A stretch of DNA of 64,000 nucleotides from Sphingobium sp. Cam5-1 (GTDB taxonomy: Bacteria; Pseudomonadota; Alphaproteobacteria; Sphingomonadales; Sphingomonadaceae). Under the pieces are notes generated by a model, which saw only the letters and a program-made list of their open reading frames with translations, did no database searches and was not told the origin of the DNA. Positions 1 through 64,000 of the stretch are shown here, piece after piece (positions within the stretch are counted from its first letter, which is position 1; each line of letters opens with the position of its first letter). The position numbers and the translations under genes were made by a program. Where the stretch lies: positions 1,116,001 through 1,180,000 of the forward strand of contig NZ_CP065138.1 in NCBI RefSeq assembly GCF_015693305.1, in the 5' to 3' direction.

Positions 1-960
1 CAGCTGATATTTCCCGGTCATCACATGCAGCACGCGCAGCAGCGCGACAGCCTGCATCGGCAGCGGCACCTCATGACCGAACGCCTCATTCCCCTTGTCC
101 TCGACCTCGAGCTTCATACGGCTGGCCGATATGCGCCATAGTGCCCCCGGTGAGGGGGCATCGGGTTTGCTCCAGTCGATCCCGTCGAATTCATCCCATG
201 TCGCCTGACGAAGCACGCCCACGCGGACGACCGTCAGGGCGAGCAGGCGCGAGGCGATCTTCGTCTTAAGGTCGGAAGTCGAGCGCTCCACGGCCATCTG
301 CAGTTCCAGCAGCTCGGGAACGGTGGTCAGGGCAGGCTGCTTCGATCCGACCGGCGTAGGTTTCAGCGCCTTGCTGAGCCGAGAGATCGCCAGCACAGAA
401 TCGCCCCCGATATAGTGCTCGCCCTCCGCCCGCTCGAAGATAGCGGAGATATAGCCCTTCACCCGCTTCGCGGTCTCGATCGATCCGCGCTTTTCGATCT
501 TCCGCAACTCGCGCAGGACCATGGGCCCGGTGATGTCCGCTATCGGCATCCTGCCGAGGGCGGGATAGATATCATTCTCCAGACGGAACCGGACGCGGGT
601 GCGGTGCGCCTCCGACCAGCGGGGGCTTTCGTCCGCCATCCACTCTTCGGCTATCGCCTTGAACGTGGCGCCAGCCGCCGCGATCTGGGCGTGCTTCGCC
701 TTCTCCGCTTCGACAATCGGATCCTTGCCCGCCCGGAGCATCGCCTTCGCTTCGTCCCGTCGATCGCGCGCCTCGGAGAGGGAGACGTCAGGAAACAGGC
801 CGAAGGTGAGGCGCTTCTCCTTGCCCGCATAGCGATATTTGTAGCGCCAGGATTTCGCGCCCTTCTTCGTCACGAACAAATAGAGACCGGCCGAGTCTGC
901 CAGTTTGTAATCCCGTTCGCCCGCCTTGGCGTTCCGGGCTTCTACGACGGTCAGAGCCAC
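1..960 (-). CDS. Tyrosine-type site-specific integrase, 3' part outside the window
   Basis: This is a tyrosine recombinase of the P4/DUF4102 type, which integrates genomic islands or prophages at tRNA genes. The visible part reads ALTVVEARNAKAGERDYKL at its N-terminus, followed by a LADSAGLYLFV segment typical of the N-terminal arm-binding domain of this family. A core-binding region follows, and the catalytic domain begins before the window ends, so the catalytic Arg-His-Tyr residues cannot all be checked. I chose the GTG at 960 because the family normally starts just before this ALT segment. In-frame ATGs at 996 and 1041 would add a Gly-rich leader made of repeated DNA. The gene reads away from the tRNA at 1117-1192, the usual arrangement for an island at a tRNA 3' end. 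No stop is seen. Confidence 0.88.
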   Translation of the reverse strand, partial: MALTVVEARNAKAGERDYKLADSAGLYLFVTKKGAKSWRYKYRYAGKEKRLTFGLFPDVSLSEARDRRDEAKAMLRAGKDPIVEAEKAKHAQIAAAGATFKAIAEEWMADESPRWSEAHRTRVRFRLENDIYPALGRMPIADITGPMVLRELRKIEKRGSIETAKRVKGYISAIFERAEGEHYIGGDSVLAISRLSKALKPTPVGSKQPALTTVPELLELQMAVERSTSDLKTKIASRLLALTVVRVGVLRQATWDEFDGIDWSKPDAPSPGALWRISASRMKLEVEDKGNEAFGHEVPLPMQAVALLRVLHVMTGKYQL

Positions 961-1018
961 GATGCCCCCACTTTCTCTAGCGATGCCCCCTCGCATGCCC
1001 CCGGCGATGCCCCGATGC
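961..1018. repeat. Cluster of short GATGCCCC direct repeats beside the integrase start
   Basis: Four near-identical copies of GATGCCCC or CATGCCCC start at 961, 982, 994 and 1006, with a shortened GATGC at 1014. They lie between the preferred integrase start and the tRNA. Direct repeats in this position can be arm-type integrase or excisionase binding sites. That role is inferred. If the integrase starts at 996 or 1041, part of the cluster would be coding. Confidence 0.5.
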
Positions 1019-1116
1019 AGCGAGTTCCAGTGAGAGAACATGATAGAAACAAAATTCACGAAAGCCAAGCACGGCGGGCCTTTGTGATTTGTCATGGATG
1101 GCAAAATTAGGAAACT

Positions 1117-1192
1117 TGGTGGGCCCGGCAGGACTCGAACCCGCAACCTAGCCGTTATGAGCGGCCAGCTCTAACCGTTGAGCTACAGGCCC
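1117..1192 (-). tRNA. tRNA with CAU anticodon, probably tRNA-Ile2 (lysidine type)
   Basis: The cloverleaf is complete. The acceptor GGGCCTG pairs with CGGGCCC, followed by discriminator A and an encoded CCA (complement of 1117-1119). The anticodon CAT is the complement of 1157-1159. Acceptor pairs C4-G69 and C5-G68 are known TilS determinants of isoleucine tRNA(CAU) in E. coli, and the anticodon arm resembles Ile2, so I prefer Ile2 over elongator Met. Its 3' end faces the integrase and is the likely attachment site of the element to the left. Confidence 0.9.
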
Positions 1193-1217
1193 CACCTGCC
1201 CGACCGGATAAGCAGCA

Positions 1218-2255
1218 TCACGCCGCTTGGCAAGCCCGTCTCAGCACCGGCACCGCCGCCAATAATTGATCCAGCGATGCCGCCCCGACATTCCGCCGCG
1301 CAAGGTGATCCAGAACCGCGTCCCACCACCTGTAAAATGCCGCCTGATCTGCCGCATCGCGGACATAGGGCGTGTGGCCCGGCTCCAGCGTTGGCGAATG
1401 AAAGCTGAAGTTCAGCACCGCCGCGCCTTCTTCGATCAGGGCATCGATCGCTTTTATGGCGTCACGCACCGGCACGCCTTCCGGCGTCAAGGGAATACGG
1501 CTGAACATGCCCGTTCTCGCCAATCCCGAAGCCAGCGGGCTGACATTCCGCAAATTTTCATAAAGCCGCTCGCCCCCACCCCGCAGCAGCCCGGTGAAGG
1601 CAGTCGAAAGCGGCAGCTCCACAAGCGATCGTTCCGGCCCGGCCCAATAGGGATTGATCGGCAGGCCGCGAAAATCGGGTCCATGCTGGCCGCTATAGTC
1701 AAACCGGCTTCGCACCGAGCTATCCAGCCGAAATCCAGCCTGCTCCAACAATCGCGCGCTATTATGACCCACGCCATAACGCCCCGCCCGATAGGCGACA
1801 GGGCGCTGTCCGAAACGGTCGGCAATGCGCTGACACAGCGTTTCCAGCTTGGCCCGTTCCAACGCTTCGGGCAGGAAACCGGCATAGCTGTTCGCCTCCG
1901 TCACCTCCTCCACATGCGGCGGGTTGACCCAGGGATGCAGATGCGCGCCGACATCAGCCGCCCCGTCCGCGACCCATTGCGCCATCATGCCCGCAGCAGC
2001 ATCGCTATCGATCACCGGATAATCGGTCACGTAAATCGGCTTCACTCCGGCCGCCTGAAAATAGGCTTGGCCGCGCGCCATCCCGGCCAGTGCGGTCACG
2101 GCATGACCGTCGCGGCTGAATGGCGCGTTCCAGTCAAACTCCTCCTCGGTATCCACGAACAGCATGAACCGCGTCCCGAAATTGGGGGATAGCGTGATCA
2201 TGTCGTCCGGCATCGGAGCGCGCAGCAAACTGCCGTCATGGGGCAAAGCGTTCAT
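1218..2255 (-). CDS. Polysaccharide deacetylase family protein
   Basis: This 345-residue protein belongs to the NodB-like polysaccharide deacetylase (carbohydrate esterase 4) superfamily. The acidic motif DTEEEFD starts at residue 35, where family members carry the catalytic base and metal-binding Asp. GAHLHPW (His104 and His106) provides metal-binding histidines. RAGRYGVG and SFHSPTL match the later active-site motifs. It resembles the WalW-type proteins found near polysaccharide or lipopolysaccharide genes. No signal peptide is evident, so it is probably cytoplasmic. The start ATG at 2255 follows a purine-rich GGGGATAGGGC stretch. It lies 49 bases behind the histidine kinase gene on the same strand, so the two may be co-transcribed. 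The substrate cannot be told from the sequence. Confidence 0.85.
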   Translation of the reverse strand: MNALPHDGSLLRAPMPDDMITLSPNFGTRFMLFVDTEEEFDWNAPFSRDGHAVTALAGMARGQAYFQAAGVKPIYVTDYPVIDSDAAAGMMAQWVADGAADVGAHLHPWVNPPHVEEVTEANSYAGFLPEALERAKLETLCQRIADRFGQRPVAYRAGRYGVGHNSARLLEQAGFRLDSSVRSRFDYSGQHGPDFRGLPINPYWAGPERSLVELPLSTAFTGLLRGGGERLYENLRNVSPLASGLARTGMFSRIPLTPEGVPVRDAIKAIDALIEEGAAVLNFSFHSPTLEPGHTPYVRDAADQAAFYRWWDAVLDHLARRNVGAASLDQLLAAVPVLRRACQAA

Positions 2256-2304
2256 GCCCTATCCCCTAGCCCCTCAATGGTTGCGATAGGGTTTCCCGCA
2301 GGGA

Positions 2305-4062
2305 TCAGAGGCTCCCCGCCGCGTCCTCAGCCGATGTTATGGCGGGCATCGACAGCAGGAATCGGTCAGCTTCTATCTGCAACGCACCGCCGCATCCTGC
2401 CGCCAGGCTCCGGATCAGCCGCAGCGAAAAGCCAAGGCCCAGCAACGGCCCGTCGGCCCAGTCCCCATCGGCGGTATAGCCCGGATCAAGCAGCCGCTCA
2501 TCCTCCAGCCCGTCCAGGCTCGCGGGCCTGTCGACCGCCAGCATAACGCAGCCATGCCCGCCATCCGGCTGGAACCAGCACGCCCCGCTCAGCGCTTCGC
2601 CCGGCGCCGCAACAGAAACGACAGTCCGCATCAGATGCTGCACCATGCGTTCACCCTGCACTGGGTCGATCCGCACCATCGGCAGCGCTCGCGCCAGATT
2701 GATGTCGATCTGCGCGCCGTTGCCTTCGCCCTGCTCGCGGAATCGGGCGGAAACCTGCGCGATCAGCAGCGCCGGATCGACGGCGCTCGGCGCCTCCGCC
2801 CCTTCGCCTCGCGATACGCGAGCTGCAAGGTCAAGGTCATCGAACGCCGCCAGCAAATGCCGTGCGTCCAGCGCGATCTTTCCTGCCATCTCGCGATATT
2901 CCGGCCCGCTCGGCCCGAACAGCTCCTGTTCGATAATGTCGGCAAAGCCGAGGATGGCGTTCAAGGGCGTACGCAACTCATGCACCAACTGACGCAGCGA
3001 GTCCGCCGAAAGCCCCGCGACAGACACCGGCTCCGCCTGTGGCGGGGCCGCGACTTCATGCAGATAGGGCCGGCGCGCCTGACCGCGATAGCCCTGGAAT
3101 CGGCCGGATCGTGGATCAAAGAAGGGCGTAGCCGAAAGGCGCCATTCCCCCGCCATTGCGCCACCAACGACGGTATAGCGCCCATTCTGAAACCCGCTGC
3201 GTCGCATGAAAGCGCCCGCGACGCTGCCGTCCGGCCCGCTCGCGCCCGTAACGGCGACCTCACCCAGCGACAGCCCGATCAGCGCCGCGCGCGGCCCCTG
3301 ATCGACCCAGATGATCATGCCTGTGGCGTCGGTCTCGAAAGCAAAGGCGTTAACGACCTCCGCCTGCCCGGTATCAGCCCGCGGAACGACCACATCGGGC
3401 ACCCGCCGCGCGCTGGTGAAGCGTTCGATCCGGTCCACAAGGTTGCGGATCTGATCATCGCCCACCGGAACGTCGTCCGCCACTTCATCGGCAGGCTCCT
3501 CGACTGGCGCTTCCTCTACGTCCGCCGATGGAGGCAACTGCTCGGCAGGCGCCACCATCGCGGGCGTCAACAGCATGTCGTCCGCCTGCTCGCCCGGCTC
3601 CACCGCCAGATCGCTCGTCAATACCAGGTCGGCCGAGCCGAACGCTTCCAACGCCTGCTGCGTCCCGGCACCCAGATCGCGCCGCCCGCGCAGCACACCG
3701 CGCGCAGTCGGAGTAAGGCGGGGCAGCAAGGCGACCCACGCGTCATCCGGCAGCCTCGCGCGCGACATCGCCGCCGCCGCGATCGCCGGACGATCATTGG
3801 CGAAAAACTCCACCAGCGCGGGCGAACGAAGGCGACCGCCCAGTTCGACTACCGTGGCGATCCGCTGCGTTTCCGACAACTGGGATTGCAGCGCGGCAAG
3901 CCGGTCGAGCAGCGCGGCACGTTCCTCATCCGGCAAAGTGCCGCGATCCGCACGATCATTCTGCGCGAGCAGATCGACGCACTGACGCCACAGCGTCACT
4001 GCGCCCAGGCCGCTTCTATTCTCTGCGGCCAGAACCGTCTGCATCAGATCGTTGAAGCGCAC
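2305..4062 (-). CDS. Sensor histidine kinase with DUF2336-like helical N-terminus
   Basis: A 585-residue putative sensor kinase. The N-terminal third is Ala/Leu-rich and helical and resembles DUF2336. A PAS-like segment lies near residues 225-325. HisKA follows, with the H-box HELRTPLNAIL and the phospho-accepting His at about residue 361. The C-terminal ATPase domain is weakly conserved; I see a GLGFSLRLI stretch but no convincing N-box, so catalytic activity is uncertain. No membrane segments are apparent, suggesting a cytosolic sensor. I chose the GTG at 4062, which has AAGGGG six bases upstream; an ATG at 4104 would add 14 residues but lacks a ribosome site. No partner response regulator is adjacent. 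The deacetylase gene follows downstream. Confidence 0.8.
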   Translation of the reverse strand: MRFNDLMQTVLAAENRSGLGAVTLWRQCVDLLAQNDRADRGTLPDEERAALLDRLAALQSQLSETQRIATVVELGGRLRSPALVEFFANDRPAIAAAAMSRARLPDDAWVALLPRLTPTARGVLRGRRDLGAGTQQALEAFGSADLVLTSDLAVEPGEQADDMLLTPAMVAPAEQLPPSADVEEAPVEEPADEVADDVPVGDDQIRNLVDRIERFTSARRVPDVVVPRADTGQAEVVNAFAFETDATGMIIWVDQGPRAALIGLSLGEVAVTGASGPDGSVAGAFMRRSGFQNGRYTVVGGAMAGEWRLSATPFFDPRSGRFQGYRGQARRPYLHEVAAPPQAEPVSVAGLSADSLRQLVHELRTPLNAILGFADIIEQELFGPSGPEYREMAGKIALDARHLLAAFDDLDLAARVSRGEGAEAPSAVDPALLIAQVSARFREQGEGNGAQIDINLARALPMVRIDPVQGERMVQHLMRTVVSVAAPGEALSGACWFQPDGGHGCVMLAVDRPASLDGLEDERLLDPGYTADGDWADGPLLGLGFSLRLIRSLAAGCGGALQIEADRFLLSMPAITSAEDAAGSL

Positions 4063-4261
4063 TCTATTCCCCTTGAGGACTTCCGGCGATGCGCAGAACT
4101 TCATCGTGGAAGGAAATCATGCCGCAGGAATAAGCCTTCGCGCCGGTTAGGGAAAGGGGGCGGACGTAGCGATTTCGGATCGTCGCATAGTGGGACAATT
4201 GCATTGCTCTGAAATATTATTATGATGTTGGGAAGGAATGAGAAAGGAAATAAGCAAGCGG

Positions 4262-4735
4262 ATGGCTGGCCCAAATATCGATGACATCGACATGCACATC
4301 CTGGGCGAGCTGCAACAGGACGGCCGGATGACCAATGTGGAACTGGCTCGAAAGGTCGGATTGACCGCCCCGCCCTGCCTGCGCCGCGTCCGCGCGCTTG
4401 AGGAAAGCGGTGCCATCAATTCCTATCACGCCGTCGTCAACCCGGCCATGCTGGGCTACACCATCACCGTTTTTGCAATGGTCAGCCTGAAGAGCCAGGC
4501 GGAAGCCGACCTGAAAGCCTTTGAAGATCATGTCGCGACCCTGCCGGAAGTGCGCGAATGCTACATGCTCAATGGCGAGATCGACTTCATCCTGAAGGTC
4601 GTGGCCAAGGACCTCCAGAGCTTCCAGCAGTTTCTCACTTCGAAACTCACGCCCGCGCCAAATGTGGTGAGCGTCAAGACCTCGCTCACCATCCGCATGG
4701 CAAAGAACCTGCCGGGCGTCCCCCTGCCGCTGTGA
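4262..4735 (+). CDS. Lrp/AsnC family transcriptional regulator
   Basis: A 157-residue feast/famine regulator. The N-terminal helix-turn-helix (NIDDIDMHILGELQQDGR and the following helices) is followed by the RAM ligand-binding domain, in which VRECYMLNGEIDFIL is the typical core. These proteins bind DNA as dimers or octamers and usually respond to amino acids. The ATG at 4262 has AAAGGA 11-14 bases upstream. An ATG at 4238 would add eight residues, but its purine stretch is too close. The gene stands alone between a minus-strand kinase and a minus-strand exported protein, so its target is not evident. It could be Lrp itself or a paralogue. Confidence 0.9.
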   Translation: MAGPNIDDIDMHILGELQQDGRMTNVELARKVGLTAPPCLRRVRALEESGAINSYHAVVNPAMLGYTITVFAMVSLKSQAEADLKAFEDHVATLPEVRECYMLNGEIDFILKVVAKDLQSFQQFLTSKLTPAPNVVSVKTSLTIRMAKNLPGVPLPL

Positions 4736-4744
4736 CTAGCAAGA

Positions 4745-4801
4745 TGGCGGCGATCGCTCGCCGCCACTAGGCCAGCAGCGCTTCTGCGCCGCGTGCTGGC
4801 C
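4745..4801. terminator. Two hairpins between convergent genes
   Basis: Two strong hairpins fill the gap between the Lrp/AsnC gene and the converging exported-protein gene. GGCGGCGA pairs with TCGCCGCC at 4746-4765, and GGCCAGCA pairs with TGCTGGCC at 4770-4801. Neither has a good T-run, so termination is probable but not proven. Confidence 0.4.
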
Positions 4802-4815
4802 CTTGGGTCAATCGC

Positions 4816-6090
4816 TTAGCTCGCAGGTGAAACCGCGACTGGTTGAAACGCCGTCTTGCGGCTCTGCTGATCAACCCAAACGCTCCAGAATCCAGCGACG
4901 TTGGCCCAATTGCCAGTCACCTGAGCAAGCGCCGTCTTGGCACCCGCCAGATCACCGGAACGCGCCAACGCGATGCCAAGCCGCGCATTGGCCTTCCCCT
5001 GATCAATCCCACCCTTCGACAGGGCCAGCCGGTACATCTCGACCGCCTGCGGGAACTGGCTGAGCGAAAAATAGCTGTCGGCCACGGCCAGCGCCGCCGA
5101 TCCATCCTTCGCGCCTGCGGCCTTCTTCGCCGCAGCGGGCAGCGCCGCGATTTGCTTCGCGGCCTTTGGCGTAACGCTCTTCATCAGGCTGGCGGTCGCG
5201 GCCTGCGTCGTCGTCAGCTTGCCCGCCGAACGCCCCGCTTCGATGATCGCCTTTGCCTCAGCATAATTACCTGCCTTCTCAGCAAGCTGCGCATAGGCCT
5301 GATAGTCCCGCTCGCTCGCCATCGCGCCGTTCGCCGCCTGCAAACGATACAGGTCCAACTGCGGCTGCGCGTCTGTGCCGGGCGCCGTCAGATAGTTGGC
5401 AAGCGCCGACCGCCATTCCCCGGCCGAACCATAATGGGTCAGCCGCTCGCGATAGAGCGAACCAACCTCCGCCCAATCTCCCGCCGCATAGGCAAGCGAG
5501 ATCGCCCGGTCATACCAGGCCGCCGGAACGGCCTGCCCTGACGCCCGCTGCCGGGCCAGCGCATCCTGCACGAAGGGACGCGCTTCCTTGGCTTTGTTCT
5601 TCCGAAGGTAGATGTCGGCGCGCAGCATCGTCGCGTCGATCCCGTCATAACCCAGCGTCTTGGCGTAATCGAGCTGCGCGAACGCATCGTCATAATTGCC
5701 CACCACATAGGACAGATAGCCAGCGACATAGCGCAATCGCGGCGCATCCTTCTTGGGCACGGAACTGGTTTTGAACATGTCCGTCAACGCGACCCGCTGC
5801 GCCTGGAAATTCCGCTTGAGCACGGCCAGCTCGAACCGCAGCCCCGCCGCCGCATAGGCCTCATAATCGCTCGTCGGCGTCAGGCCGCTGATCTGCGCCT
5901 GCGCCGTATTGAGGTCGCCTGCCTTGATCGCGCTGTCAGCTGCTTGAGCGGCTGCACGAAACCCTTCGCTCATGACGATGGTCGGCCCACTGGCCGAAGC
6001 CTTTTTCGCCGCCGCCGGCATTGAAAAAGCCGCGACGGCGGTGATCGCAAGAAGGCCTGATTTCAGCATGGATTGTCGCAGCGCGATCAT
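4816..6090 (-). CDS. Exported TPR-like helical repeat protein, copy 1
   Basis: A 424-residue protein with a Sec signal peptide: positively charged start, hydrophobic core and an AAA cleavage region near residue 27. The mature part is Ala-rich, with repeating helical pairs such as PQAVEMYRLALSKGGI near the C-terminus. This fits TPR or Sel1-like repeats acting in the periplasm. I chose the ATG at 6090 because AAAGGGG lies nine bases upstream; the ATG at 6120 has none and would bury the signal peptide. It is a paralogue of the gene at 6197-7471, which has the same length and the same GDxAxAKxA region near the C-terminus. The two are separated by a terminator, so they are separate transcripts. 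Function unknown. Confidence 0.75.
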   Translation of the reverse strand: MIALRQSMLKSGLLAITAVAAFSMPAAAKKASASGPTIVMSEGFRAAAQAADSAIKAGDLNTAQAQISGLTPTSDYEAYAAAGLRFELAVLKRNFQAQRVALTDMFKTSSVPKKDAPRLRYVAGYLSYVVGNYDDAFAQLDYAKTLGYDGIDATMLRADIYLRKNKAKEARPFVQDALARQRASGQAVPAAWYDRAISLAYAAGDWAEVGSLYRERLTHYGSAGEWRSALANYLTAPGTDAQPQLDLYRLQAANGAMASERDYQAYAQLAEKAGNYAEAKAIIEAGRSAGKLTTTQAATASLMKSVTPKAAKQIAALPAAAKKAAGAKDGSAALAVADSYFSLSQFPQAVEMYRLALSKGGIDQGKANARLGIALARSGDLAGAKTALAQVTGNWANVAGFWSVWVDQQSRKTAFQPVAVSPAS

Positions 6091-6152
6091 GTCGGCCGTC
6101 CCCTTTATATCATGCGCCATCTGGCGCAGGTCCCTGTTATTTCGATGATAGG

Positions 6153-6186
6153 AAAAAAGGTGCGCCCATCACCTGACGGGCGCACC
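6153..6186 (-). terminator. Rho-independent terminator of the 6197-7471 gene
   Basis: On the minus strand GGTGCGCCC pairs with GGGCGCACC and is followed directly by a run of six T. It lies just after the stop of the upstream exported protein gene and separates it from the next gene. Confidence 0.85.
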
Positions 6187-6196
6187 CTGTTTCAAA

Positions 6197-7471
6197 TCAG
6201 GCCTTGGTCGCGAGATAGGCCAGCCAGAGATCAGCGATCTTCTTGCGCGTCCCGGCCTGAACCGATTGGAACGCCGCCTTGGCCGAAGCGAAATCGCCGC
6301 CCATTGCCTTGGCAATGCCCATGCGCGTATTCACTTCGTCCGCATCGACGCCGCCCTTCTGCTTGGCGAGGTCGAACAGAGCAGCCGCCTTGGCATAATC
6401 GCCATAGCCCAGGTAGGCGTCCGCAGTGGCCGCCGCGATCTTGCCAGTGGCAGCCTTGCGGGCATCAGCTTCCGCGGAAGCCAGCGATGCCTTGTCACCC
6501 GCAATCTTGGGCGTTGCGGTCTGGTACAGGTCCGCACCTGCCGTGCCCTTCAGCACGCCCTTTGCCCGACCCTGGTCAATCGCCGACTTCACCTCGCCAT
6601 AAATGCCGGTCTTCGACGCCATTTCGGCATATTCAAGGAAGTCACCTGCGACCACCAGGCCGCCCGATGCCGCCATCAAACGCAGGACGTCCAGATTCTC
6701 ACGCGTCGTGATGTTCGGGTTGGATTGCTGGAACAGACGGATGAGCGTGCGAAGATTTTCGCCATTGGGAGCCGCCTGATAGGCCAATGTTGCCCATTCG
6801 GTCACTTCGGGCAGGCGCGAAGCCGCCGCGCGGCTCACGCCGATCTGATACCATTGGGCGGGCACCTGACCACCCGCCGCCTTGGTGGCGTCGGCTGCGG
6901 CCTTCAGGGCAGCAAGGCCCTTCTGATTGAGCCCGCGAGCGGGTTCAGCGGAAGGATTGGCTGTGCCTGCCTTCCCGAAATAGGCCTGCGCCAGCGTCGC
7001 GTTGACCGCTTCAGGCTTGTAGCCCGCCTGAGCCGCCGCCTGCGCCCGCTGGATTGCCAGATCGTAATTCTTCGCCTGCAACGCCTGATCGGCGGCAACA
7101 GCGTTAAACTGCCCGACCTGATCCGCCGGGGTAAGGCCGCTGTCCAGCATCTGCGTCAGCGCCTCGCTCTGCATCGCGCTGTCCTTGGCGGCGATGGAGG
7201 TGTTCAGCTTGATCGCGCCGATCTGATATTTGTCGTCGTTCGACTTGGCCTTGCTGTCCGCATCGGCCAGCGCCGCCTTGGCTGCGGCAAAGTCGTTCTT
7301 TTGCGCTGCTGTCTGCGCCGTCTGCAACGCCTTGAGCACGTCAGGGGATACGTTGAGCTTGGGCGCGCCGCCCTTCTTCTCTTCCTTCTTCGCCGCCATC
7401 GCGGGCGCGGAAATGGCGCCGCCAGCCAGCGCGAGAGTCAGCGCGAACGCCACGGGGGATACAAAACGCAT
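6197..7471 (-). CDS. Exported TPR-like helical repeat protein, copy 2
   Basis: A 424-residue exported protein with a clear signal peptide (MRFVSPVAFALTLALAGGA, cleavage near APAMAA), followed by a Lys-rich linker and an Ala/Lys-rich helical repeat region. Segments such as NYDLAIQRAQAAAQAG and GDYAKAAALFDLAKQKGGV are TPR-like. The ATG at 7471 sits nine bases after AGGAG; the ATG at 7477 is too close to it. It is clearly related to the neighbouring 4816-6090 gene, with equal length and matching repeat positions, and suggests an old tandem duplication. It lies divergent from gyrA across about 190 bases. TPR proteins usually hold together protein complexes; the partner is unknown. Confidence 0.75.
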   Translation of the reverse strand: MRFVSPVAFALTLALAGGAISAPAMAAKKEEKKGGAPKLNVSPDVLKALQTAQTAAQKNDFAAAKAALADADSKAKSNDDKYQIGAIKLNTSIAAKDSAMQSEALTQMLDSGLTPADQVGQFNAVAADQALQAKNYDLAIQRAQAAAQAGYKPEAVNATLAQAYFGKAGTANPSAEPARGLNQKGLAALKAAADATKAAGGQVPAQWYQIGVSRAAASRLPEVTEWATLAYQAAPNGENLRTLIRLFQQSNPNITTRENLDVLRLMAASGGLVVAGDFLEYAEMASKTGIYGEVKSAIDQGRAKGVLKGTAGADLYQTATPKIAGDKASLASAEADARKAATGKIAAATADAYLGYGDYAKAAALFDLAKQKGGVDADEVNTRMGIAKAMGGDFASAKAAFQSVQAGTRKKIADLWLAYLATKA

Positions 7472-7661
7472 GATCATCTTCTCCTCTGCGCCTTGGGGAA
7501 AGGCGCCCTTGATTAAGCGCCGATTAGGGGGCGGCGCGTGAATGACGTTTGAACATCGTATATGCAGCAGATTTCCGCCTGTCAGCCCTTTCTTACAGCT
7601 TGATCTGACGCGAGCGCGCGTGCGCGCGAGGGGTGACAGAATTGTTTCGCTCCGCTAGTGC

Positions 7662-10433
7662 ATGAGCAACGAAACAGTTCCATCCAAAAAGAGAATCGCA
7701 TTGACCGACGAGACTGCCCTCGCCGACCCTTCGGACATCAGCCCCATCTCCATCGTCGATGAGATGAAGGCCAGCTATCTCGACTATGCCATGTCGGTCA
7801 TTGTCGCCCGCGCCCTGCCGGATGTGCGCGACGGGTTGAAGCCGGTCCATCGCCGCATTCTTTTCTCGGCCCATGAGTCGGGCTTTCAGCATAACAAGCC
7901 CTATCGCAAGTCGGCCCGCATCGTCGGTGACGTGATCGGTAAATATCACCCGCATGGCGACAGCGCGATCTATGACGCCTTGGCGCGCATGACGCAGGAC
8001 TGGTCCATGCGTGTGCCGCTGATCGATGGTCAGGGGAACTTCGGTTCCATGGACCCCGATCCGCCAGCGGCCATGCGGTACACCGAAGCGCGCCTTGCCA
8101 AGGTCACGACTGCCCTCTTGGAGGATCTCGACAAGGACACCGTCGATTTCCAGCCCAACTATGACGCTTCGGAAAGCGAGCCGCAGGTCCTGCCCGCCCG
8201 TTTCCCGAACCTGCTCGTCAACGGCGCGGGCGGCATCGCGGTCGGCATGGCGACCAACATTCCGCCGCATAATCTGGGCGAAGTGATCCGCGCCTGCCTG
8301 GCCTATATCGACAATCCGGCGATCACGATCGATGAACTGATCCAGATCGTTCCCGCCCCTGACTTCCCGACCGCTCCACTGATCCTTGGCCAATCCGGCG
8401 CCCGCAACGCCTATCATACCGGCCGTGGCTCGATCATGATGCGCTCGCGCCATGTGATCGAGGAAGGACGCGGCGACCGCCGATCCATCGTTCTGACCGC
8501 CATTCCTTATCAGGTCGGCAAGAACGGCCTGGTCGAAAAGATCGCCGAAGCCGCAAAGGACAAGCGGATCGAGGGCATCAGCGACATTCGCGACGAATCG
8601 AACCGCGAAGGCGTGCGGATCGTCATGGACCTGAAGCGCGATGCCACGCCGGAAGTCGTGCTCAACCAGCTGTGGCGCAACACCCCCGCCCAGTCGAGTT
8701 TCCCGGCAAACATGCTCGCCATTCGCGGCGGCCGGCCGGAACTGCTCAACATCCGCGACATTATCGAGGCGTTCGTCCGCTTCCGCGAAGAGGTCATCAC
8801 CCGCCGGACCAAGTACGAGCTCAACAAGGCACGCGACCGCGCGCATATCTTGCTGGGCCTCGTCATCGCGGTCACCAACCTCGATGAAGTCGTCCGCATC
8901 ATCCGTGGATCGGCCAGCCCCGCAGAGGCGCGCGAAACCCTGCTCGCCCGCGATTGGCCGGTGGCGGAAATCGCGCCTTACCTGAAGCTGGTCGAAGCGA
9001 TCGAGACGGAAGCGGGCGGCGAAACATACCGCCTGTCGGACATTCAGGTCCGCGCCATCCTGGACCTCCGCCTCCATCGCCTGACCGCGCTCGGTCGCGA
9101 CGAGATCGGCAATGAACTGGCCGAACTGGCCGCAGCCATCGCCGAATATCTCGCCATCCTCGGCGACCGAGTGAAGCTCTACGCGGTCATGCGCGAAGAG
9201 TTTGAGGTCATCGAACGCGACTTCGCCACCTCGCGCATCTCGGAAATCACCGCGGCCGCCGACGGTATCGAGGATGAAGACCTGATCGAGCGCGAGGAGA
9301 TGGTCGTCACCGTCACCGTGCAAGGCTATATCAAGCGCACGCCACTCGAAAGCTTCCGCGCCCAGGCGCGCGGCGGCAAGGGCCGCTCCGGCATGGCGAC
9401 CAAGGATGAGGACGCGATCACCGAACTGTTCGTAACCTCCACGCACACGCCGGTCCTCTTCTTCTCGACGGCGGGGAAGGTCTATCGCCTGAAAGTCTGG
9501 CGCCTCCCCGAAGGCGGTCCCGCCACACGCGGCCGCCCTATGGTGAACCTGCTACCGCTCGGCCCCGGCGAAACGATCCAGACCGTCCTGCCGCTGCCCG
9601 AGGATGAGGACAGCTGGAAGGACCTGCACGTCATGTTCGCGACCGCGAACGGCACCGTCCGCCGCAACAGCATGGACGCCTTCGCCAACGTGCCGAGCAA
9701 CGGCAAGATCGCAATGCGCTTCGATGAGGGCAGCGACGATTGCCTGATCGGCGTGGCGCTGCTCAGCGAAGAGGATGACGTCCTCCTCGCCACCCGTCAG
9801 GGTAAGGCCATCCGCTTCAAGGCGACCGACGTCCGCGAATTCCAGAGCCGCACGTCAACCGGCGTGCGCGGCATGACGCTCAAGAAGGATGACGAGGTCA
9901 TCTCGCTCTCCATCCTCCACCGCTCCGGCGCGAATCAGGAAGAGCGCGACGACTATCTCCGTTTCGCCCCCTGGAAGCCCGAAAAGGAAGGCTCGCCGCA
10001 GATGAGCGAGGAACGCTTCGCCGAGCTGCAGGCGAAGGAGCAGTTCATCCTCACCGTCTGCTCCAACGGCTATGGCAAGCTATCCTCGGCCTACGACTAT
10101 CGCCGCACCGGGCGTGGTGGTCAGGGCATCACCAACATCGACAATATCAGCCGCAACGGCCCGGTCGTCGCCAGTTTCCCCGCGCGCCACGGCGATCATC
10201 TGATGCTCGTCACCGATCAGGCAAAGCTGATCCGCATGGGCCTCGACACCCTGCGCGTCATCGGCCGCAACTCGGCAGGCGTCCGCCTGTTCAACGTGTC
10301 CGACGACGAACATGTCGTCAGCGCCGCGAAGATCGAGGAAAGCGACGAGGAAACCGAAGTCAGCACCCCCGCAGGCCTCGAAACCTCGCCCGAAGTCAGC
10401 CCTGAATCCGACCCGGACCTCACCGAAGAGTGA
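7662..10433 (+). CDS. gyrA: DNA gyrase subunit A
   Basis: GyrA is the breakage-reunion subunit of DNA gyrase and works with GyrB as an A2B2 complex to introduce negative supercoils. This 923-residue protein has the winged-helix region with [18 protein letters not shown], the catalytic tyrosine Tyr140 in AMRYTEARL (E. coli Tyr122), and the C-terminal beta-pinwheel domain. The GyrA box appears as QARGGKG near residue 568, one residue different from QRRGGKG, and distinguishes it from ParC. The quinolone region keeps Ser101 and Asp105 (E. coli Ser83 and Asp87), so no classical resistance change is seen. It ends in an acidic tail. Its stop overlaps the GTG start of the DUF952 gene. Confidence 0.98.
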
Positions 10434-10777
10434 CCGACCTCTTCGCCTACAAAATCCTGACCAGGGATCAGTACGACCAGCTAAAGACCGACGGCGTGTT
10501 CAAAGGCGCGCCCGTCGATCTTGCCGACGGCTACATCCACATGTCCACCCGGCAGCAGGCCGCCGAAACCGCCGCCAAGCACTTCGCAGGCCAGGACAAT
10601 CTGGTGATGATCATGGTAGACCTCGCCCCATTCGGCGATGCGCTGAAATGGGAAGCGTCACGCGGCGGCGCGCTGTTCCCGCACCTCTATACCGACCTCC
10701 CGCTCAGCGCGGTTGCGGGGAAGGTGGTTTTGCGGTTGGATGAGCAGGGCAAGCACCTGTTCCCGGCGGGGTTCTAA
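10430..10777 (+). CDS. DUF952 domain-containing protein
   Basis: A 115-residue soluble protein of the DUF952 family. The conserved blocks are YKILTRDQYDQL near the start, DGYIHMSTRQQ in the middle and FPHLYTDLPL towards the end. DUF952 has a fold related to ADP-ribosyltransferases and its biochemical role is not established. The start is GTG at 10430, overlapping the gyrA stop by four bases, so translational coupling to gyrA is likely. Its DNA composition matches its neighbours. Confidence 0.9.
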   Translation: MTDLFAYKILTRDQYDQLKTDGVFKGAPVDLADGYIHMSTRQQAAETAAKHFAGQDNLVMIMVDLAPFGDALKWEASRGGALFPHLYTDLPLSAVAGKVVLRLDEQGKHLFPAGF

Positions 10778-10780
10778 CCC

Positions 10781-10810
10781 CCTTCGTTTCGAGCGAAATC
10801 GAAAAACGAA
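10781..10810. repeat. Degenerate sphingomonad palindromic repeat
   Basis: CTTCGTTTCGAGCGAAATCG followed by AAAAACGAA forms an imperfect palindrome. It resembles an intergenic repeat (CGTTTCGAGCG...TCGAGAAACG) I know from sphingomonad genomes. It lies between the converging DUF952 and DUF4238 genes. Family assignment is from memory. Confidence 0.45.
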
Positions 10811-10837
10811 AGCGCCCGCCGTTAGTACCCGCCTCCT

Positions 10838-11746
10838 CTATTCTTCTTCACGATATTTCTGCACAACATCTTTAATAATGGTACGGTGCTCTTCCGTAGC
10901 AAAGTGCTCCTCGACAAAGGTCAACTGATCTAAACTGGTCGCGCCCACACATATGGACGCGCGCGAAACAATCACCTTGTTGATTTGCTGCACAAGATCA
11001 TCCGAATCTGTGCTCTGGAACATCTCACGTGTCTCATCGTCTCCTTGATTGGTCCCCACAAACAAGCGCCTCGGACTGATCGGAATAACCAGATAAGCGC
11101 CCTTCACATTGAGCGGTGTTGTATGTTGTAGCGGCGCGTCACTGATTAAGAACTCAAGTCCGCCTTTCATCTCACCCGTTGTCCAAATCATATTATTTAT
11201 CCGTTCGCCACGGTGGTCGTCATCAATGAGGCGACGCAGGATTTCCATTGCAGCCTGTTCGATCCAATCCGGCGCAACAGTGGCGATCGCCTCGCTGAAG
11301 GCATCGGGCCACCCTTCCGGTTTGTCTCTGAGGTATGCTGCTCGCTGTTCGGGGGTTTCTTTGCTCAGCAAGATCCGGATAGCTTCTTTATACGCGGCCA
11401 GATTTTCGGGCGTCCGAAATAGCAAAGAGGCGATGAAGCGCGTCCAATCGCTGCGCTCTGGCATTTTCCAATGAACGATTTCGTCCCGCATGAGTAGCCG
11501 ATGCGCTCGGGCAGCTTTATCATCGACCATCGACAGGAACGCCTTTTCAAATTGTTGGGCGTAGTCCTTGGGCAATCCAGGCGTCGTATATAGCTCCCGC
11601 TCGTAACCGATCTCGGCCGGAGCAACGAGCTTTCTCGCGATCTTCTTTCCGTATGGCCGCGTGAAACGCCACAACTTACCGTCATTCACGGCCCATTCGG
11701 AAAGCAAAAACTGTGGAATGAAGTGATGCTTCTTAGGATCTGACAT
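10838..11746 (-). CDS. DUF4238 domain-containing protein
   Basis: A 302-residue protein of the DUF4238 family, recognised by its N-terminus (KKHHFIPQFLLSEWA, then LWRFTR) and a middle region of the type WTGEMKGGLEFLISDAPL. The family has no established function and is patchily distributed; members are often accessory genes. The DNA is clearly less GC-rich than the glycosyltransferase and gyrA genes on either side, which suggests acquisition. Its ATG directly follows the TAG stop of the glycosyltransferase (TAGATG), with no room for its own ribosome site except inside the upstream gene, where a purine-rich GGAGAG is present. It may therefore be coupled to that gene. Confidence 0.8.
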   Translation of the reverse strand: MSDPKKHHFIPQFLLSEWAVNDGKLWRFTRPYGKKIARKLVAPAEIGYERELYTTPGLPKDYAQQFEKAFLSMVDDKAARAHRLLMRDEIVHWKMPERSDWTRFIASLLFRTPENLAAYKEAIRILLSKETPEQRAAYLRDKPEGWPDAFSEAIATVAPDWIEQAAMEILRRLIDDDHRGERINNMIWTTGEMKGGLEFLISDAPLQHTTPLNVKGAYLVIPISPRRLFVGTNQGDDETREMFQSTDSDDLVQQINKVIVSRASICVGATSLDQLTFVEEHFATEEHRTIIKDVVQKYREEE

Positions 11747-12865
11747 CTATTTTTTTCTCTCCAACCGCACCACCTTCCCTCTCTTCACCCAATAATCAAA
11801 CCCACCCCACCTGATCCGCCTCGAACAAACCGCCGCCACCTGCATCCCCAAATGCACCCAGCACACCAAAAACGGCGCCAGCACATCCCACCAGAGCGAC
11901 CGCCTCGCCGCCAGCACCTGCCCCGGCTCCAGCACGCCCCCCAAAATCCGCCACCGCACCAGCGCCCGCCCGACAGCCCCACCATAGCCCACAGCCACAG
12001 CGCCCAAACCACCCCAGCCAAGCGCCCACAACCAGCCCAAAGCCTGTACGCCAACGACGGCGGCAGCAATCCCCCACATCCCCGGACTATTCGTCCAGAT
12101 ATGCCGATACTGCCGCACCCCAAAGCCCATCGCCCCCCGCCCCTCCAACGGCGAGGCCACCAGCAAATCCCGCACCGGCCGCAACCGCAGCTTCGCCCGC
12201 CACCCGGCCAGCCCGATCGCCATGTCATCCGACAACCGCCCCGCCAGCGCCGCATCCAGATCAAGCCGTTCCGCGACCTCCCGCGTCAACGCCATAGCCC
12301 CGCCCCATGGCATGGTCGCACTCGCCGCCCGGGGCAAAGTCGCCAGCTGCATCTCCACCGTCCCCACCAGCGCGGCCACCGCATTCCGCTCGGGCAACAA
12401 CAATCGATAGCCAGTCACGATATCCGCCTTCCCCCGCACCAGAGGAAAGAGCAGCCGCCCCACTAGCCGCACCGGCGGCTCAATATCCGCATCCACAAAA
12501 ACCAGATAGCGATCCCCCGGCCGCAAAGCCCGCAAAGCCGCCCGCAACTTATGAACCTTCTGCCCTTCATCCACCGCGATACCCGCGCGGACGATCTGCA
12601 CCCAATCCCCCTCCCGCGCCGCCAAGGCCTCCGCCGCCGCGCACCCGCCACTCGAAGCAATCACCAATCGGAACTGCGCCGTCTGCGCCTTCAACCGGGC
12701 GATCAGTTCCGCCCCGCCATCCCAGTCATCCCGCACCGACAGCAGCACGACCACACCCTCAGGCGCCTCCTCCTGACGATCGACCGGAAGATGCCGCCAA
12801 TAGTTCAGCACCCCCAGCAGCGTCAGCCCCTGCAACACCACCCACAGCCAAAAGGCCCAACCCAT
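11747..12865 (-). CDS. Family 2/21-type glycosyltransferase, possible ceramide glycosyltransferase
   Basis: A 372-residue membrane-associated glycosyltransferase. It has an N-terminal membrane segment (residues 1-22), a GT-A domain with the acidic motif VFVDADIEPP near residue 130, a second motif LSDDMAIG that supplies the catalytic Asp, then QYRHIW in place of the usual (Q/R)xxRW. Two or three hydrophobic segments follow at the C-terminus. This is the architecture of ceramide glucosyltransferases (GT21) and of HpnI hopanoid transferases. Sphingomonads carry glycosphingolipids instead of typical lipopolysaccharide, so a ceramide acceptor is plausible but unproven. The coding strand is strikingly G-rich at third positions. 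It is divergent from an LpxL-like acyltransferase 38 bases away. Confidence 0.75.
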   Translation of the reverse strand: MGWAFWLWVVLQGLTLLGVLNYWRHLPVDRQEEAPEGVVVLLSVRDDWDGGAELIARLKAQTAQFRLVIASSGGCAAAEALAAREGDWVQIVRAGIAVDEGQKVHKLRAALRALRPGDRYLVFVDADIEPPVRLVGRLLFPLVRGKADIVTGYRLLLPERNAVAALVGTVEMQLATLPRAASATMPWGGAMALTREVAERLDLDAALAGRLSDDMAIGLAGWRAKLRLRPVRDLLVASPLEGRGAMGFGVRQYRHIWTNSPGMWGIAAAVVGVQALGWLWALGWGGLGAVAVGYGGAVGRALVRWRILGGVLEPGQVLAARRSLWWDVLAPFLVCWVHLGMQVAAVCSRRIRWGGFDYWVKRGKVVRLERKK

Positions 12866-12903
12866 CGTAAATCCAAGCCCTTTACCGCCCCGACCGCTGC
12901 TGT

Positions 12904-13767
12904 ATGACGCTTGGCAAGATGCTCTCCAACCCTTTTCTCTTCACCCTCCTGCGCCTGCTGCCGGCGTCCCTCTCCTCATGGCTGGGCGGCTGGCTGTCGG
13001 CGAACGTCGCACGCCGGACCATGAAGCTGCGGGACCAGCGCGCCCGCGCCAACCTCGCCATCCTGCGCCCGGACCTGGACGAAACCACGCGCGAGGCCAT
13101 GCTCACCCGCCGCTGGTTCAACCTCGGCCGCACCATGGCCGAACTCGCCAATGTCGACCGCCTCGTGAACAACCGCCATGTCAGCATCACGAACGAACCA
13201 GCCTATCGGGAAGCGCTGGCCTCGCCCCGCCCCATGATCTTTCTGACTACCCATATCGGCAACTGGGATTTGCTCGCCGCTCATTTGAAAGCGTCAACCG
13301 ATCGTCCCGGCCTCGGCGTCTACGACCCTCCTTCAGACCCTGCTCAGGCCAGGATGCTGAAGCGGGCACGGGAAAGCTATATGGGGGAAGCCATCACCGG
13401 CGGCGGCGCGGCCCGATCGATCCTGCGTCACCTTGCGGAAAAGGACAGGGCGATGCTCTACATCCTGGTGGACGAACGGAGGGATCGACAGGTGTGGTTC
13501 CCGCGCTTCGGCAGAAATGTGGAACCGTCAGGAAATCTTTCCATCGCGTTACGCCTTGCTCGGCGCAGTAACGCCCGCTTCCTGCCTTTCACCTTGGCAA
13601 GGACCAAGGGCGCTCATTTCCGTCTCGATTGGCTCCCGCCGCTTGATCCTCTGATCATGGACGAAACCGATCTGCTGGATCAAGTCGACGCCTTCCTCGG
13701 CAAAGCCTGCGTCGACCATGCGGACCAATGGCTCGCCCTGCATGACATGGATTTGACGACCCCTTGA
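12904..13767 (+). CDS. LpxL/HtrB-like lysophospholipid acyltransferase family protein
   Basis: A 287-residue inner-membrane acyltransferase of the Kdo2-lipid A lauroyl-acyltransferase family. A hydrophobic N-terminal anchor (FLFTLLRLLPASL) is followed by the catalytic HxxxxD motif HIGNWD (THIGNWDLLAAH) and a later YILVDERRD motif. The length matches the family. In E. coli such enzymes add secondary acyl chains to lipid A; the natural acceptor here is unknown and could be another lysophospholipid or an aminoacyl lipid. The ATG at 12904 has no clear ribosome site; an in-frame ATG lies at 12919. It is divergently transcribed from the membrane glycosyltransferase, which supports a shared envelope-lipid role. 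Confidence 0.82.
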   Translation: MTLGKMLSNPFLFTLLRLLPASLSSWLGGWLSANVARRTMKLRDQRARANLAILRPDLDETTREAMLTRRWFNLGRTMAELANVDRLVNNRHVSITNEPAYREALASPRPMIFLTTHIGNWDLLAAHLKASTDRPGLGVYDPPSDPAQARMLKRARESYMGEAITGGGAARSILRHLAEKDRAMLYILVDERRDRQVWFPRFGRNVEPSGNLSIALRLARRSNARFLPFTLARTKGAHFRLDWLPPLDPLIMDETDLLDQVDAFLGKACVDHADQWLALHDMDLTTP

Positions 13768-13817
13768 GTAGCACGGAGCATATGGTTCTCGGTGACCTCA
13801 CCCGCTAAAGCCCCCAA

Positions 13818-14462
13818 ATGTCCCGACTCGCCATCAAGATTTGCGGCCTTTCCACCTCCGACACAGTCGGAGCAGCTATCCGCGCAGGCGCAACCCACCT
13901 CGGCTTCGTCCATTTCGCTAAAAGCCCACGCCATGTCGAAGCGGACCAACTGCGCGCCCTCGCCGCAACAGTCCCCGCCCATATCGAGCGCGTCGCCGTC
14001 CTAGTCGACCCCACCGACGAAACCCTCGCCGAACTCGCGGCAACAAACGCCCTCACCGCCCTGCAACTCCACGGCAAGGAAAGCCCGGAACGCACTGCTG
14101 CCATCGCTAAGCGCTTCAGTCTCCCCGTCTGGAAAGCCATTTCCGTAAAAACCCGCGCCGACATCGACGCCGCCAAAGCCTATACCGGCGCGGCCGACCT
14201 CCTCCTCTTCGATGCCAAAACGCCGGATGGCGCGGCGCTGCCCGGCGGCATGGGCCTACGCTTCGACTGGACGCTCCTGCGCGGCGTCCCCATATCCATG
14301 CCCTGGGGTCTTTCAGGAGGCCTCGGCATCGACAATGTCGCCGAAGCGATCCGCATTACCGGCGCCCCGATGATTGACGTTTCTTCCGGCGTGGAAAGCG
14401 CGCCGGGCATCAAGAGTGTGGACAAGATCATGGCCTTCTGCAAAGCGGCACAGCAATCATGA
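13818..14462 (+). CDS. trpF: Phosphoribosylanthranilate isomerase
   Basis: TrpF catalyses the Amadori rearrangement of N-(5-phosphoribosyl)anthranilate to CdRP, the third step from chorismate to tryptophan. The 214-residue TIM barrel begins with [10 protein letters not shown], where the Cys is the catalytic base. [20 protein letters not shown] and [10 protein letters not shown] are family motifs, the last carrying the catalytic Asp. The C-terminus has the phosphate-binding [10 protein letters not shown] and [13 protein letters not shown]. Its stop overlaps the trpB ATG by four bases, so the two are translationally coupled. It heads a trpF-trpB-trpA-accD-folC cluster typical of alphaproteobacteria. 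Confidence 0.97.
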
Positions 14463-15688
14463 CCATCAACAATTCCCTTCGCTCGCAACCGGATGCCTCC
14501 GGCCATTTCGGCTCCTTCGGCGGCCGCTATGTCGCGGAAACGCTCATGCCGCTCATCCTGGAGCTGGAGAAGGTCTATAAGGAAGCAAGGCAGGACCCCG
14601 CTTTCGAAGAAGAGTTTGAGGAACTGCTGCGCAACTATGTCGGCCGTCCCAACCCGCTCTACTATGCCAGCCGCCTGACCGAAGCGCTCCGCGCCGATGC
14701 ACCCGAGGGTAAAGGCGCAAAAATCTACCTGAAGCGCGAGGAACTGAACCACACCGGCGCGCACAAGATCAACAATTGCATCGGCCAGGCGCTGCTCGCC
14801 CGTCGCATGGGCAAGAAGAAGGTGATTGCCGAAACCGGCGCGGGCCAGCACGGCGTCGCCACCGCCACCGTAGCCGCCCTGTTCGGCATGGAATGCAAGA
14901 TCTTCATGGGCGCCAAGGACGTCGAGCGGCAGAAGCCCAACGTCTTCCGCATGAAGCTCCTCGGTGCTGAAGTGATACCGGTCGTTTCCGGTTCCCAGAC
15001 GCTGAAGGACGCGATGAACGACGCCCTGCGCCACTGGGTCTCGAACGTCCACGACACCTTCTATATCATCGGCACGGCGGCAGGCCCGCACCCTTATCCG
15101 GAACTGGTCCGCGACTTCCAGTCGGTGATCGGCCGCGAAGCGCGCGAGCAGATCCTCGAAATTGAAGGCCGTTTGCCCGACATGCTTATCGCCCCGGTCG
15201 GCGGCGGCTCCAACGCGATCGGCCTCTTCCATCCCTTCCTCGATGATGTTGAGGTCAAGATGATCGGCGTGGAAGCCGCAGGCGAGGGTCTCACCGGCAA
15301 ACATGCCGCCTCCCTCGCAGGCGGCGCGTCGGGCATCCTGCACGGCAATCGCACCTATTTGCTCCAGGACGAAGACGGCCAGATCACCGAAGCGCACAGC
15401 ATTTCGGCGGGCCTCGACTATCCGGGAATCGGCCCTGAACATAGCTGGCTGCACGAGATCGGCCGCGTAGAATACATGCCGATCACCGATGACGAAGCGC
15501 TCGCCAGCTTCCAGAAGCTCGCCGCTCTCGAAGGCATCATCCCGGCGCTCGAGTCCGCCCACGCCATCGCCAGCGCGGAAAAGGTTGCGCCCACGATGGA
15601 CGCGGACCAGATCATCATCGTCAACCTCTCAGGACGGGGCGACAAGGACATCTTCACCGTCGCCGACGCGCTGGGAGTGGAGATGTGA
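14459..15688 (+). CDS. trpB: Tryptophan synthase beta chain
   Basis: TrpB joins indole with serine, using PLP, to form tryptophan within the alpha2-beta2 complex. The 409-residue protein contains the PLP lysine in HTGAHKINN, the phosphate-binding loop GGGSNAIG, and the conserved [17 protein letters not shown] and GRGDKD motifs. Its length is normal for the TrpB1 type that pairs with TrpA. The ATG at 14459 overlaps the trpF stop. Unlike the trpF-trpB overlap, a gap of about 150 bases with a repeat separates it from trpA. Confidence 0.98.
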
Positions 15689-15720
15689 ATAACCCTTCAC
15701 AGCCAGCCACCCCCTCCCCC

Positions 15721-15780
15721 GTTCGGGCTGAGCTTGTCGAAGCCCTTCACTTCTCTCAAAGAAAGAAAAGCCCTTCGACA
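15721..15780. repeat. Sphingomonad intergenic palindromic repeat inside the trp operon
   Basis: GTTCGGGCTGAGCTTGTCGA followed by AGCCC at 15721-15745 matches a repeat I know as widespread in sphingomonad genomes. A second, truncated inverted half (GCCCTTCGACA) ends at 15780. TGTCGAA and TTCGACA can pair to form a hairpin between trpB and trpA. Family assignment is from memory. Confidence 0.65.
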
Positions 15781-15836
15781 TCTAAACGAGACAAGTGGCT
15801 CGTTCAGACAGGGCGAACGGATATTGGAATTTCACT

Positions 15837-16667
15837 GTGACCGCTGACCGCCTCGCCACCCGCTTCACCGCCTGCAAGGAAGCAGGCCGTGCCGCCCTCA
15901 TCACCTTCGTGACCGCAGGCGACCCGACCGTAGCCGCCACCCCCGCGATCCTCGACGCGCTCGTCGCCGGCGGCGCTGACATCATCGAACTCGGCATGCC
16001 CTTCACTGATCCGATGGCGGACGGCCCCGCGATCGAACTGGCCAACCTACGCAGCCTTGGCTCAGGCACGAAGACCAAAGACATTTTCCACCTCGCCACC
16101 ACCTTCCGCGCCCGCCACCCGCATATCCCGCTGATCCTCATGGGCTATGCCAATCCTATGCTGATCCGCGGCTCCGAATGGTTTGCGCAGCAGTGCCGCG
16201 AAGCTGGCGTGGATGGCGTGATCTGCGTCGATGTCCCGCCTGAGGAGGACGCGGAGATCGGTCCGGCCCTGCGTGCGGCAGGCGTTCACCTGATCCGCCT
16301 TGCCACGCCGACCACCGACGCCGCCCGCCTGCCCGCCGTCCTCGATGGCGCCAGCGGCTTCCTCTACCATGTCGCCGTCGCGGGCGTGACCGGCAAGCAG
16401 CAGGCTGCGCAGGCCGCTGTTGAGCAGGCGGTGGAGAAGCTCAAGGCCGCAACCGACCTCCCCATCGCAGTCGGTTTCGGCGTCCGCTCCGCCGAGCAGG
16501 CAGCCGCCATCGGCCGCGTTGCTGACGGCGTCGTCGTCGGGTCAGCCATTGTCGATATAGTCGGCTCGCACGGCGATGCCGCCGCGCCCTTCGTTCAGGA
16601 GTTCGTCGCCACATTGAGCGGCGCCCTCAAAGCCAACAGCCCTCATTTCCGGGAGACCGCCGCATGA
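15837..16667 (+). CDS. trpA: Tryptophan synthase alpha chain
   Basis: TrpA cleaves indole-3-glycerol phosphate and channels indole to TrpB. The 276-residue TIM barrel has [16 protein letters not shown] with the catalytic Glu and Asp, and [13 protein letters not shown] and [10 protein letters not shown] as phosphate-binding motifs. I chose the GTG at 15837, giving the N-terminus [17 protein letters not shown] normal for the family. An ATG at 15795 would add 14 residues derived from the edge of an intergenic repeat and is less likely. The GTG has only a weak ribosome site (GGAATT). It overlaps accD by four bases. The repeat upstream may change the trpB:trpA expression ratio. Confidence 0.96.
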
Positions 16668-17515
16668 GCTGGATCAACCGCGTCCGCAACGCCGTTCCCT
16701 TCCTCGCAAAGAAGGAAACCACCGCCGAGACGCTGTGGCACAAATGCCCGTCCTGCACTGAGATGATCTTCATCAAGGAGTGGGAGGATAATCTCTCCGT
16801 CTGCCCGCGCTGCGACCATCACGGCCGCATCGGCCCGTCTGAACGGTTCGAGCAAATCCTCGACGCGGGCTTCATCCTGCTCCCCACCCCACCGGTGCAG
16901 GAAGACCCGCTCAAATTCCGCGATTCCAAGCGCTATCCCGACCGCATCAAGGCCGCCCGCGCGTCGACAGGCGATCAGGACGCCCTCATCAACGCGCGCG
17001 GCGCGATCGACGATGTGCCGCTGGTCATGGGCGTGCAGAATTTCGCCTTCATGGGCGGCTCCATGGGCATGGGCGTCGGCGCGGCCTTCATCCAGGGCGT
17101 CAACGAAGCCATCGGCCACAAATGCCCCTATGTCATCTTCACCGCAGCAGGCGGCGCACGCATGCAGGAGGGCATATTGTCCCTCATGCAAATGCCGCGC
17201 TCGACTGTCGCCATCCAGAAGCTGCACGCGGCGGGCCTGCCCTATATCGTCGTCCTCACCGATCCGACGACCGGCGGCGTCACGGCGAGCTACGCCATGC
17301 TGGGCGACGTCCAGATCGCCGAGCCGAATGCTCTCATCGGCTTCGCAGGCCAGCGGGTCATCGAAAGCACGATCCGCGAAAAGCTGCCCGATGGTTTCCA
17401 GCGTGCCGAATATCTGCTGGAACATGGCATGCTCGACATGGTCGTCCACCGCAGCGAATTACGCGACACGCTGGCCCGTGTGATCGGCTATCTAGCCCCT
17501 CGCGCAGCCGCCTGA
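16664..17515 (+). CDS. accD: Acetyl-CoA carboxylase carboxyltransferase subunit beta
   Basis: AccD is the beta subunit of the carboxyltransferase that makes malonyl-CoA for fatty acid synthesis, pairing with AccA. The 283-residue protein starts with a zinc ribbon ([10 protein letters not shown] and [11 protein letters not shown]). The crotonase-like fold follows, with [11 protein letters not shown] and the oxyanion-forming [11 protein letters not shown]. Its ATG overlaps the trpA stop, so it is coupled to the tryptophan operon, a frequent arrangement in proteobacteria where accD and folC follow trp or truA genes. Confidence 0.98.
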
Positions 17516-17541
17516 CGCGATCGCGCGAGGAACATAGGGCC

Positions 17542-18867
17542 ATGCCCGACCACGCCTTTTCGGACGACCCGGCGGTCCAATCGCAGCTGGACCGCCTTGC
17601 CACGCTGTCGCCGGGCGCGGACATATTGGGTCTCGAACGCATTACCAGCCTGCTTGACCGGCTCGGCAATCCGCACCGCGAGTTGCCGCCCATCTTCCAC
17701 GTCGCAGGCACCAACGGCAAAGGCTCGACTTGCGCATTCTTGCGCGCCGCGCTCGAAGCCGACGGCCGCAGCGTCCACGTCTTCACCTCGCCTCATCTCG
17801 TCCGCTTCAACGAACGCATCCGCATCAACGGCCAGCTGATCAGTGACGAAGCGCTCGCCCGCTATCTCTCCCGCGTCCTGGACGTGGCCGAAGGCATCGG
17901 CGCCAGTTTCTTCGAAGTCACCACCGCCGCCGCCTTCCTCGCCTTCGCCGAGCATCCAGCCGACGCCTGTATCCTCGAAGTGGGGCTGGGCGGCCGCCTG
18001 GACGCTACCAACATCATCGAAAATCCCGCCGTCTGCGGCATCGCCCAGCTCGGGATCGACCATCAGGCGTTCCTCGGCAACACGCTGCGCGACATCGCGG
18101 CGGAGAAGGCGGGCATCGCCAAGCCCGGCGCCGCCTTGGTAACTCAGCGCTACCCCGAATCACTGGCCCCCGCGATGCGCGAAGCCGCGAGCCGCGCCCG
18201 CACCGACTGGCTCCCCATGGGCCAAAGCTGGGACGCCGCCAGCTACCGTGACCGCCTGCACTATCGCGACGAACAAGGCCGCATCGAAACCCCGCTCCCC
18301 CGCCTTCCCGGCGCGCATCAGGTGCAGAACGCCGCCCTCGCCTTCGCCATGTTGCGCCATCAAACCGCCCTGCCCGTCAGCGAAGCCGCGCTCAAAGCCG
18401 CCCCCCTCTGGGCGCACTGGCCCGCCCGGCTCCAACGCCTGGACCACGGCCCGCTGCTAGCCCCCCTCCCCCCGGAAAGCGAAGCCTGGCTAGACGGCGG
18501 CCACAATGCCGGAGCCGGAGAAGCCATCAGCGCCTTCTTCACCGCAGATCGTCTCGCCGACCGCAAACTTCACCTCATGATCGGCATGCTCGCCAACAAG
18601 GAAGTGGATGCCTTCCTCTCCCCCTTCGCCGGACGCATAGCCCACATCCACGCGCTGCCCGTCCCCGGCCACGAGCACCATTCCGCCAACCGCTTCGCCG
18701 CCATCGCGGAGCGCTGGGGCATCGAATGCACAGCGCATGCCAACCCCGCCGCCGCCATCAACGCAGTTGCGGCGTCATCCCAAATAGAAGCCCCCCTCCT
18801 GCTCATCGCCGGGTCCCTCTACCTCGCAGGCGAAATTTTGCGCCTGAACGAGCAATATCCCGACTGA
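17542..18867 (+). CDS. folC: Bifunctional dihydrofolate/folylpolyglutamate synthase
   Basis: FolC adds glutamate to dihydropteroate and further glutamates to tetrahydrofolate, using ATP. The 441-residue protein carries the P-loop HVAGTNGKGSTC, the SPHLVRFNERI folate-loop motif, ILEVGLGGRLDATN and the C-terminal LDGGHNAGA motif, all diagnostic of the Mur ligase/FolC family. The ATG at 17542 has GAGGAA about ten bases upstream and lies 26 bases after accD, so it is probably the last gene of the trp-accD-folC operon. Confidence 0.96.
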   Translation: MPDHAFSDDPAVQSQLDRLATLSPGADILGLERITSLLDRLGNPHRELPPIFHVAGTNGKGSTCAFLRAALEADGRSVHVFTSPHLVRFNERIRINGQLISDEALARYLSRVLDVAEGIGASFFEVTTAAAFLAFAEHPADACILEVGLGGRLDATNIIENPAVCGIAQLGIDHQAFLGNTLRDIAAEKAGIAKPGAALVTQRYPESLAPAMREAASRARTDWLPMGQSWDAASYRDRLHYRDEQGRIETPLPRLPGAHQVQNAALAFAMLRHQTALPVSEAALKAAPLWAHWPARLQRLDHGPLLAPLPPESEAWLDGGHNAGAGEAISAFFTADRLADRKLHLMIGMLANKEVDAFLSPFAGRIAHIHALPVPGHEHHSANRFAAIAERWGIECTAHANPAAAINAVAASSQIEAPLLLIAGSLYLAGEILRLNEQYPD

Positions 18868-18873
18868 ATATAC

Positions 18874-18890
18874 TTGCGATTGACTCGCAA
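18874..18890. promoter_or_regulatory. Fur-like iron box palindrome
   Basis: A perfect inverted repeat, TTGCGA-TTGAC-TCGCAA, lies 46 bases before the start of the Cys-rich gene at 18937. It resembles the alphaproteobacterial Fur/iron-responsive operator as I know it (TGCGAATGATTCGCA-type). A possible -35 TTGACT overlaps its centre. Iron control is inferred. Confidence 0.6.
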
Positions 18891-18936
18891 TAGCGTACCT
18901 TGCTCTCCGTAACGCAACGGATAAAAAGGTGCTCAT

Positions 18937-19377
18937 ATGCCCCATGGAGAGATCACGCCCCTCGACCTGCCAGGCGCAATGCCTCCCGGCTACGGCAACC
19001 GCCTGTTCCTCTATGCGATGCGCCGCATGGCCAGCGCGGGGGTCGATGATGCCCACGCCGCCAACGCCATGCTCGGCGCGTTCGGGCGCAGCTACCGCCG
19101 CCCTCTTGTCCTCATGCGCGCCATGATGCTCGAACTTGCCCGCTGCGCTACCCGCCGGATACTCGTCGCGCCTTGCTGCTGCGCCCGTATGACCGCCGAC
19201 GAAGCATCGCTCATGCATTCGATCAGCACAGCGCTACAGGACCCGCCCGCATCCTATGAGCAACTCGCCTCGCTGCTCGGCACGGAAGATGTGCTAGGCG
19301 CCCTCACCTGCCTGCAAGCCGTCTCTCAAGCCCATAGCGACCTAGGCCGCCCGCTGGACCTTTACGCCGGAGCCTGA
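18937..19377 (+). CDS. Cys-rich conserved sphingomonad protein, DUF6628-like
   Basis: A 146-residue soluble protein without signal peptide or membrane segment. It resembles what I recall as the DUF6628 family: an N-terminal AMRRMASAG, then AMLGAFGRSYRRPLVLMRAMM, and a motif ILVAPCCCARMTADE with Cys80, Cys81 and Cys82 plus Cys70 and Cys102-region residues. A triple cysteine in a small cytoplasmic protein suggests metal or Fe-S binding or a redox role, but no function is known to me. AAAAGG precedes the ATG by about eight bases. The Fur-like palindrome upstream makes it a candidate iron-regulated gene. It converges on the AmpG-type transporter and overlaps its end by 16 bases. Confidence 0.75.
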   Translation: MPHGEITPLDLPGAMPPGYGNRLFLYAMRRMASAGVDDAHAANAMLGAFGRSYRRPLVLMRAMMLELARCATRRILVAPCCCARMTADEASLMHSISTALQDPPASYEQLASLLGTEDVLGALTCLQAVSQAHSDLGRPLDLYAGA

Positions 19378-20687
19378 CCCCCGTCATCCGTAGCGGCGCT
19401 GCCGACACTCGCATCCACCAGCCCGCTGCGCATCATCAGCCAGAACAGGATAATGCCCGGCAGCGCCAGCACGGTCGTCAGCAGGTAGAAATCGACATAG
19501 CCGAACCGCTCGATCAACGCGCCCGCCGACGTCCCCGTCAGAAACCGCCCGACAATGCTCGCCGCCGCCGAAATCATCGCATATTGCGCGGCGGTGAAGC
19601 GCAAATCGCACAGCGCGGAGAAATAGGCGACCACGGCAACGCCGCCGATCCCGCTAGCGAAATTCTCGAACCCAATGGCACCCGCCATGCCCACATTGCT
19701 CTTTCCGGTCGCCGCCAGCATGGCAAAGCTGAAGTTCGACACCGCCATCAGCACCAGGCTGATAAACACCGACCGCTTCAACCCCAACCGCGCATACAAC
19801 ACCCCGCCCACGAAAATCCCGGCCAGCAATGCCCAGAAACCCACGCCCACATCGTAGATCGCGATCTCCTCATTGCTGTACCCCAGATCGTTGAACAGCA
19901 GCCGGAATGTCAGGTTGGCCAGCGTGTCGCCGATCTTGTGGACGATGATGAACAGCAGGACGAGCAGCGCGCCCTTGCGCTTGAAGAAATCAACGAACGG
20001 CCCAATGATCGCCTGCGCCAATTCCCCGCCCGTCTTCCGGGAAGCAATCTCGCGATGCCGCTCCGGCTCGCCAACGATCAACGCCGCCAGCATCGCGGGC
20101 AGCGCAAACAGCGAACAGACCAGATAGGCCAGCGTCCAGTCCCAATATTGCGCCACCACCAGCGCCAGAGCGCCCGCCGCCGCCGCACCGATGCGCCAGC
20201 CATATTGCGACATGCCCGCGCCAATACCCAATTGCTCGGGCCGCAATATCTCGATCCGATAGCCATCGATGATGATGTCGAACGTCGCCCCCGCTATCCC
20301 CAGCAGGATCGCCGCCCGCACCGTGCCCATAAGGTCGGTTGCCGGATCGACCACGGCCAGATTGACCACGGCTGCCATCACCAGCAGCCCCGCCACCAGC
20401 ATCCACGACACGCGTTGCCCCAACCGATGCAGCAGGGGTAACTTCACCCCCTCAATCACCCAGGCCCACAGCCATTTGAGATTATAGGCAAGCAGCACCA
20501 GGCTGAACGCCGTGACGCTCTTCTTGTCGATCCCGTCCTGCGCCAGCCGCGACGCCAGGTTCGCGCCGATCATCGCAAAGGGAAAGCCCGACGAGATACC
20601 GAGGAACAGCGCGGCGAGCGGCGCCTTCTCTACATAGGGCTTCACCGCATCCAGCCAGCCTCGGGTGCCCACGGCAATGTCATTCAT
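19362..20687 (-). CDS. AmpG-type major facilitator transporter
   Basis: A 441-residue inner-membrane protein of the AmpG family (MFS), which imports anhydromuropeptides for cell-wall recycling and, in some bacteria, controls AmpC induction. About twelve hydrophobic segments are visible. Family features include FLGISSGFPFAMIG near the start, WLWAWVIEGVKLPLL, and FDIIIDGYRIEIL in the first half. I chose the ATG at 20687 (MNDIAVGTRGWLD), because the frame upstream to a TTG at 20807 has no similarity and would add 40 polar residues. No ribosome site is convincing. Substrate remains inferred, since AmpG-like proteins also transport other compounds. The gene stands alone. Confidence 0.82.
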   Translation of the reverse strand: MNDIAVGTRGWLDAVKPYVEKAPLAALFLGISSGFPFAMIGANLASRLAQDGIDKKSVTAFSLVLLAYNLKWLWAWVIEGVKLPLLHRLGQRVSWMLVAGLLVMAAVVNLAVVDPATDLMGTVRAAILLGIAGATFDIIIDGYRIEILRPEQLGIGAGMSQYGWRIGAAAAGALALVVAQYWDWTLAYLVCSLFALPAMLAALIVGEPERHREIASRKTGGELAQAIIGPFVDFFKRKGALLVLLFIIVHKIGDTLANLTFRLLFNDLGYSNEEIAIYDVGVGFWALLAGIFVGGVLYARLGLKRSVFISLVLMAVSNFSFAMLAATGKSNVGMAGAIGFENFASGIGGVAVVAYFSALCDLRFTAAQYAMISAAASIVGRFLTGTSAGALIERFGYVDFYLLTTVLALPGIILFWLMMRSGLVDASVGSAATDDGGQAPA

Positions 20688-21051
20688 GAAAAAGGCGCGC
20701 CCCCAAAATGCTTTATCGCGCCACCATATGGCCAATCCCCGGAGAAACAAGCAGAACTCGCCCCGGACATATGGCCGCGTCAGGCCATACAACCCACAAG
20801 CCACCAACTTTTCCCGAAATGGCGCTTCGGGAGCCTTCCTATCATCTCCCCTCCCGCAGGCGGGAGGGGTCGGGGGTGGGCTAGCGCAACACAGGCCTCA
20901 TCAAATGGGCTCACGCAAGGCTCGCTACGCTCGCGCCCACCCCTAACCCCTCCCGCCTGCGGGAGGGGAATGTCTTGGATGGGTGGTGAGCGGACTGGCG
21001 GCTTTGATGCCGTTAGCTAGCGAAAGCCGACAAGCCAGAAGCCCAATTGCC
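20688..21051. other. Gene-free gap holding a palindromic repeat pair
   Basis: No convincing gene is seen in these 364 bases. They hold the promoter region of the AmpG-type gene, two inverted REP-like palindromes at 20848-20968 (listed separately) and about 80 bases of unremarkable sequence before the end of the exported-protein gene. A frame continuing the transporter upstream to 20807 was judged non-coding. Confidence 0.6.
20848..20968. repeat. Inverted pair of REP-like GC palindromes
   Basis: Two 22-base palindromes, each CCCCTCCCGC plus two bases plus GCGGGAGGGG, lie at 20848-20869 and 20947-20968. Their flanks (GGGGTCGGGGGTGGGC and GCCCACCCCTAACCCC) are also inverted, so the unit is a doublet like a bacterial interspersed mosaic element. 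It lies between two minus-strand genes. Confidence 0.75.
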
Positions 21052-22362
21052 TTAGCGCGCAATCGTTAAGAAGGGCGCTTGGGCAACGGCCGAGTAAACG
21101 CATTGCTCTTGCGGCAAGTCGGCAAAATCGACCTTCAGGCTGTTGCCTTCTACTCGGCGAAAATGAACGGCCGGTAATATAACCCACCCATATGCCGGAA
21201 GGCCATTGAACTTCACAATTGGAAGCTTTGGCAATTTATCGACGTTTCTCACATTGTAGAGCCTTGCCACGTCGAGTTGCACATTAAAATTCCGGAGCGG
21301 CATTGGCTGTGCGGGACGGGCGCTACATGCTTCAACGTAGATCGGATGGCCTTGCGGATTCACAAGAGCGCGAACCGGGATAGGATCGCGAGTTGCATCG
21401 GCGTCAGCAGCAGCCGCCATGTCGAGATGGGCACGTAGCAAATCAATGGAGGGTCGCGATGGAGAGGTTGGGATGTCGCCTCCATTCACATCTTTGACCG
21501 CCTTCATCATGCGCGCTGCATATTTGCGGTATCCAAAAAGAGTGCGAGTTGCTTCAGCCCAGAAGGCGACTTCCTGGTCATCGGCCGCAACGGGAATCCG
21601 ATTTAGATCTTCCAGTTCCAGGAGTCGGTTCAGTGGACGATCATCAAGATATCGGAGTAATTGACGTGCAGCCACAGGGTTGGTCGGCAAGGCAGCTTCG
21701 GCCAATGCTATCCGGGCTGCGCCGCCGCCTTTGCTGCTTTCTGCGAGCGCCTCGAGATAAGGCCTCAAACCTGCCCGCTCAACATTGCCCAAAAGACTAT
21801 TGTCGATGCCATCAGACCACTGAGCCTCTGGTGACACTCCAACGTGCATCCGAAAGCGTAGGTAGTAGCGGCGTGCTTCTGCTGGATCCTTGACCCCTGA
21901 CGCTCCTGTTTTGTAGGCGAGGCCGAGCCAATCTAAGGCGTTACTGGCACCTCGCCGCTCATCTGGAGTCGCACCGATGAGATATTCCATCAGAGCCACG
22001 GCCTCTTTAGGATGCGCAGGGCACTTCAGGCTGGCATCGCCATCCATCATGCGTTCGTGTGTTCCGATAGCTGGAGCAAGAAGCCCTTTGGCAATCTGGT
22101 ACAGATCCTGTCCCGCATCTTGATCCATCTGGACCGAAGGTCGTGAAAGCAAGGCAAGCCGGGGTGCAAGGTCTACCGGAAATACCCGCCCTCGTTTCCC
22201 CGATTCAATCCAGCCTCCAGTGCATTGAGGCAATGCAGCTTTGATGGTTTCAATGGTTTCCACCGGCATCGGCGGCGACGCGTAAGATGGCATCGAGAGA
22301 CCCGCGAACCCTGCGATCATCAAGGTGCGGCGATTTCCTTTAAGACTGGTTTTGAACGTCAT
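21052..22362 (-). CDS. Exported protein of unknown function
   Basis: A 436-residue protein with a signal peptide (RRTLMIAGFAGLSMPSYASPP). I do not recognise a family with certainty. The middle (DERRGASNALDWLGLAYKTG, then DPAEARRYYLRFRMH) resembles Sel1-like repeats. The C-terminal 110 residues (ALVNPQGHPIYVEAC, ending in a QEQCVYS segment) recall the domain of energy-transducer TonB-like or AMIN-type exported proteins, but this is weak. The DNA is less GC-rich than that of surrounding genes, with more A- and T-ended codons, consistent with transfer or weak selection. It stands alone next to the REP doublet. Start at the ATG at 22362; no clear ribosome site. Confidence 0.65.
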   Translation of the reverse strand: MTFKTSLKGNRRTLMIAGFAGLSMPSYASPPMPVETIETIKAALPQCTGGWIESGKRGRVFPVDLAPRLALLSRPSVQMDQDAGQDLYQIAKGLLAPAIGTHERMMDGDASLKCPAHPKEAVALMEYLIGATPDERRGASNALDWLGLAYKTGASGVKDPAEARRYYLRFRMHVGVSPEAQWSDGIDNSLLGNVERAGLRPYLEALAESSKGGGAARIALAEAALPTNPVAARQLLRYLDDRPLNRLLELEDLNRIPVAADDQEVAFWAEATRTLFGYRKYAARMMKAVKDVNGGDIPTSPSRPSIDLLRAHLDMAAAADADATRDPIPVRALVNPQGHPIYVEACSARPAQPMPLRNFNVQLDVARLYNVRNVDKLPKLPIVKFNGLPAYGWVILPAVHFRRVEGNSLKVDFADLPQEQCVYSAVAQAPFLTIAR

Positions 22363-22482
22363 AGAGGATGTGTGTCAGGAAAATATGGTGGCCGCTATCA
22401 GGAAATGGCCATGGATCTGCTGATGTCCACAACTGGTCGCTAGCCGCCATCCTCCGCAGGCCACGACCAGCCTGAACCAACA

Positions 22483-22941
22483 TCACCCCACCCGATCAAA
22501 CAAATGCAATCCACGCGGCACCCGCGGCAGCTCCCCACCACGCAGCACCGCCTCAATCACCCCGATCGAAGCCAGCAGATCGCGCGGCAAATAAGGTTTC
22601 GCCAGACACCCTACCGCCATCTCATGCGCATCAATCGGACAGGCACCGCTGACGAACAGCACCGCCAGCCCCTTCGCATAGGCATGACGCGCCACATCAA
22701 TGCCCGTCTTGTCGCCATGCAGGGTAATATCGGCGATCACCAAATCGACCTCATCCTGCTCAATGACGCTGATCGCATGGTCATAATCCTCGACCGTCGC
22801 GGCCACGCGGTAGCCAGCCTGCTCCAGCACATGCTCGTTGTCGAAGGCGACCAAAGGCTCATCTTCCACCACCAGCACGCTGATGATGGCCTGTGCCTGC
22901 TGCCGCGGCTTCGAGTCCCCTTTGACTAGCCCGAAAAACAT
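22483..22941 (-). CDS. Response regulator receiver-domain protein
   Basis: A 152-residue protein consisting of one CheY-like receiver domain with short extensions and no DNA-binding output domain. VLVVEDEPLVAF gives the acidic pair, VIADITLHG the phosphorylatable Asp, VLFVSG the conserved Ser/Thr position and CLAKPYLPRDL the Lys. A Lys-Gln-rich N-terminal extension precedes it. I chose the ATG at 22941 (MFFGLVKGD), which follows GGGGCGGA; an ATG at 22971 lacks a site. Stand-alone receivers of this kind often act in phosphorelays or the general stress response, but no kinase is adjacent. Confidence 0.85.
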   Translation of the reverse strand: MFFGLVKGDSKPRQQAQAIISVLVVEDEPLVAFDNEHVLEQAGYRVAATVEDYDHAISVIEQDEVDLVIADITLHGDKTGIDVARHAYAKGLAVLFVSGACPIDAHEMAVGCLAKPYLPRDLLASIGVIEAVLRGGELPRVPRGLHLFDRVG

Positions 22942-23102
22942 TTGCCGATCCGCCCCATATGCGCCATGCACCCGATCAAACGCGCGACCCCTTAAGGGAG
23001 TTGCGGCCGCCCCTGCGCACTCGGCGACAGGGCGGCACTATTCGTCATTTTCCCGGCATCTCCGATATGGGAATGCCGCCGCTTCGTTAAAAGGAACCGA
23101 GC

Positions 23103-24020
23103 GTGGAGCCGCCGAAAAAATCAGCACCGCCGCGCAGGGCAGGACCGGGCGGCCCCCGGCGCCCCACCGACGGCAAACCCGCCGGTTCGTCGCGCCCTGC
23201 TCGCCCGCCTTTCAAGAAAAGAAGCGCTGCTCCCGTCAAGCCAGCCAATCCCCATCCGGCGCGCGTGGCCGCTGCCGCCAGCGGCACGAACGAACCGCAA
23301 CGCATCGCAAAGCTGCTCGCTCGCGCCGGGGTCGCCTCGCGCCGGGAAGTGGAACGGATGATCGAGGAAGGCCGGGTCACTCTCGATGGTCAACTGATCT
23401 CGACCCCCGCGACCCTGCTGACCTCGCTCAATGGCGTGTCGGTGGATGGCAACCCGGTGGCGCAACCCGCTCCCGCCCGTCTCTTCCTGTTTCACAAGCC
23501 TTCGGGCTATTTGACGACCGAGCGCGACCCGCGCGGCCGCCCTACCATCTACGACCGCTTGCCCGCCGACCTTCCCCGCCTCATGCCGATCGGCCGTCTG
23601 GACATGACCACGGAGGGGCTTCTGCTCCTCACCACCGATGGCGAATTCAAACGGCAGATGGAATTGCCCGCGACCGGCGTGCCGCGCACCTATCGCGCCC
23701 GCGCCTTTGGTGAGGTCAGTCAGGCCCAGCTTGAAGATTTGTTCATGGGCATAGAGATTGACGGCATCCGCTATGGCCAGATCGAGGCCAATCTGGAACG
23801 CCGCACCGGCCGTAACCAGTGGATCGAAATGACCCTGACGGAGGGCAAGAACCGCGAAGTGCGGCGTGTTCTGGAGCATCTGGGTCTACAGGTAAGCCGC
23901 CTCATCCGCACCAGCTATGGCCCCTTCCATCTTGGCGAACTCGCGTCGGGCGCGGTGCAGGAAGTGCGCCAGCACGACCTCATCGTCTTCCGCAAGAGCT
24001 TGAAGACGCCCAAATCCTGA
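23103..24020 (+). CDS. RluB/RsuA-family rRNA pseudouridine synthase
   Basis: A 305-residue pseudouridine synthase. A basic, Pro/Ala-rich tail of about 65 residues precedes an S4 RNA-binding domain (RIAKLLARAGVASRREVERM) and the catalytic domain with MPIGRLDMTTEGLLLLT, whose Asp is the catalytic residue. EGKNREVRRVLEHLGLQV is the RsuA/RluB signature. It is expected to modify 23S rRNA (RluB-like, position 2605 in E. coli numbering), though RluE or RsuA roles cannot be excluded. Starts at a GTG. rsmD, another rRNA-modification gene, follows within 60 bases, so they are likely co-transcribed. Confidence 0.9.
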   Translation: MEPPKKSAPPRRAGPGGPRRPTDGKPAGSSRPARPPFKKRSAAPVKPANPHPARVAAAASGTNEPQRIAKLLARAGVASRREVERMIEEGRVTLDGQLISTPATLLTSLNGVSVDGNPVAQPAPARLFLFHKPSGYLTTERDPRGRPTIYDRLPADLPRLMPIGRLDMTTEGLLLLTTDGEFKRQMELPATGVPRTYRARAFGEVSQAQLEDLFMGIEIDGIRYGQIEANLERRTGRNQWIEMTLTEGKNREVRRVLEHLGLQVSRLIRTSYGPFHLGELASGAVQEVRQHDLIVFRKSLKTPKS

Positions 24021-24024
24021 AGCT

Positions 24025-24063
24025 AAACCCGTTCGCCCTGCGCTTGTCTCAGGGCTTTCCTTC
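24025..24063. repeat. Degenerate copy of the sphingomonad GTTCGCCCTGAGC-type repeat
   Basis: CCGTTCGCCCTGCGCTTGTC followed by TCAGGGC resembles the same repeat family as that at 15721 in its GTTCGCCCTGAGCTTGTCGA variant. It lies between the pseudouridine synthase and rsmD. Assignment is from memory and the copy is imperfect. Confidence 0.4.
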
Positions 24064-24079
24064 TGCACGGACGCCAATC

Positions 24080-24628
24080 ATGAGAATCATCGCAGGCCAA
24101 TGGCGCGGCCGCCCGCTGGCAGCTCCCAAAGGCGACGCCACCCGCCCCACGGCCGACCGTACGCGCGAAACGCTCTTTTCGATGCTGGTGAGCCGCATCG
24201 GATCATTTGAAGGGTTGGCCGTCGGCGATTTCTTTGCAGGATCGGGCGCCTTGGGCTTTGAAGCCCTGTCCCGTGGCGCGGCTAGCTGCCTCTTCGTTGA
24301 ACAGGATCAGGCGGCTCTCAATGTGATCCGCGCCAATGGCGACAAGCTCGGCATCCGGCCCGACATTCGGCAGAGCAGCGTGCTCTCCTTGGGGCCTGCG
24401 TCGAACCCGCTGGACCTGATTTTCATAGACCCGCCTTATAATAGCGGCGCAGGCGTCGTCGCTCTCGATAAGTTAAGCCGTCTGGGCTGGACCGGCCCCG
24501 CTACCTGGATCAGCATCGAAACCGATCGCCGCGAAGATGTGGAGGTCAAGGGCTTTGTCGTGGAGGCAACCCGCGACGTCGGCAAGGCACGCCTGACCCT
24601 CTTAAGAGCGATTCCCTCTCCCCTTTAG
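24080..24628 (+). CDS. rsmD: 16S rRNA (guanine(966)-N(2))-methyltransferase
   Basis: RsmD methylates G966 of 16S rRNA in the assembled 30S subunit, using SAM. The 182-residue protein starts with MRIIAGQWRGRPLAAP and has RPTADRTRETLFSML, the SAM-binding FFAGSGALGFEAL and the catalytic FIDPPYNSG motif. Family lengths are about 180-200. The last residues (PSPL) and the TAG stop are supplied by a REP-like palindrome at 24614-24637, so the natural C-terminus has probably been replaced by repeat sequence. It follows the pseudouridine synthase gene. Confidence 0.95.
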   Translation: MRIIAGQWRGRPLAAPKGDATRPTADRTRETLFSMLVSRIGSFEGLAVGDFFAGSGALGFEALSRGAASCLFVEQDQAALNVIRANGDKLGIRPDIRQSSVLSLGPASNPLDLIFIDPPYNSGAGVVALDKLSRLGWTGPATWISIETDRREDVEVKGFVVEATRDVGKARLTLLRAIPSPL

Positions 24629-24650
24629 GGGAGAGGGTTAGGGAGAGGGG
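24614..24650. repeat. REP-like palindrome overlapping the rsmD stop
   Basis: CCCTCTCCCC, loop TTTA, GGGGAGAGGG forms a perfect ten-base-pair stem at 24614-24637, followed by a partial extra copy (TTAGGGAGAGGGG). It contains the last codons and stop of rsmD and may also act as a transcription end between the convergent rsmD and globin genes. Confidence 0.7.
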
Positions 24651-24680
24651 AACACCCCAGGAGGCATCCCCACCCATCAA

Positions 24681-25130
24681 TCAAGCCGCTTCAGCATCCT
24701 CATAAGCCTGCGCTTCCTTGCCAATCAATATCTCGGCGAGGAACCAATAGGCCTTGCCCCACGCTTCCAACACAGCATCCGTGGCAACATCCGCGCCCAG
24801 GACATCGCGGATCGCGGGCAGCAGCGCTTCGGCAACCTTGGGATAATGTTCAGCCTTCACGCCGGTTTCGACGTGCCGCTGCACCATACGCTCGACCGCG
24901 CCGGTGAGCGCCTGCAGCTTGTCGATATTCTCGGCATAGCCAAGGATAGCCGCGGCCAGACGCTTGGGCTGCTCACCGCTGTCCTGTGCCGCCTGATCGA
25001 ACATGTCCTTGATCGACGCATCCTGGAACAGGCGCGCATACATGGCGGTCGTGATTTCCACCCCATGGCTCCGCAGCGCGGGAGCGGTTGCCTTGACGAT
25101 CGCGATGGTTTCAGCGCTGAGCTGGCTCAT
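24681..25130 (-). CDS. Single-domain globin of the flavohemoglobin type
   Basis: A 149-residue globin matching the haem domain of flavohaemoglobin (Hmp) but without the FAD/NAD reductase domains. Key residues are present: distal Tyr31 (TAMYARLFQ), Gln54 (GEQPKRL), proximal His86 (QRHVETG) and Tyr96 (AEHYPKV). Hmp-type globins convert nitric oxide to nitrate; a single-domain form would need a separate reductase. I chose the ATG at 25130 since the upstream frame covers the operator region. It is divergent from nsrR, with two NsrR-like operators between them, so derepression by NO is likely. The product probably protects against nitrosative stress. Confidence 0.9.
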   Translation of the reverse strand: MSQLSAETIAIVKATAPALRSHGVEITTAMYARLFQDASIKDMFDQAAQDSGEQPKRLAAAILGYAENIDKLQALTGAVERMVQRHVETGVKAEHYPKVAEALLPAIRDVLGADVATDAVLEAWGKAYWFLAEILIGKEAQAYEDAEAA

Positions 25131-25161
25131 ATATGCACCCCATTGAACTAGAGACTCGGTA

Positions 25162-25184
25162 AAGATGCCTTTACGGTACATCTT
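25162..25184. promoter_or_regulatory. NsrR-like operator 1
   Basis: AAGATG and CATCTT half-sites are separated by 11 bases, giving the 11-1-11 arrangement of the known NsrR box (AAGATGC...GCATCTT). It lies between the divergent globin and nsrR genes, 32 bases upstream of the globin start. Confidence 0.8.
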
Positions 25185-25185
25185 T

Positions 25186-25210
25186 AAACATGTAAACAAG
25201 CTGCATGTTT
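25186..25210. promoter_or_regulatory. NsrR-like operator 2
   Basis: AAACATG and CATGTTT half-sites are separated by 11 bases, the same spacing as operator 1 with G changed to C in each half. Its centre is 25 bases from that of operator 1 and 48 bases upstream of the nsrR ATG. Confidence 0.6.
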
Positions 25211-25245
25211 TATCTGCAAACCCGGTTCAATTAACGCATTCCCTC

Positions 25246-25734
25246 ATGCAATTGACCCGCCACACCGACTACGCCCTGCGCGTCCTCATCCATTTGGCCG
25301 TCACGCCAACAGGTCGTGCAACCATCCCCGAGGTCGCCGACGCCTACGCTCTTTCGCGCAATCATTTGATGAAAGTCGTCCACCACCTCGGCCAAGGCGG
25401 GTTCATCCTGACCCAGCGCGGCAGAGGCGGCGGCTTCACCCTGGCCCGCGATCCTGAAGCAATCAAACTGGGTGATGTAATCCGCCACACCGAAACGGAC
25501 ATGAACCTTGCAGACTGCGCAAACTGCAGCCTTCGCGCCGCTTGTGGCCTATCGGGCATTTTGAAGGCCGCAACTACCGCTTTTCTAGCAGTGCTCGACC
25601 AGCATAGCCTGGCGGACGCCGCCAAGGACAGAACCGGGCTGGCAGCACTCATTGCTGCCCTGCCCGGCGCTGTCTCCCCGGTCAGCGATGCCTGCGCGCC
25701 ATCTTCTTCGAACGCGGTGCCTCGCCTGGATTGA
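25246..25734 (+). CDS. nsrR: Rrf2-family nitric-oxide-sensing repressor NsrR
   Basis: A 162-residue Rrf2-type regulator. The winged helix (MQLTRHTDYALRVLIHLAV, RNHLMKVVHHLGQGGF) is followed by cysteines 91, 94 and 100 (CANC then AAC), which hold the Fe-S cluster that senses NO in NsrR. The first cysteine spacing is two residues, against four in E. coli. ACGLSGILKAA is also NsrR-like. The protein is longer than usual at its C-terminus. The ATG at 25246 is the family start. The gene is divergent from a haem globin and preceded by NsrR-like operators, which supports the identity and suggests autoregulation. Its end overlaps the convergent gene by 53 bases. Confidence 0.92.
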   Translation: MQLTRHTDYALRVLIHLAVTPTGRATIPEVADAYALSRNHLMKVVHHLGQGGFILTQRGRGGGFTLARDPEAIKLGDVIRHTETDMNLADCANCSLRAACGLSGILKAATTAFLAVLDQHSLADAAKDRTGLAALIAALPGAVSPVSDACAPSSSNAVPRLD

Positions 25735-26095
25735 TGCAGCTATCCTGTACCGTGCGACTGCATAGCGGATAATCTTTACCGCCCGCAGGCGGAGGGGTCA
25801 TGTTACCGCCAACGGTCACCGGATTGGCCGAACTGCCCACAGGCGCGGCAGGGTCCTTGGGCATACCCGGCGTTGCGGGCATCATGCCGGTGTCGGCTGG
25901 AACCTCTCCAGTCGGCTGACCAGCATTGGGATCTGTCGCTGTTGCAGGGCTCGCAGGCGTAGCCGGATCCGTCGGCATGCTATCAGTGGCTGGGGGTTGG
26001 GCCGTACTGTCCGGCACACCCTGAGCGATCGCAATGCCAGTAGCGCCGGTGGTAAAAGCCAGCATGGCGGCACCCGCAAGCATGATCGATTTCAT
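25682..26095 (-). CDS. Exported Pro/Thr/Ala-rich protein
   Basis: A 137-residue protein with a signal peptide (MKSIMLAGAAMLAFTTGATG, cleavage near AIAQ). The mature protein is a low-complexity Pro/Ala/Thr/Met-rich region, then a short C-terminal motif YPLCSRTVQDSCINPGEA with two cysteines and a basic end. Small sphingomonad periplasmic proteins with such a tail are common, but the function is unknown. AAAGGA lies about seven bases before the ATG at 26095. Its 3' end overlaps the nsrR 3' end tail to tail. Confidence 0.75.
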   Translation of the reverse strand: MKSIMLAGAAMLAFTTGATGIAIAQGVPDSTAQPPATDSMPTDPATPASPATATDPNAGQPTGEVPADTGMMPATPGMPKDPAAPVGSSANPVTVGGNMTPPPAGGKDYPLCSRTVQDSCINPGEAPRSKKMARRHR

Positions 26096-26419
26096 GGGTA
26101 ATCCTTTCCTGTTCATCACCCCGTTCTGCCTCTTGGCGGGTAGAGAACCAGATCAGTGCGCACGCGTTCCGATATCGGCGACGAACGGTGGCTATGCTGC
26201 TACCAGGCGAATGATCACGGTCTTTCAGCAAAGCGCCGCTCTCTCATTGAAACCGTTCGGCCTTGACCTAACGACATGACGAGAGGCCGAGGGGGTACCG
26301 TTAATGTCAACACAGCGGCCTTCCCCCTTGCATGATTCCTCTTTTGTTCTCATAGATTGCCATCAATCGCACGTGGCCAAGCCCTTGCTCCCTCTATCCA
26401 TGCTCCCTAGTTGTTGACC
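26096..26419. other. Gene-free gap before the UvrD-type helicase
   Basis: These 324 bases lie between two divergent genes and should hold both promoters. No convincing gene, tRNA or repeat is seen. A TTTTGTTCTCATAGATTGCC stretch before the helicase suggests half of an alphaproteobacterial LexA site, but its second half does not match. Confidence 0.5.
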
Positions 26420-28696
26420 ATGACCCTCCCTGCTCCAACGCCTGATGATCCGCCCTATCTTCAGGGCCTCAATGAGCCCCAACGGGAAGCTGTCCTCACT
26501 GTCGAGGGTCCGGTTCTTGTTCTGGCGGGCGCCGGAACGGGCAAGACGGCTGCGCTGACCGCACGGCTGGCGCATCTTATAGCTACGCGCCGCGCCTATC
26601 CGTCGGAAATCCTGGCGGTCACCTTCACCAACAAGGCCGCGCGCGAAATGCGCGAGCGTGTCGGACGTATGATCGGTCCGGCAGTGGAAGGCATGCCATG
26701 GCTTGGAACATTTCATGCCATCGCTGCCAAAATGCTTCGCAGACATGCCGAATTGGTCGGCCTGCAATCCAACTTCACCATTCTTGATACAGACGATCAG
26801 CTTCGGCTGATGAAGCAGCTGATCCAGGCTGAAGGGATTGATGAAAAGCGCTGGCCCGCGCGGCAGCTGGGTGGCTTGATCGATCAGTGGAAGAATAAGG
26901 GTCTGACTCCTGACGAAATCAGCGCCGGAGATAGCGAATCTTACGGGAATGGGCGTGGGCAGAAATTATACGCTGCCTATCAAGCCCGCCTTCGCGATGT
27001 AAATGCCTGCGACTTCGGCGACTTGCTGCTCCATATACTCACCATATTGAAGCGCCACCGGGATGTGCTCGAAAGCTATCAACAGCGGTTCCGCTACATC
27101 ATGGTGGACGAATATCAGGACACCAACAGCAGCCAGTATCTCTGGCTCCGCCTGCTGGCTCAGCAGCGCAAGAATATCTGCTGCGTGGGTGATGACGATC
27201 AGTCCATCTATTCGTGGCGCGGCGCGGAAGTCGCCAACATCCTGCGATTTGAAAAGGACTTCCCGGGCGCCAAGATTGTCCGCCTGGAGCAGAATTACCG
27301 ATCCACGCCTCATATCCTGGGCGCCGCGTCCGGTGTGATCGCCGAAAACGGCAACAGGCTGGGCAAGACGTTGTGGACCGACATCGACATCGGGGAAAAA
27401 GTCCGCGTCATCGGCGTATGGGACGGGCCAGAAGAGGCTCGCCGCGTCGGCGACGAAATCGAGGCGATCGAGCGCTCAGGTCGATCGTTGGAAGAGGTAG
27501 CTATCCTTGTCCGTGCGCAGCACCAGACCCGCGAATTTGAAGATCGATTCATTCAGATCGGTCTCGCATATAGGATTGTAGGCGGCTTTCGGTTTTACGA
27601 GCGGGCTGAGATCCGCGACGCGCTTGCCTATCTTCGCCTCGTCAACCAACCTGCCGACGACCTGGCATTTGAGCGGATCGTCAATGTTCCTAAACGCGGT
27701 TTAGGTGAAAAAGCCGTGGAGAAACTTCACCGCCTTGCTCGGGCCGAGGCCATACCCTTGGCGCTCGCTGCTGCACGAATTCTCGATACCGACGAAATGA
27801 CTCCGCAAGCGCGCCGCAGCCTTGGCGCCTTTATCGGGGATTTGGCCCGCTGGCGCGACCGTGCGACGCAGCTTCCCCATGCCGAACTCGCGCGCCAGAT
27901 ACTGGATGAAAGCGGCTACACGGCAATGCTTCAGGCAGAACGCACAGCCGAAAGCGCGGGCCGCCTCGAAAACCTGAATGAACTTACCCGCGCGATGGAG
28001 GAATATGAAACGCTGGGCGCGTTCCTCGAACATGTGTCGCTAGTCATGGACAATGACGCGCAAGCCGAGGAACGGAAGGTCACGATCATGACCATCCATG
28101 CGGCCAAAGGGCTCGAATTCGACACTGTTTTCCTGGCGGGCTGGGAAGAGGGTATTTTCCCTTCGCAACGGGCGTTGGACGAAGGCGGTCTCAACAGTCT
28201 GGAGGAAGAACGTCGGCTCGCCTATGTGGCGATTACCCGCGCCAGGAAGCTGTGCGTCATCCTTCATGCGGCGAACCGGAGAATATATGGCCAGTGGACC
28301 AGTTCCATCCCGTCGCGGTTCGTAGGCGAGCTACCTCCGGAACATGTCGAGGAGGAAAGCAGCATGGCGGGCGGCGCATCCCTATGGCGTGCCAACTGGT
28401 CCGAGCGCGCTGATCCCTTCTCCAACGTGCAACGAGGCAGCGGGCGCGGCCCAGGCTGGCAGCGAGCGCAACAAAGTGGCCAGTTCTCCCGCGAAGCCGT
28501 GCGGATCGTTGAAGCGCGCGCGTCGGCGGTATACTTAGGCAACAAGGGGCGGGATGATATGCATCTGGGGCTGCGCGTATTTCATCAGAAATTTGGTTAC
28601 GGCACGATTGCGGAGATCGAGGGCAACAAACTCGAGATCGATTTTGAAACGGCTGGCCGTAAGCGCGTGATGGATAGCTTCGTGCAGCCAGCGTGA
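26420..28696 (+). CDS. UvrD/PcrA-type ATP-dependent DNA helicase
   Basis: A 758-residue superfamily 1A 3'-5' helicase. Motifs in order: LNEPQREAV (Q motif), LAGAGTGKTAAL (Walker A), VTFTNKAAREM (Ia), MVDEYQDTNSSQY (II), CVGDDDQSIYSWRGA (III), RLEQNYRS (IV), MTIHAAKGLEFDTVFLAG (V) and EEERRLAYVAITRA (VI). The C-terminus carries the PcrA/UvrD-like HxKFGYGTI segment that binds RNA polymerase in relatives. It is expected to act in nucleotide excision and mismatch repair. The ATG at 26420 is preferred over a TTG nine bases earlier. The name uvrD or pcrA would fit. Confidence 0.93.
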   Translation: MTLPAPTPDDPPYLQGLNEPQREAVLTVEGPVLVLAGAGTGKTAALTARLAHLIATRRAYPSEILAVTFTNKAAREMRERVGRMIGPAVEGMPWLGTFHAIAAKMLRRHAELVGLQSNFTILDTDDQLRLMKQLIQAEGIDEKRWPARQLGGLIDQWKNKGLTPDEISAGDSESYGNGRGQKLYAAYQARLRDVNACDFGDLLLHILTILKRHRDVLESYQQRFRYIMVDEYQDTNSSQYLWLRLLAQQRKNICCVGDDDQSIYSWRGAEVANILRFEKDFPGAKIVRLEQNYRSTPHILGAASGVIAENGNRLGKTLWTDIDIGEKVRVIGVWDGPEEARRVGDEIEAIERSGRSLEEVAILVRAQHQTREFEDRFIQIGLAYRIVGGFRFYERAEIRDALAYLRLVNQPADDLAFERIVNVPKRGLGEKAVEKLHRLARAEAIPLALAAARILDTDEMTPQARRSLGAFIGDLARWRDRATQLPHAELARQILDESGYTAMLQAERTAESAGRLENLNELTRAMEEYETLGAFLEHVSLVMDNDAQAEERKVTIMTIHAAKGLEFDTVFLAGWEEGIFPSQRALDEGGLNSLEEERRLAYVAITRARKLCVILHAANRRIYGQWTSSIPSRFVGELPPEHVEEESSMAGGASLWRANWSERADPFSNVQRGSGRGPGWQRAQQSGQFSREAVRIVEARASAVYLGNKGRDDMHLGLRVFHQKFGYGTIAEIEGNKLEIDFETAGRKRVMDSFVQPA

Positions 28697-28832
28697 CCGG
28701 GCGCCAGTTAGCATTGTCAAATTTGATGATCCCTCACTGACAATAATGTCATGCAGCGTTAATCTGCTGCCAGACGCTTAGTTTTATTGCTGAGAGAAGA
28801 CAGGCCAGAGGATAAATAGACGTCCGGAGAGT

Positions 28833-28908
28833 TGGTGGAGCCTAGCGGGATCGAACCGCTGACCTCCTGCATGCCATGCAGGCGCTCTCCCAGCTGAGCT
28901 AAGGCCCC
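28833..28908 (-). tRNA. tRNA-Ala (GGC), copy 1
   Basis: Complete cloverleaf with anticodon GGC in the loop ATGGCAT, an encoded CCA and discriminator A. The acceptor GGGGCCT pairs with AGGCTCC and contains the G3-U70 wobble pair that marks alanine tRNAs. The 76 bases are identical to the second copy at 29045. Confidence 0.97.
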
Positions 28909-29044
28909 ATCGTTGCGCGGCATCATACCGCATCCCAATGGATTGGGCCATGTCCGGCATAGAGCCGTCGGCCGATATAGGATGCCAAGCACCCGCTTGA
29001 TAGCTTCCGGGCTATACAGGTGAGGCTTGGACCATCCGGAAAAC

Positions 29045-29120
29045 TGGTGGAGCCTAGCGGGATCGAACCGCTGACCTCCTGCATGCCATGCAGGCGCTCT
29101 CCCAGCTGAGCTAAGGCCCC
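29045..29120 (-). tRNA. tRNA-Ala (GGC), copy 2
   Basis: Identical over 76 bases to the tRNA at 28833-28908, with the same GGC anticodon, G3-U70 pair and encoded CCA. The 136-base spacer between the copies shows no gene. Both are read on the minus strand, so they may form one transcript. Confidence 0.97.
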
Positions 29121-29208
29121 GTTACCAGTGTCAGCGCCGCTTGGGACCGGCGCTTCGGAGGTCGCTGCCATTAGGAGGCAGCAACTTCCTTGGCAAGCAC
29201 AAAATTAC

Positions 29209-29544
29209 TTAATTGTCGTCGTCGCCGTCGTCGGCGGCCGCATCCACGCCGAGGTCATCGTCACCGCCCAGGTCAACGTCATTGTCCGGCGAATCGCCAT
29301 CATCATCGACATCCAGATCAAGATCCAGATCGTCATCTGCCGTCTCCAGCTCCCCGTCGGCGGTTTCGATAACCTTCTTTGGCGCTTCCTCGTACGGCAG
29401 CGGCTGCTTCGACTTCAGGACGGGTTCGGGTTCCCAAGCGGTGTTGCAGTTGATGCAGGTGACCGGGTCGTCCTTGCCCAGGTCATAGAAGCGCGTGGCG
29501 CATTTCGGGCAGGTACGCTTCGTGCCCCATTCAGCCTTGACCAT
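29209..29544 (-). CDS. FYDLN-acid domain protein (TIGR02300 family)
   Basis: A 111-residue alphaproteobacterial protein. The N-terminal part has a zinc-ribbon-like pair, RTCPKCATRFYDLGKDD and VTCINC, and the FYDLG motif that names the family. The second half is almost only Asp, Asn and Gly and should be disordered and very acidic. The function is unknown. AAGGAC precedes the ATG at 29544. It is divergent from aroA, an arrangement repeated in other alphaproteobacteria. Confidence 0.9.
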   Translation of the reverse strand: MVKAEWGTKRTCPKCATRFYDLGKDDPVTCINCNTAWEPEPVLKSKQPLPYEEAPKKVIETADGELETADDDLDLDLDVDDDGDSPDNDVDLGGDDDLGVDAAADDGDDDN

Positions 29545-29693
29545 GTCCGGCCTTGTCCTTCTTACGAGTGCTTCAACGAATATCACGCGGCGCGACCATG
29601 TCGCCCGCGAAGCGACGCGCGCCTTGCCATAGCGGAACCGCGCTGTCAAAAGCCGGGCGCAATTTTTCAGTTTCCTGACAAACGGATTGACCC

Positions 29694-31034
29694 GTGACCA
29701 CTTCTTCCGATCAGCCTGTTCCCATGACCTTCTCCGGCGCTCCTCCGCTTGCGGGCAGTGTAAGGGTGCCGGGAGACAAAAGCATTTCGCATCGTTCACT
29801 CATGCTCTCTGCACTGGCCGTTGGGGAAAGCCGCGTCGAAGGTCTGTTGGAGGGAGAGGATGTGCTGGCCACTGCCGCCGCAATGCGTGCGATGGGCGCG
29901 CAGATCCAACGGGACGATGATGGCATCTGGCACATCCGGGGCGTGGGCGTGGGCGGATTGCTGCAACCCCAAACAGCTTTGGACATGGGCAACAGTGGCA
30001 CGTCGACCCGCCTCCTCATGGGCCTGGTCGCAAGTCATGGCATCACCGTGACTTTCATCGGAGACGCATCGCTGAGCAAGCGCCCGATGCAGCGCGTCAC
30101 CGAGCCACTGTCCCATATGGGCGCCAGCTTCACCACCAGCCCCGGACAACGGTTGCCGCTCACCATGCGGGGCGTCTGTCCGGCCGTGGCGCTGGATTAT
30201 CGCCTTCCGGTCGCATCAGCGCAGGTGAAGTCCGCGATCTTGCTGGCCGGTCTGAACACCCCCGGGGTCACGCGCGTCGTCGAGCCAGTTCCGACTCGCG
30301 ATCACAGCGAACGGATGCTCAAGGGCTTTGGCGCTGACCTGGACGTAGAAATCGATGCTGATGGATCACGGATCATCACATTAAAAGGCGAGGCCGAACT
30401 TCGTCCGCAAGCCATCACCGTACCCGGCGACCCCTCGTCGGCAGCCTTCCCCATGGTCGCCGCGCTACTTGTCCCCGGCTCGAAGATTACTATTGAAAAT
30501 GTCGGCCTGAATACCACTCGGGCAGGGTTAATTGATCTGCTGCGCGAGATGGGCGGCGACATCGTCATCGAGAACCCGCGCGAAGTCGGCGGGGAGCCGG
30601 TGGGAGACATTGTCGTCACTGCCTCCCGACTTACGGGCGTCGAACCAGACCCCGCCCGCGCGCCCTCCATGATCGATGAATATCCGGTCGCTTTCATCGC
30701 GGCCGCACTCGCCGAAGGACGCAGCACCTTCCGAGGCCTTGAAGAATTGCGGGTCAAGGAATCTGATCGCATCGCCACCATGGCGGCGGGCCTCCGCACC
30801 ATCGGCGTGAGAGTGGAGGAACTGGAGGACGGCATCGTCATTGAGGGAAGCGGAGGTACGCTTCTGCCCGGCGGCGGTCCCATCGCGACGAAGCTGGATC
30901 ATCGTATCGCCATGAGCTTTGCGGTGGCCGGTCTTGTGTCCAAAAACGGCGTCACCATCGATGACATGCGCCCGGTCGCGACCAGCTTCCCCGGCTTTAC
31001 CGCGCTCTTGCAAACACTCGGCGCGATAGCGTGA
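29694..31034 (+). CDS. aroA: 3-phosphoshikimate 1-carboxyvinyltransferase (EPSP synthase), class II
   Basis: AroA joins shikimate 3-phosphate and phosphoenolpyruvate in the shikimate pathway and is the target of glyphosate. The 446-residue protein has VRVPGDKSISHRSLML near the start, LPVASAQVKSAILLAGLN, and RDHSERML, which mark class II enzymes like the CP4 type. The motif DMGNSGTSTRLLMGL keeps Gly where the glyphosate-tolerant CP4 enzyme has Ala. The start is GTG at 29694; an ATG at 29724 is possible. Its stop overlaps the GTG start of the next gene. It begins an aroA-cmk operon common in alphaproteobacteria. Confidence 0.96.
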   Translation: MTTSSDQPVPMTFSGAPPLAGSVRVPGDKSISHRSLMLSALAVGESRVEGLLEGEDVLATAAAMRAMGAQIQRDDDGIWHIRGVGVGGLLQPQTALDMGNSGTSTRLLMGLVASHGITVTFIGDASLSKRPMQRVTEPLSHMGASFTTSPGQRLPLTMRGVCPAVALDYRLPVASAQVKSAILLAGLNTPGVTRVVEPVPTRDHSERMLKGFGADLDVEIDADGSRIITLKGEAELRPQAITVPGDPSSAAFPMVAALLVPGSKITIENVGLNTTRAGLIDLLREMGGDIVIENPREVGGEPVGDIVVTASRLTGVEPDPARAPSMIDEYPVAFIAAALAEGRSTFRGLEELRVKESDRIATMAAGLRTIGVRVEELEDGIVIEGSGGTLLPGGGPIATKLDHRIAMSFAVAGLVSKNGVTIDDMRPVATSFPGFTALLQTLGAIA

Positions 31035-31282
31035 ATTTCGATTTTCCCAACGTGGTTGGCCTTCTTGGTAGCGGCCTCATGGTTATTGCTTACGCCTACA
31101 GCAATATGGCGAAGGCGCTGAACTTCACGCTCTTCAATTTTCTCAACCTGATCGGTTCGTTGCTGCTGATCTTCTCACTGACGGTTCATTTCAATGTCGC
31201 ATCGATGGCGCTGGAGGTAGTCTGGGCCTTTATAGCCGTCATTGGCCTCGCCAAGACGTTGCGGAAAGGCAAAGCAGAATGA
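31031..31282 (+). CDS. Small membrane protein of the CBU_0592 type
   Basis: An 83-residue protein with two or three transmembrane helices (VVGLLGSGLMVIAYAYS; FLNLIGSLLLIFSLTV; MALEVVWAFIAVIGLA) and a basic C-terminus. It matches what I recall as the CBU_0592 family of small inner-membrane proteins with unknown function. It starts at a GTG overlapping the aroA stop and ends overlapping the cmk ATG, so it is translated within the aroA-cmk operon. Confidence 0.8.
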   Translation: MNFDFPNVVGLLGSGLMVIAYAYSNMAKALNFTLFNFLNLIGSLLLIFSLTVHFNVASMALEVVWAFIAVIGLAKTLRKGKAE

Positions 31283-31914
31283 TCATCGCCGTCGACGGTC
31301 CTGCGGCATCCGGCAAAGGTACGATCGCCAAGGCGCTCGGACGCCATTACGGGTTGCCTGTGCTGGACACCGGCCTGCTCTATCGTGCGGTCGGGCTTGC
31401 TGTGCTAAAAGCCGGGGGCGATCCGGACCACGAAGCCGATGCGGTTTCCGCTTGTGATTTTGACGATTCAGTCCTGTGTGACCCTGCGCTGCGGAGCGAG
31501 GCCGTTGGTTCACTCGCTTCCCGCGTTTCCATCCACCCGAGCGTTCGCCAGGCGCTCGTCCAGCGACAGCGCGATTTTGCGACCCGACCGGGTGGCGCAA
31601 TACTTGATGGCCGCGATATCGGGACGGTGATCGCGCCGGATGCGGATGCGAAGATCTTCGTTACCGCGAGCGTTCACGTGCGCGCCAAGCGTCGCTATGA
31701 TGATGCGCTTTCCCATGGTGGACACCCGGACATGGATAGCCTGATCGCAGATATTCAGGCACGCGACACTCGCGACATGAGCCGCGATCATGCGCCGTTG
31801 CGAATGGCTGATGGCGCGGACTTGCTCGACACCAGCAATTTGACTATAGACGCCGCCGTCCAGCAGGCGATTGCTCTGGTGGACGCCCAGTTGGAACGTC
31901 GGCAACAGGCCTGA
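31279..31914 (+). CDS. cmk: Cytidylate kinase
   Basis: Cmk phosphorylates CMP and dCMP with ATP. The 211-residue protein has the P-loop VDGPAASGKGTIAKALG, DTGLLYRAVG for nucleotide binding, and LDGRDIGTVIAPDAD, the family signature. The length is normal. It overlaps the upstream small membrane protein gene by four bases and is followed 170 bases later by rpsA, the classic cmk-rpsA order. Confidence 0.97.
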   Translation: MIIAVDGPAASGKGTIAKALGRHYGLPVLDTGLLYRAVGLAVLKAGGDPDHEADAVSACDFDDSVLCDPALRSEAVGSLASRVSIHPSVRQALVQRQRDFATRPGGAILDGRDIGTVIAPDADAKIFVTASVHVRAKRRYDDALSHGGHPDMDSLIADIQARDTRDMSRDHAPLRMADGADLLDTSNLTIDAAVQQAIALVDAQLERRQQA

Positions 31915-31923
31915 CGCGATGAC

Positions 31924-31951
31924 GGCGCTTGGGATTCCCAGGCGCCCTTTT
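31924..31951 (+). terminator. Possible terminator between cmk and rpsA
   Basis: GGCGCTTGG pairs with CCCAGGCGCC around a four-base loop and is followed by CTTTT. The T-run is short, so this may be a partial terminator that limits aroA-cmk readthrough into rpsA. Confidence 0.4.
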
Positions 31952-32086
31952 CGCTTATCCAAAGAGCGTCTCACCCGACATGGCCGAACGGATGTTCGCA
32001 TGGGCATTCGGCCGTGCGGACGGTTTGGCCTCAAAGACCACCGGATACAACCGGTAGGCCAGCAATGACGAGTGAAGGACTTAAAC

Positions 32087-33799
32087 ATGGCCTCTACGGC
32101 ATTCCCCTCGCGCGACGATTTCGCCGCGCTTCTCAATGATTCTCTCGGTGGCGAGGACGGCGGATTCGAAGGTCGCGTCGTCAAGGGCACCGTTACCGGC
32201 ATCGAAAACGACATGGCGCTGATCGACGTCGGCCTGAAGTCGGAAGGCCGCGTGCCGCTGCGCGAATTCGCTGCGCCGGGCCAGAAGGCTGACCTGAAGG
32301 TCGGCGACGAAGTCGAAGTCTATGTCGATCGCGTCGAAAACGCCCATGGCGAAGCCATGCTGTCGCGCGACCGCGCTCGCCGCGAAGCCGCCTGGGACAA
32401 GCTGGAATCCGAGTTCACCGAAAATGCTCGCGTCGAAGGCGTCATCTTCGGCCGCGTCAAAGGCGGCTTCACCGTCGATCTCGACGGCGCCGTGGCGTTC
32501 CTCCCCGGCTCACAGGTCGATATCCGCCCAGTGCGCGACGTCACCCCGCTGATGGACATTCCGCAGCCCTTCCAGATCCTGAAGATGGATCGCCGCCGCG
32601 GCAACATCGTCGTGTCGCGCCGCGCCATTCTGGAAGAAACGCGCGCCGAACAGCGCAGCGGCCTCATACAGACGCTGGCCGAAGGTCAGATCATCGAAGG
32701 CGTCGTCAAGAACATCACCGACTATGGTGCGTTCGTTGACCTGGGGGGCATCGACGGCCTGCTGCACGTCACCGACCTCAGCTATAAGCGCATCAACCAC
32801 CCGAACGAGATGATCAACATCGGCGACACCGTCCGCGTTCAGATCATCCGCATCAACCGCGACACCCAGCGCATCAGCCTTGGCATGAAGCAGTTGGAAA
32901 GCGATCCGTGGGAGGGCGCCGCTGCCAAGTATCCGATCGGCGCCAAGCTGTCGGGCCGCGTCACGAACATCACCGAATATGGTGCGTTCGTCGAACTGGA
33001 GCCGGGCATCGAAGGTCTGGTCCACGTTTCGGAAATGTCGTGGACCAAGAAGAACGTCCATCCCGGCAAAATCGTTTCGACCAGCCAGGAAGTCGAAGTT
33101 CTGGTTCTGGAAGTCGATCCCGAAAAGCGTCGTATCTCGCTCGGCCTCAAGCAGGCCCAGAACAATCCGTGGGACAGCTTTGCCGAACGTCACCCGATCG
33201 GTTCGACCGTCGAGGGCGAAGTCAAGAACGCGACCGAGTTCGGCCTTTTCATCGGCCTGGACGGCGACGTCGATGGCATGGTCCACATGTCGGACATCGC
33301 ATGGGGCATTTCGGGCGAAGACGCGCTGGCTCTGCATCGCAAGGGTGAGTCGGTTCAGGCCGTCGTTCTCGACATCGACGTCGAGAAGGAGCGCATCAGC
33401 CTTGGCATGAAGCAGCTTGAGCGTGGCGGCCCGGCCGCTGGCGGCACCACCGCCGCTGCAGCTGGTCTGAACAAGAACCAGACGGTCACCGTCACGGTTC
33501 TGGAAGTTCGCGACGGCGGTCTGGAAGTCCAGGCTGGCGATGACGGCGCAACCGGCTTCATCAAGCGCAGCGACCTTGGCCGCGACCGCGACGAGCAGCG
33601 TTCGGAGCGTTTCCAGATCGGTCAGAAATTCGACGCACTGGTTACGGGCTTCGATCGCGCCAAGAAGCCGACCTTCTCGATCAAGGCTCTGCAGATTGCA
33701 GAAGAGAAGCAGGCAGTCGCTCAATATGGCTCGTCCGACAGCGGTGCATCGCTCGGCGACATCTTGGGCGAAGCGCTGAAGGCCAAGAACGAAGGCTAA
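32087..33799 (+). CDS. rpsA: 30S ribosomal protein S1
   Basis: S1 binds mRNA and helps it onto the 30S subunit. The 570-residue protein consists of six S1/OB-fold repeats; repeated VxGxVxNIT(D/E)YGAFVxL patterns are plain in repeats 3 and 4 (VVKNITDYGAFVDLGG, VTNITEYGAFVELEPG). Repeats are followed by a short acidic tail. I chose the ATG at 32087, which has GAAGGA about eight bases upstream; a GTG at 32072 would add five residues. It sits in the conserved cmk-rpsA-ihfB order and has its own terminator. Confidence 0.98.
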   Translation: MASTAFPSRDDFAALLNDSLGGEDGGFEGRVVKGTVTGIENDMALIDVGLKSEGRVPLREFAAPGQKADLKVGDEVEVYVDRVENAHGEAMLSRDRARREAAWDKLESEFTENARVEGVIFGRVKGGFTVDLDGAVAFLPGSQVDIRPVRDVTPLMDIPQPFQILKMDRRRGNIVVSRRAILEETRAEQRSGLIQTLAEGQIIEGVVKNITDYGAFVDLGGIDGLLHVTDLSYKRINHPNEMINIGDTVRVQIIRINRDTQRISLGMKQLESDPWEGAAAKYPIGAKLSGRVTNITEYGAFVELEPGIEGLVHVSEMSWTKKNVHPGKIVSTSQEVEVLVLEVDPEKRRISLGLKQAQNNPWDSFAERHPIGSTVEGEVKNATEFGLFIGLDGDVDGMVHMSDIAWGISGEDALALHRKGESVQAVVLDIDVEKERISLGMKQLERGGPAAGGTTAAAAGLNKNQTVTVTVLEVRDGGLEVQAGDDGATGFIKRSDLGRDRDEQRSERFQIGQKFDALVTGFDRAKKPTFSIKALQIAEEKQAVAQYGSSDSGASLGDILGEALKAKNEG

Positions 33800-33826
33800 T
33801 CCCTTCGGATACAACTAAAGTAATAG

Positions 33827-33857
33827 GCCCGTCGGAACTTCTTCCGGCGGGCTTTTT
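33827..33857 (+). terminator. Rho-independent terminator of rpsA
   Basis: GCCCGTCGGAA pairs with TTCCGGCGGGC around the loop CTTC and is followed by five T. It lies 28 bases after the rpsA stop. Confidence 0.92.
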
Positions 33858-33960
33858 CTATCCCAAAATGAGAAAACAACTACCGACATTGGATAATTGT
33901 CATGTGGGTAGGGACTCACTATGACTAAACTGGGAACCAGAAGGGGGAGCTGGAGGACCA

Positions 33961-34248
33961 ATGATACGCTCGGAATTAATTCAGACTCTGGCAGAGGAAA
34001 ATCCGGACCTTGGCCTTCAAGAGGTCGAGAGGATTGTAGACCTCTTCTTCAAAGAGATTGTTGACCGCCTGTCGGGTGGCGGCCGGGTAGAATTGCGCGG
34101 TTTCGGCGCCTTTACCACTCGTGCGCGAGATGCGCGGACTGGGCGTAATCCGCGCACCGGCGAGCAAGTTCCTGTTTCAGCCAAGCGGGTGCCCTACTTC
34201 AAACCTGGCAAGGAAATGCGCGAACGGCTGAACAGCAAGGCGCAGTGA
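33961..34248 (+). CDS. ihfB: Integration host factor subunit beta
   Basis: IhfB forms the IHF heterodimer with IhfA, bending DNA in recombination, replication and transcription. The 95-residue protein has the HU/IHF fold, with [16 protein letters not shown] at the start and the arm sequence [12 protein letters not shown], whose Pro intercalates in [13 protein letters not shown] is the IHF/HU signature. GGAGGA directly precedes the ATG. Position after rpsA is conserved in alphaproteobacteria and supports the beta subunit assignment over HU. Confidence 0.95.
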
Positions 34249-34299
34249 ACGCCAGCACATCTTGACCTGCGCGTTCGGAAAGGTCAGTGGGAGCGCCAC

Positions 34300-34385
34300 G
34301 CGGACGTGGCGAAATCGGTAGACGCAGCGGACTTAAAATCCGCCTCCCCCTGGGAATGCGGGTTCAAGTCCCGCCGTCCGCACCA
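34300..34385 (+). tRNA. tRNA-Leu (TAA)
   Basis: An 86-base tRNA with the long variable arm of class II tRNAs. The acceptor GCGGACG pairs with CGTCCGC, then discriminator A and an encoded CCA at 34383-34385. The anticodon loop CTTAAAA contains TAA, which reads leucine UUA and UUG codons. Confidence 0.97.
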
Positions 34386-34458
34386 GGGGTGTCACGCATA
34401 GGCACGTGAATTTGCCGCAAGGCTGGATATTCTGCCGCGCTTACAGCAATGATGGCGT

Positions 34459-36252
34459 ATGGCTGGTGCAATCAATCCACAAAGTTTCAGCGATTCCCTC
34501 GTCATCTTGGGGGCCGCCGGGCTGGTGATCCCCGGCTTTGCACGCTTGAGGATCAGTCCCGTCATTGGCTTCATTCTGGTCGGGCTAGCTGTCGGCCCAT
34601 CGGGCCTTGGCGCGCTGGTCGCTGAATATCCGTGGCTTTATCATGTCACCATCTCAAACAGAGGAGCGATTGAACCATTCGCTGAGCTTGGTGTCATATT
34701 ACTTCTCTTCTCGATCGGACTTGAGCTCAGCTTTCGCCGCCTCTGGACAATGCGCGCCCAAGTGTTCGGGGTCGGCGCCGCCGAACTAATCGGCGGCGCG
34801 GCGCTGATTGCTTTGGGCCTCTACTTTCTGGGGCAACCAACCGCAGGGGCTGTCGGATTGGGCCTTGCCCTGGCCCTTTCCTCAACGGCCGTGGTGCTCC
34901 CTATGGTCGGCACGCAAAGCGCTGTGGGCCGGGCCGCCTTCGCGATGCTATTGTTTGAGGATCTGGCGCTGGTCCCCATAATATTCATGCTCGGCGCCCT
35001 CGCGCCGTCAGTAGCCTCCAGTCCCGACGGTGCCTGGGGCGAGCTGGCCGATACCTTGCTAAAAGGCGGCTTCACGATCGCGGTGATGCTCGTTCTTGGC
35101 CGCATCTTCCTGTCACATATCTTCAGCCAGGCCGCGCGGACCAAAAGCCCTGAAGTGTTTCTTGCAGCCAGTCTGCTAGTTGTCATCGTTTCGAGCATCG
35201 CGACTTCGCTCGCAGGCCTTTCGCCAATCGTCGGTGCACTACTGGCAGGCCTACTCATCGCAGAGACCGAATATCATGGTGAGGTGGAAGTGATGACAGC
35301 GCCTTTCAAAGGGCTGGCGCTTGGTGTGTTCCTTATCACTGTGGGCATGAGCCTGGACGTCCGGGTGATCCTGGCGAACTGGCCTAGCCTTGTTCTTGCG
35401 GTCGTTGGGGTTGTCCTGGTCAAAACATTGGTCACCGCCGCGCTCCTCTATTTTTCGGGCGCGCGAAAGGGTGTGGCTCTCGAAGTTGGCGTGCTGATGG
35501 CAAGTCCTTCTGAAACGACCCTCATCGTGCTCTCGACAGCAGCAGCAGCCAAGCTCATCCTCCCGTCGACCGCCGCCTTTTGGCAGATCGTCACGGCCAT
35601 CGGCCTGACCATCACGCCACTTCTCGCGCGTATCGGTCACGACATTGCACGCAGGCTGGAAATGGCGCTTGGCGAGGAAGCGCCAGAGCTACAGCAGGAA
35701 AGTACCGAGGCGGCGGCGGTCGTAATCGGGTTCGGGCGCGTCGGGCGAATGGTGTGCGATCTGCTTCGCCTACACAACCAGCGTTTCACCGTTGTCGAGT
35801 CGGATCCTGACGTAGTTGCGGAGGGGCGTCGTGGCGGCTACCCCATCCTCTTCGGTGATGTGGCGCGGGTCGAAATGCTCGACAAGCTCCGTTTGGGCCA
35901 TGCGCGAGCGTTGATCCTTACCATGGACGACCCCGTGCTTTCGGTGCGTGTCACGAAACGGGTGCGTGGGTGGGTGCCCGATTTGCCGATCATCGCCCGT
36001 GCGCGCGATACTGATCATGCGGCACAGCTCTACCAGGCGGGCGCAAGCGATGCGGTTCCCGAGACGCTTGAAAGCTCATTACAACTCGCAGAAACGGCGC
36101 TCGTCGACCTGGGCGTGGCGATGGGGCCGGTTATTGCCTCGATCCATCAAACGCGTGAGGACTTGCGCATGGGCATTAAAGATGCGGCGCAGATGGATAC
36201 CGCTCCGAAACTGAGGCGACTCCGCCCTGACGAGGTGCCTAAGGTCCAATAG
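34459..36252 (+). CDS. CPA2-family cation:proton antiporter with RCK domain
   Basis: A 597-residue inner-membrane protein of the KefB/KefC type. About twelve hydrophobic segments fill residues 10-390, followed by a cytosolic RCK (TrkA-N) domain from about residue 415 with the Rossmann motif VVIGFGRVGRMVCDLL. Such proteins exchange K+ or Na+ for protons, and the RCK domain senses nucleotides or glutathione adducts. LSSTAVVLPM and AETEYHGEVEV segments are KefC-like. No KefF/KefG partner is adjacent. Glutathione gating cannot be judged. The stop overlaps the convergent zincin-like gene by 14 bases. Confidence 0.9.
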   Translation: MAGAINPQSFSDSLVILGAAGLVIPGFARLRISPVIGFILVGLAVGPSGLGALVAEYPWLYHVTISNRGAIEPFAELGVILLLFSIGLELSFRRLWTMRAQVFGVGAAELIGGAALIALGLYFLGQPTAGAVGLGLALALSSTAVVLPMVGTQSAVGRAAFAMLLFEDLALVPIIFMLGALAPSVASSPDGAWGELADTLLKGGFTIAVMLVLGRIFLSHIFSQAARTKSPEVFLAASLLVVIVSSIATSLAGLSPIVGALLAGLLIAETEYHGEVEVMTAPFKGLALGVFLITVGMSLDVRVILANWPSLVLAVVGVVLVKTLVTAALLYFSGARKGVALEVGVLMASPSETTLIVLSTAAAAKLILPSTAAFWQIVTAIGLTITPLLARIGHDIARRLEMALGEEAPELQQESTEAAAVVIGFGRVGRMVCDLLRLHNQRFTVVESDPDVVAEGRRGGYPILFGDVARVEMLDKLRLGHARALILTMDDPVLSVRVTKRVRGWVPDLPIIARARDTDHAAQLYQAGASDAVPETLESSLQLAETALVDLGVAMGPVIASIHQTREDLRMGIKDAAQMDTAPKLRRLRPDEVPKVQ

Positions 36253-37768
36253 CTACAGCATTGTCAGGCCCCGTGCCGGACATGCCGCTCCCATCCCAAT
36301 TCGGTTCCTTGTCCATCCGTTCCAATATTGTGCTTGCGGTCTCAGCAAGGTCACCGCCATGGGGGTTATAGGCCACGGGCAGTAAATTGCGTTGCGCCTC
36401 CTTGCGGTCACCGATACGCAATTGCTGCATCGCCAGAGTCATACGTAGGCCGAGATCAAAGGGCGCCAGTTCCGACGCGCGCTCCAGTCCTTGAAGCGCG
36501 AGCGAAGATGGCGTTTTACCCTGCCGGGCAAAGCTGTCATAATAATAGAAGAGCGGCAGCGGATGGTCATTTTCTATGCGATTGAGTGCAATGAAAGTGG
36601 CGCGCGCTTGCTTATAGCCCTCGTCCTGATCCGGGGCATCTGGCGCCATGCGATAAAGGGAAAGCCCCTTCTGGACATAGGCGTTGACCTGCTTCGGGTC
36701 GTTAGCCAGGGCAGCATCTGCTGCGGCGATCGCTTCCTTGTCGTTCCCAGCGTCGTGTTCGGCCTCCGCCAACGCGGATAGGACGGCTGGATCTTTCGGG
36801 AAGCGCGAAGCTATGGCGCGCGCGTCCGTCAGTACGGCCTTGGCCCCTTCATCGTCGACGCCGCGCCGGGAACGAATGATGACCGGCATCATTGCGTTTG
36901 CTCCCGCACTTACCCCTTGCACGACAACGGGGCCGGTTTTGATCATGCTGGCTGGCAGCTTAAGCATGGTCATGCGGGATTTGAGCAGATAGCGGTCTAA
37001 CTCGTGTTCGAGCTGGCCGAAATCTCCAAACGCTTCGATCGCAGCAGATCGCGGGTCCTTACCCTGGGAAATAAGGGTGAAGTAGCGCGAAAGCTGGCCT
37101 TTCCTGTCGGGGCTGAAAGTCAGGTAATGATAAAGCAGCCAGCTCTTGCCATAGAACGCATCATACCCCTTGCCTCGGCGCTTTTCATAGGCGGCGGGAT
37201 CAAGCAGATCGTTCGCGGTCACGTCGATCGCCATATAAAGCTCATAGGCGCGATGCTGCGCGGGCCGCCCGAGTTCAACCCCGCCATCACTGGGAAAAGC
37301 GGCTGACGAAAAGAACTCCGCCGCACCTTCCGACATCCAGCGCGGCATCGGGAAGTTGCTCGATCCGATCAGAAAATAATGCGCATATTCATGGAGCAAC
37401 GTGATCATCGACGTGTCGATTTGACCGTGCGTCGCTCTGACCCGGGGAACGATCGCGACTGATCCTCCAGCACGGGGTGTGTAAAATCCGCCTATATATT
37501 GCGAATTGGCCCCATACAGCTTTCGGACCTGGGCTTCACTGCTCACTACATAGATAGTCAGTCGATTGGAGGGGCTAGGACGGAGGTTCGGCGTTCCCGT
37601 GACCGCCGCCATGGCTGCATGGTAGCTTTCAAGCTGCTGCGAGAAGAGGCGAGCGTCGGTTGCCCGAGCTTCGGCATAGACGACGAAATGGTCGCTCGAA
37701 GCTTCCAGCCATTCAGCACGCGCTGCAGCGGGAACCAGCAGTAAACAGATAGCAACAAGAAACCGCAT
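36239..37768 (-). CDS. Exported zincin-like protein with TPR repeats
   Basis: A 509-residue exported protein: signal peptide MRFLVAICLLLVPAAARA, then a putative peptidase domain with a HExxH zinc motif (LLHEYAHYFL; His126 and His130) and a downstream SEGAAEFF that could supply the third ligand, as in gluzincins. Helical TPR-like repeats (AEAEHDAGNDKEAIAAADAAL and following) fill the C-terminal half. Similar sphingomonad proteins are usually annotated as hypothetical. Peptidase activity is inferred. The ATG at 37768 is eight bases after GGGGGA; an ATG at 37783 would shift the signal peptide. It is divergent from nothing obvious and converges on the antiporter gene. Confidence 0.75.
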   Translation of the reverse strand: MRFLVAICLLLVPAAARAEWLEASSDHFVVYAEARATDARLFSQQLESYHAAMAAVTGTPNLRPSPSNRLTIYVVSSEAQVRKLYGANSQYIGGFYTPRAGGSVAIVPRVRATHGQIDTSMITLLHEYAHYFLIGSSNFPMPRWMSEGAAEFFSSAAFPSDGGVELGRPAQHRAYELYMAIDVTANDLLDPAAYEKRRGKGYDAFYGKSWLLYHYLTFSPDRKGQLSRYFTLISQGKDPRSAAIEAFGDFGQLEHELDRYLLKSRMTMLKLPASMIKTGPVVVQGVSAGANAMMPVIIRSRRGVDDEGAKAVLTDARAIASRFPKDPAVLSALAEAEHDAGNDKEAIAAADAALANDPKQVNAYVQKGLSLYRMAPDAPDQDEGYKQARATFIALNRIENDHPLPLFYYYDSFARQGKTPSSLALQGLERASELAPFDLGLRMTLAMQQLRIGDRKEAQRNLLPVAYNPHGGDLAETASTILERMDKEPNWDGSGMSGTGPDNAVAIGP

Positions 37769-37883
37769 GATCCCCCCGATCATTGCCTCTCATCAGATTA
37801 GCGGTGATGACAGCAGAAACAAGATGGCGAAAGCGCAGCTTAAGCATCGCCTCCTTGTCGGCGGTTTTCGAAACCTGGAGTTC

Positions 37884-40538
<2,655 letters not shown>

Positions 40539-40690
40539 GCGCGCGATTTAGTGGGAAGCGCCCCGGCGCACAAGCGGGGCTTTTCATCGCAGCGGTCAAG
40601 TGGGGTCTCTTATCCGACAAGACACGCAAATCGGCCATTTACGGGCGTGTCGGCATTGCCCCTATCCCAAATCAATAATAAGGCCGGGTC

Positions 40691-42958
40691 ATGGACGACA
40701 ACACCCGCCGCGCAGCCTTGGATTATCACCGCTTTCCGCAGCCGGGGAAGCTACGGATAGAACCTACCAAGCGCATGGTGAACCAGCGCGACCTGGCGCT
40801 GGCCTATTCTCCCGGCGTGGCCGCTCCCTGCCTGGACATCGCCGAAGACCCCGACAAGGCGATGGACTATACGGCGCGCGGCAATCTGGTCGCGGTGATC
40901 TCCAACGGCACGGCCGTACTGGGGCTGGGTGCCATCGGTGCGCTTGCCTCCAAGCCGGTGATGGAGGGCAAGGCTGTCCTCTTCAAGAAGTTCGCCGACA
41001 TCGATGTGTTTGACATCGAGGTGGACACGACCGACCCCGAAAAGTTCATTGAGGCCGTGGCGCTGCTGGAACCGACATTCGGCGGCATCAATCTGGAAGA
41101 TATCAAGGCGCCGGAATGTTTCGCCATCGAGGCGGAGCTCAAGAAGCGGATGAAGATTCCGGTCTTCCATGACGATCAACATGGAACTGCGATCGTCGTG
41201 GCGGCCGCAGTGCGAAACGCGCTGGTCTTGCAGGGCAAGACATTGGCAGAAGCGCGACTGGTTACATCCGGTGCCGGAGCGGCGGCGCTGGCCTGTGTCG
41301 ACCTTTTGGTGTCGATGGGCCTGCCAGTCGAGCATGTGACGCTGACCGACAAGGATGGCGTCATCCATTCAGGCCGCGAGGGCATGTTGCCCAACATGGC
41401 CCGTTACGCGCGCGAGACCAATGCGCGGACTTTGCCCGAAGTGCTGCCGGGGGCTAATATTTTCCTGGGTCTGTCGGCGCCGGGGGTGTTGAAGCCTGAA
41501 TGGCTTCCCCTGCTCGCGCCCAATCCGCTGATCTTTGCCTTAGCGAATCCGGAGCCGGAGATCCGGCCCGAGGTCGCGCGCGAGGCACGGCCCGACGCCA
41601 TCGTTGCGACCGGGCGCTCCGACTATCCCAATCAGGTCAATAACGTTCTGTGCTTCCCCTATATGTTCCGGGGGGCACTGGATGCGCGGGCGACAGAGAT
41701 TAACGAGGCCATGAAGGCCGCAGCGGCGGAAGCGATCGCCGGGCTTGCCCGGTTGCCTGCGCATGACAGCGTTGCGCAGGCCTATGGTGGGCGGCGGTTG
41801 GCGTTCGGGCCGGACTATATCATTCCGACGCCCTTCGACCCGCGCCTGATAGCGGAGATTGCGCCCGCAGTGGCCAAGGCGGCAATGGACAGCGGCGTGG
41901 CGAAGCGATCTTTGGATATCGAAGCCTATCGCCGGTCGCTTGCCCAACAGAACACACGATCGGCGCAGCTGATGCTGCCGGTGTTCGAGGCCGCACGGGG
42001 CACCTGCCGCCGCATCGCTTATGGCGAAGGCGAGGATGAGCGCGTGCTGCGCGCGATCCAGGACGGTCTGGACGAGGGAATCGTTCGCCCCGTCATCGTC
42101 GCCAGGCGGCGGATATTGAAGGATAAACTGCCAAGTCTTGGTCTGCGTTTCGAACTGGACCGCGATGTGGAGGTGGTCGATCCGGAAACCGATCACGAAC
42201 TGCTCGGGCAGCTGGTGGATGCCTATCGTGCCATCGCAGCGCGCAAAGGCGTCCCAGCAGCCGAGTTGTTGCGTCACGTATACCGGCGCCCGACAGTCAC
42301 GGCGGCGATGCTGCTGCGCACCGGACGCGTCGATGCGGCGCTGGTGGGCGGGAACAGCGAATATTGGGGTCAGGTGGAACATGTCCTGAGGATCATCGAG
42401 CGTCGACCGGGACATAGTCGCGTCTATGCGCTGTCGGGACTGATCCTGGACGCAGGCGCGCTGTTCATCGCCGATACGCATATGGTCCCCGATCCGACAC
42501 CCGAGCAGGTGGCTGAGATGGCTATCGCGGGCGCTACCGAGCTTCGGCATTTCGGCCTTGCGCCGCGCGTGGCGCTTCTTTCGCATTCGAACTTTGGAGC
42601 TTCGCACAGCCCCAGCGCGCGGAAGATGCGGACGGCGTTGCAGCTGGTGCAGGCACAGGCGCCGGATCTGCTCGTCGATGGTGAAATGCATGCTGATGTC
42701 GCCCTCAGCCAATCGCTGCGGGAACGGTTGGTGCCAGATACTCGCTTTGAAGGGCCTGCCAATCTGCTGGTGATGCCAAACCTTGATTCGGCGAATATCA
42801 CCCTCACCGCGCTGTCCGCCTCATCCAGCTCACCGACTGTGGGACCGATGCTGATGGGGCTGGCACAACCCATTCACGTGCTGACGCCAGGCGTTACCGC
42901 TCGCGGCGTCCTGAACCTGACCGCGATCGCGGCGGCCGAGGTGGATCGGGAAGGCTGA
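40691..42958 (+). CDS. maeB: NADP-dependent malic enzyme with phosphotransacetylase-like domain
   Basis: MaeB decarboxylates malate to pyruvate with NADP. The 755-residue protein has an N-terminal malic domain ([49 protein letters not shown], which holds catalytic residues), an NAD(P)-binding domain with [14 protein letters not shown] and a C-terminal phosphotransacetylase-like domain of about 320 residues that is regulatory in E. coli MaeB. This length and domain order are typical. An AAGG site precedes the ATG by about eight bases. Confidence 0.96.
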
Positions 42959-42982
42959 GCTTAACCTTTTGCATGCAATAAA

Positions 42983-43666
42983 ATGGGCATGGCGCGATTG
43001 ATCCGGAATGTAGCGAAAGCGGCGGGGCCGAAGCTGATCATAGGCGGCGTGCTTGGCGCTGCCGGTTTGCTGGTGAGTGTTTATGTGGATCGCGGGCGCG
43101 ATCTTGAGGCCTCGCCGCATAAGGCCGCCTCGCCTGAAAGCGCTCCTGCCAAGGCACTGATCGAGCGAAGCCGGTCACAGCCACTGCCCGTCAGTCCGCA
43201 TGCACTGGTGGTCAAAAGCGTGCTGCCGATCGAGGGGCCGTTCCGCCATGGCGACTATGTCTGGGATGAGAGCCAAGCGCCTGCGACGGGTCCGGTCATC
43301 ATCACGGTGGACCTGAAAGCTCAGACGCTGTCAGCTTTTCGCGCTGGCCATGAAATCGGTGCGGCGGTGATCCTCTATGGCGCCGATGACAAGCCCAGCC
43401 CCTTGGGCGCCTTCCCCATTACGCAGAAGGACGCGGACCATGTGTCCAACCTTTATGATGCGCCGATGCCCTACATGCTGCGACTGACGAATGATGGCGT
43501 GGCGATCCATGGCAGCGACGTCAAATGGGGCAGCGCCACCCACGGTTGCATCGGCGTACCGACCGCCTTCGCGCGCAAGCTGTTCGCGGCGGTGAAGCTG
43601 GGGGACCTGGTGATCATCACGCAGGGCAAAATGCTGGACACCAGCCAGGTCCGAGACGCCGGCTGA
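42983..43666 (+). CDS. YkuD-type L,D-transpeptidase family protein
   Basis: A 227-residue protein with an N-terminal membrane anchor (IIGGVLGAAGLLVSVYV, residues 19-35), a variable linker and a YkuD domain near residues 105-215. The catalytic motif reads IHGSDVKWGSATHGCIGVP, with His and Cys in place; the Arg that often follows (HGCVR) is replaced by Gly, as I recall in other sphingomonad members. Such enzymes cross-link peptidoglycan or attach proteins to it in the periplasm. The start at 42983 or 42989 cannot be decided. It follows maeB by 24 bases. Confidence 0.88.
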   Translation: MGMARLIRNVAKAAGPKLIIGGVLGAAGLLVSVYVDRGRDLEASPHKAASPESAPAKALIERSRSQPLPVSPHALVVKSVLPIEGPFRHGDYVWDESQAPATGPVIITVDLKAQTLSAFRAGHEIGAAVILYGADDKPSPLGAFPITQKDADHVSNLYDAPMPYMLRLTNDGVAIHGSDVKWGSATHGCIGVPTAFARKLFAAVKLGDLVIITQGKMLDTSQVRDAG

Positions 43667-43672
43667 ACTGCG

Positions 43673-44209
43673 TCAATCCTGTTCGCAAAGCGGATTGCCA
43701 TCGTGCCCGGTGGCGCGCAGCGCAGCGCTGGCATCGCTCGATGCGCGGGGGAAGCTGACGCCTTCGAGTGAGCCTCGTCCTTCGCAAAGATCAGCGCACT
43801 TCAGGTCGAGAACACCGGGGAAGGCGATCTGATCGCCATCATATGGGGCGACGATAATGCAACCCCCGGCCCGATCGAAGCTGAGTATCAGCTTGTCTCC
43901 GGCTCGCTTTGCGGAACCCCGACCCCAACAGCGTTGATCCTCGCCGAAAATGGCTTCAGCGCCGAAGCGGAAATCGCCGGATCGGCCGGGGATGATGCAC
44001 AGGCTGTCGCTGCCCGCCTCATGACGCCGATGGAAAAGTCCGACGGGAGACGATCTGGAGGTATCTGCGATGACGCCGCTTTCAATGGCCGCGCGTTCCA
44101 GCCCGGACGTCGAGGCGGTATTGCCTGCCGAACTCGCGGAGCCCCCGCCGTCCCCCTGGCACCCGACCAGTAGCGGCAGAATGACGAGGCTATTCCACCG
44201 TATCGACAG
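43673..44209 (-). CDS. Putative lipoprotein read from a CTG codon
   Basis: A continuous 178-codon frame with a convincing lipoprotein signal: [16 protein letters not shown], where Cys17 follows the lipobox LVG. The mature part is Gly/Ser-rich, then a folded domain with regularly spaced cysteines ([38 protein letters not shown]). I recall similar conserved small lipoproteins beside hisI in sphingomonads. The frame contains no ATG, GTG or TTG after its upstream TGA at 44213-44215. The CTG at 44209 lies seven bases after GGAAGGA, an excellent ribosome site, so I propose a CTG start. It overlaps the 3' end of hisI by 20 bases. Confidence 0.7.
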
Positions 44210-44591
44210 CAGTCAGTCCTTCCGGGCCTACGCGGCGAAAGAAGCAGGATCGCGCGCCTGTGTGGCATGTCGGACCTGCCGGAACCGCTTTCACCCAAAC
44301 CGCGTCCTGGTCGCAATCGATCCGGATGTCGCGCACCTCCAGCATGTGGCCCGACGTCTCGCCCTTTTTCCATAGCGACTGGCGGCTGCGCGACCAGAAA
44401 TGCGCCAATCCGGTTTCCACGGTCAGCGCCAGCGCTTCCGCATTCATATGGGCGACCATCAGCACTTCACCGCTGCCAGCATCAGTTACGACCGCTGTGA
44501 TCAGTCCGTCACGATCATATTTGGGATTGAGGGTCAGGCCCTTGTCACGCGCATCGTCCATAGTCGGGCTATAGTCCGGTGGAGGGCTCAT
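44190..44591 (-). CDS. hisI: Phosphoribosyl-AMP cyclohydrolase
   Basis: HisI opens the adenine ring of phosphoribosyl-AMP in histidine synthesis. The 133-residue monofunctional enzyme has [16 protein letters not shown] residues ([13 protein letters not shown]), [17 protein letters not shown] and the metal-binding region [11 protein letters not shown] plus [12 protein letters not shown], all diagnostic. No HisE domain is fused. The start could be 44591 or the in-frame ATG at 44561; neither has a good ribosome site. A lipoprotein frame begins inside its last codons. The tRNA-His gene lies 33 bases upstream on the same strand. Confidence 0.95.
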
Positions 44592-44624
44592 GCGAAGCCC
44601 ATCGCGTCAGAAAAAGGAGGAAAA

Positions 44625-44702
44625 TGGGGCGATCGAGGGGATCCGAACCCCCGACCTCTGGTACCACAAACCAGCGCTCTAACCAACTGAGCTACGATCG
44701 CC
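44625..44702 (-). tRNA. tRNA-His (GTG)
   Basis: Anticodon GTG in the loop TTGTGGT. The acceptor GCGATCG pairs with CGATCGC, with an encoded G at -1 opposite discriminator C73, and CCA at 44625-44627. The G-1:C73 pair is the classical histidine identity element, notable because some alphaproteobacteria have lost it. Confidence 0.96.
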
Positions 44703-44783
44703 ACAGGGCCGTTCGGCCCAAGAGAGATGCGGCACATATGCGGCGATTGGATAGTCGTCAAGCTGGCAAATGCGTGCGCACGA

Positions 44784-44824
44784 TGGAAAAAGAAACGGGG
44801 CGCCGACCGATTGGCCCGCGCCCC
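44784..44824 (-). terminator. Terminator downstream of the HU gene
   Basis: On the minus strand GGGGCGC pairs with GCGCCCC around a longer loop and is followed by GTTTCTTTTT. It lies about 135 bases after the HU stop and before the tRNA-His gene, so it probably ends the HU transcript. Confidence 0.7.
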
Positions 44825-44960
44825 TCTTCCCTCTGTTCAGTACATGGTCGCAACGAGGCTTTCTCACCTTCGGCGACGCTACTCTCCTAAACCAATCAGG
44901 CCGCGACGCCCAACATCTTGGTTTCTGGATCAGGCGCCCCGCAAGGCGCCGTCCCGCTTG

Positions 44961-45233
44961 TTAGTTGACCGAGTCCTTCAGACCCTTGCCCGCCTTGAAC
45001 TTAGGCTGGGCCGACGCCTTGATGGTCATCGTTTCGCCAGTACGTGGATTGCGGCCGGTGGACGCCTTGCGCTGCGAAACGGAAAAGGTGCCGAAGCCCA
45101 CGAGCCGCACTTCGTCGCCCTTCTTGAGTGCAGACGAAATGGAATCGAATACGCCTTCGACGGCCTTGCTGGCGTCGCTTTTGCTAAGACCGCTGCTTTC
45201 GGCAACAGCGCTGATCAAATCCTGCTTGTTCAT
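44961..45233 (-). CDS. DNA-binding protein HU
   Basis: HU is a small nucleoid protein that binds and bends DNA without strong sequence specificity. The 90-residue protein has NKQDLISAVAESSGLSKSDA at the start, VGFGTFSV, and the arm motif TGRNPRTGE with the intercalating Pro. Homodimeric HU (HupB-like) is usual in alphaproteobacteria. A consensus-like promoter lies upstream at 45292-45321. The order lon-hup is conserved in proteobacteria. Confidence 0.96.
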   Translation of the reverse strand: MNKQDLISAVAESSGLSKSDASKAVEGVFDSISSALKKGDEVRLVGFGTFSVSQRKASTGRNPRTGETMTIKASAQPKFKAGKGLKDSVN

Positions 45234-45291
45234 ACCTTGGGAACCCCCTTCTAACTGTGTGAATAGCTAAGGAATCGCGGCGTCGGCGGCG

Positions 45292-45321
45292 CAATAAGGC
45301 CCAGCTTTGATCGGCTGTCAA
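45292..45321 (-). promoter_or_regulatory. Probable sigma-70 promoter of the HU gene
   Basis: On the minus strand TTGACA at 45321-45316 is followed after 18 bases by TTATTG at 45297-45292. The -35 is perfect, the -10 weak. It lies 59 bases upstream of the HU start. Confidence 0.45.
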
Positions 45322-45347
45322 AGGGAAAGCGACAAAGCCACCATCTC

Positions 45348-45383
45348 CAGTGAGATTTTCAACCATAGGTTTAAATCTCACTG
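45348..45383. repeat. Perfect inverted repeat between lon and the HU gene
   Basis: CAGTGAGATTT at 45348-45358 and AAATCTCACTG at 45373-45383 are exact complements, with a smaller dyad (AACC-ATA-GGTT) in the spacer. It is AT-rich against its surroundings and has no T-run, so it could be a regulatory site for HU or a 3' stabilising hairpin of the lon mRNA. Confidence 0.65.
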
Positions 45384-45415
45384 AAAGTGGCGGCTAATTA
45401 CCGTTGTGCTTGCAA

Positions 45416-47812
45416 TCAGTGGCGAAGCGTCGCGTCGCCATCCCGCCCCGCAGCCGGACTCGGCTGTGCGGCCAGGTCATCTTCTTCTGTCCAGGCGATC
45501 GCTTCAGGCACTGAAATCAACGCGCGGGCAAGCACTTCATCCACATGGGAAACGGGTACGATTTCCAGCCCTTCCCTGATATTTGCCGGAATTTCCGCCA
45601 AATCCTTTTCATTCTCCGCCGGGATCAGCACCGTCTTGATACCGCCCCGCAGCGCTGCGAGGAGCTTTTCCTTGAGGCCGCCGATCGGAAGCACACGGCC
45701 TCGCAGCGTCACCTCGCCCGTCATGGCGACATCCTTGTGAACAGGGATGCCGGTCAATGTCGAGACGATGCTCGTCACCATGCCGATACCTGCGGACGGT
45801 CCATCCTTTGGCACCGCACCTTCGGGAAGGTGGATGTGGATGTCCTTGCGGGTGAAGATGCTGGGCTTAATACCGTAGCCGGGCGAACGCGCCTTCACAT
45901 AGGAAAAGGCCGCCTGCACGGATTCGTTCATCACCTCGCCAAGCTTGCCGGTGGTCCGGATGGCGCCCTTTCCAGGAACGGTGACAGCTTCGATGGTCAG
46001 TAGCTCGCCACCCACTTCGGTCCAGGCGAGGCCAGTGACGGCGCCGATCTGGTTCTCCTCCTCACCGACGCCGTGGCGGAACTTCCGCACCCCGGCATAT
46101 TCAGCAAGATTTTCCGGCGTGATCGTGACCTTCTCGAAAACGCCTTCCAGAATCTTGCGGAGCGCCTTGCGGGCAATCCGCGCAACTTCCCGTTCAAGCG
46201 TGCGGACGCCAGCCTCACGCGTATAGTAGCGGATAAGATCACGGATCGCGGCTTCGGTGACTTCCACCTCGCCTTCCTTGAGGCCGTGAGCGTCGATCTG
46301 CTTTTGCAGCAAGTGGCGCTGCGCAATCTCGACCTTCTCATCCTCGGTATAGCCTTCCAGCCGGATGATCTCCATGCGGTCCAGCAGTGGCTGCGGCAAG
46401 TTCAGCGAGTTGGCGGTCGTGACGAACATCACGTCCGAAAGATCGACATCGATTTCCAGATAATGGTCCTGGAACTTGCTGTTCTGTTCCGGATCCAGCA
46501 CCTCCAGCAGCGCGGAGGCCGGATCGCCACGGAAATCCTGGCCCAGCTTGTCGATCTCATCCAGCAGGAAGAGCGGGTTCATCGTTCCCGCCTTCTTGAG
46601 GTTGGTCACGATCTTGCCCGGCAGAGACCCGATATAGGTGCGGCGATGGCCACGGATTTCAGCCTCGTCGCGCACGCCGCCAAGTGACTGGCGCACGAAT
46701 TCGCGTCCCGTCGCCTTGGCGATCGAGCGGCCGAGCGAGGTCTTGCCGACGCCCGGAGGGCCGACGAGGCACAGGATCGGCCCCTTCAGCTTGTTAGTGC
46801 GGGCCTGCACTGCGAGATATTCGATGATCCGGTCCTTGACCTTCTCCAGTGCGAAATGATCCTCGTCCAGGATCGCTTGCGCACGCTTCAGATCGGTCTT
46901 GACCTTGCCCTTCTTGCCCCACGGCAAGCCCAGAAGCACGTCGAGATAGTTACGCACGACCGTGGCTTCAGCCGACATGGGCTGCATGCCCTTGAGTTTC
47001 TTGAACTCGGCCGTCGCCTTTGCGCGCGCTTCCTTGCTGAGCTTCGTCTTGGCAATCTTGTCGGCGAGTTCGGCGAGTTCATCACCCTCTTCGCCTTCGC
47101 CATTACCCAGTTCACGCTGGATCGCCTTGAGTTGCTCGTTCAAATAATATTCGCGCTGGGTCTTTTCCATCTGCCGCTTTACGCGACCGCGAATCTTCTT
47201 TTCGACCTGAAGGACGCCAAGCTCGCCTTCCATGAAGGCGAAGACCATCTCCAGACGCTTTACGGGATCAGCCTCCACCAGCAGCGATTGCTTGTCGGCG
47301 ACCTTTACGTTGATGTTGGCGGCCACGGCGTCGGCCAGGCGACCTGCATCCTCGATCTCACGAAGCTGAACCGGCGTTTCGGCAGGCAGCTTCTTGTTGA
47401 GCTTCGCGTAATTTTCAAATTGCTCGGCGACGGAGCGCATCAACGCCTCGGCTTCAGGCCCTTCGGCTGCGACCTCATCGACTGGATTGACTTCAGCGAT
47501 CAGATGGTTGTCGGCCGAGCTGATCGACTGCAGTTGCGCGCGATGCTTTCCTTCGACCAACACGCGGACGGTGCCGTCCGGCAGCTTCAGCAGCTGCAAC
47601 ACGATCGCGACGACCCCGGTGTCGTACAGCGAGTCACGGTTCGGATCATCCTCCGCAGGGTCAAGCTGCGACACGAGGAAGATTTCCTTATTTCCTTCCA
47701 TCGCCGACTCAAGGGCAGAGACGCTCTTGTCGCGACCGACGAAGAGCGGGACGATCATCTGCGGGAAAACCACGATGTCGCGCAACGGAAGGAGGGGATA
47801 TTGCGTAGTCAT
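45416..47812 (-). CDS. lon: ATP-dependent Lon protease
   Basis: Lon degrades misfolded and regulatory proteins in the cytoplasm. The 798-residue protein has the N-terminal LON domain ([23 protein letters not shown]), the AAA+ domain with Walker [12 protein letters not shown] and Walker [13 protein letters not shown], and the serine-lysine protease domain with [10 protein letters not shown], catalytic Ser673. I chose the ATG at 47812 because GGAG lies six bases upstream and the protein then starts normally. An RpoH-like promoter lies just upstream. The HU gene follows downstream. Confidence 0.98.
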
Positions 47813-47864
47813 TGAATCTCCGGCGGGCCGCACGATTATTTCCTCTGCCATGCGGTTCATGGCT

Positions 47865-47893
47865 TTATGGGGACAGTCGGGGCCTCATTCAAT
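47865..47893 (-). promoter_or_regulatory. RpoH (sigma-32) promoter of lon
   Basis: On the minus strand ATTGAAT at 47893-47887 and CCCCATAA at 47872-47865 are separated by 14 bases. They match the sigma-32 consensus CTTGAAA and CCCCATnT at most positions. Transcription would start about 45 bases before the lon ATG. Heat control of lon is established in other proteobacteria. Confidence 0.7.
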
Positions 47894-47933
47894 TGGTGCC
47901 GTCCTTTTGAATGGACTGTTATCCGAGTGCCGA

Positions 47934-48257
47934 TCAGAAAGGCAGCTTGAACCCCGGCGGAAGCGGGAGGCCGCTCGTCATCTTCGACATTTCCGCAGAA
48001 CTTACTTCGTCCGCTTTCTTGCGAGCGTCATTGAAAGCTGCGGCTACCAAATCCTCAAGCATCTGCTTTTCGCTAGGAGCGAGCAGGCTGTCGTCGATCG
48101 ACACGCCCACGATACGCCCCTTGGCCGAAGCGCGGACCTTTACCAGACCGCCGCCTGCGGCTCCCTCAACCTCGATCTTGTCGAGATTGTCCTGTGCGCG
48201 TTGCAGCTCTTCCTGCACGCGGCTGGCCATGCCCAATATTTCGTTCAGATCCTTCAT
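47934..48257 (-). CDS. YbaB/EbfC family nucleoid-associated protein
   Basis: A 107-residue DNA-binding protein of the YbaB/EbfC family. MKDLNEILGMASRVQEEL at the start, then VEGAAGGGLVKVRASAKG and VGVSIDDSLL are conserved. Its ATG at 48257 overlaps the dnaX stop by four bases, so the two are translationally coupled; dnaX-ybaB(-recR) is a standard order, although recR is absent here because lon follows. An ATG at 48272 would be inside dnaX. Confidence 0.93.
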   Translation of the reverse strand: MKDLNEILGMASRVQEELQRAQDNLDKIEVEGAAGGGLVKVRASAKGRIVGVSIDDSLLAPSEKQMLEDLVAAAFNDARKKADEVSSAEMSKMTSGLPLPPGFKLPF

Positions 48258-49858
48258 CGCTCTGCGCTCCATGCTTCGGTCCGATCAAGATCGGCTTCGG
48301 GGAAGGCCGCAAGCACGGCCTTCACCACCGGGGTATCGAATATTTCGGCGCGCTCTTGCGCCTGACTTGCCTGCTGCTGCTCCAGCAATGACGGAACGGC
48401 ACTGCCTTCACTGCGCCTTATCTGCCACGAGGAACCCGTCGCCCTCTGCAATTCCACTGCGAGCGTACGGCAGAAATCGCCGTCGGCCCACTCCTGCATT
48501 AGTTGTAATTCCAATTCGGGTGGATCGAACCGGACGATGCGCACGCAATCATGAAGGAAGTCAGCGAGCCGCCCTTTCTTTTGTTCCCAAAGCAGATCGA
48601 CGAGCGCCTTCGCATCACGAGGCAGCGATGCGGTGGGAGCGGCGGCTGAGGCAGGAGCCGAAGCCGTCTGCGCAGCCGGAACGGAGCCTTCGCGCAGGAG
48701 TCGCGCGATCTCGCCGGGGTCGGGCATGGTCGCGGCGTGTATGACGCGTAGCAGCGCCATCTCGCACGATTCGATGGGGAATGCGGCGCCTGCAACCTCA
48801 TCATGGCCCTTGAGCAGCAACTGCCAGAGACGATGAAGCGGCGCGAAGCCGATTTGCGAGGCCCAGCTGGCGAGCGCCTCACGCTCCTCTGCGGACTGGC
48901 CGGGGTTGGCGATATCCCGCCCCGCCTTCGCCAGCGTCACGGCATGCACCAGTTCAAGCAGCCCTCTGACCAGCGACAGGGGCTCGACACCGAGCGCATA
49001 TTGTTCGCGCACCGCAGTCAGCAGCGCGGCGGTATCGCCCTCCAGCAGCAGGCCGAGCAGGCGGCGAACGGCGCCACGATCCGAAAGGCCGAGCATATCG
49101 CGGACCTGAGCGGCTGTGACGAGCGGGGCGCCCTCCCCCATCTCCGCATGGGCAATCGCCTGGTCGAGGATGGAAAGGCCGTCACGAGCGGAACCTTCTG
49201 CTGCCTGGGCGATCAGCGCGAGGGCATCGTCTTCGGCGGCAACCTGCTCCGTCTCGACCACATGGGCAAAGTGGGCCGCGAGCAGTTCAGCGGGAATGCG
49301 GCGCAGGTCGAAGCGCTGGCAACGGGAAAGGACGGTGACGGGGACCTTGTTCACTTCAGTTGTGGCGAACAGGAATTTCACATGCGCTGGCGGCTCTTCG
49401 AGCGTCTTGAGAAGCGCGTTGAACGCGTTCTTCGACAGCATATGGACTTCATCGATGATGTAGATCTTGTAGCGGGCGGAGACTGCGGCATAGCGCACCG
49501 CCTCAATGATCTCGCGCACGTCATCGACGCCGGTGTGGCTGGCGGCGTCCATTTCGACCACGTCGATGTGGCGGCCCTCGGCAATTGCCTGGCAGGGTTC
49601 GCACACGCCGCAGGGGTCGATCGTGGGACCGCCCTGCCCGTCCGGCCCTACGCAGTTCAATGCCTTGGCGATCAGGCGCGCGGTCGATGTTTTCCCGACG
49701 CCTCGCACCCCGGTCATCAGGAATGCGTGGGCCAGCCTGCCGCGACGGATCGCGTTACCCAGCGTCTGGACCATGGCATCCTGCCCGATCAGTTCGCGAA
49801 AGCTGCGCGGCCGGTATTTGCGCGCAAGAACGCGATAGGGCTGAGATGAATCGGACAT
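48254..49858 (-). CDS. dnaX: DNA polymerase III subunit gamma/tau
   Basis: DnaX is the ATPase of the clamp loader. The 534-residue protein starts with RVLARKYRPRSFRELIGQD, has the Walker A MTGVRGVGKTSTARL, zinc-binding cysteines (ALNC; DPCGVCEPC), the Walker B IYIIDEVHML and sensor motif LSRCQRFDLRR. The C-terminal third is Ala-rich and ends in a tau-like domain. The length is at the short end for alphaproteobacterial tau. No obvious frameshift slippery site was seen. ybaB is coupled downstream. Confidence 0.97.
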   Translation of the reverse strand: MSDSSQPYRVLARKYRPRSFRELIGQDAMVQTLGNAIRRGRLAHAFLMTGVRGVGKTSTARLIAKALNCVGPDGQGGPTIDPCGVCEPCQAIAEGRHIDVVEMDAASHTGVDDVREIIEAVRYAAVSARYKIYIIDEVHMLSKNAFNALLKTLEEPPAHVKFLFATTEVNKVPVTVLSRCQRFDLRRIPAELLAAHFAHVVETEQVAAEDDALALIAQAAEGSARDGLSILDQAIAHAEMGEGAPLVTAAQVRDMLGLSDRGAVRRLLGLLLEGDTAALLTAVREQYALGVEPLSLVRGLLELVHAVTLAKAGRDIANPGQSAEEREALASWASQIGFAPLHRLWQLLLKGHDEVAGAAFPIESCEMALLRVIHAATMPDPGEIARLLREGSVPAAQTASAPASAAAPTASLPRDAKALVDLLWEQKKGRLADFLHDCVRIVRFDPPELELQLMQEWADGDFCRTLAVELQRATGSSWQIRRSEGSAVPSLLEQQQASQAQERAEIFDTPVVKAVLAAFPEADLDRTEAWSAER

Positions 49859-50048
49859 GGTAACAATCTAGCGGCTTGAGGAGCGGCTGTCGAAGCCGGA
49901 AAGCCGAATAAAGGTGGGAGCCGGAACGACCCGCGGCGAAATCGTTGTGGCTGCTTCCGTCAGGACCTGACCAGGTTGGCGACGACCACGTCCGCCCGAC
50001 TCCCGGCGCGGCATATGGCGAAAGGCTGTGGCGATGGCAAGGGCCGGG

Positions 50049-50987
50049 TTACTCAAGCCCGGTTCGCTGCGCCTTTGCGATGAAATCAAGTGCTGCGCCG
50101 GCCGCTTCGGCGATGGCTGCTTCGGCCGCCTTGGCATCGGTGGTCGGCCGATCGAGATAGACGGCCAGGACATATTCTTCACCCGATGGCGCCTTCACCA
50201 ACGCCACATCATTATAGGCCGTGCCGCAGCTTCCTGTCTTGCTGCCCGAGGTCCAGCCTTTGGGCAGGCCTGCCTTGATCCGCCTATCGCCCGTTGTGCT
50301 GGCGTTGAGCCACGTTCTCAGACGGTCGGCGCTCTCGCTCTTCATGTCACGGAAGATCAGACGAGCCATGAGGTTTGCCATGGCGGCGGGACTGGTGGTG
50401 TCACGGGGATCACCTTCGACATTTTCGTTCAGCGCCGGTTCGGTCCTGTCCAGCCTCGTCACCGTATCGCCATGTGCGCGAGCAAAAGCGGTCAGGCCTT
50501 CGGGGCCGCCGATCATCGGTAGAAGCAGGTTTGCGGCACTATTGTCGCTAACCTCCACCGCCGCCTCGGCCAGTTCCGCCATGGACAGGCGACCGCGTTT
50601 GCGGTTTGCCTTCACCACCGGCGCATAGTCGACAATGTCCGCGTCAGTGAACGCCACCTGTCCTTCCAACCCGAACCGCCCGGCGTCGGCGCCCATCAGC
50701 ACCGCCGCTGCGAGAGGCGCCTTGAAGGTCGAGCACATGGCGAAGCGTTCGTCCCGGTTGAAGCCGAGTAGCAGTCCGCCCTTGTTATCGACCAGTGCGA
50801 CACCGAGGCGGCCGCCGGTCTCCTTTTCGATCTCGCGCGGGTTGCGCACGGACTTCATCGCCGATTCGCTAACCATGTAACGAGGCGCGGGCGGCAAGAG
50901 GGATTGGCGTGCGCCGTCCTGTTGCGCCATGACAGGGCCAGAGAGCGACAACATCATCCCCGCCACGACACCTATGTGAAGGCGCAT
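50049..50987 (-). CDS. Class A serine beta-lactamase
   Basis: A 312-residue exported enzyme that hydrolyses beta-lactams. The signal peptide ends near MAQQ. Catalytic motifs: Ser86 in CSTFK (Ambler 70-73), Ser147-Asp148-Asn149 (Ambler 130-132), Glu183 in EPALN (Ambler 166) and Lys250 in KTG (Ambler 234). Cys85 and Cys254 (KTGSCG) fall at Ambler 69 and 238, the disulphide seen in KPC-, NMC-A- and SME-type carbapenemases, so a broadened spectrum is possible. Composition matches its neighbours, so it appears resident. It starts three bases after the ferredoxin stop, within an iron-sulphur operon. Confidence 0.94.
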   Translation of the reverse strand: MRLHIGVVAGMMLSLSGPVMAQQDGARQSLLPPAPRYMVSESAMKSVRNPREIEKETGGRLGVALVDNKGGLLLGFNRDERFAMCSTFKAPLAAAVLMGADAGRFGLEGQVAFTDADIVDYAPVVKANRKRGRLSMAELAEAAVEVSDNSAANLLLPMIGGPEGLTAFARAHGDTVTRLDRTEPALNENVEGDPRDTTSPAAMANLMARLIFRDMKSESADRLRTWLNASTTGDRRIKAGLPKGWTSGSKTGSCGTAYNDVALVKAPSGEEYVLAVYLDRPTTDAKAAEAAIAEAAGAALDFIAKAQRTGLE

Positions 50988-50990
50988 AAA

Positions 50991-51326
50991 CTACATGCCC
51001 TGCATGTTGTAGGATTCGCCGGGGATGCGGACGGTGAGGCCGTCGAGCTTCTCTTCCAATATGATCTGGCAGGACAGGCGGCTGGTCCGGGTGGCCGCTG
51101 CGGCGAGGTCCAGCATATCTTCCTCCGCTTCGCTGGCGGGCGGCAGTTTGGAAAAATCCTCTGATTCAACAATCACATGGCAGGTGGAACAGGCCATCTG
51201 TCCCTCGCACGTTCCCTCCAGCGGCTGGCCTGCCGCCTGGGCTACCTCCAGAAGCACCGAGCCTGCGGCGGCATCAACCTCCTGACGATTTTCGCCATCC
51301 GCGCTGACGAACGTGACCCTGATCAT
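50991..51326 (-). CDS. [2Fe-2S] ferredoxin, ISC/adrenodoxin type
   Basis: A 111-residue adrenodoxin-like ferredoxin. Cluster ligands are Cys40, Cys46, Cys49 and Cys86 (EGTCEGQMACSTCHVI and RLSCQI), with the CX5CX2C spacing of the class. These proteins donate electrons to P450 enzymes or to Fe-S assembly; lying 17 bases behind a NifS/IscS-type desulfurase supports Fe-S assembly (Fdx). It is followed after three bases by a beta-lactamase gene, which is unusual. Confidence 0.95.
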   Translation of the reverse strand: MIRVTFVSADGENRQEVDAAAGSVLLEVAQAAGQPLEGTCEGQMACSTCHVIVESEDFSKLPPASEAEEDMLDLAAAATRTSRLSCQIILEEKLDGLTVRIPGESYNMQGM

Positions 51327-51343
51327 GATTGCGACTCCCTTGG

Positions 51344-52435
51344 CTACGGCGCCGCTTGTACGGCTGCCGCGTCGTTCATTATCTTTGCGGCGCTCTCCAA
51401 TTCGGCCGGTGTCGTGTAGCGGCCAAAGCCGATCCGCACCGATCCGCGCGCCTCTCGTTCCGACAATCCGATGGCGTGCAACACATGGCTTGGCCGCCCG
51501 GAGCCGCTCGCGCAAGCACTTCCCAGCGAAAATGCGACTTCACGGCATTCCGACAATAGCCGGGCGCCATCGATCCCCGCGCGGCGAAGGTTGAGATTGC
51601 CGTGATAGCGCGCGTCCACGCTGCCGTTCAGGATCCATGTGTCGAACAGTTGGCGCGCCTGTCGCCATAGCGCCTCTACATGGGCGTGGTCCTGCTCCGC
51701 CCTCTCCCGCATCAGCCGGGCGGCGACGCCGAAACCGGCGCACAAGGCAGGCGATAATGTGCCTGATCGCAGGCCTGCCTCTTGCCCGCCGCCGAACATG
51801 ACGGGCTCCAACTTCACCTCATCCCTTAGCCAGAGCGCGCCTACGCCCTTGGGTCCGTGGATCTTGTGGGCGCTTATGGCGATCATGTCACAGCTGTCGG
51901 GGATCGGGACGCGGCCATAGCCTTGCACCGCATCGCAGAGGAACAGCGCCCCTGCGCGATGAGCAAGGTCGGCGAGTTTGTCGATGGGCTGGATCACACC
52001 GATCTCATTGTTCACCAGCATCGCAGCGACGAGTACCACGCCGGGCTTGATCGCGGCTTCCGCTGCGTCCAGATCGATCAGGCCGTCGCTGCCCACCGGC
52101 AGGATCGTGACACGGCGCCCCTTAGCCCCTAGCCCGGACACTGTATCAAGAACGGCCGCATGCTCGGTCGCCAGCGTCACGATGTCACCGACGGGAGCGC
52201 CGAGAATGGCGAGGTTCAGCGCTTCGGTCGCGCCCGATGTGAAGATCAGCCGCCCTCCCTCGGGCAACAGCCTGATGATTTCTTCCCGCGCCAGCTCGAC
52301 TTGCGCCGCAGCGGCTCGCCCCAAGCGGTGGGCGCTGTGGGGGTTAGCAAACTGGTCGCGCAGAAGGGGGACCATGACGTCAAAGGCCTCTGGCGCGAGC
52401 GGCGTCGTGGCCTGATAGTCCAGATAGATGGTCAT
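51344..52435 (-). CDS. Cysteine desulfurase (NifS/IscS family), second copy
   Basis: A 363-residue PLP enzyme that removes sulphur from cysteine. YLDYQATTPLAPEAF at the start, the PLP lysine in SAHKIHGPKGVG and the active cysteine in GSACASGSG are present. The N-terminal ATG at 52435 overlaps the stop of the upstream paralogue by four bases. It is closer to canonical IscS/NifS in length and active loop than its neighbour. Sulphur acceptors such as IscU are not seen in this window. Confidence 0.93.
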   Translation of the reverse strand: MTIYLDYQATTPLAPEAFDVMVPLLRDQFANPHSAHRLGRAAAAQVELAREEIIRLLPEGGRLIFTSGATEALNLAILGAPVGDIVTLATEHAAVLDTVSGLGAKGRRVTILPVGSDGLIDLDAAEAAIKPGVVLVAAMLVNNEIGVIQPIDKLADLAHRAGALFLCDAVQGYGRVPIPDSCDMIAISAHKIHGPKGVGALWLRDEVKLEPVMFGGGQEAGLRSGTLSPALCAGFGVAARLMRERAEQDHAHVEALWRQARQLFDTWILNGSVDARYHGNLNLRRAGIDGARLLSECREVAFSLGSACASGSGRPSHVLHAIGLSEREARGSVRIGFGRYTTPAELESAAKIMNDAAAVQAAP

Positions 52436-53469
52436 GGCCGCCTGCTCGCCATCCTTGTCCATTGGTCCAGAAAGCGGTCGATGTTGGCGTCGCTGGTCGA
52501 AGGGCCGAAGCTGACCCGTATGACTTCCCCCGCCGCAACTTCGTCCCAGCCCATGGCGTGCAGGACATGGCTGGTCTTGAGCGATCCGGCTGAGCAAGCG
52601 CTGCCCGCCGAAACGGAAATTCCGGCCAAGTCGAACTGAATGAGCTGAGCGCGGGCTGAAACACCGGGCATGCGGTAGCTGGCAATCGCAGGGCTGCGCA
52701 GCGCGGCACGTGCGACGATTTCGCCGCCCCTTTCCTCGATGGCTTGGTCCAGTCGCTCCCGGAGCCGCGCAGCTTCCGGCAACCAGTCCGGGCGATCTTC
52801 CAGGGTAGCCGCCATGGCAAGAACGCCGGGGAGGTTTTCAGTACCGGGCCGATAGCCCTGTTCCTGACCACCGCTGGGTGTCAGGAGCGCCAAATCCCGG
52901 ACGAGAAGCGCGCCCACTCCGGGCGGCCCTCCGAATTTATGGGCACTGATCGCGATCATGTCCGCATCAGGCAGGGGGAGCTTGCCTGCGCTCTGAGCGC
53001 AGTCGGCAAAGAGGATCGATCCTTGACGATCCAATGCTTCGAGCTGCTGAATGACGCCGGTTTCATTATTCACATGCTGGATGGCGAGGAGCGTGCCGTG
53101 GCCAAATGCAGTCGAAGCAAGCGCCACGGCGCCTTCTGCGGTGACTTTCAGCCGTTCGGCCTCGGGCGTCACGCGGAGAACCGAATCATGTTCAACGGGA
53201 GACGTGAAAATATGGGCGGCCTTTGCTCGCGTCAGGCCAATGACGATCGCCTCGCTCGCGCCCGATGTGAACAGGACATGCCCCTTCCATCCCAAGGCGG
53301 CAGCGATACGCGATCGGGCGTCCTCCAGCGCGGCGCGTGCCGCGCGTCCTTCCGCATGCGGGCTGGATGGATTTGCCCACAGGTCCATTGCCTCCCGCAT
53401 GGCCGCTTTCGCCTGCGGCAGCATGGGGGTTGTCGCAGCGTGGTCCAGATAAAGGCGATCAAGGGCCAC
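52432..53469 (-). CDS. Cysteine desulfurase-like aminotransferase class V protein, first copy
   Basis: A 345-residue paralogue at the head of the operon. YLDHAATTPMLPQAKAAM, the PLP lysine in SAHKFGGPPGVG and an active-site Cys in GSACSAGSL are all present, so it should be active. It is somewhat shorter than IscS and may be a specialised or SufS/NifS-like form. Tandem desulfurase genes followed by ferredoxin suggest cooperation in Fe-S cluster or tRNA thiolation. It is divergent from the alpha/beta hydrolase gene across about 145 bases. Confidence 0.9.
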   Translation of the reverse strand: MALDRLYLDHAATTPMLPQAKAAMREAMDLWANPSSPHAEGRAARAALEDARSRIAAALGWKGHVLFTSGASEAIVIGLTRAKAAHIFTSPVEHDSVLRVTPEAERLKVTAEGAVALASTAFGHGTLLAIQHVNNETGVIQQLEALDRQGSILFADCAQSAGKLPLPDADMIAISAHKFGGPPGVGALLVRDLALLTPSGGQEQGYRPGTENLPGVLAMAATLEDRPDWLPEAARLRERLDQAIEERGGEIVARAALRSPAIASYRMPGVSARAQLIQFDLAGISVSAGSACSAGSLKTSHVLHAMGWDEVAAGEVIRVSFGPSTSDANIDRFLDQWTRMASRRP

Positions 53470-53615
53470 GAGGCGATGTTACTCATTGATTGCGGAAATG
53501 GCGGTGGGTTCTATATAGGCGGTCTGCCGCGCAACGCCAGCACTGGCTTTCGCGCGCCCGCATCCAACCGCCGGCCTCCTTTATCCGGGTGGCGGCCAGA
53601 ACCATAACAGGTGCC

Positions 53616-54272
53616 ATGCCCGACGTTATTTTCCCCGGACCCGAAGGCCGTCTCGAAGGCCGTTTCAGCCCTCCGCCCCGCCCCCGCGCGCCAGTCGCGA
53701 TGATCCTGCATCCCCATCCGCAGGGCGGTGGGACGATGAACGACCGCATCACGCAGGCGCTCTACAAGACGTTCGTAAAGCGCGGCTTTGCCGTGTTGCG
53801 TTTCAACTTCCGGGGTGTTGGTCGCAGCCAGGGTACTTTCGACAACGGCATCGGCGAATTGTCCGATGCAGCCGCTGCGCTGGACTGGGTACAGAGCTTC
53901 CACCCCGAAGCGCAAACCACCTGGATCGCAGGCTTTTCGTTCGGCGCATGGATCGGCATGCAACTGCTGATGCGCCGTCCGGAAATACGCGGCTTCATCT
54001 CGGTCGCGCCGCCCGCGAACATGTATGACTTCTCCTTCCTAGCCCCCTGCCCTGCGTCCGGCATCATCGTGCAGGGAACAGCGGATGAGGTCGTGACTGC
54101 TAACGCGGTGCAGAAGCTGGTCGACAAGTTGCGCACGCAAAAGGGCATCACCATTCACCATGACGAAATCCGTGGCGCGAACCACTTTTTCGAACATGAG
54201 CTGGATCAATTGATGAAGTCGGTCGACAATTATCTGGACATGCGCCTGTCGCCTGACTCGCCGATCCGCTGA
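53616..54272 (+). CDS. Alpha/beta hydrolase family protein
   Basis: A 218-residue cytoplasmic hydrolase. It has the oxyanion-region LHPHPQGGGTMND, FNFRGVGRSQG and the nucleophile elbow GFSFGAW with Ser in GxSxG. A late Asp (GTADEVV) and His (GANHFF) complete the triad. This short form is widespread in proteobacteria and often annotated as serine aminopeptidase or dienelactone-hydrolase-like, but its substrate is unknown. A weak AGGTG site precedes the ATG at 53616. A strong terminator follows. Confidence 0.9.
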   Translation: MPDVIFPGPEGRLEGRFSPPPRPRAPVAMILHPHPQGGGTMNDRITQALYKTFVKRGFAVLRFNFRGVGRSQGTFDNGIGELSDAAAALDWVQSFHPEAQTTWIAGFSFGAWIGMQLLMRRPEIRGFISVAPPANMYDFSFLAPCPASGIIVQGTADEVVTANAVQKLVDKLRTQKGITIHHDEIRGANHFFEHELDQLMKSVDNYLDMRLSPDSPIR

Positions 54273-54291
54273 CACGCTTCGCTGATTATGA

Positions 54292-54326
54292 AGAAGGGCC
54301 GCCCGCAACGCGGCCCTTCTTTGTTT
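54292..54326 (+). terminator. Rho-independent terminator after the alpha/beta hydrolase gene
   Basis: AGAAGGGCCGC pairs with GCGGCCCTTCT and is followed by TTGTTT. It lies 20 bases after the stop codon. Confidence 0.88.
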
Positions 54327-54411
54327 CGGCTGAGGCACATTTTTAGCCAAATCAGCTATCAAGAAAATATATCTTGGCCTGTGCTGCCACCGCGACTAGC
54401 GGCGGCGGGCC

Positions 54412-55503
54412 ATGATTGACGAGAAGAACAACGACGTTCGCCTGATATGGAGCCGCTATTACAGCGCCTTCATACCTGCGCCTCCCGGGCCGGGATTTTT
54501 CGACCGTTTGAAAGCGGCGAGCGGCGCGATAGGCGGCATCGCGATCACCGGATTGCTTTGCGGCCTGATGCTGGGGAACGGCATAGCGCATCCGTTGCTG
54601 GTTGCTCCGATGGGCGCTTCGGCGGTGCTGTTGTTCGCTGTGCCAGCAAGCCCGCTTGCACAGCCATGGTCCGTTTTCGGCGGCAATGTCGTATCGGCGC
54701 TGGTCGGGATTACCGTCGCGCGACTAATCCCTGATCCTACGATAGCTGCTGCTCTGGCGGTAGGTTGCGCCATTGGGGGCATGTCCCTGCTGCGCTGCCT
54801 CCATCCACCGGGCGGCGCGGTTGCGCTTTCGGTCGTGCTGGGCGCGGCCAATGGTGCGCCGAGCTATATGTTTGCTTTTATCCCGGTGGGGCTGAACACC
54901 GCTCTGTTGGTGACGGTAGCGATCATCTTTCACCGGATCGCGGGGCACAGCTATCCTCATGTCGCCCCCAGAGCTCCCAGCGCGCATGGGACGAGCGATC
55001 CGGCACCCTTGCTGCGATCGCCGCCGTCCGAACAGGATGTGGAGGAAGCGTTGCAGGCCTATGGCGATGTGCTGGACGTTAACGCCGCCGACTTGCAGGT
55101 CGTGCTGCATGATGCAGAGGTGCGCGCCGCCGAACGCAGCCATGCCAGGCTGACGTGCGGCGAGATCATGTCGCGCGACATACTGTCCATTCGTGAAAGC
55201 CAGTCCGTGGCCGAGGCGGCCGAACTGCTGCATGACCGGCGTCTATTATCGCTGCCGGTGCTGGATGACGCTGGGCGCGTTCAAGGTCTGGTCGGTCCAC
55301 TCGATCTTTCGCGGGAAGGTGAGACGGCCCGCGACATCGCATCTGAGCCGCTGCTCGTGGCGGAACATACACCAGTCTCGCAGTTGCTCCGGCCGCTGAC
55401 GAGCGGGCTGACGCACGAAGCCATCGTCGTGGATGGCGAGGGACAGCTGCGTGGGATGGTGACCCAAACCGATCTTCTGGCGGCAATGGCGTTGCGTGCC
55501 TGA
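54412..55503 (+). CDS. HPP-family membrane protein with CBS domains
   Basis: A 363-residue protein. The N-terminal half is an HPP domain with about four transmembrane helices, including MGASAVLLFAVP and the naming motif LHPPGGAVALS. The C-terminal half carries two CBS domains (CGEIMSRDILSIRESQSV; LVAEHTPVSQLL and the final MVTQTDLLAAM), which bind adenine nucleotides. HPP proteins are suggested nitrite or ion transporters; the function here is unproven. It abuts, stop to stop, a small membrane protein gene on the other strand. Confidence 0.9.
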   Translation: MIDEKNNDVRLIWSRYYSAFIPAPPGPGFFDRLKAASGAIGGIAITGLLCGLMLGNGIAHPLLVAPMGASAVLLFAVPASPLAQPWSVFGGNVVSALVGITVARLIPDPTIAAALAVGCAIGGMSLLRCLHPPGGAVALSVVLGAANGAPSYMFAFIPVGLNTALLVTVAIIFHRIAGHSYPHVAPRAPSAHGTSDPAPLLRSPPSEQDVEEALQAYGDVLDVNAADLQVVLHDAEVRAAERSHARLTCGEIMSRDILSIRESQSVAEAAELLHDRRLLSLPVLDDAGRVQGLVGPLDLSREGETARDIASEPLLVAEHTPVSQLLRPLTSGLTHEAIVVDGEGQLRGMVTQTDLLAAMALRA

Positions 55504-55701
55504 TCAGTGGTTCTGGCGTTCCAGCATAGGCACATCAGGGCCGGGTATAGCGGAAATCGCTACATTGGCGAACATGACCAGTCCGGCTATGATCATCAGG
55601 ACGCCGCGCTTGCGATCGCCCTTCTTCACGATCGCGTAGATGCCGCCGCCCGTGAGAAACAGTCCCGCGAGCATGAGAATGGATAATATTGTCGATGCCA
55701 T
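55504..55701 (-). CDS. Small membrane protein
   Basis: A 65-residue protein with two hydrophobic helices (TILSILMLAGLFLTGGGIYA and VLMIIAGLVMFANVAIS) joined by a basic KKGDRKRG loop. I recognise no family. The start is uncertain: ATG 55701 or ATG 55713, neither with a clear ribosome site. Its TGA abuts the HPP gene stop. Composition matches the surroundings. Confidence 0.6.
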   Translation of the reverse strand: MASTILSILMLAGLFLTGGGIYAIVKKGDRKRGVLMIIAGLVMFANVAISAIPGPDVPMLERQNH

Positions 55702-55804
55702 GAAGCAGGCCATAAGCGGCCAGCTGGACTGTGGCAATTGGCAGCCTCTGCCCCTAAGAGGCGCGGGACACGAATCACCTTTTGCGTGACAGGACAATTT
55801 CGCC

Positions 55805-56242
55805 GTGAAAATCGCCCTTGCTTCCGATCATGCCGCCGTTGATCTGAAGGCCGAACTCGCCGATTGGCTGCGTGATGAAGGTCATGAGGTTCATGATCTT
55901 GGTCCCGCTACCGCCGACCGCGTGGATTATCCCGATTTCGGGTACAAGCTCGCCAGCGCCGTCGCATCCGGCGCGGCCGAGCGTGGCATAGCGCTGTGCG
56001 GTTCTGGCATCGGCATTTCCATCGCGGTCAACCGCAATCCGGCGTGCCGCTGTGCGCTAGTGTCGGAGCCATTGTCGGCGGCGCTATCCCGCGAACATAA
56101 TGACGCGAACGTCCTTGCCCTGGGCGCGCGCTTGACCGGGGTGGACATGGCCAAGGCCTGCGTCACCGCCTTTCTTTCCACCGAATTCGGCGGTGGCCGC
56201 CATTATGGCCGTGTCGAAAAACTCTCTCAGCCCGCGCTTTAA
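55805..56242 (+). CDS. rpiB: Ribose 5-phosphate isomerase B
   Basis: RpiB interconverts ribose 5-phosphate and ribulose 5-phosphate. The 145-residue protein starts with IALASDHAAVDLK, has DFGYKLASAV and GIALCGSGIGISIAVNR with the catalytic Cys, and ALSREHNDANVLALGAR. It begins at a GTG. Twelve bases separate it from glyA, so an rpiB-glyA-nrdR-trmJ operon is likely, an order I recall from other alphaproteobacteria. Confidence 0.95.
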   Translation: MKIALASDHAAVDLKAELADWLRDEGHEVHDLGPATADRVDYPDFGYKLASAVASGAAERGIALCGSGIGISIAVNRNPACRCALVSEPLSAALSREHNDANVLALGARLTGVDMAKACVTAFLSTEFGGGRHYGRVEKLSQPAL

Positions 56243-56254
56243 GGAGCCAGCCCT

Positions 56255-57574
56255 ATGAGCACCGCCACCCTCGCCCAGCCCGACCTCTCCGATATCCGCG
56301 CAGAAGGCTATTTCACGCGTAGCCTGGCCGACGCAGATCCGGCAGTCTTCGCTGGCGTCACCAAGGAATTGAAGCGCGAGCAGAACCAGATCGAGCTGAT
56401 CGCATCGGAAAATATCGTGTCGAAGGCGGTGCTGGAGGCGCAAGGGTCGGTCTTCACCAACAAATATGCCGAGGGCTATCCGGGCAAGCGCTATTATCAG
56501 GGCTGCGCGCCTTCGGATGAGGTGGAGCAGCTGGCGATCGACCGGGCCAAGCAGATCTTCAACTGTGGTTTCGTCAATGTGCAGCCCCATTCGGGCGCGC
56601 AGGCGAATGGCGCCGTCATGCTGGCGCTGACCAAGCCGGGCGACACAATCATGGGCCTGTCGCTCGACGCTGGCGGCCATCTGACGCATGGCGCAAAGCC
56701 CGCGCTGTCGGGCAAATGGTATAACGCCGTGCAGTACGGCGTGCGCGAGGATACGCACGTCATCGACTATGACGCTCTGGAAGCGCAGGCGATCGAAGCC
56801 AAGCCAACGCTCATCATCGCGGGCGGATCGGCTTATCCGCGTCACCTCGACTTCGCCCGGTTCCGTGCGATCGCGGACAAGGTCGGCGCGCTGCTGATGG
56901 TCGATATGGCGCACTTTGCAGGCCTCGTCGCCGGTGGCGCGCACCCGACGCCTTTCGGTTTCGCCGACGTCGTGACGACGACCACGCACAAAACCCTTCG
57001 CGGTCCACGCGGCGGCATGATCCTGACTAATGACGAAGCCATTGCCAAGAAGATCAATTCCGCGGTGTTCCCCGGCCTTCAGGGTGGTCCGCTGATGCAT
57101 GTCATCGCTGCCAAGGCCGTGGCATTCGGCGAAGCGCTGCGGCCTGAGTTCAAGAGCTACGCCCATGCGATCGTCACCAATGCCAAGGCGCTGGCGGGCA
57201 AGCTGGAGCAGCGCGGCCTTGCCGTCGTTTCGGGCGGTACGGACACGCATCTGGCGCTGATCGACCTGCGTCCCTACGGCATTTCGGGCAAGGATGCCGA
57301 CGAGGCGCTGGAGCGCAGCTTCATCACCTGCAACAAGAATGGCGTGCCGGGCGACCCGCTGCCCCCGACCAAGACCAGCGGCATCCGCGTTGGTTCGCCC
57401 GCCGGTACCACACGCGGCTTTGGTGTGGCTGAGTTCGAGGCGATTGGCGACATGATTGCGGACGTCCTGGAAGGTCTGCGGGACCATGGCGAGCATGGCG
57501 ACGCTGCGGTCGAAGCCAATGTCCGGGAACGAGTCTCAGCACTCTGCGCTCGCTTCCCGATCTACGAAGGCTGA
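56255..57574 (+). CDS. glyA: Serine hydroxymethyltransferase
   Basis: GlyA converts serine and tetrahydrofolate to glycine and methylene-THF using PLP. The 439-residue protein has [34 protein letters not shown], and the PLP lysine in [13 protein letters not shown]. The length is normal. AAGGAG lies eight bases before the ATG. It follows rpiB and precedes nrdR, as in other proteobacteria. Confidence 0.98.
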
Positions 57575-57662
57575 TAGCTTCCTTCTGTCAGGGGTGGTCG
57601 AGGCGCGGCGGCTGTGCCATCTCGTGTCTCGACTCATCCGAACGAACGGAGCTTATTACTGA

Positions 57663-58124
57663 ATGCGTTGCCCCTTCTGTGCTCACGACGACAGTCAGGT
57701 AAAGGACAGCCGCCCCACCGAAGATGGCGCCGCCATTCGCCGCAGACGGCAGTGCGAAGCCTGTGGCGCGCGCTTCACCACGTTCGAGCGCATCCAGCTG
57801 CGCGACATCTGGGTGGTGAAAAGCGAGGGTCGTAAGGAAGCGTTTGACCGCGACAAGCTGGCGCGCTCCATCGACATCGCCTGTCGCAAGCGACAGATCG
57901 ATCCCAGCAGGCTGGAAAAACTGATCTCCGGCATCCAACGGCAGCTGGAAACCAGCGGCGACGGCGAAGTGCCCGCGCGCGCGATCGGCGAGATGGTGAT
58001 GGAAGGCCTCAAACGGCTCGACAGTGTCGCCTATATTCGCTTCGCCAGCGTGTATAAGGACTTCACCGATGCTCAGGACTTCGAGGATTTCGCGGGCTCG
58101 GTGAAGGAGGTTGGGAGTGAGTGA
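57663..58124 (+). CDS. nrdR: Transcriptional repressor NrdR
   Basis: NrdR represses ribonucleotide reductase genes, sensing ATP/dATP. The 153-residue protein has the zinc ribbon [16 protein letters not shown] with [15 protein letters not shown], followed by an ATP-cone domain ([18 protein letters not shown]). The length is standard. The glyA-nrdR neighbourhood is conserved. Confidence 0.97.
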
Positions 58125-58219
58125 GGGCGGCCAGCCCAACTGCCCATTCGTCACTTCGCAAAAAATCTTTCGATACCGAGCGGCGATAAGCTCGGCCATT
58201 TTTCAGAGCAAACGGGATA

Positions 58220-58948
58220 ATGTCAGAGCCTTCAGCCCCCCGCCCCGTCATCGTCCTCGTGCGGCCGCAACTCGGCGAGAATATTGGCAAGGCCGCGCGG
58301 GCCATGCTGAACTTCGGGCTGACCGAGATGCGTTTGGTCAGCCCGCGCGATGGGTGGCCAAATCCTGATGCTGGTCCGTCGGCGGCGGGAGCCGATGTCG
58401 TGCTCGACAAGGCCGAGGTTTTTGAAAGCCTCGCCGACGCCGTCGCGGATTGTTCGCATGTCTATACGACAACGGTGCGCAAGCGGGGCGTGACCAAGCC
58501 GGTGGTGACGCCGGAAGAAGCGGCACGCGAAATTCACGAGGCTACGGGAAGGGCGGCCTATGTTTTCGGGCCGGAGCGATCAGGGCTTGAAACGGAGGAT
58601 GTGGCGCTCGCCCGCAAGATCCTGACTGTGCCGATCAATCCTGAATTCGGATCATTGAACCTGGCGCAGGCGGTCATCCTGTGCGCCTATGAATGGTCGA
58701 AACAGGCTCAGTTGGAACAGCCGACGGTCGTCGACCTTGGCGAACCGGCGCCACAGGCGGAACTGGAAGGGATGATAAACCAGTTCGAAACTTTGCTGGA
58801 AGGAGCGGGCTATTTCTTCCCGCCCGATCGCGCGCCCGCGACGAAGCGGACGTTGCGGAACCTGTTGACGAAGCCCGGCTGGAACCATCTGGAGGTGCGG
58901 ACGCTGCGCGGCGTGCTTTCCGCCTTGAGCAATCCGCGCTCACGCTAG
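58220..58948 (+). CDS. TrmJ-like tRNA/rRNA methyltransferase (SPOUT)
   Basis: A 242-residue SPOUT methyltransferase of the TrmH/TrmJ type. It begins with PVIVLVRPQLGENIGKAARA, the N-terminal SAM-fold motif, and has the knot motifs YVFGPERSGLETEDV and INPEFGSLNLAQAVILCAYE. These match TrmJ, which 2'-O-methylates position 32 of tRNAs. A C-terminal helical extension is present. Its end overlaps the converging chorismate mutase gene by four bases. Confidence 0.92.
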   Translation: MSEPSAPRPVIVLVRPQLGENIGKAARAMLNFGLTEMRLVSPRDGWPNPDAGPSAAGADVVLDKAEVFESLADAVADCSHVYTTTVRKRGVTKPVVTPEEAAREIHEATGRAAYVFGPERSGLETEDVALARKILTVPINPEFGSLNLAQAVILCAYEWSKQAQLEQPTVVDLGEPAPQAELEGMINQFETLLEGAGYFFPPDRAPATKRTLRNLLTKPGWNHLEVRTLRGVLSALSNPRSR

Positions 58949-59241
58949 GCTTTGAGCCGATCGAATTCCTTCATTTCATAGGCGATCGAAGCTTCAACCA
59001 ACTGGTCCCACAAAGCGGCGAGAATGTCAGCGGGGACGCCTAGACGAGCAGATTCAGCGCGAACATTGTCGATGACCTCCGCCTTACGAGCCTCGTCGCG
59101 GACGGCGCTTCTGTCTGGCTTGATACGGGCTGCCGCGCGCATGTGGGCGAAGCGTCGAGCGAGCAGCGCAACTAGCTGACGGTCGATTTCATCCACGCCG
59201 GTCCGGACTTGCGCCATGCTGGTGTAGGTTTCGGGGTCCAT
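58945..59241 (-). CDS. Chorismate mutase, AroQ type
   Basis: A 98-residue all-helical enzyme that rearranges chorismate to prephenate for Phe and Tyr synthesis. VRTGVDEIDRQLVALLARRF is the AroQ N-terminal helix with the catalytic Arg, and ARIKPD supplies the Lys; the second Arg helix (AVRDEARKAEVIDNV) follows. I chose the ATG at 59241. An ATG at 59307 has a better ribosome site (AAGG seven bases upstream) and would add 22 residues without family similarity, so the start is uncertain. It lacks a fused dehydratase domain. Confidence 0.88.
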   Translation of the reverse strand: MDPETYTSMAQVRTGVDEIDRQLVALLARRFAHMRAAARIKPDRSAVRDEARKAEVIDNVRAESARLGVPADILAALWDQLVEASIAYEMKEFDRLKA

Positions 59242-59393
59242 GGCGACGCTGACTAGGCGCGCCGAGGGCGGCTGTCGAGGGTTGACATGCCACGTTGCCT
59301 TCTTCATAGGCGCGCCTTCGTGATTGGCCCCGCACCCCGGTGAAGCGGCGGCCCTGCCCCTATATGGCAAGCAGGCGAGTACCGGGAATAAAT

Positions 59394-59440
59394 TCACCCT
59401 CCCCGAAAAGTGGGAACCGGTTTTCGGATCAGGAGGGTGA
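59394..59440. repeat. Nested palindrome in the rpsD leader
   Basis: TCACCCTCC at 59394-59402 pairs with GGAGGGTGA at 59432-59440, and inside it CCGAAAA pairs with TTTTCGG around GTGGGAACCGG. The inner part matches a palindromic repeat I know as very common in Rhizobiales genomes. It lies 33 bases before the rpsD start. Confidence 0.7.
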
Positions 59441-59472
59441 GCAAATGTTGTTAGCGATTGTAAGGAATTATC

Positions 59473-60087
59473 ATGTCGAAGCGTTCCAGCGCGAAGTACA
59501 AACTCGACCGCCGCATGGGCGAGAACATCTGGGGTCGCCCGAAGAGCCCGGTCAACAAGCGTGAATATGGTCCCGGTCAGCACGGTCAGCGCCGCAAGGG
59601 CAAGATGTCCGACTATGGCATCCAGCTCAAAGCAAAGCAGAAGCTGAAGGGCTATTACGGCGACATCACCGAAAAGCAGTTCAAGAAGAACTATACCGAA
59701 GCCGCCCGCATGAAGGGCGACACGGGCCAGAACCTGATCGGTCTGCTGGAGCGCCGCTTGGACGCAGTAGTTTATCGGGCCAAGTTCACGCCCACCATCT
59801 GGTCGGCGCGTCAGCTGGTTTCGCACGGTCACGTCTATGTGAACGGTGTGAAGTGCAACATCGCAAGCCGTCTGGTGAAGCCGGGCGACGAAATCACCCT
59901 GGGCAAGAAGGCGCAGGAAATGGCGCTGGTTCTGGAAGCACAGAGCCTGCCCGAGCGCGACATCCCTGATTATGTGTCGCCCGATGGCGCTGCCAAGGTC
60001 ACCTATGTCCGCGTCCCGACGCTGGACGAAGTGCCCTACCCGGTGAAGATGGAACCCAATCTGGTCGTCGAATTCTATTCGCGCTAA
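59473..60087 (+). CDS. rpsD: 30S ribosomal protein S4
   Basis: S4 is a primary 16S rRNA-binding protein and nucleates 30S assembly. The 204-residue protein starts with [21 protein letters not shown], has [20 protein letters not shown], and the S4 RNA-binding domain [14 protein letters not shown] with HGHVYVNG. This short type lacking zinc cysteines is usual in alphaproteobacteria. TAAGGA precedes the ATG. A nested palindrome in the leader could affect expression; in E. coli S4 autoregulates through a leader structure. Confidence 0.98.
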
Positions 60088-60110
60088 TCAGTCAGGGTCA
60101 TGATTTACGG

Positions 60111-60139
60111 AAAGGCGGTCCTTCGGGGCCGCCTTTTTT
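60111..60139 (+). terminator. Rho-independent terminator of rpsD
   Basis: GGCGGTCC pairs with GGGCCGCC around a TTCG tetraloop and is followed by six T. It lies about 25 bases after the rpsD stop. Confidence 0.93.
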
Positions 60140-60216
60140 GTTTGTTCAACGAGCCTTGTCCCATGTGAGGGCTGCTGGCAGAAAAGTTGGGCCCTTCCCT
60201 TTTAAAGGCTGTTGCG

Positions 60217-61872
60217 ATGCGTTCGTTTATTTCAATTTCGCTGATGGCCCTGGTTGCTGGCAGTGCCGCGGCGGCTGCGCCATCGGACGTAAGTCCGTCG
60301 ATCGAAACCATGAAGGAGGTGGTGAAAGAAATTTCATCGGACGCCTATGAAGGGCGGGCGCCGGGGACTGCGGGTGAGGAGAAGACGCTTTCCTATTTGG
60401 TGCGGCGGTTCGAGGCGATCGGGCTGAAGCCGGGCAACAAGGGCAGCTGGTTTCAGGATGTTCCGCTGGTCGAGATCGCGGCGAAGAATGTTTCGCCACT
60501 GCGTTTCACTGGCGGCAAGGAGCCGGTTTCGGCCGATTATGGATCGCAGATGGTGATCGCCACCTACCGCACGGCTGCGCCGCATATCGAGGTCAAGGAT
60601 AGCCCGGTCGTCTTCGTCGGATATGGCATCAAAGCGCCTGAAAAGAAGTGGAACGACTATGCCGGGGTCGATGTCCGAGGCAAGACGGTCATCATTCTGG
60701 TCAACGATCCGGATTATCAGAGCCCAACCCTGAGCGGGCCGTTCAACGGCCGTGCCATGACCTATTATGGTCGTTGGACCTACAAATTCGAAGAGGCCGC
60801 GCGGCAGGGCGCGGCGGCCGCGATCATTGTCCATGACACTATGCCCGCCGCCTATGGCTGGAACGTCGTTCAATCGAGCTGGACAGGGGCGCAGCATGTC
60901 GCGGACAGCGCAGACGGCAATGCGAAGCAATCGGCAGCTATCGGGTGGATGCAGAAAGACAAGGCTGCGGCGCTGATGGCGAGTGCGGGTCTTAATCTGA
61001 ATAGATTGAGCGCGGCGGCGAAGAAGCGCGGGTTCAAGGCAGTGCCGTTGAAGGGCATCAAGGCGAGCGTTTCCTTTGACAATGCCGTCCGCAAGCACAT
61101 GTCCAAGAATCTCGTGGCTCTGCTGCCGGGCAAGACCCGGCCCGATGAATATGTGCTCTATGCGGCGCATTGGGACCATCTTGGTCGCTGCGAGGCCGCG
61201 CCCGATGGCGACGACATCTGCAACGGCGCCATCGACAATGCGACCGGGACGGCAGCGCTGGTTGCGCTGGCAGAGGCGAATGTGAAAGCGGGGCCGAGCG
61301 CGCGTAGTCAGGTGTTCCTGGCGGTGACAGCCGAGGAGTCCGGGCTTCTGGGATCAGCCTATTATGGGAACCACCCCGTCTTTCCGCTGAAGCAGACAGT
61401 GGGCGGCGTCAACATGGACGCTCTCAGCATGGCAGGGCTGGCGAAAAACGTCGTGGTGATCGGCAAGGGCAAATCGCAGTTGGACGCCTATCTGGATCGT
61501 GCCCTGGCCGCGCAGAAGCGTGTAGCCAGCCTGGAGCCCACGCCCGAAAAAGGATTCTACTATCGATCCGACCATTTCAGCTTCGCCAAACATGGCGTGC
61601 CGATGCTGTATTTCGAAGGCGGGCAGGATTTGGCGAAGGGCGGAATTGAAGCGGGCGCCGCAGCGGCCAAGGATTATGAGGAACATCGTTACCACAGCCC
61701 AAAGGACGAATATGATCCAAAATGGGACTGGAGCGGCGTGAAGGCTGACCTCAAACTTTATTACGAGGTCGGCAGGGCACTGGCGAACACCACCGAGTGG
61801 CCAAACTGGATGGCAGGGGACGAATTCCGCGCTATCCGGGACGAAAGTCGAGCCAGCCATCAGCATCATTGA
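60217..61872 (+). CDS. M28-family metallopeptidase with PA domain
   Basis: A 551-residue exported zinc peptidase. It has a signal peptide (MRSFISISLMALVAGSAAAA), a PA-like insert around residues 125-260, and an M28 catalytic domain. Zinc ligands and catalytic residues are visible in order: AHWDHLG (His, Asp), AIDNATGTAAL (Asp), TAEESGLLGS (Glu-Glu), NMDAL (Asp) and the final His in YHSPKDEYD. M28 enzymes of this type are aminopeptidases in the periplasm. The ATG at 60217 is preferred over a TTG at 60187. Preceded by AAAGG. Confidence 0.94.
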   Translation: MRSFISISLMALVAGSAAAAAPSDVSPSIETMKEVVKEISSDAYEGRAPGTAGEEKTLSYLVRRFEAIGLKPGNKGSWFQDVPLVEIAAKNVSPLRFTGGKEPVSADYGSQMVIATYRTAAPHIEVKDSPVVFVGYGIKAPEKKWNDYAGVDVRGKTVIILVNDPDYQSPTLSGPFNGRAMTYYGRWTYKFEEAARQGAAAAIIVHDTMPAAYGWNVVQSSWTGAQHVADSADGNAKQSAAIGWMQKDKAAALMASAGLNLNRLSAAAKKRGFKAVPLKGIKASVSFDNAVRKHMSKNLVALLPGKTRPDEYVLYAAHWDHLGRCEAAPDGDDICNGAIDNATGTAALVALAEANVKAGPSARSQVFLAVTAEESGLLGSAYYGNHPVFPLKQTVGGVNMDALSMAGLAKNVVVIGKGKSQLDAYLDRALAAQKRVASLEPTPEKGFYYRSDHFSFAKHGVPMLYFEGGQDLAKGGIEAGAAAAKDYEEHRYHSPKDEYDPKWDWSGVKADLKLYYEVGRALANTTEWPNWMAGDEFRAIRDESRASHQHH

Positions 61873-62047
61873 GCGCTACCGACGCGCTATTTTCTGTCCG
61901 ATCCGACGCAGAATATCGATCTGCGCGCGCTCGCCCCATTATCAAATTAGGCCAGCCAGTTAATTGTTTCCCTTACGGAAACTTGATCCCTATGACCAAA
62001 GGGTCCGAAGAATCGGAAACGTAACGATAAGAAAATGGGGATGGGTC

Positions 62048-62605
62048 GTGGAAGTCAATAAGTCAGTCACAATCTTGCATGTCGGCAAGTTGGTGACGGC
62101 GCACAAGGAATGCCTGTGCGTCGTCCATTCGCTGTCGCCGCGTGAAGCACTCGTGCGCACCAGCCTGCCGATGATGGCGGGCGAAAGCGTCACGCTGGGG
62201 CTGCGAAACGGTTTTTCCGTTTCGGCTGTCGTCGGCATGAACATGGGCGATCATGTGTCTTTGCTGTTCGAAGAGCATATCGCCATTTCGACCATCATCG
62301 CGGAACAGAGACAGGGTCGCAGCGAACGGGAAGCAGTTCGGCTGAACATCGTCATGCCTATTACCGTATGTGCAGTCACCGGCACGCATTCCTGTATGAT
62401 GCAGGACATTTCGCTGTTCGGGATCAAGGTCCTCGACGAGGCAGGTCAGCTTCGGGAAAACATGAAGGTGCAAGTCTTTGTGGAAGGGCTGGGCAAACGG
62501 GATGCCATGGTCCGTTGGTGTCAGGATACATATGCAGGATTGAGTTTCGAGGTAGCCCTTGGATTCAAGTTGCTCGACCAGTGGGCGGCGCAGATAATGG
62601 GCTGA
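62048..62605 (+). CDS. PilZ domain-containing protein
   Basis: A 185-residue cytoplasmic protein. The second half is a PilZ domain with the cyclic-di-GMP motif REAVR (RxxxR) at residues 94-98 and DISLFG (DxSxxG) at 120-125, both intact, so binding is expected. The first half (TILHVGKLVTAHKE...GLRNGFSVSAVV) looks like a degenerate second PilZ domain. Start GTG at 62048 after GGGGATGGG. The partner is unknown; no diguanylate cyclase is adjacent. Confidence 0.85.
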   Translation: MEVNKSVTILHVGKLVTAHKECLCVVHSLSPREALVRTSLPMMAGESVTLGLRNGFSVSAVVGMNMGDHVSLLFEEHIAISTIIAEQRQGRSEREAVRLNIVMPITVCAVTGTHSCMMQDISLFGIKVLDEAGQLRENMKVQVFVEGLGKRDAMVRWCQDTYAGLSFEVALGFKLLDQWAAQIMG

Positions 62606-62686
62606 CGCCGTTGAATTTGGCGCTGTCACACTGACCGTAATCCTGTAGAGCGCAGGGGACAACGCCATCTCAGCAGGAGAAAGCCG

Positions 62687-63673
62687 ATGACATTCCGTAT
62701 GCCTGCCGAATGGGCGCCGCATGAATGGACCTGGATCGGCTTTCCCACTTATCCGGAGGAATGGCCGGACGCGTTTGAAGAGGCGCGGGTGCAGATCGCT
62801 GCCTTTGCCAAGGCGCTTCATGTCGATGGCAAGGGCGAAGAAGTGCGGCTGGTCTGCGCCAATGAGGGCGACGCGGCAGTGGCGCGATCGCTGGCTGGAC
62901 CGGATGTGACGATCGTCGTGCAGAAGCTGGGCGACGTATGGCTGCGGGACACGGCGCCGATCGCGGTGATGCGCGGAAGCGAGCGTGCCCTTGTCGATTT
63001 CGGCTTCAATGGGTGGGGCGGCAAATATCAGATGCCCGGCGATGAAGATGTCGGTGCGCGTCTGGCCGCGACCACCGGATTGCCGACATCCTCGCAGCAT
63101 TGGATATTCGAAGGCGGCGCCGTCGACACGGATGGCACCGGCCTGTTCGTGACGACCGAGCAATGCCTGCTCAATCCCAATCGTAACCCTGACCTGGATC
63201 GCGGCAAGATCGAAACGTTGTTGGCGGGATCTCTGGGGCTATCCGACATGCTGTGGCTGGGCGACGGGTTGCTGAACGACCATACGGACGGCCATGTGGA
63301 TAATCTGGCGCGCTTTGTCGCGCCGGGGGTGCTGGCGCTCCCGGAAGCAAGCACGGATGATGATCCCAACGTCGCCATCTATGCTGATGCCCGCGCCCGC
63401 GCAGAGGCGTTCGGCGTCGAGGTAGCGTCCATCCCCTCCCCCGGCCGCGTGCTGGTGGATGGCGAAGTGATCCCCGCCAGTTACATGAATTTCTATATCG
63501 GCAATGCCGCCGTCATCGTGCCCGTCTATGGCCAGCCCAATGATCAGGCGGCGCTGGACGCGATCAAGCCGTTCTTCCCCGATCGCGAGATCATCGGGCT
63601 CCGCAGCGACGCCATCCTGTCAGGCGGCGGCAGTTTCCATTGTTGCAGCCAGCAGATGCCGTCGGCGTTATGA
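62687..63673 (+). CDS. aguA: Agmatine deiminase
   Basis: AguA hydrolyses agmatine to N-carbamoylputrescine in polyamine synthesis. The 328-residue protein, from the guanidino-group-modifying family, starts with RMPAEWAPHEWTWIGFP, has VWLRDTAPI, LNDHTDGHVDN with the catalytic His, and the C-terminal GGGSFHCCSQQMP with the nucleophilic Cys. The length is slightly below the usual 340-370. AGGAG lies about eight bases before the ATG. The next gene overlaps its stop by four bases. Confidence 0.95.
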   Translation: MTFRMPAEWAPHEWTWIGFPTYPEEWPDAFEEARVQIAAFAKALHVDGKGEEVRLVCANEGDAAVARSLAGPDVTIVVQKLGDVWLRDTAPIAVMRGSERALVDFGFNGWGGKYQMPGDEDVGARLAATTGLPTSSQHWIFEGGAVDTDGTGLFVTTEQCLLNPNRNPDLDRGKIETLLAGSLGLSDMLWLGDGLLNDHTDGHVDNLARFVAPGVLALPEASTDDDPNVAIYADARARAEAFGVEVASIPSPGRVLVDGEVIPASYMNFYIGNAAVIVPVYGQPNDQAALDAIKPFFPDREIIGLRSDAILSGGGSFHCCSQQMPSAL

Positions 63674-64000
63674 GCGGAATGCTCGCGATACGCGCGCTTT
63701 TGTCGGGCGTCATCATCGCCATCGTGTCTGTCGTATCCCGGCGCTATCCGGCGTTTGGCGCGTTGATCGCGTCCCTGCCCCTGATTTCGGTACTGGGGAT
63801 GATATGGCTGTGGAATGACAAGCCCGATGTCGAAAATATGGCACGGCATGCAGAGGCGACCTTTTACTATGTCCTGCCGTCCCTGCCCATGTTCCTGCTG
63901 ATCCCCGCGCTGTTGCGGCGGGGCATTTCCTTTCCCCCAGCATTGATCGCCGGTTGCGCAATGACGATCCTGCTCTATCTCGCAACCGTCGCCATCACCG
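63670..64000 (+). CDS. DUF3147-like membrane protein, cut by the window end
   Basis: The visible 110 codons encode a small membrane protein with at least three hydrophobic segments (VIIAIVSVVSRRYPAFGA; LPLISVLGMIWLW; FLLIPALL), followed by AGCAMTILLYLATVA. SRRYPAFGALIASLPLISVL fits DUF3147, whose function is unknown. Its ATG overlaps the aguA stop, implying co-translation. The end is outside the window. Confidence 0.8.
   Translation, partial: MSGMLAIRALLSGVIIAIVSVVSRRYPAFGALIASLPLISVLGMIWLWNDKPDVENMARHAEATFYYVLPSLPMFLLIPALLRRGISFPPALIAGCAMTILLYLATVAIT

Follow-up and report, generated by a model that had tools for sequence, protein, structure and literature searches.

The window, as we call the whole 64,000-nucleotide stretch of Sphingobium sp. 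Cam5-1 DNA analysed here, carries on its minus strand hisI (44190..44591), which encodes phosphoribosyl-AMP cyclohydrolase (PF01502, E 2.4e-34; NF000768, 157.1 bits against a cut-off of 126) and is preceded by tRNA-His. The end of hisI runs into a second minus-strand frame, 43673-44212, open from a CTG at 44212 to a stop at 43675-43673 (179 codons, or 178 from a further CTG at 44209). A TGA (44213..44215), also found in Novosphingobium sp. Chol11, closes the frame upstream, and no ATG, GTG or TTG occurs in frame, whether the whole frame or its aligned part is checked. Between the TGA at 44213 and the hisI end the two frames overlap by 23 bases. A Shine-Dalgarno-like GGAAGGA (44223-44217), which also spells the hisI codons Pro-Glu-Gly, sits seven bases ahead of the CTG at 44209. 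The original prediction, a 178-codon lipoprotein gene lacking any standard start codon, had named the TGA, the two CTGs and the spacing of GGAAGGA, all of which the sequence bears out. The convergent neighbour on the plus strand is a YkuD-type L,D-transpeptidase gene (42983-43666), and the two stops are separated by six bases only (43667-43672).

Counted from an ATA at 44203-44201, the start that we favour below, the gene (43673..44203, minus strand) has 176 codons plus the stop. With this ATA read as Met, the translation has the layout of an SPase II-type lipoprotein as judged by eye, that is, a short basic start, a hydrophobic stretch and a lipobox LVGC with its Cys at 44161-44159 (signal peptide and lipobox, 44159..44203). 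The hydrophobic stretch and the Cys are kept in Novosphingobium sp. Chol11 and in the database protein P0002. The mature domain (43676..44158) bears six further cysteines, at 69, 92, 115, 136, 140 and 173 in the numbering from the ATA, which are invariant across an alignment of 46 hand-chosen homologues, and the predicted lipoprotein signal and six spaced cysteines are thereby confirmed. The mature product is probably a small envelope lipoprotein, its lipidation being deduced from the lipobox; that the mature domain is disulphide-stabilised is our own, unproven guess. A Pfam search of the window protein gave zero matches for the mature domain, an NCBIfam search gave one chance-level line only (E 0.2), and a sequence search of the PDB with the family profile gave no match to a solved structure. 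One of the 46 homologues weakly matched DUF7537 (E 0.013).

By protein search, a homologue is present in 85 of 94 genomes of the genus, its own included. Once L031 and L032, second copies of L002 and L030, were dropped, 85 distinct loci were kept, and at 84 of these hisI shares the strand of the lipoprotein gene, the exception (L068) being cut by a contig end. Across the family, 33 of 199 sampled genomes had a match, four of them being genomes of the genus, and hisI was on the same strand in 23 of the 28 loci examined from that sample. Because the frame is found in 85 of 94 genomes and is under strong purifying selection, we conclude from comparative evidence that it is a genuine gene rather than a chance frame.

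Start codons at the end of hisI

We read the start-region DNA of all 85 distinct loci. At 59 of them an in-frame ATG lies exactly 11 bases ahead of the hisI stop, often as ATGCGGCGGACTAG. At the same site the window reads ATACGGTGGAATAG, with ATA at 44203-44201, and so does Novosphingobium sp. Chol11, the nearest relative compared, whose protein is 76% identical and whose site has the same ATA. Before the signal peptide, 80 of the 85 loci have a canonical start (73 identified by script and 7 by eye) and two have none, those of the window's genome and of Novosphingobium sp. Chol11. The other three could not be classed: L068 is truncated at a contig end, and the frames of L028 and L087 are interrupted. 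In these last two, where the interruption reflects either decay or sequence error, the ATG in the hisI overlap is retained and is out of frame with the matched part.

Counted from first base to first base, the hisI stop TAG (44190..44192) falls 11 bases downstream of the ATA, such that the last 14 bases of hisI overlap the lipoprotein gene. An in-frame ATG (59 loci) or ATA (two loci) at this distance occurs at 61 of the 85 distinct loci, revealing a conserved overlap and leaving the predicted translational coupling to hisI plausible. For the window, a start upstream of the TGA was rejected, because a TAG lies five codons further upstream with no canonical start between them.

A tree built on columns after the lipobox only, with 64 rows (47 loci from among the best matches, four distant ones of which three served as outgroup, and 13 selected protein entries), placed the window's genome and Novosphingobium sp. 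Chol11 in one clade of nine sequences (support 95/94) together with the database entries P0002, P0005, P0008, P0009, P0011, P0013 and P0018. None of the nine gives evidence of an ATG at the ancestral site, and their sister clade (100/95) comprises eight sequences, all with Met where the ancestral start lies. Three features call for caution with this tree: no branch separates the outgroup rows from the rest, some of the distant rows have long branches, and the window's row is of unusual letter make-up. Clade membership was taken from the printed tree, since the group table covers only changes between labelled rows. At the site P0002 has Ser-Ile-Arg-Trp, with Ile at the ATA position, and Leu-Leu-Ser-Ile spans the stretch from CTG to ATA. 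ATA was read in the DNA of the window's genome and of Novosphingobium sp. Chol11, and it is suggested for the remaining clade members, which are protein entries. A search for further DNA of the clade found none in viral contigs and one distant match in plasmids.

The same clade is filed in databases under four different starts: at the ATA (176 aa), upstream of it (185 aa), inside the signal peptide (168 aa) and at an internal Met (148 aa). P0008, P0009, P0011, P0013 and P0018 are 148-aa entries that begin at the internal Met, and P0005, the Sphingobium agri entry, has its first residue within the signal peptide. From three of the four filed starts the signal peptide would be missing, shortened or lengthened, an annotation gap in practice. 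P0001, which is listed as encoded by the window, is 176 aa long and has Met at the ATA position, so at least one annotation source seems already to use the ATA start. The expectation that gene finders would miss this gene accordingly holds in part: the gene is handled badly, with four starts for one clade, and it is not always missed, since the 176-aa entry fits the ATA. Three other entries outside the ATA clade, P0042, P0119 and P0121, which are not among the tree rows, are also short (153-154 aa). P0042 and P0119 start at a Met immediately before the conserved domain, the source contig of P0119 being 861 kb long, and P0121 is marked partial; all three may be further start losses or annotation errors.

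Candidate starts and selection after the loss of ATG

The reading that we consider probable is that the lipoprotein is translated by ribosomes that terminate hisI and re-initiate at AUA; we infer translation, the use of AUA, coupling and expression level alike from sequence. ATG would have changed to ATA in the common ancestor of the small clade. Ribosomes ending hisI at the TAG (44192-44190) would then re-initiate with initiator tRNA at the AUA 11 bases upstream, inside the 14-base overlap. Since AUA probably initiates less strongly than AUG, expression of the lipoprotein would be lower, and it would be tied to the translation of hisI and perhaps to IF3. The features expected of a conserved non-canonical start are partly at hand, in that there is no canonical start ahead of the coding region and the ATA is found in two species together with selection on the protein. 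A strong, well-spaced Shine-Dalgarno motif, as in Staphylococcus aureus infC and ccpN, is not among them, as the best site is 12 bases from the ATA. In nine relatives that have ATG, the best Shine-Dalgarno-like motif is likewise 13-14 bases from the start, which is why re-initiation after hisI fits better than direct recruitment. RNA folding at the start gave nothing consistent, with z-scores of 0.72 for the window, -2.23 for Novosphingobium sp. Chol11 and 0.11 for L003, on stretches placed differently around the start.

The serious rival, which we regard as possible though unlikely, is the CUG at 44209 (44207..44209), the start originally predicted. On this account initiation would use GGAAGGA, and, with this CUG already in place, a later loss of the ATG would have been tolerated. 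The best anti-Shine-Dalgarno duplex, formed by GGAAGGAC (GGAAGGA plus the next base, -8.8 kcal/mol), lies 6 bases from this CTG and 12 from the ATA, and it is this better spacing that keeps the CUG in serious contention. Moreover, the CTG is kept in Novosphingobium sp. Chol11, P0002 has Leu-Leu-Ser-Ile at this place, and CTG is already present in the close ATG-bearing relatives L003, L004 and L005. Against it, the aligned start of the relatives falls two codons downstream, on the ATA, which makes the CTG start probably wrong; CTG and GGAAGGA both belong to hisI codons; several relatives that have the ATG carry the CTG too (L013, L014 and L017 in addition to the three just named); many relatives with ATG have GCG, GGG, CGG, CCG or another codon in place of CTG; and the infC genes described below suggest that AUA initiation occurs in this lineage. 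Lipoprotein signal peptides are removed ahead of the lipobox Cys. Both candidate codons lie in the removed part, so the ATA and CTG starts give an identical mature lipoprotein, whose N-terminus therefore cannot discriminate between them.

Far less probable is a product fused to HisI through frameshifting, or one made from a further internal start without the signal peptide. The 23-base overlap of the frames between the TGA and the hisI end would accommodate the former, and an ATG at codon 31 in Novosphingobium sp. Chol11, together with the related entries that start at an internal Met, would suit the latter. Yet ATG, GTG and TTG are all absent from the interior of the window's frame, and a fusion would bury a signal peptide that is kept in both species.

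Slightly less likely still is a pseudogene in decay, no longer translated after the loss of its start, a reading that the missing canonical start and the truncated versions that are all some databases hold might suggest. Between the window's genome and Novosphingobium sp. Chol11, dN is 0.138 and dS 1.17, giving a dN/dS of 0.118 over 172 codons (the first five left out), and the differences by codon position number 24, 22 and 80. The three pairs among the nearest species with ATG (L003, L004 and L005) gave 0.144, 0.161 and 0.199. The six loci compared, out of 85, form 14 pairs besides that of the two ATA species, and these ranged from 0.097 to 0.260, all such ratios being rough because synonymous sites are near saturation. 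Both ATA-bearing species carry the same change, so their divergence is most simply later than the change from ATG to ATA, and because their dN/dS resembles that of pairs starting with ATG, the substitution pattern indicates that selection persisted after the ATG was lost. We rejected the pseudogene reading on this value of 0.118, which two species without the ATG show at a dS of 1.17, and the lipobox and six cysteines are also retained. The open frame by itself is weak evidence of function, because it stayed open in 16% of runs of a neutral simulation. At the tail of hisI, a synonymous comparison of the last 13 codons found 10 of 12 codons identical between the window's genome and Novosphingobium sp. 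Chol11, a conservation not above that of five control pairs (6/10, 5/11, 4/10, 9/10 and 8/9). Finally, although one G to A change would suffice to create the window's ATA from ATG, a sequencing error is ruled out for practical purposes because Novosphingobium sp. Chol11, another species with a protein 76% identical, carries the same ATA and also has no canonical start ahead of the signal peptide.

Apparent AUA starts in the genus and AUA starts in other bacteria

Comparison of 464 kb of the window's genome (about 11% of it) with 480 kb of the Novosphingobium sp. Chol11 genome kept 305 conserved coding-like frames, of which the lipoprotein frame was the sole one without a canonical codon in the window's genome. 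Each of eight other frames flagged by the survey filter, some of them partial or doubtful, has a canonical codon there. With one such frame in 305, a general shift to unusual starts is ruled out in these 464 kb. The survey would miss cases like infC, because infC has a later in-frame ATG. The corresponding comparison within the 64-kb window kept 68 frames, two of them without a canonical start: the lipoprotein frame and 49758-50048. The latter overlaps the small signal recognition particle RNA (49910-50007, minus strand; RF00169, 50.9 bits), which lies upstream of a 537-codon frame and appears in the comparison as a conserved start-less frame.

The infC gene, encoding IF3, appears from sequence conservation to start at ATA or ATC across the genus. 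Among the 93 genus genomes with infC we examined 51 loci with a search pattern of AT plus any base (L104, on the minus strand of contig C1 of the window's genome near 2840999-2841490, and L135-L184), and in 51 of 51 GGAG is followed after exactly 8 bases by ATA (48 loci) or ATC (3 loci). The infC ATA is followed by CG in both the window's genome and Novosphingobium sp. Chol11, as is the ATA of the lipoprotein gene. A weak infC start might serve IF3 autoregulation. The two genes thus share ATA as an apparent start in the same organisms, and they differ in that infC has GGAG exactly 8 bases upstream and, at most of the loci displayed, ATGs four and five codons further on, its start being deduced from conservation. 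We also entertain, as a tentative idea with the odds against it, that the ATA of the lipoprotein gene is a regulated start kept by selection, in which case both IF3 level and the translation of hisI would govern the lipoprotein, a second AUA gene beside infC.

Conserved AUA starts have been reported in S. aureus for infC and ccpN, and an AUA start for citZ in strains of the NCTC 8325 lineage (PMC13009471). In the reporter results given there, the ccpN and citZ AUA starts reached about 10% of AUG in poor medium, and that of ccpN up to 30% in rich medium; the starts were mapped by ribosome profiling, and extended Shine-Dalgarno motifs are predicted to direct those of infC and ccpN (PMC13009471). 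The S. aureus genes resemble the lipoprotein gene in that AUA replaces AUG and is retained among related strains or species, and also in weak initiation, which is our proposal for the lipoprotein gene. In contrast to infC and ccpN, the lipoprotein gene has its motif 12 bases off and its start, predicted from sequence, inside the overlap with the hisI stop. In Escherichia coli O104:H4, an rpoS mutant in which ATG was changed to ATA made up to five-fold less RpoS (PMC12864459). Here too a single ATG to ATA change goes with reduced expression, measured for rpoS and proposed for the lipoprotein gene, although the rpoS ATA is a laboratory mutation whereas that of the lipoprotein gene has been kept over species. 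The same source quotes another study in which AUA reached no more than 1% of the AUG level in E. coli (PMC12864459), and by analogy this would count against an AUA start.

Overlapping gene pairs with termination-reinitiation are described in PMC6728339 and PMC12548453, the latter also reviewing coupling models for overlapping genes. As in those pairs, the first gene, hisI, has its stop within the start region of the second, an arrangement conserved here over most of the genus, whereas the overlap is of 14 bases rather than a short ATGA or TGATG and the start is non-canonical. A search of the open literature with the wording 'Sphingobium' and 'noncanonical start codon' found no paper with both. 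With sisters that have ATG, a clade with ATA and infC as an apparent second AUA gene, all in one genus, the locus offers a natural test of a lineage moving away from ATG, and it raises the possibility that a weak start codon, lacking a well-placed Shine-Dalgarno motif, is sustained by coupling to the gene upstream. Conserved AUA starts are thus known elsewhere, and the lipoprotein gene is a new case, one in which overlap coupling would replace the well-placed Shine-Dalgarno motif.
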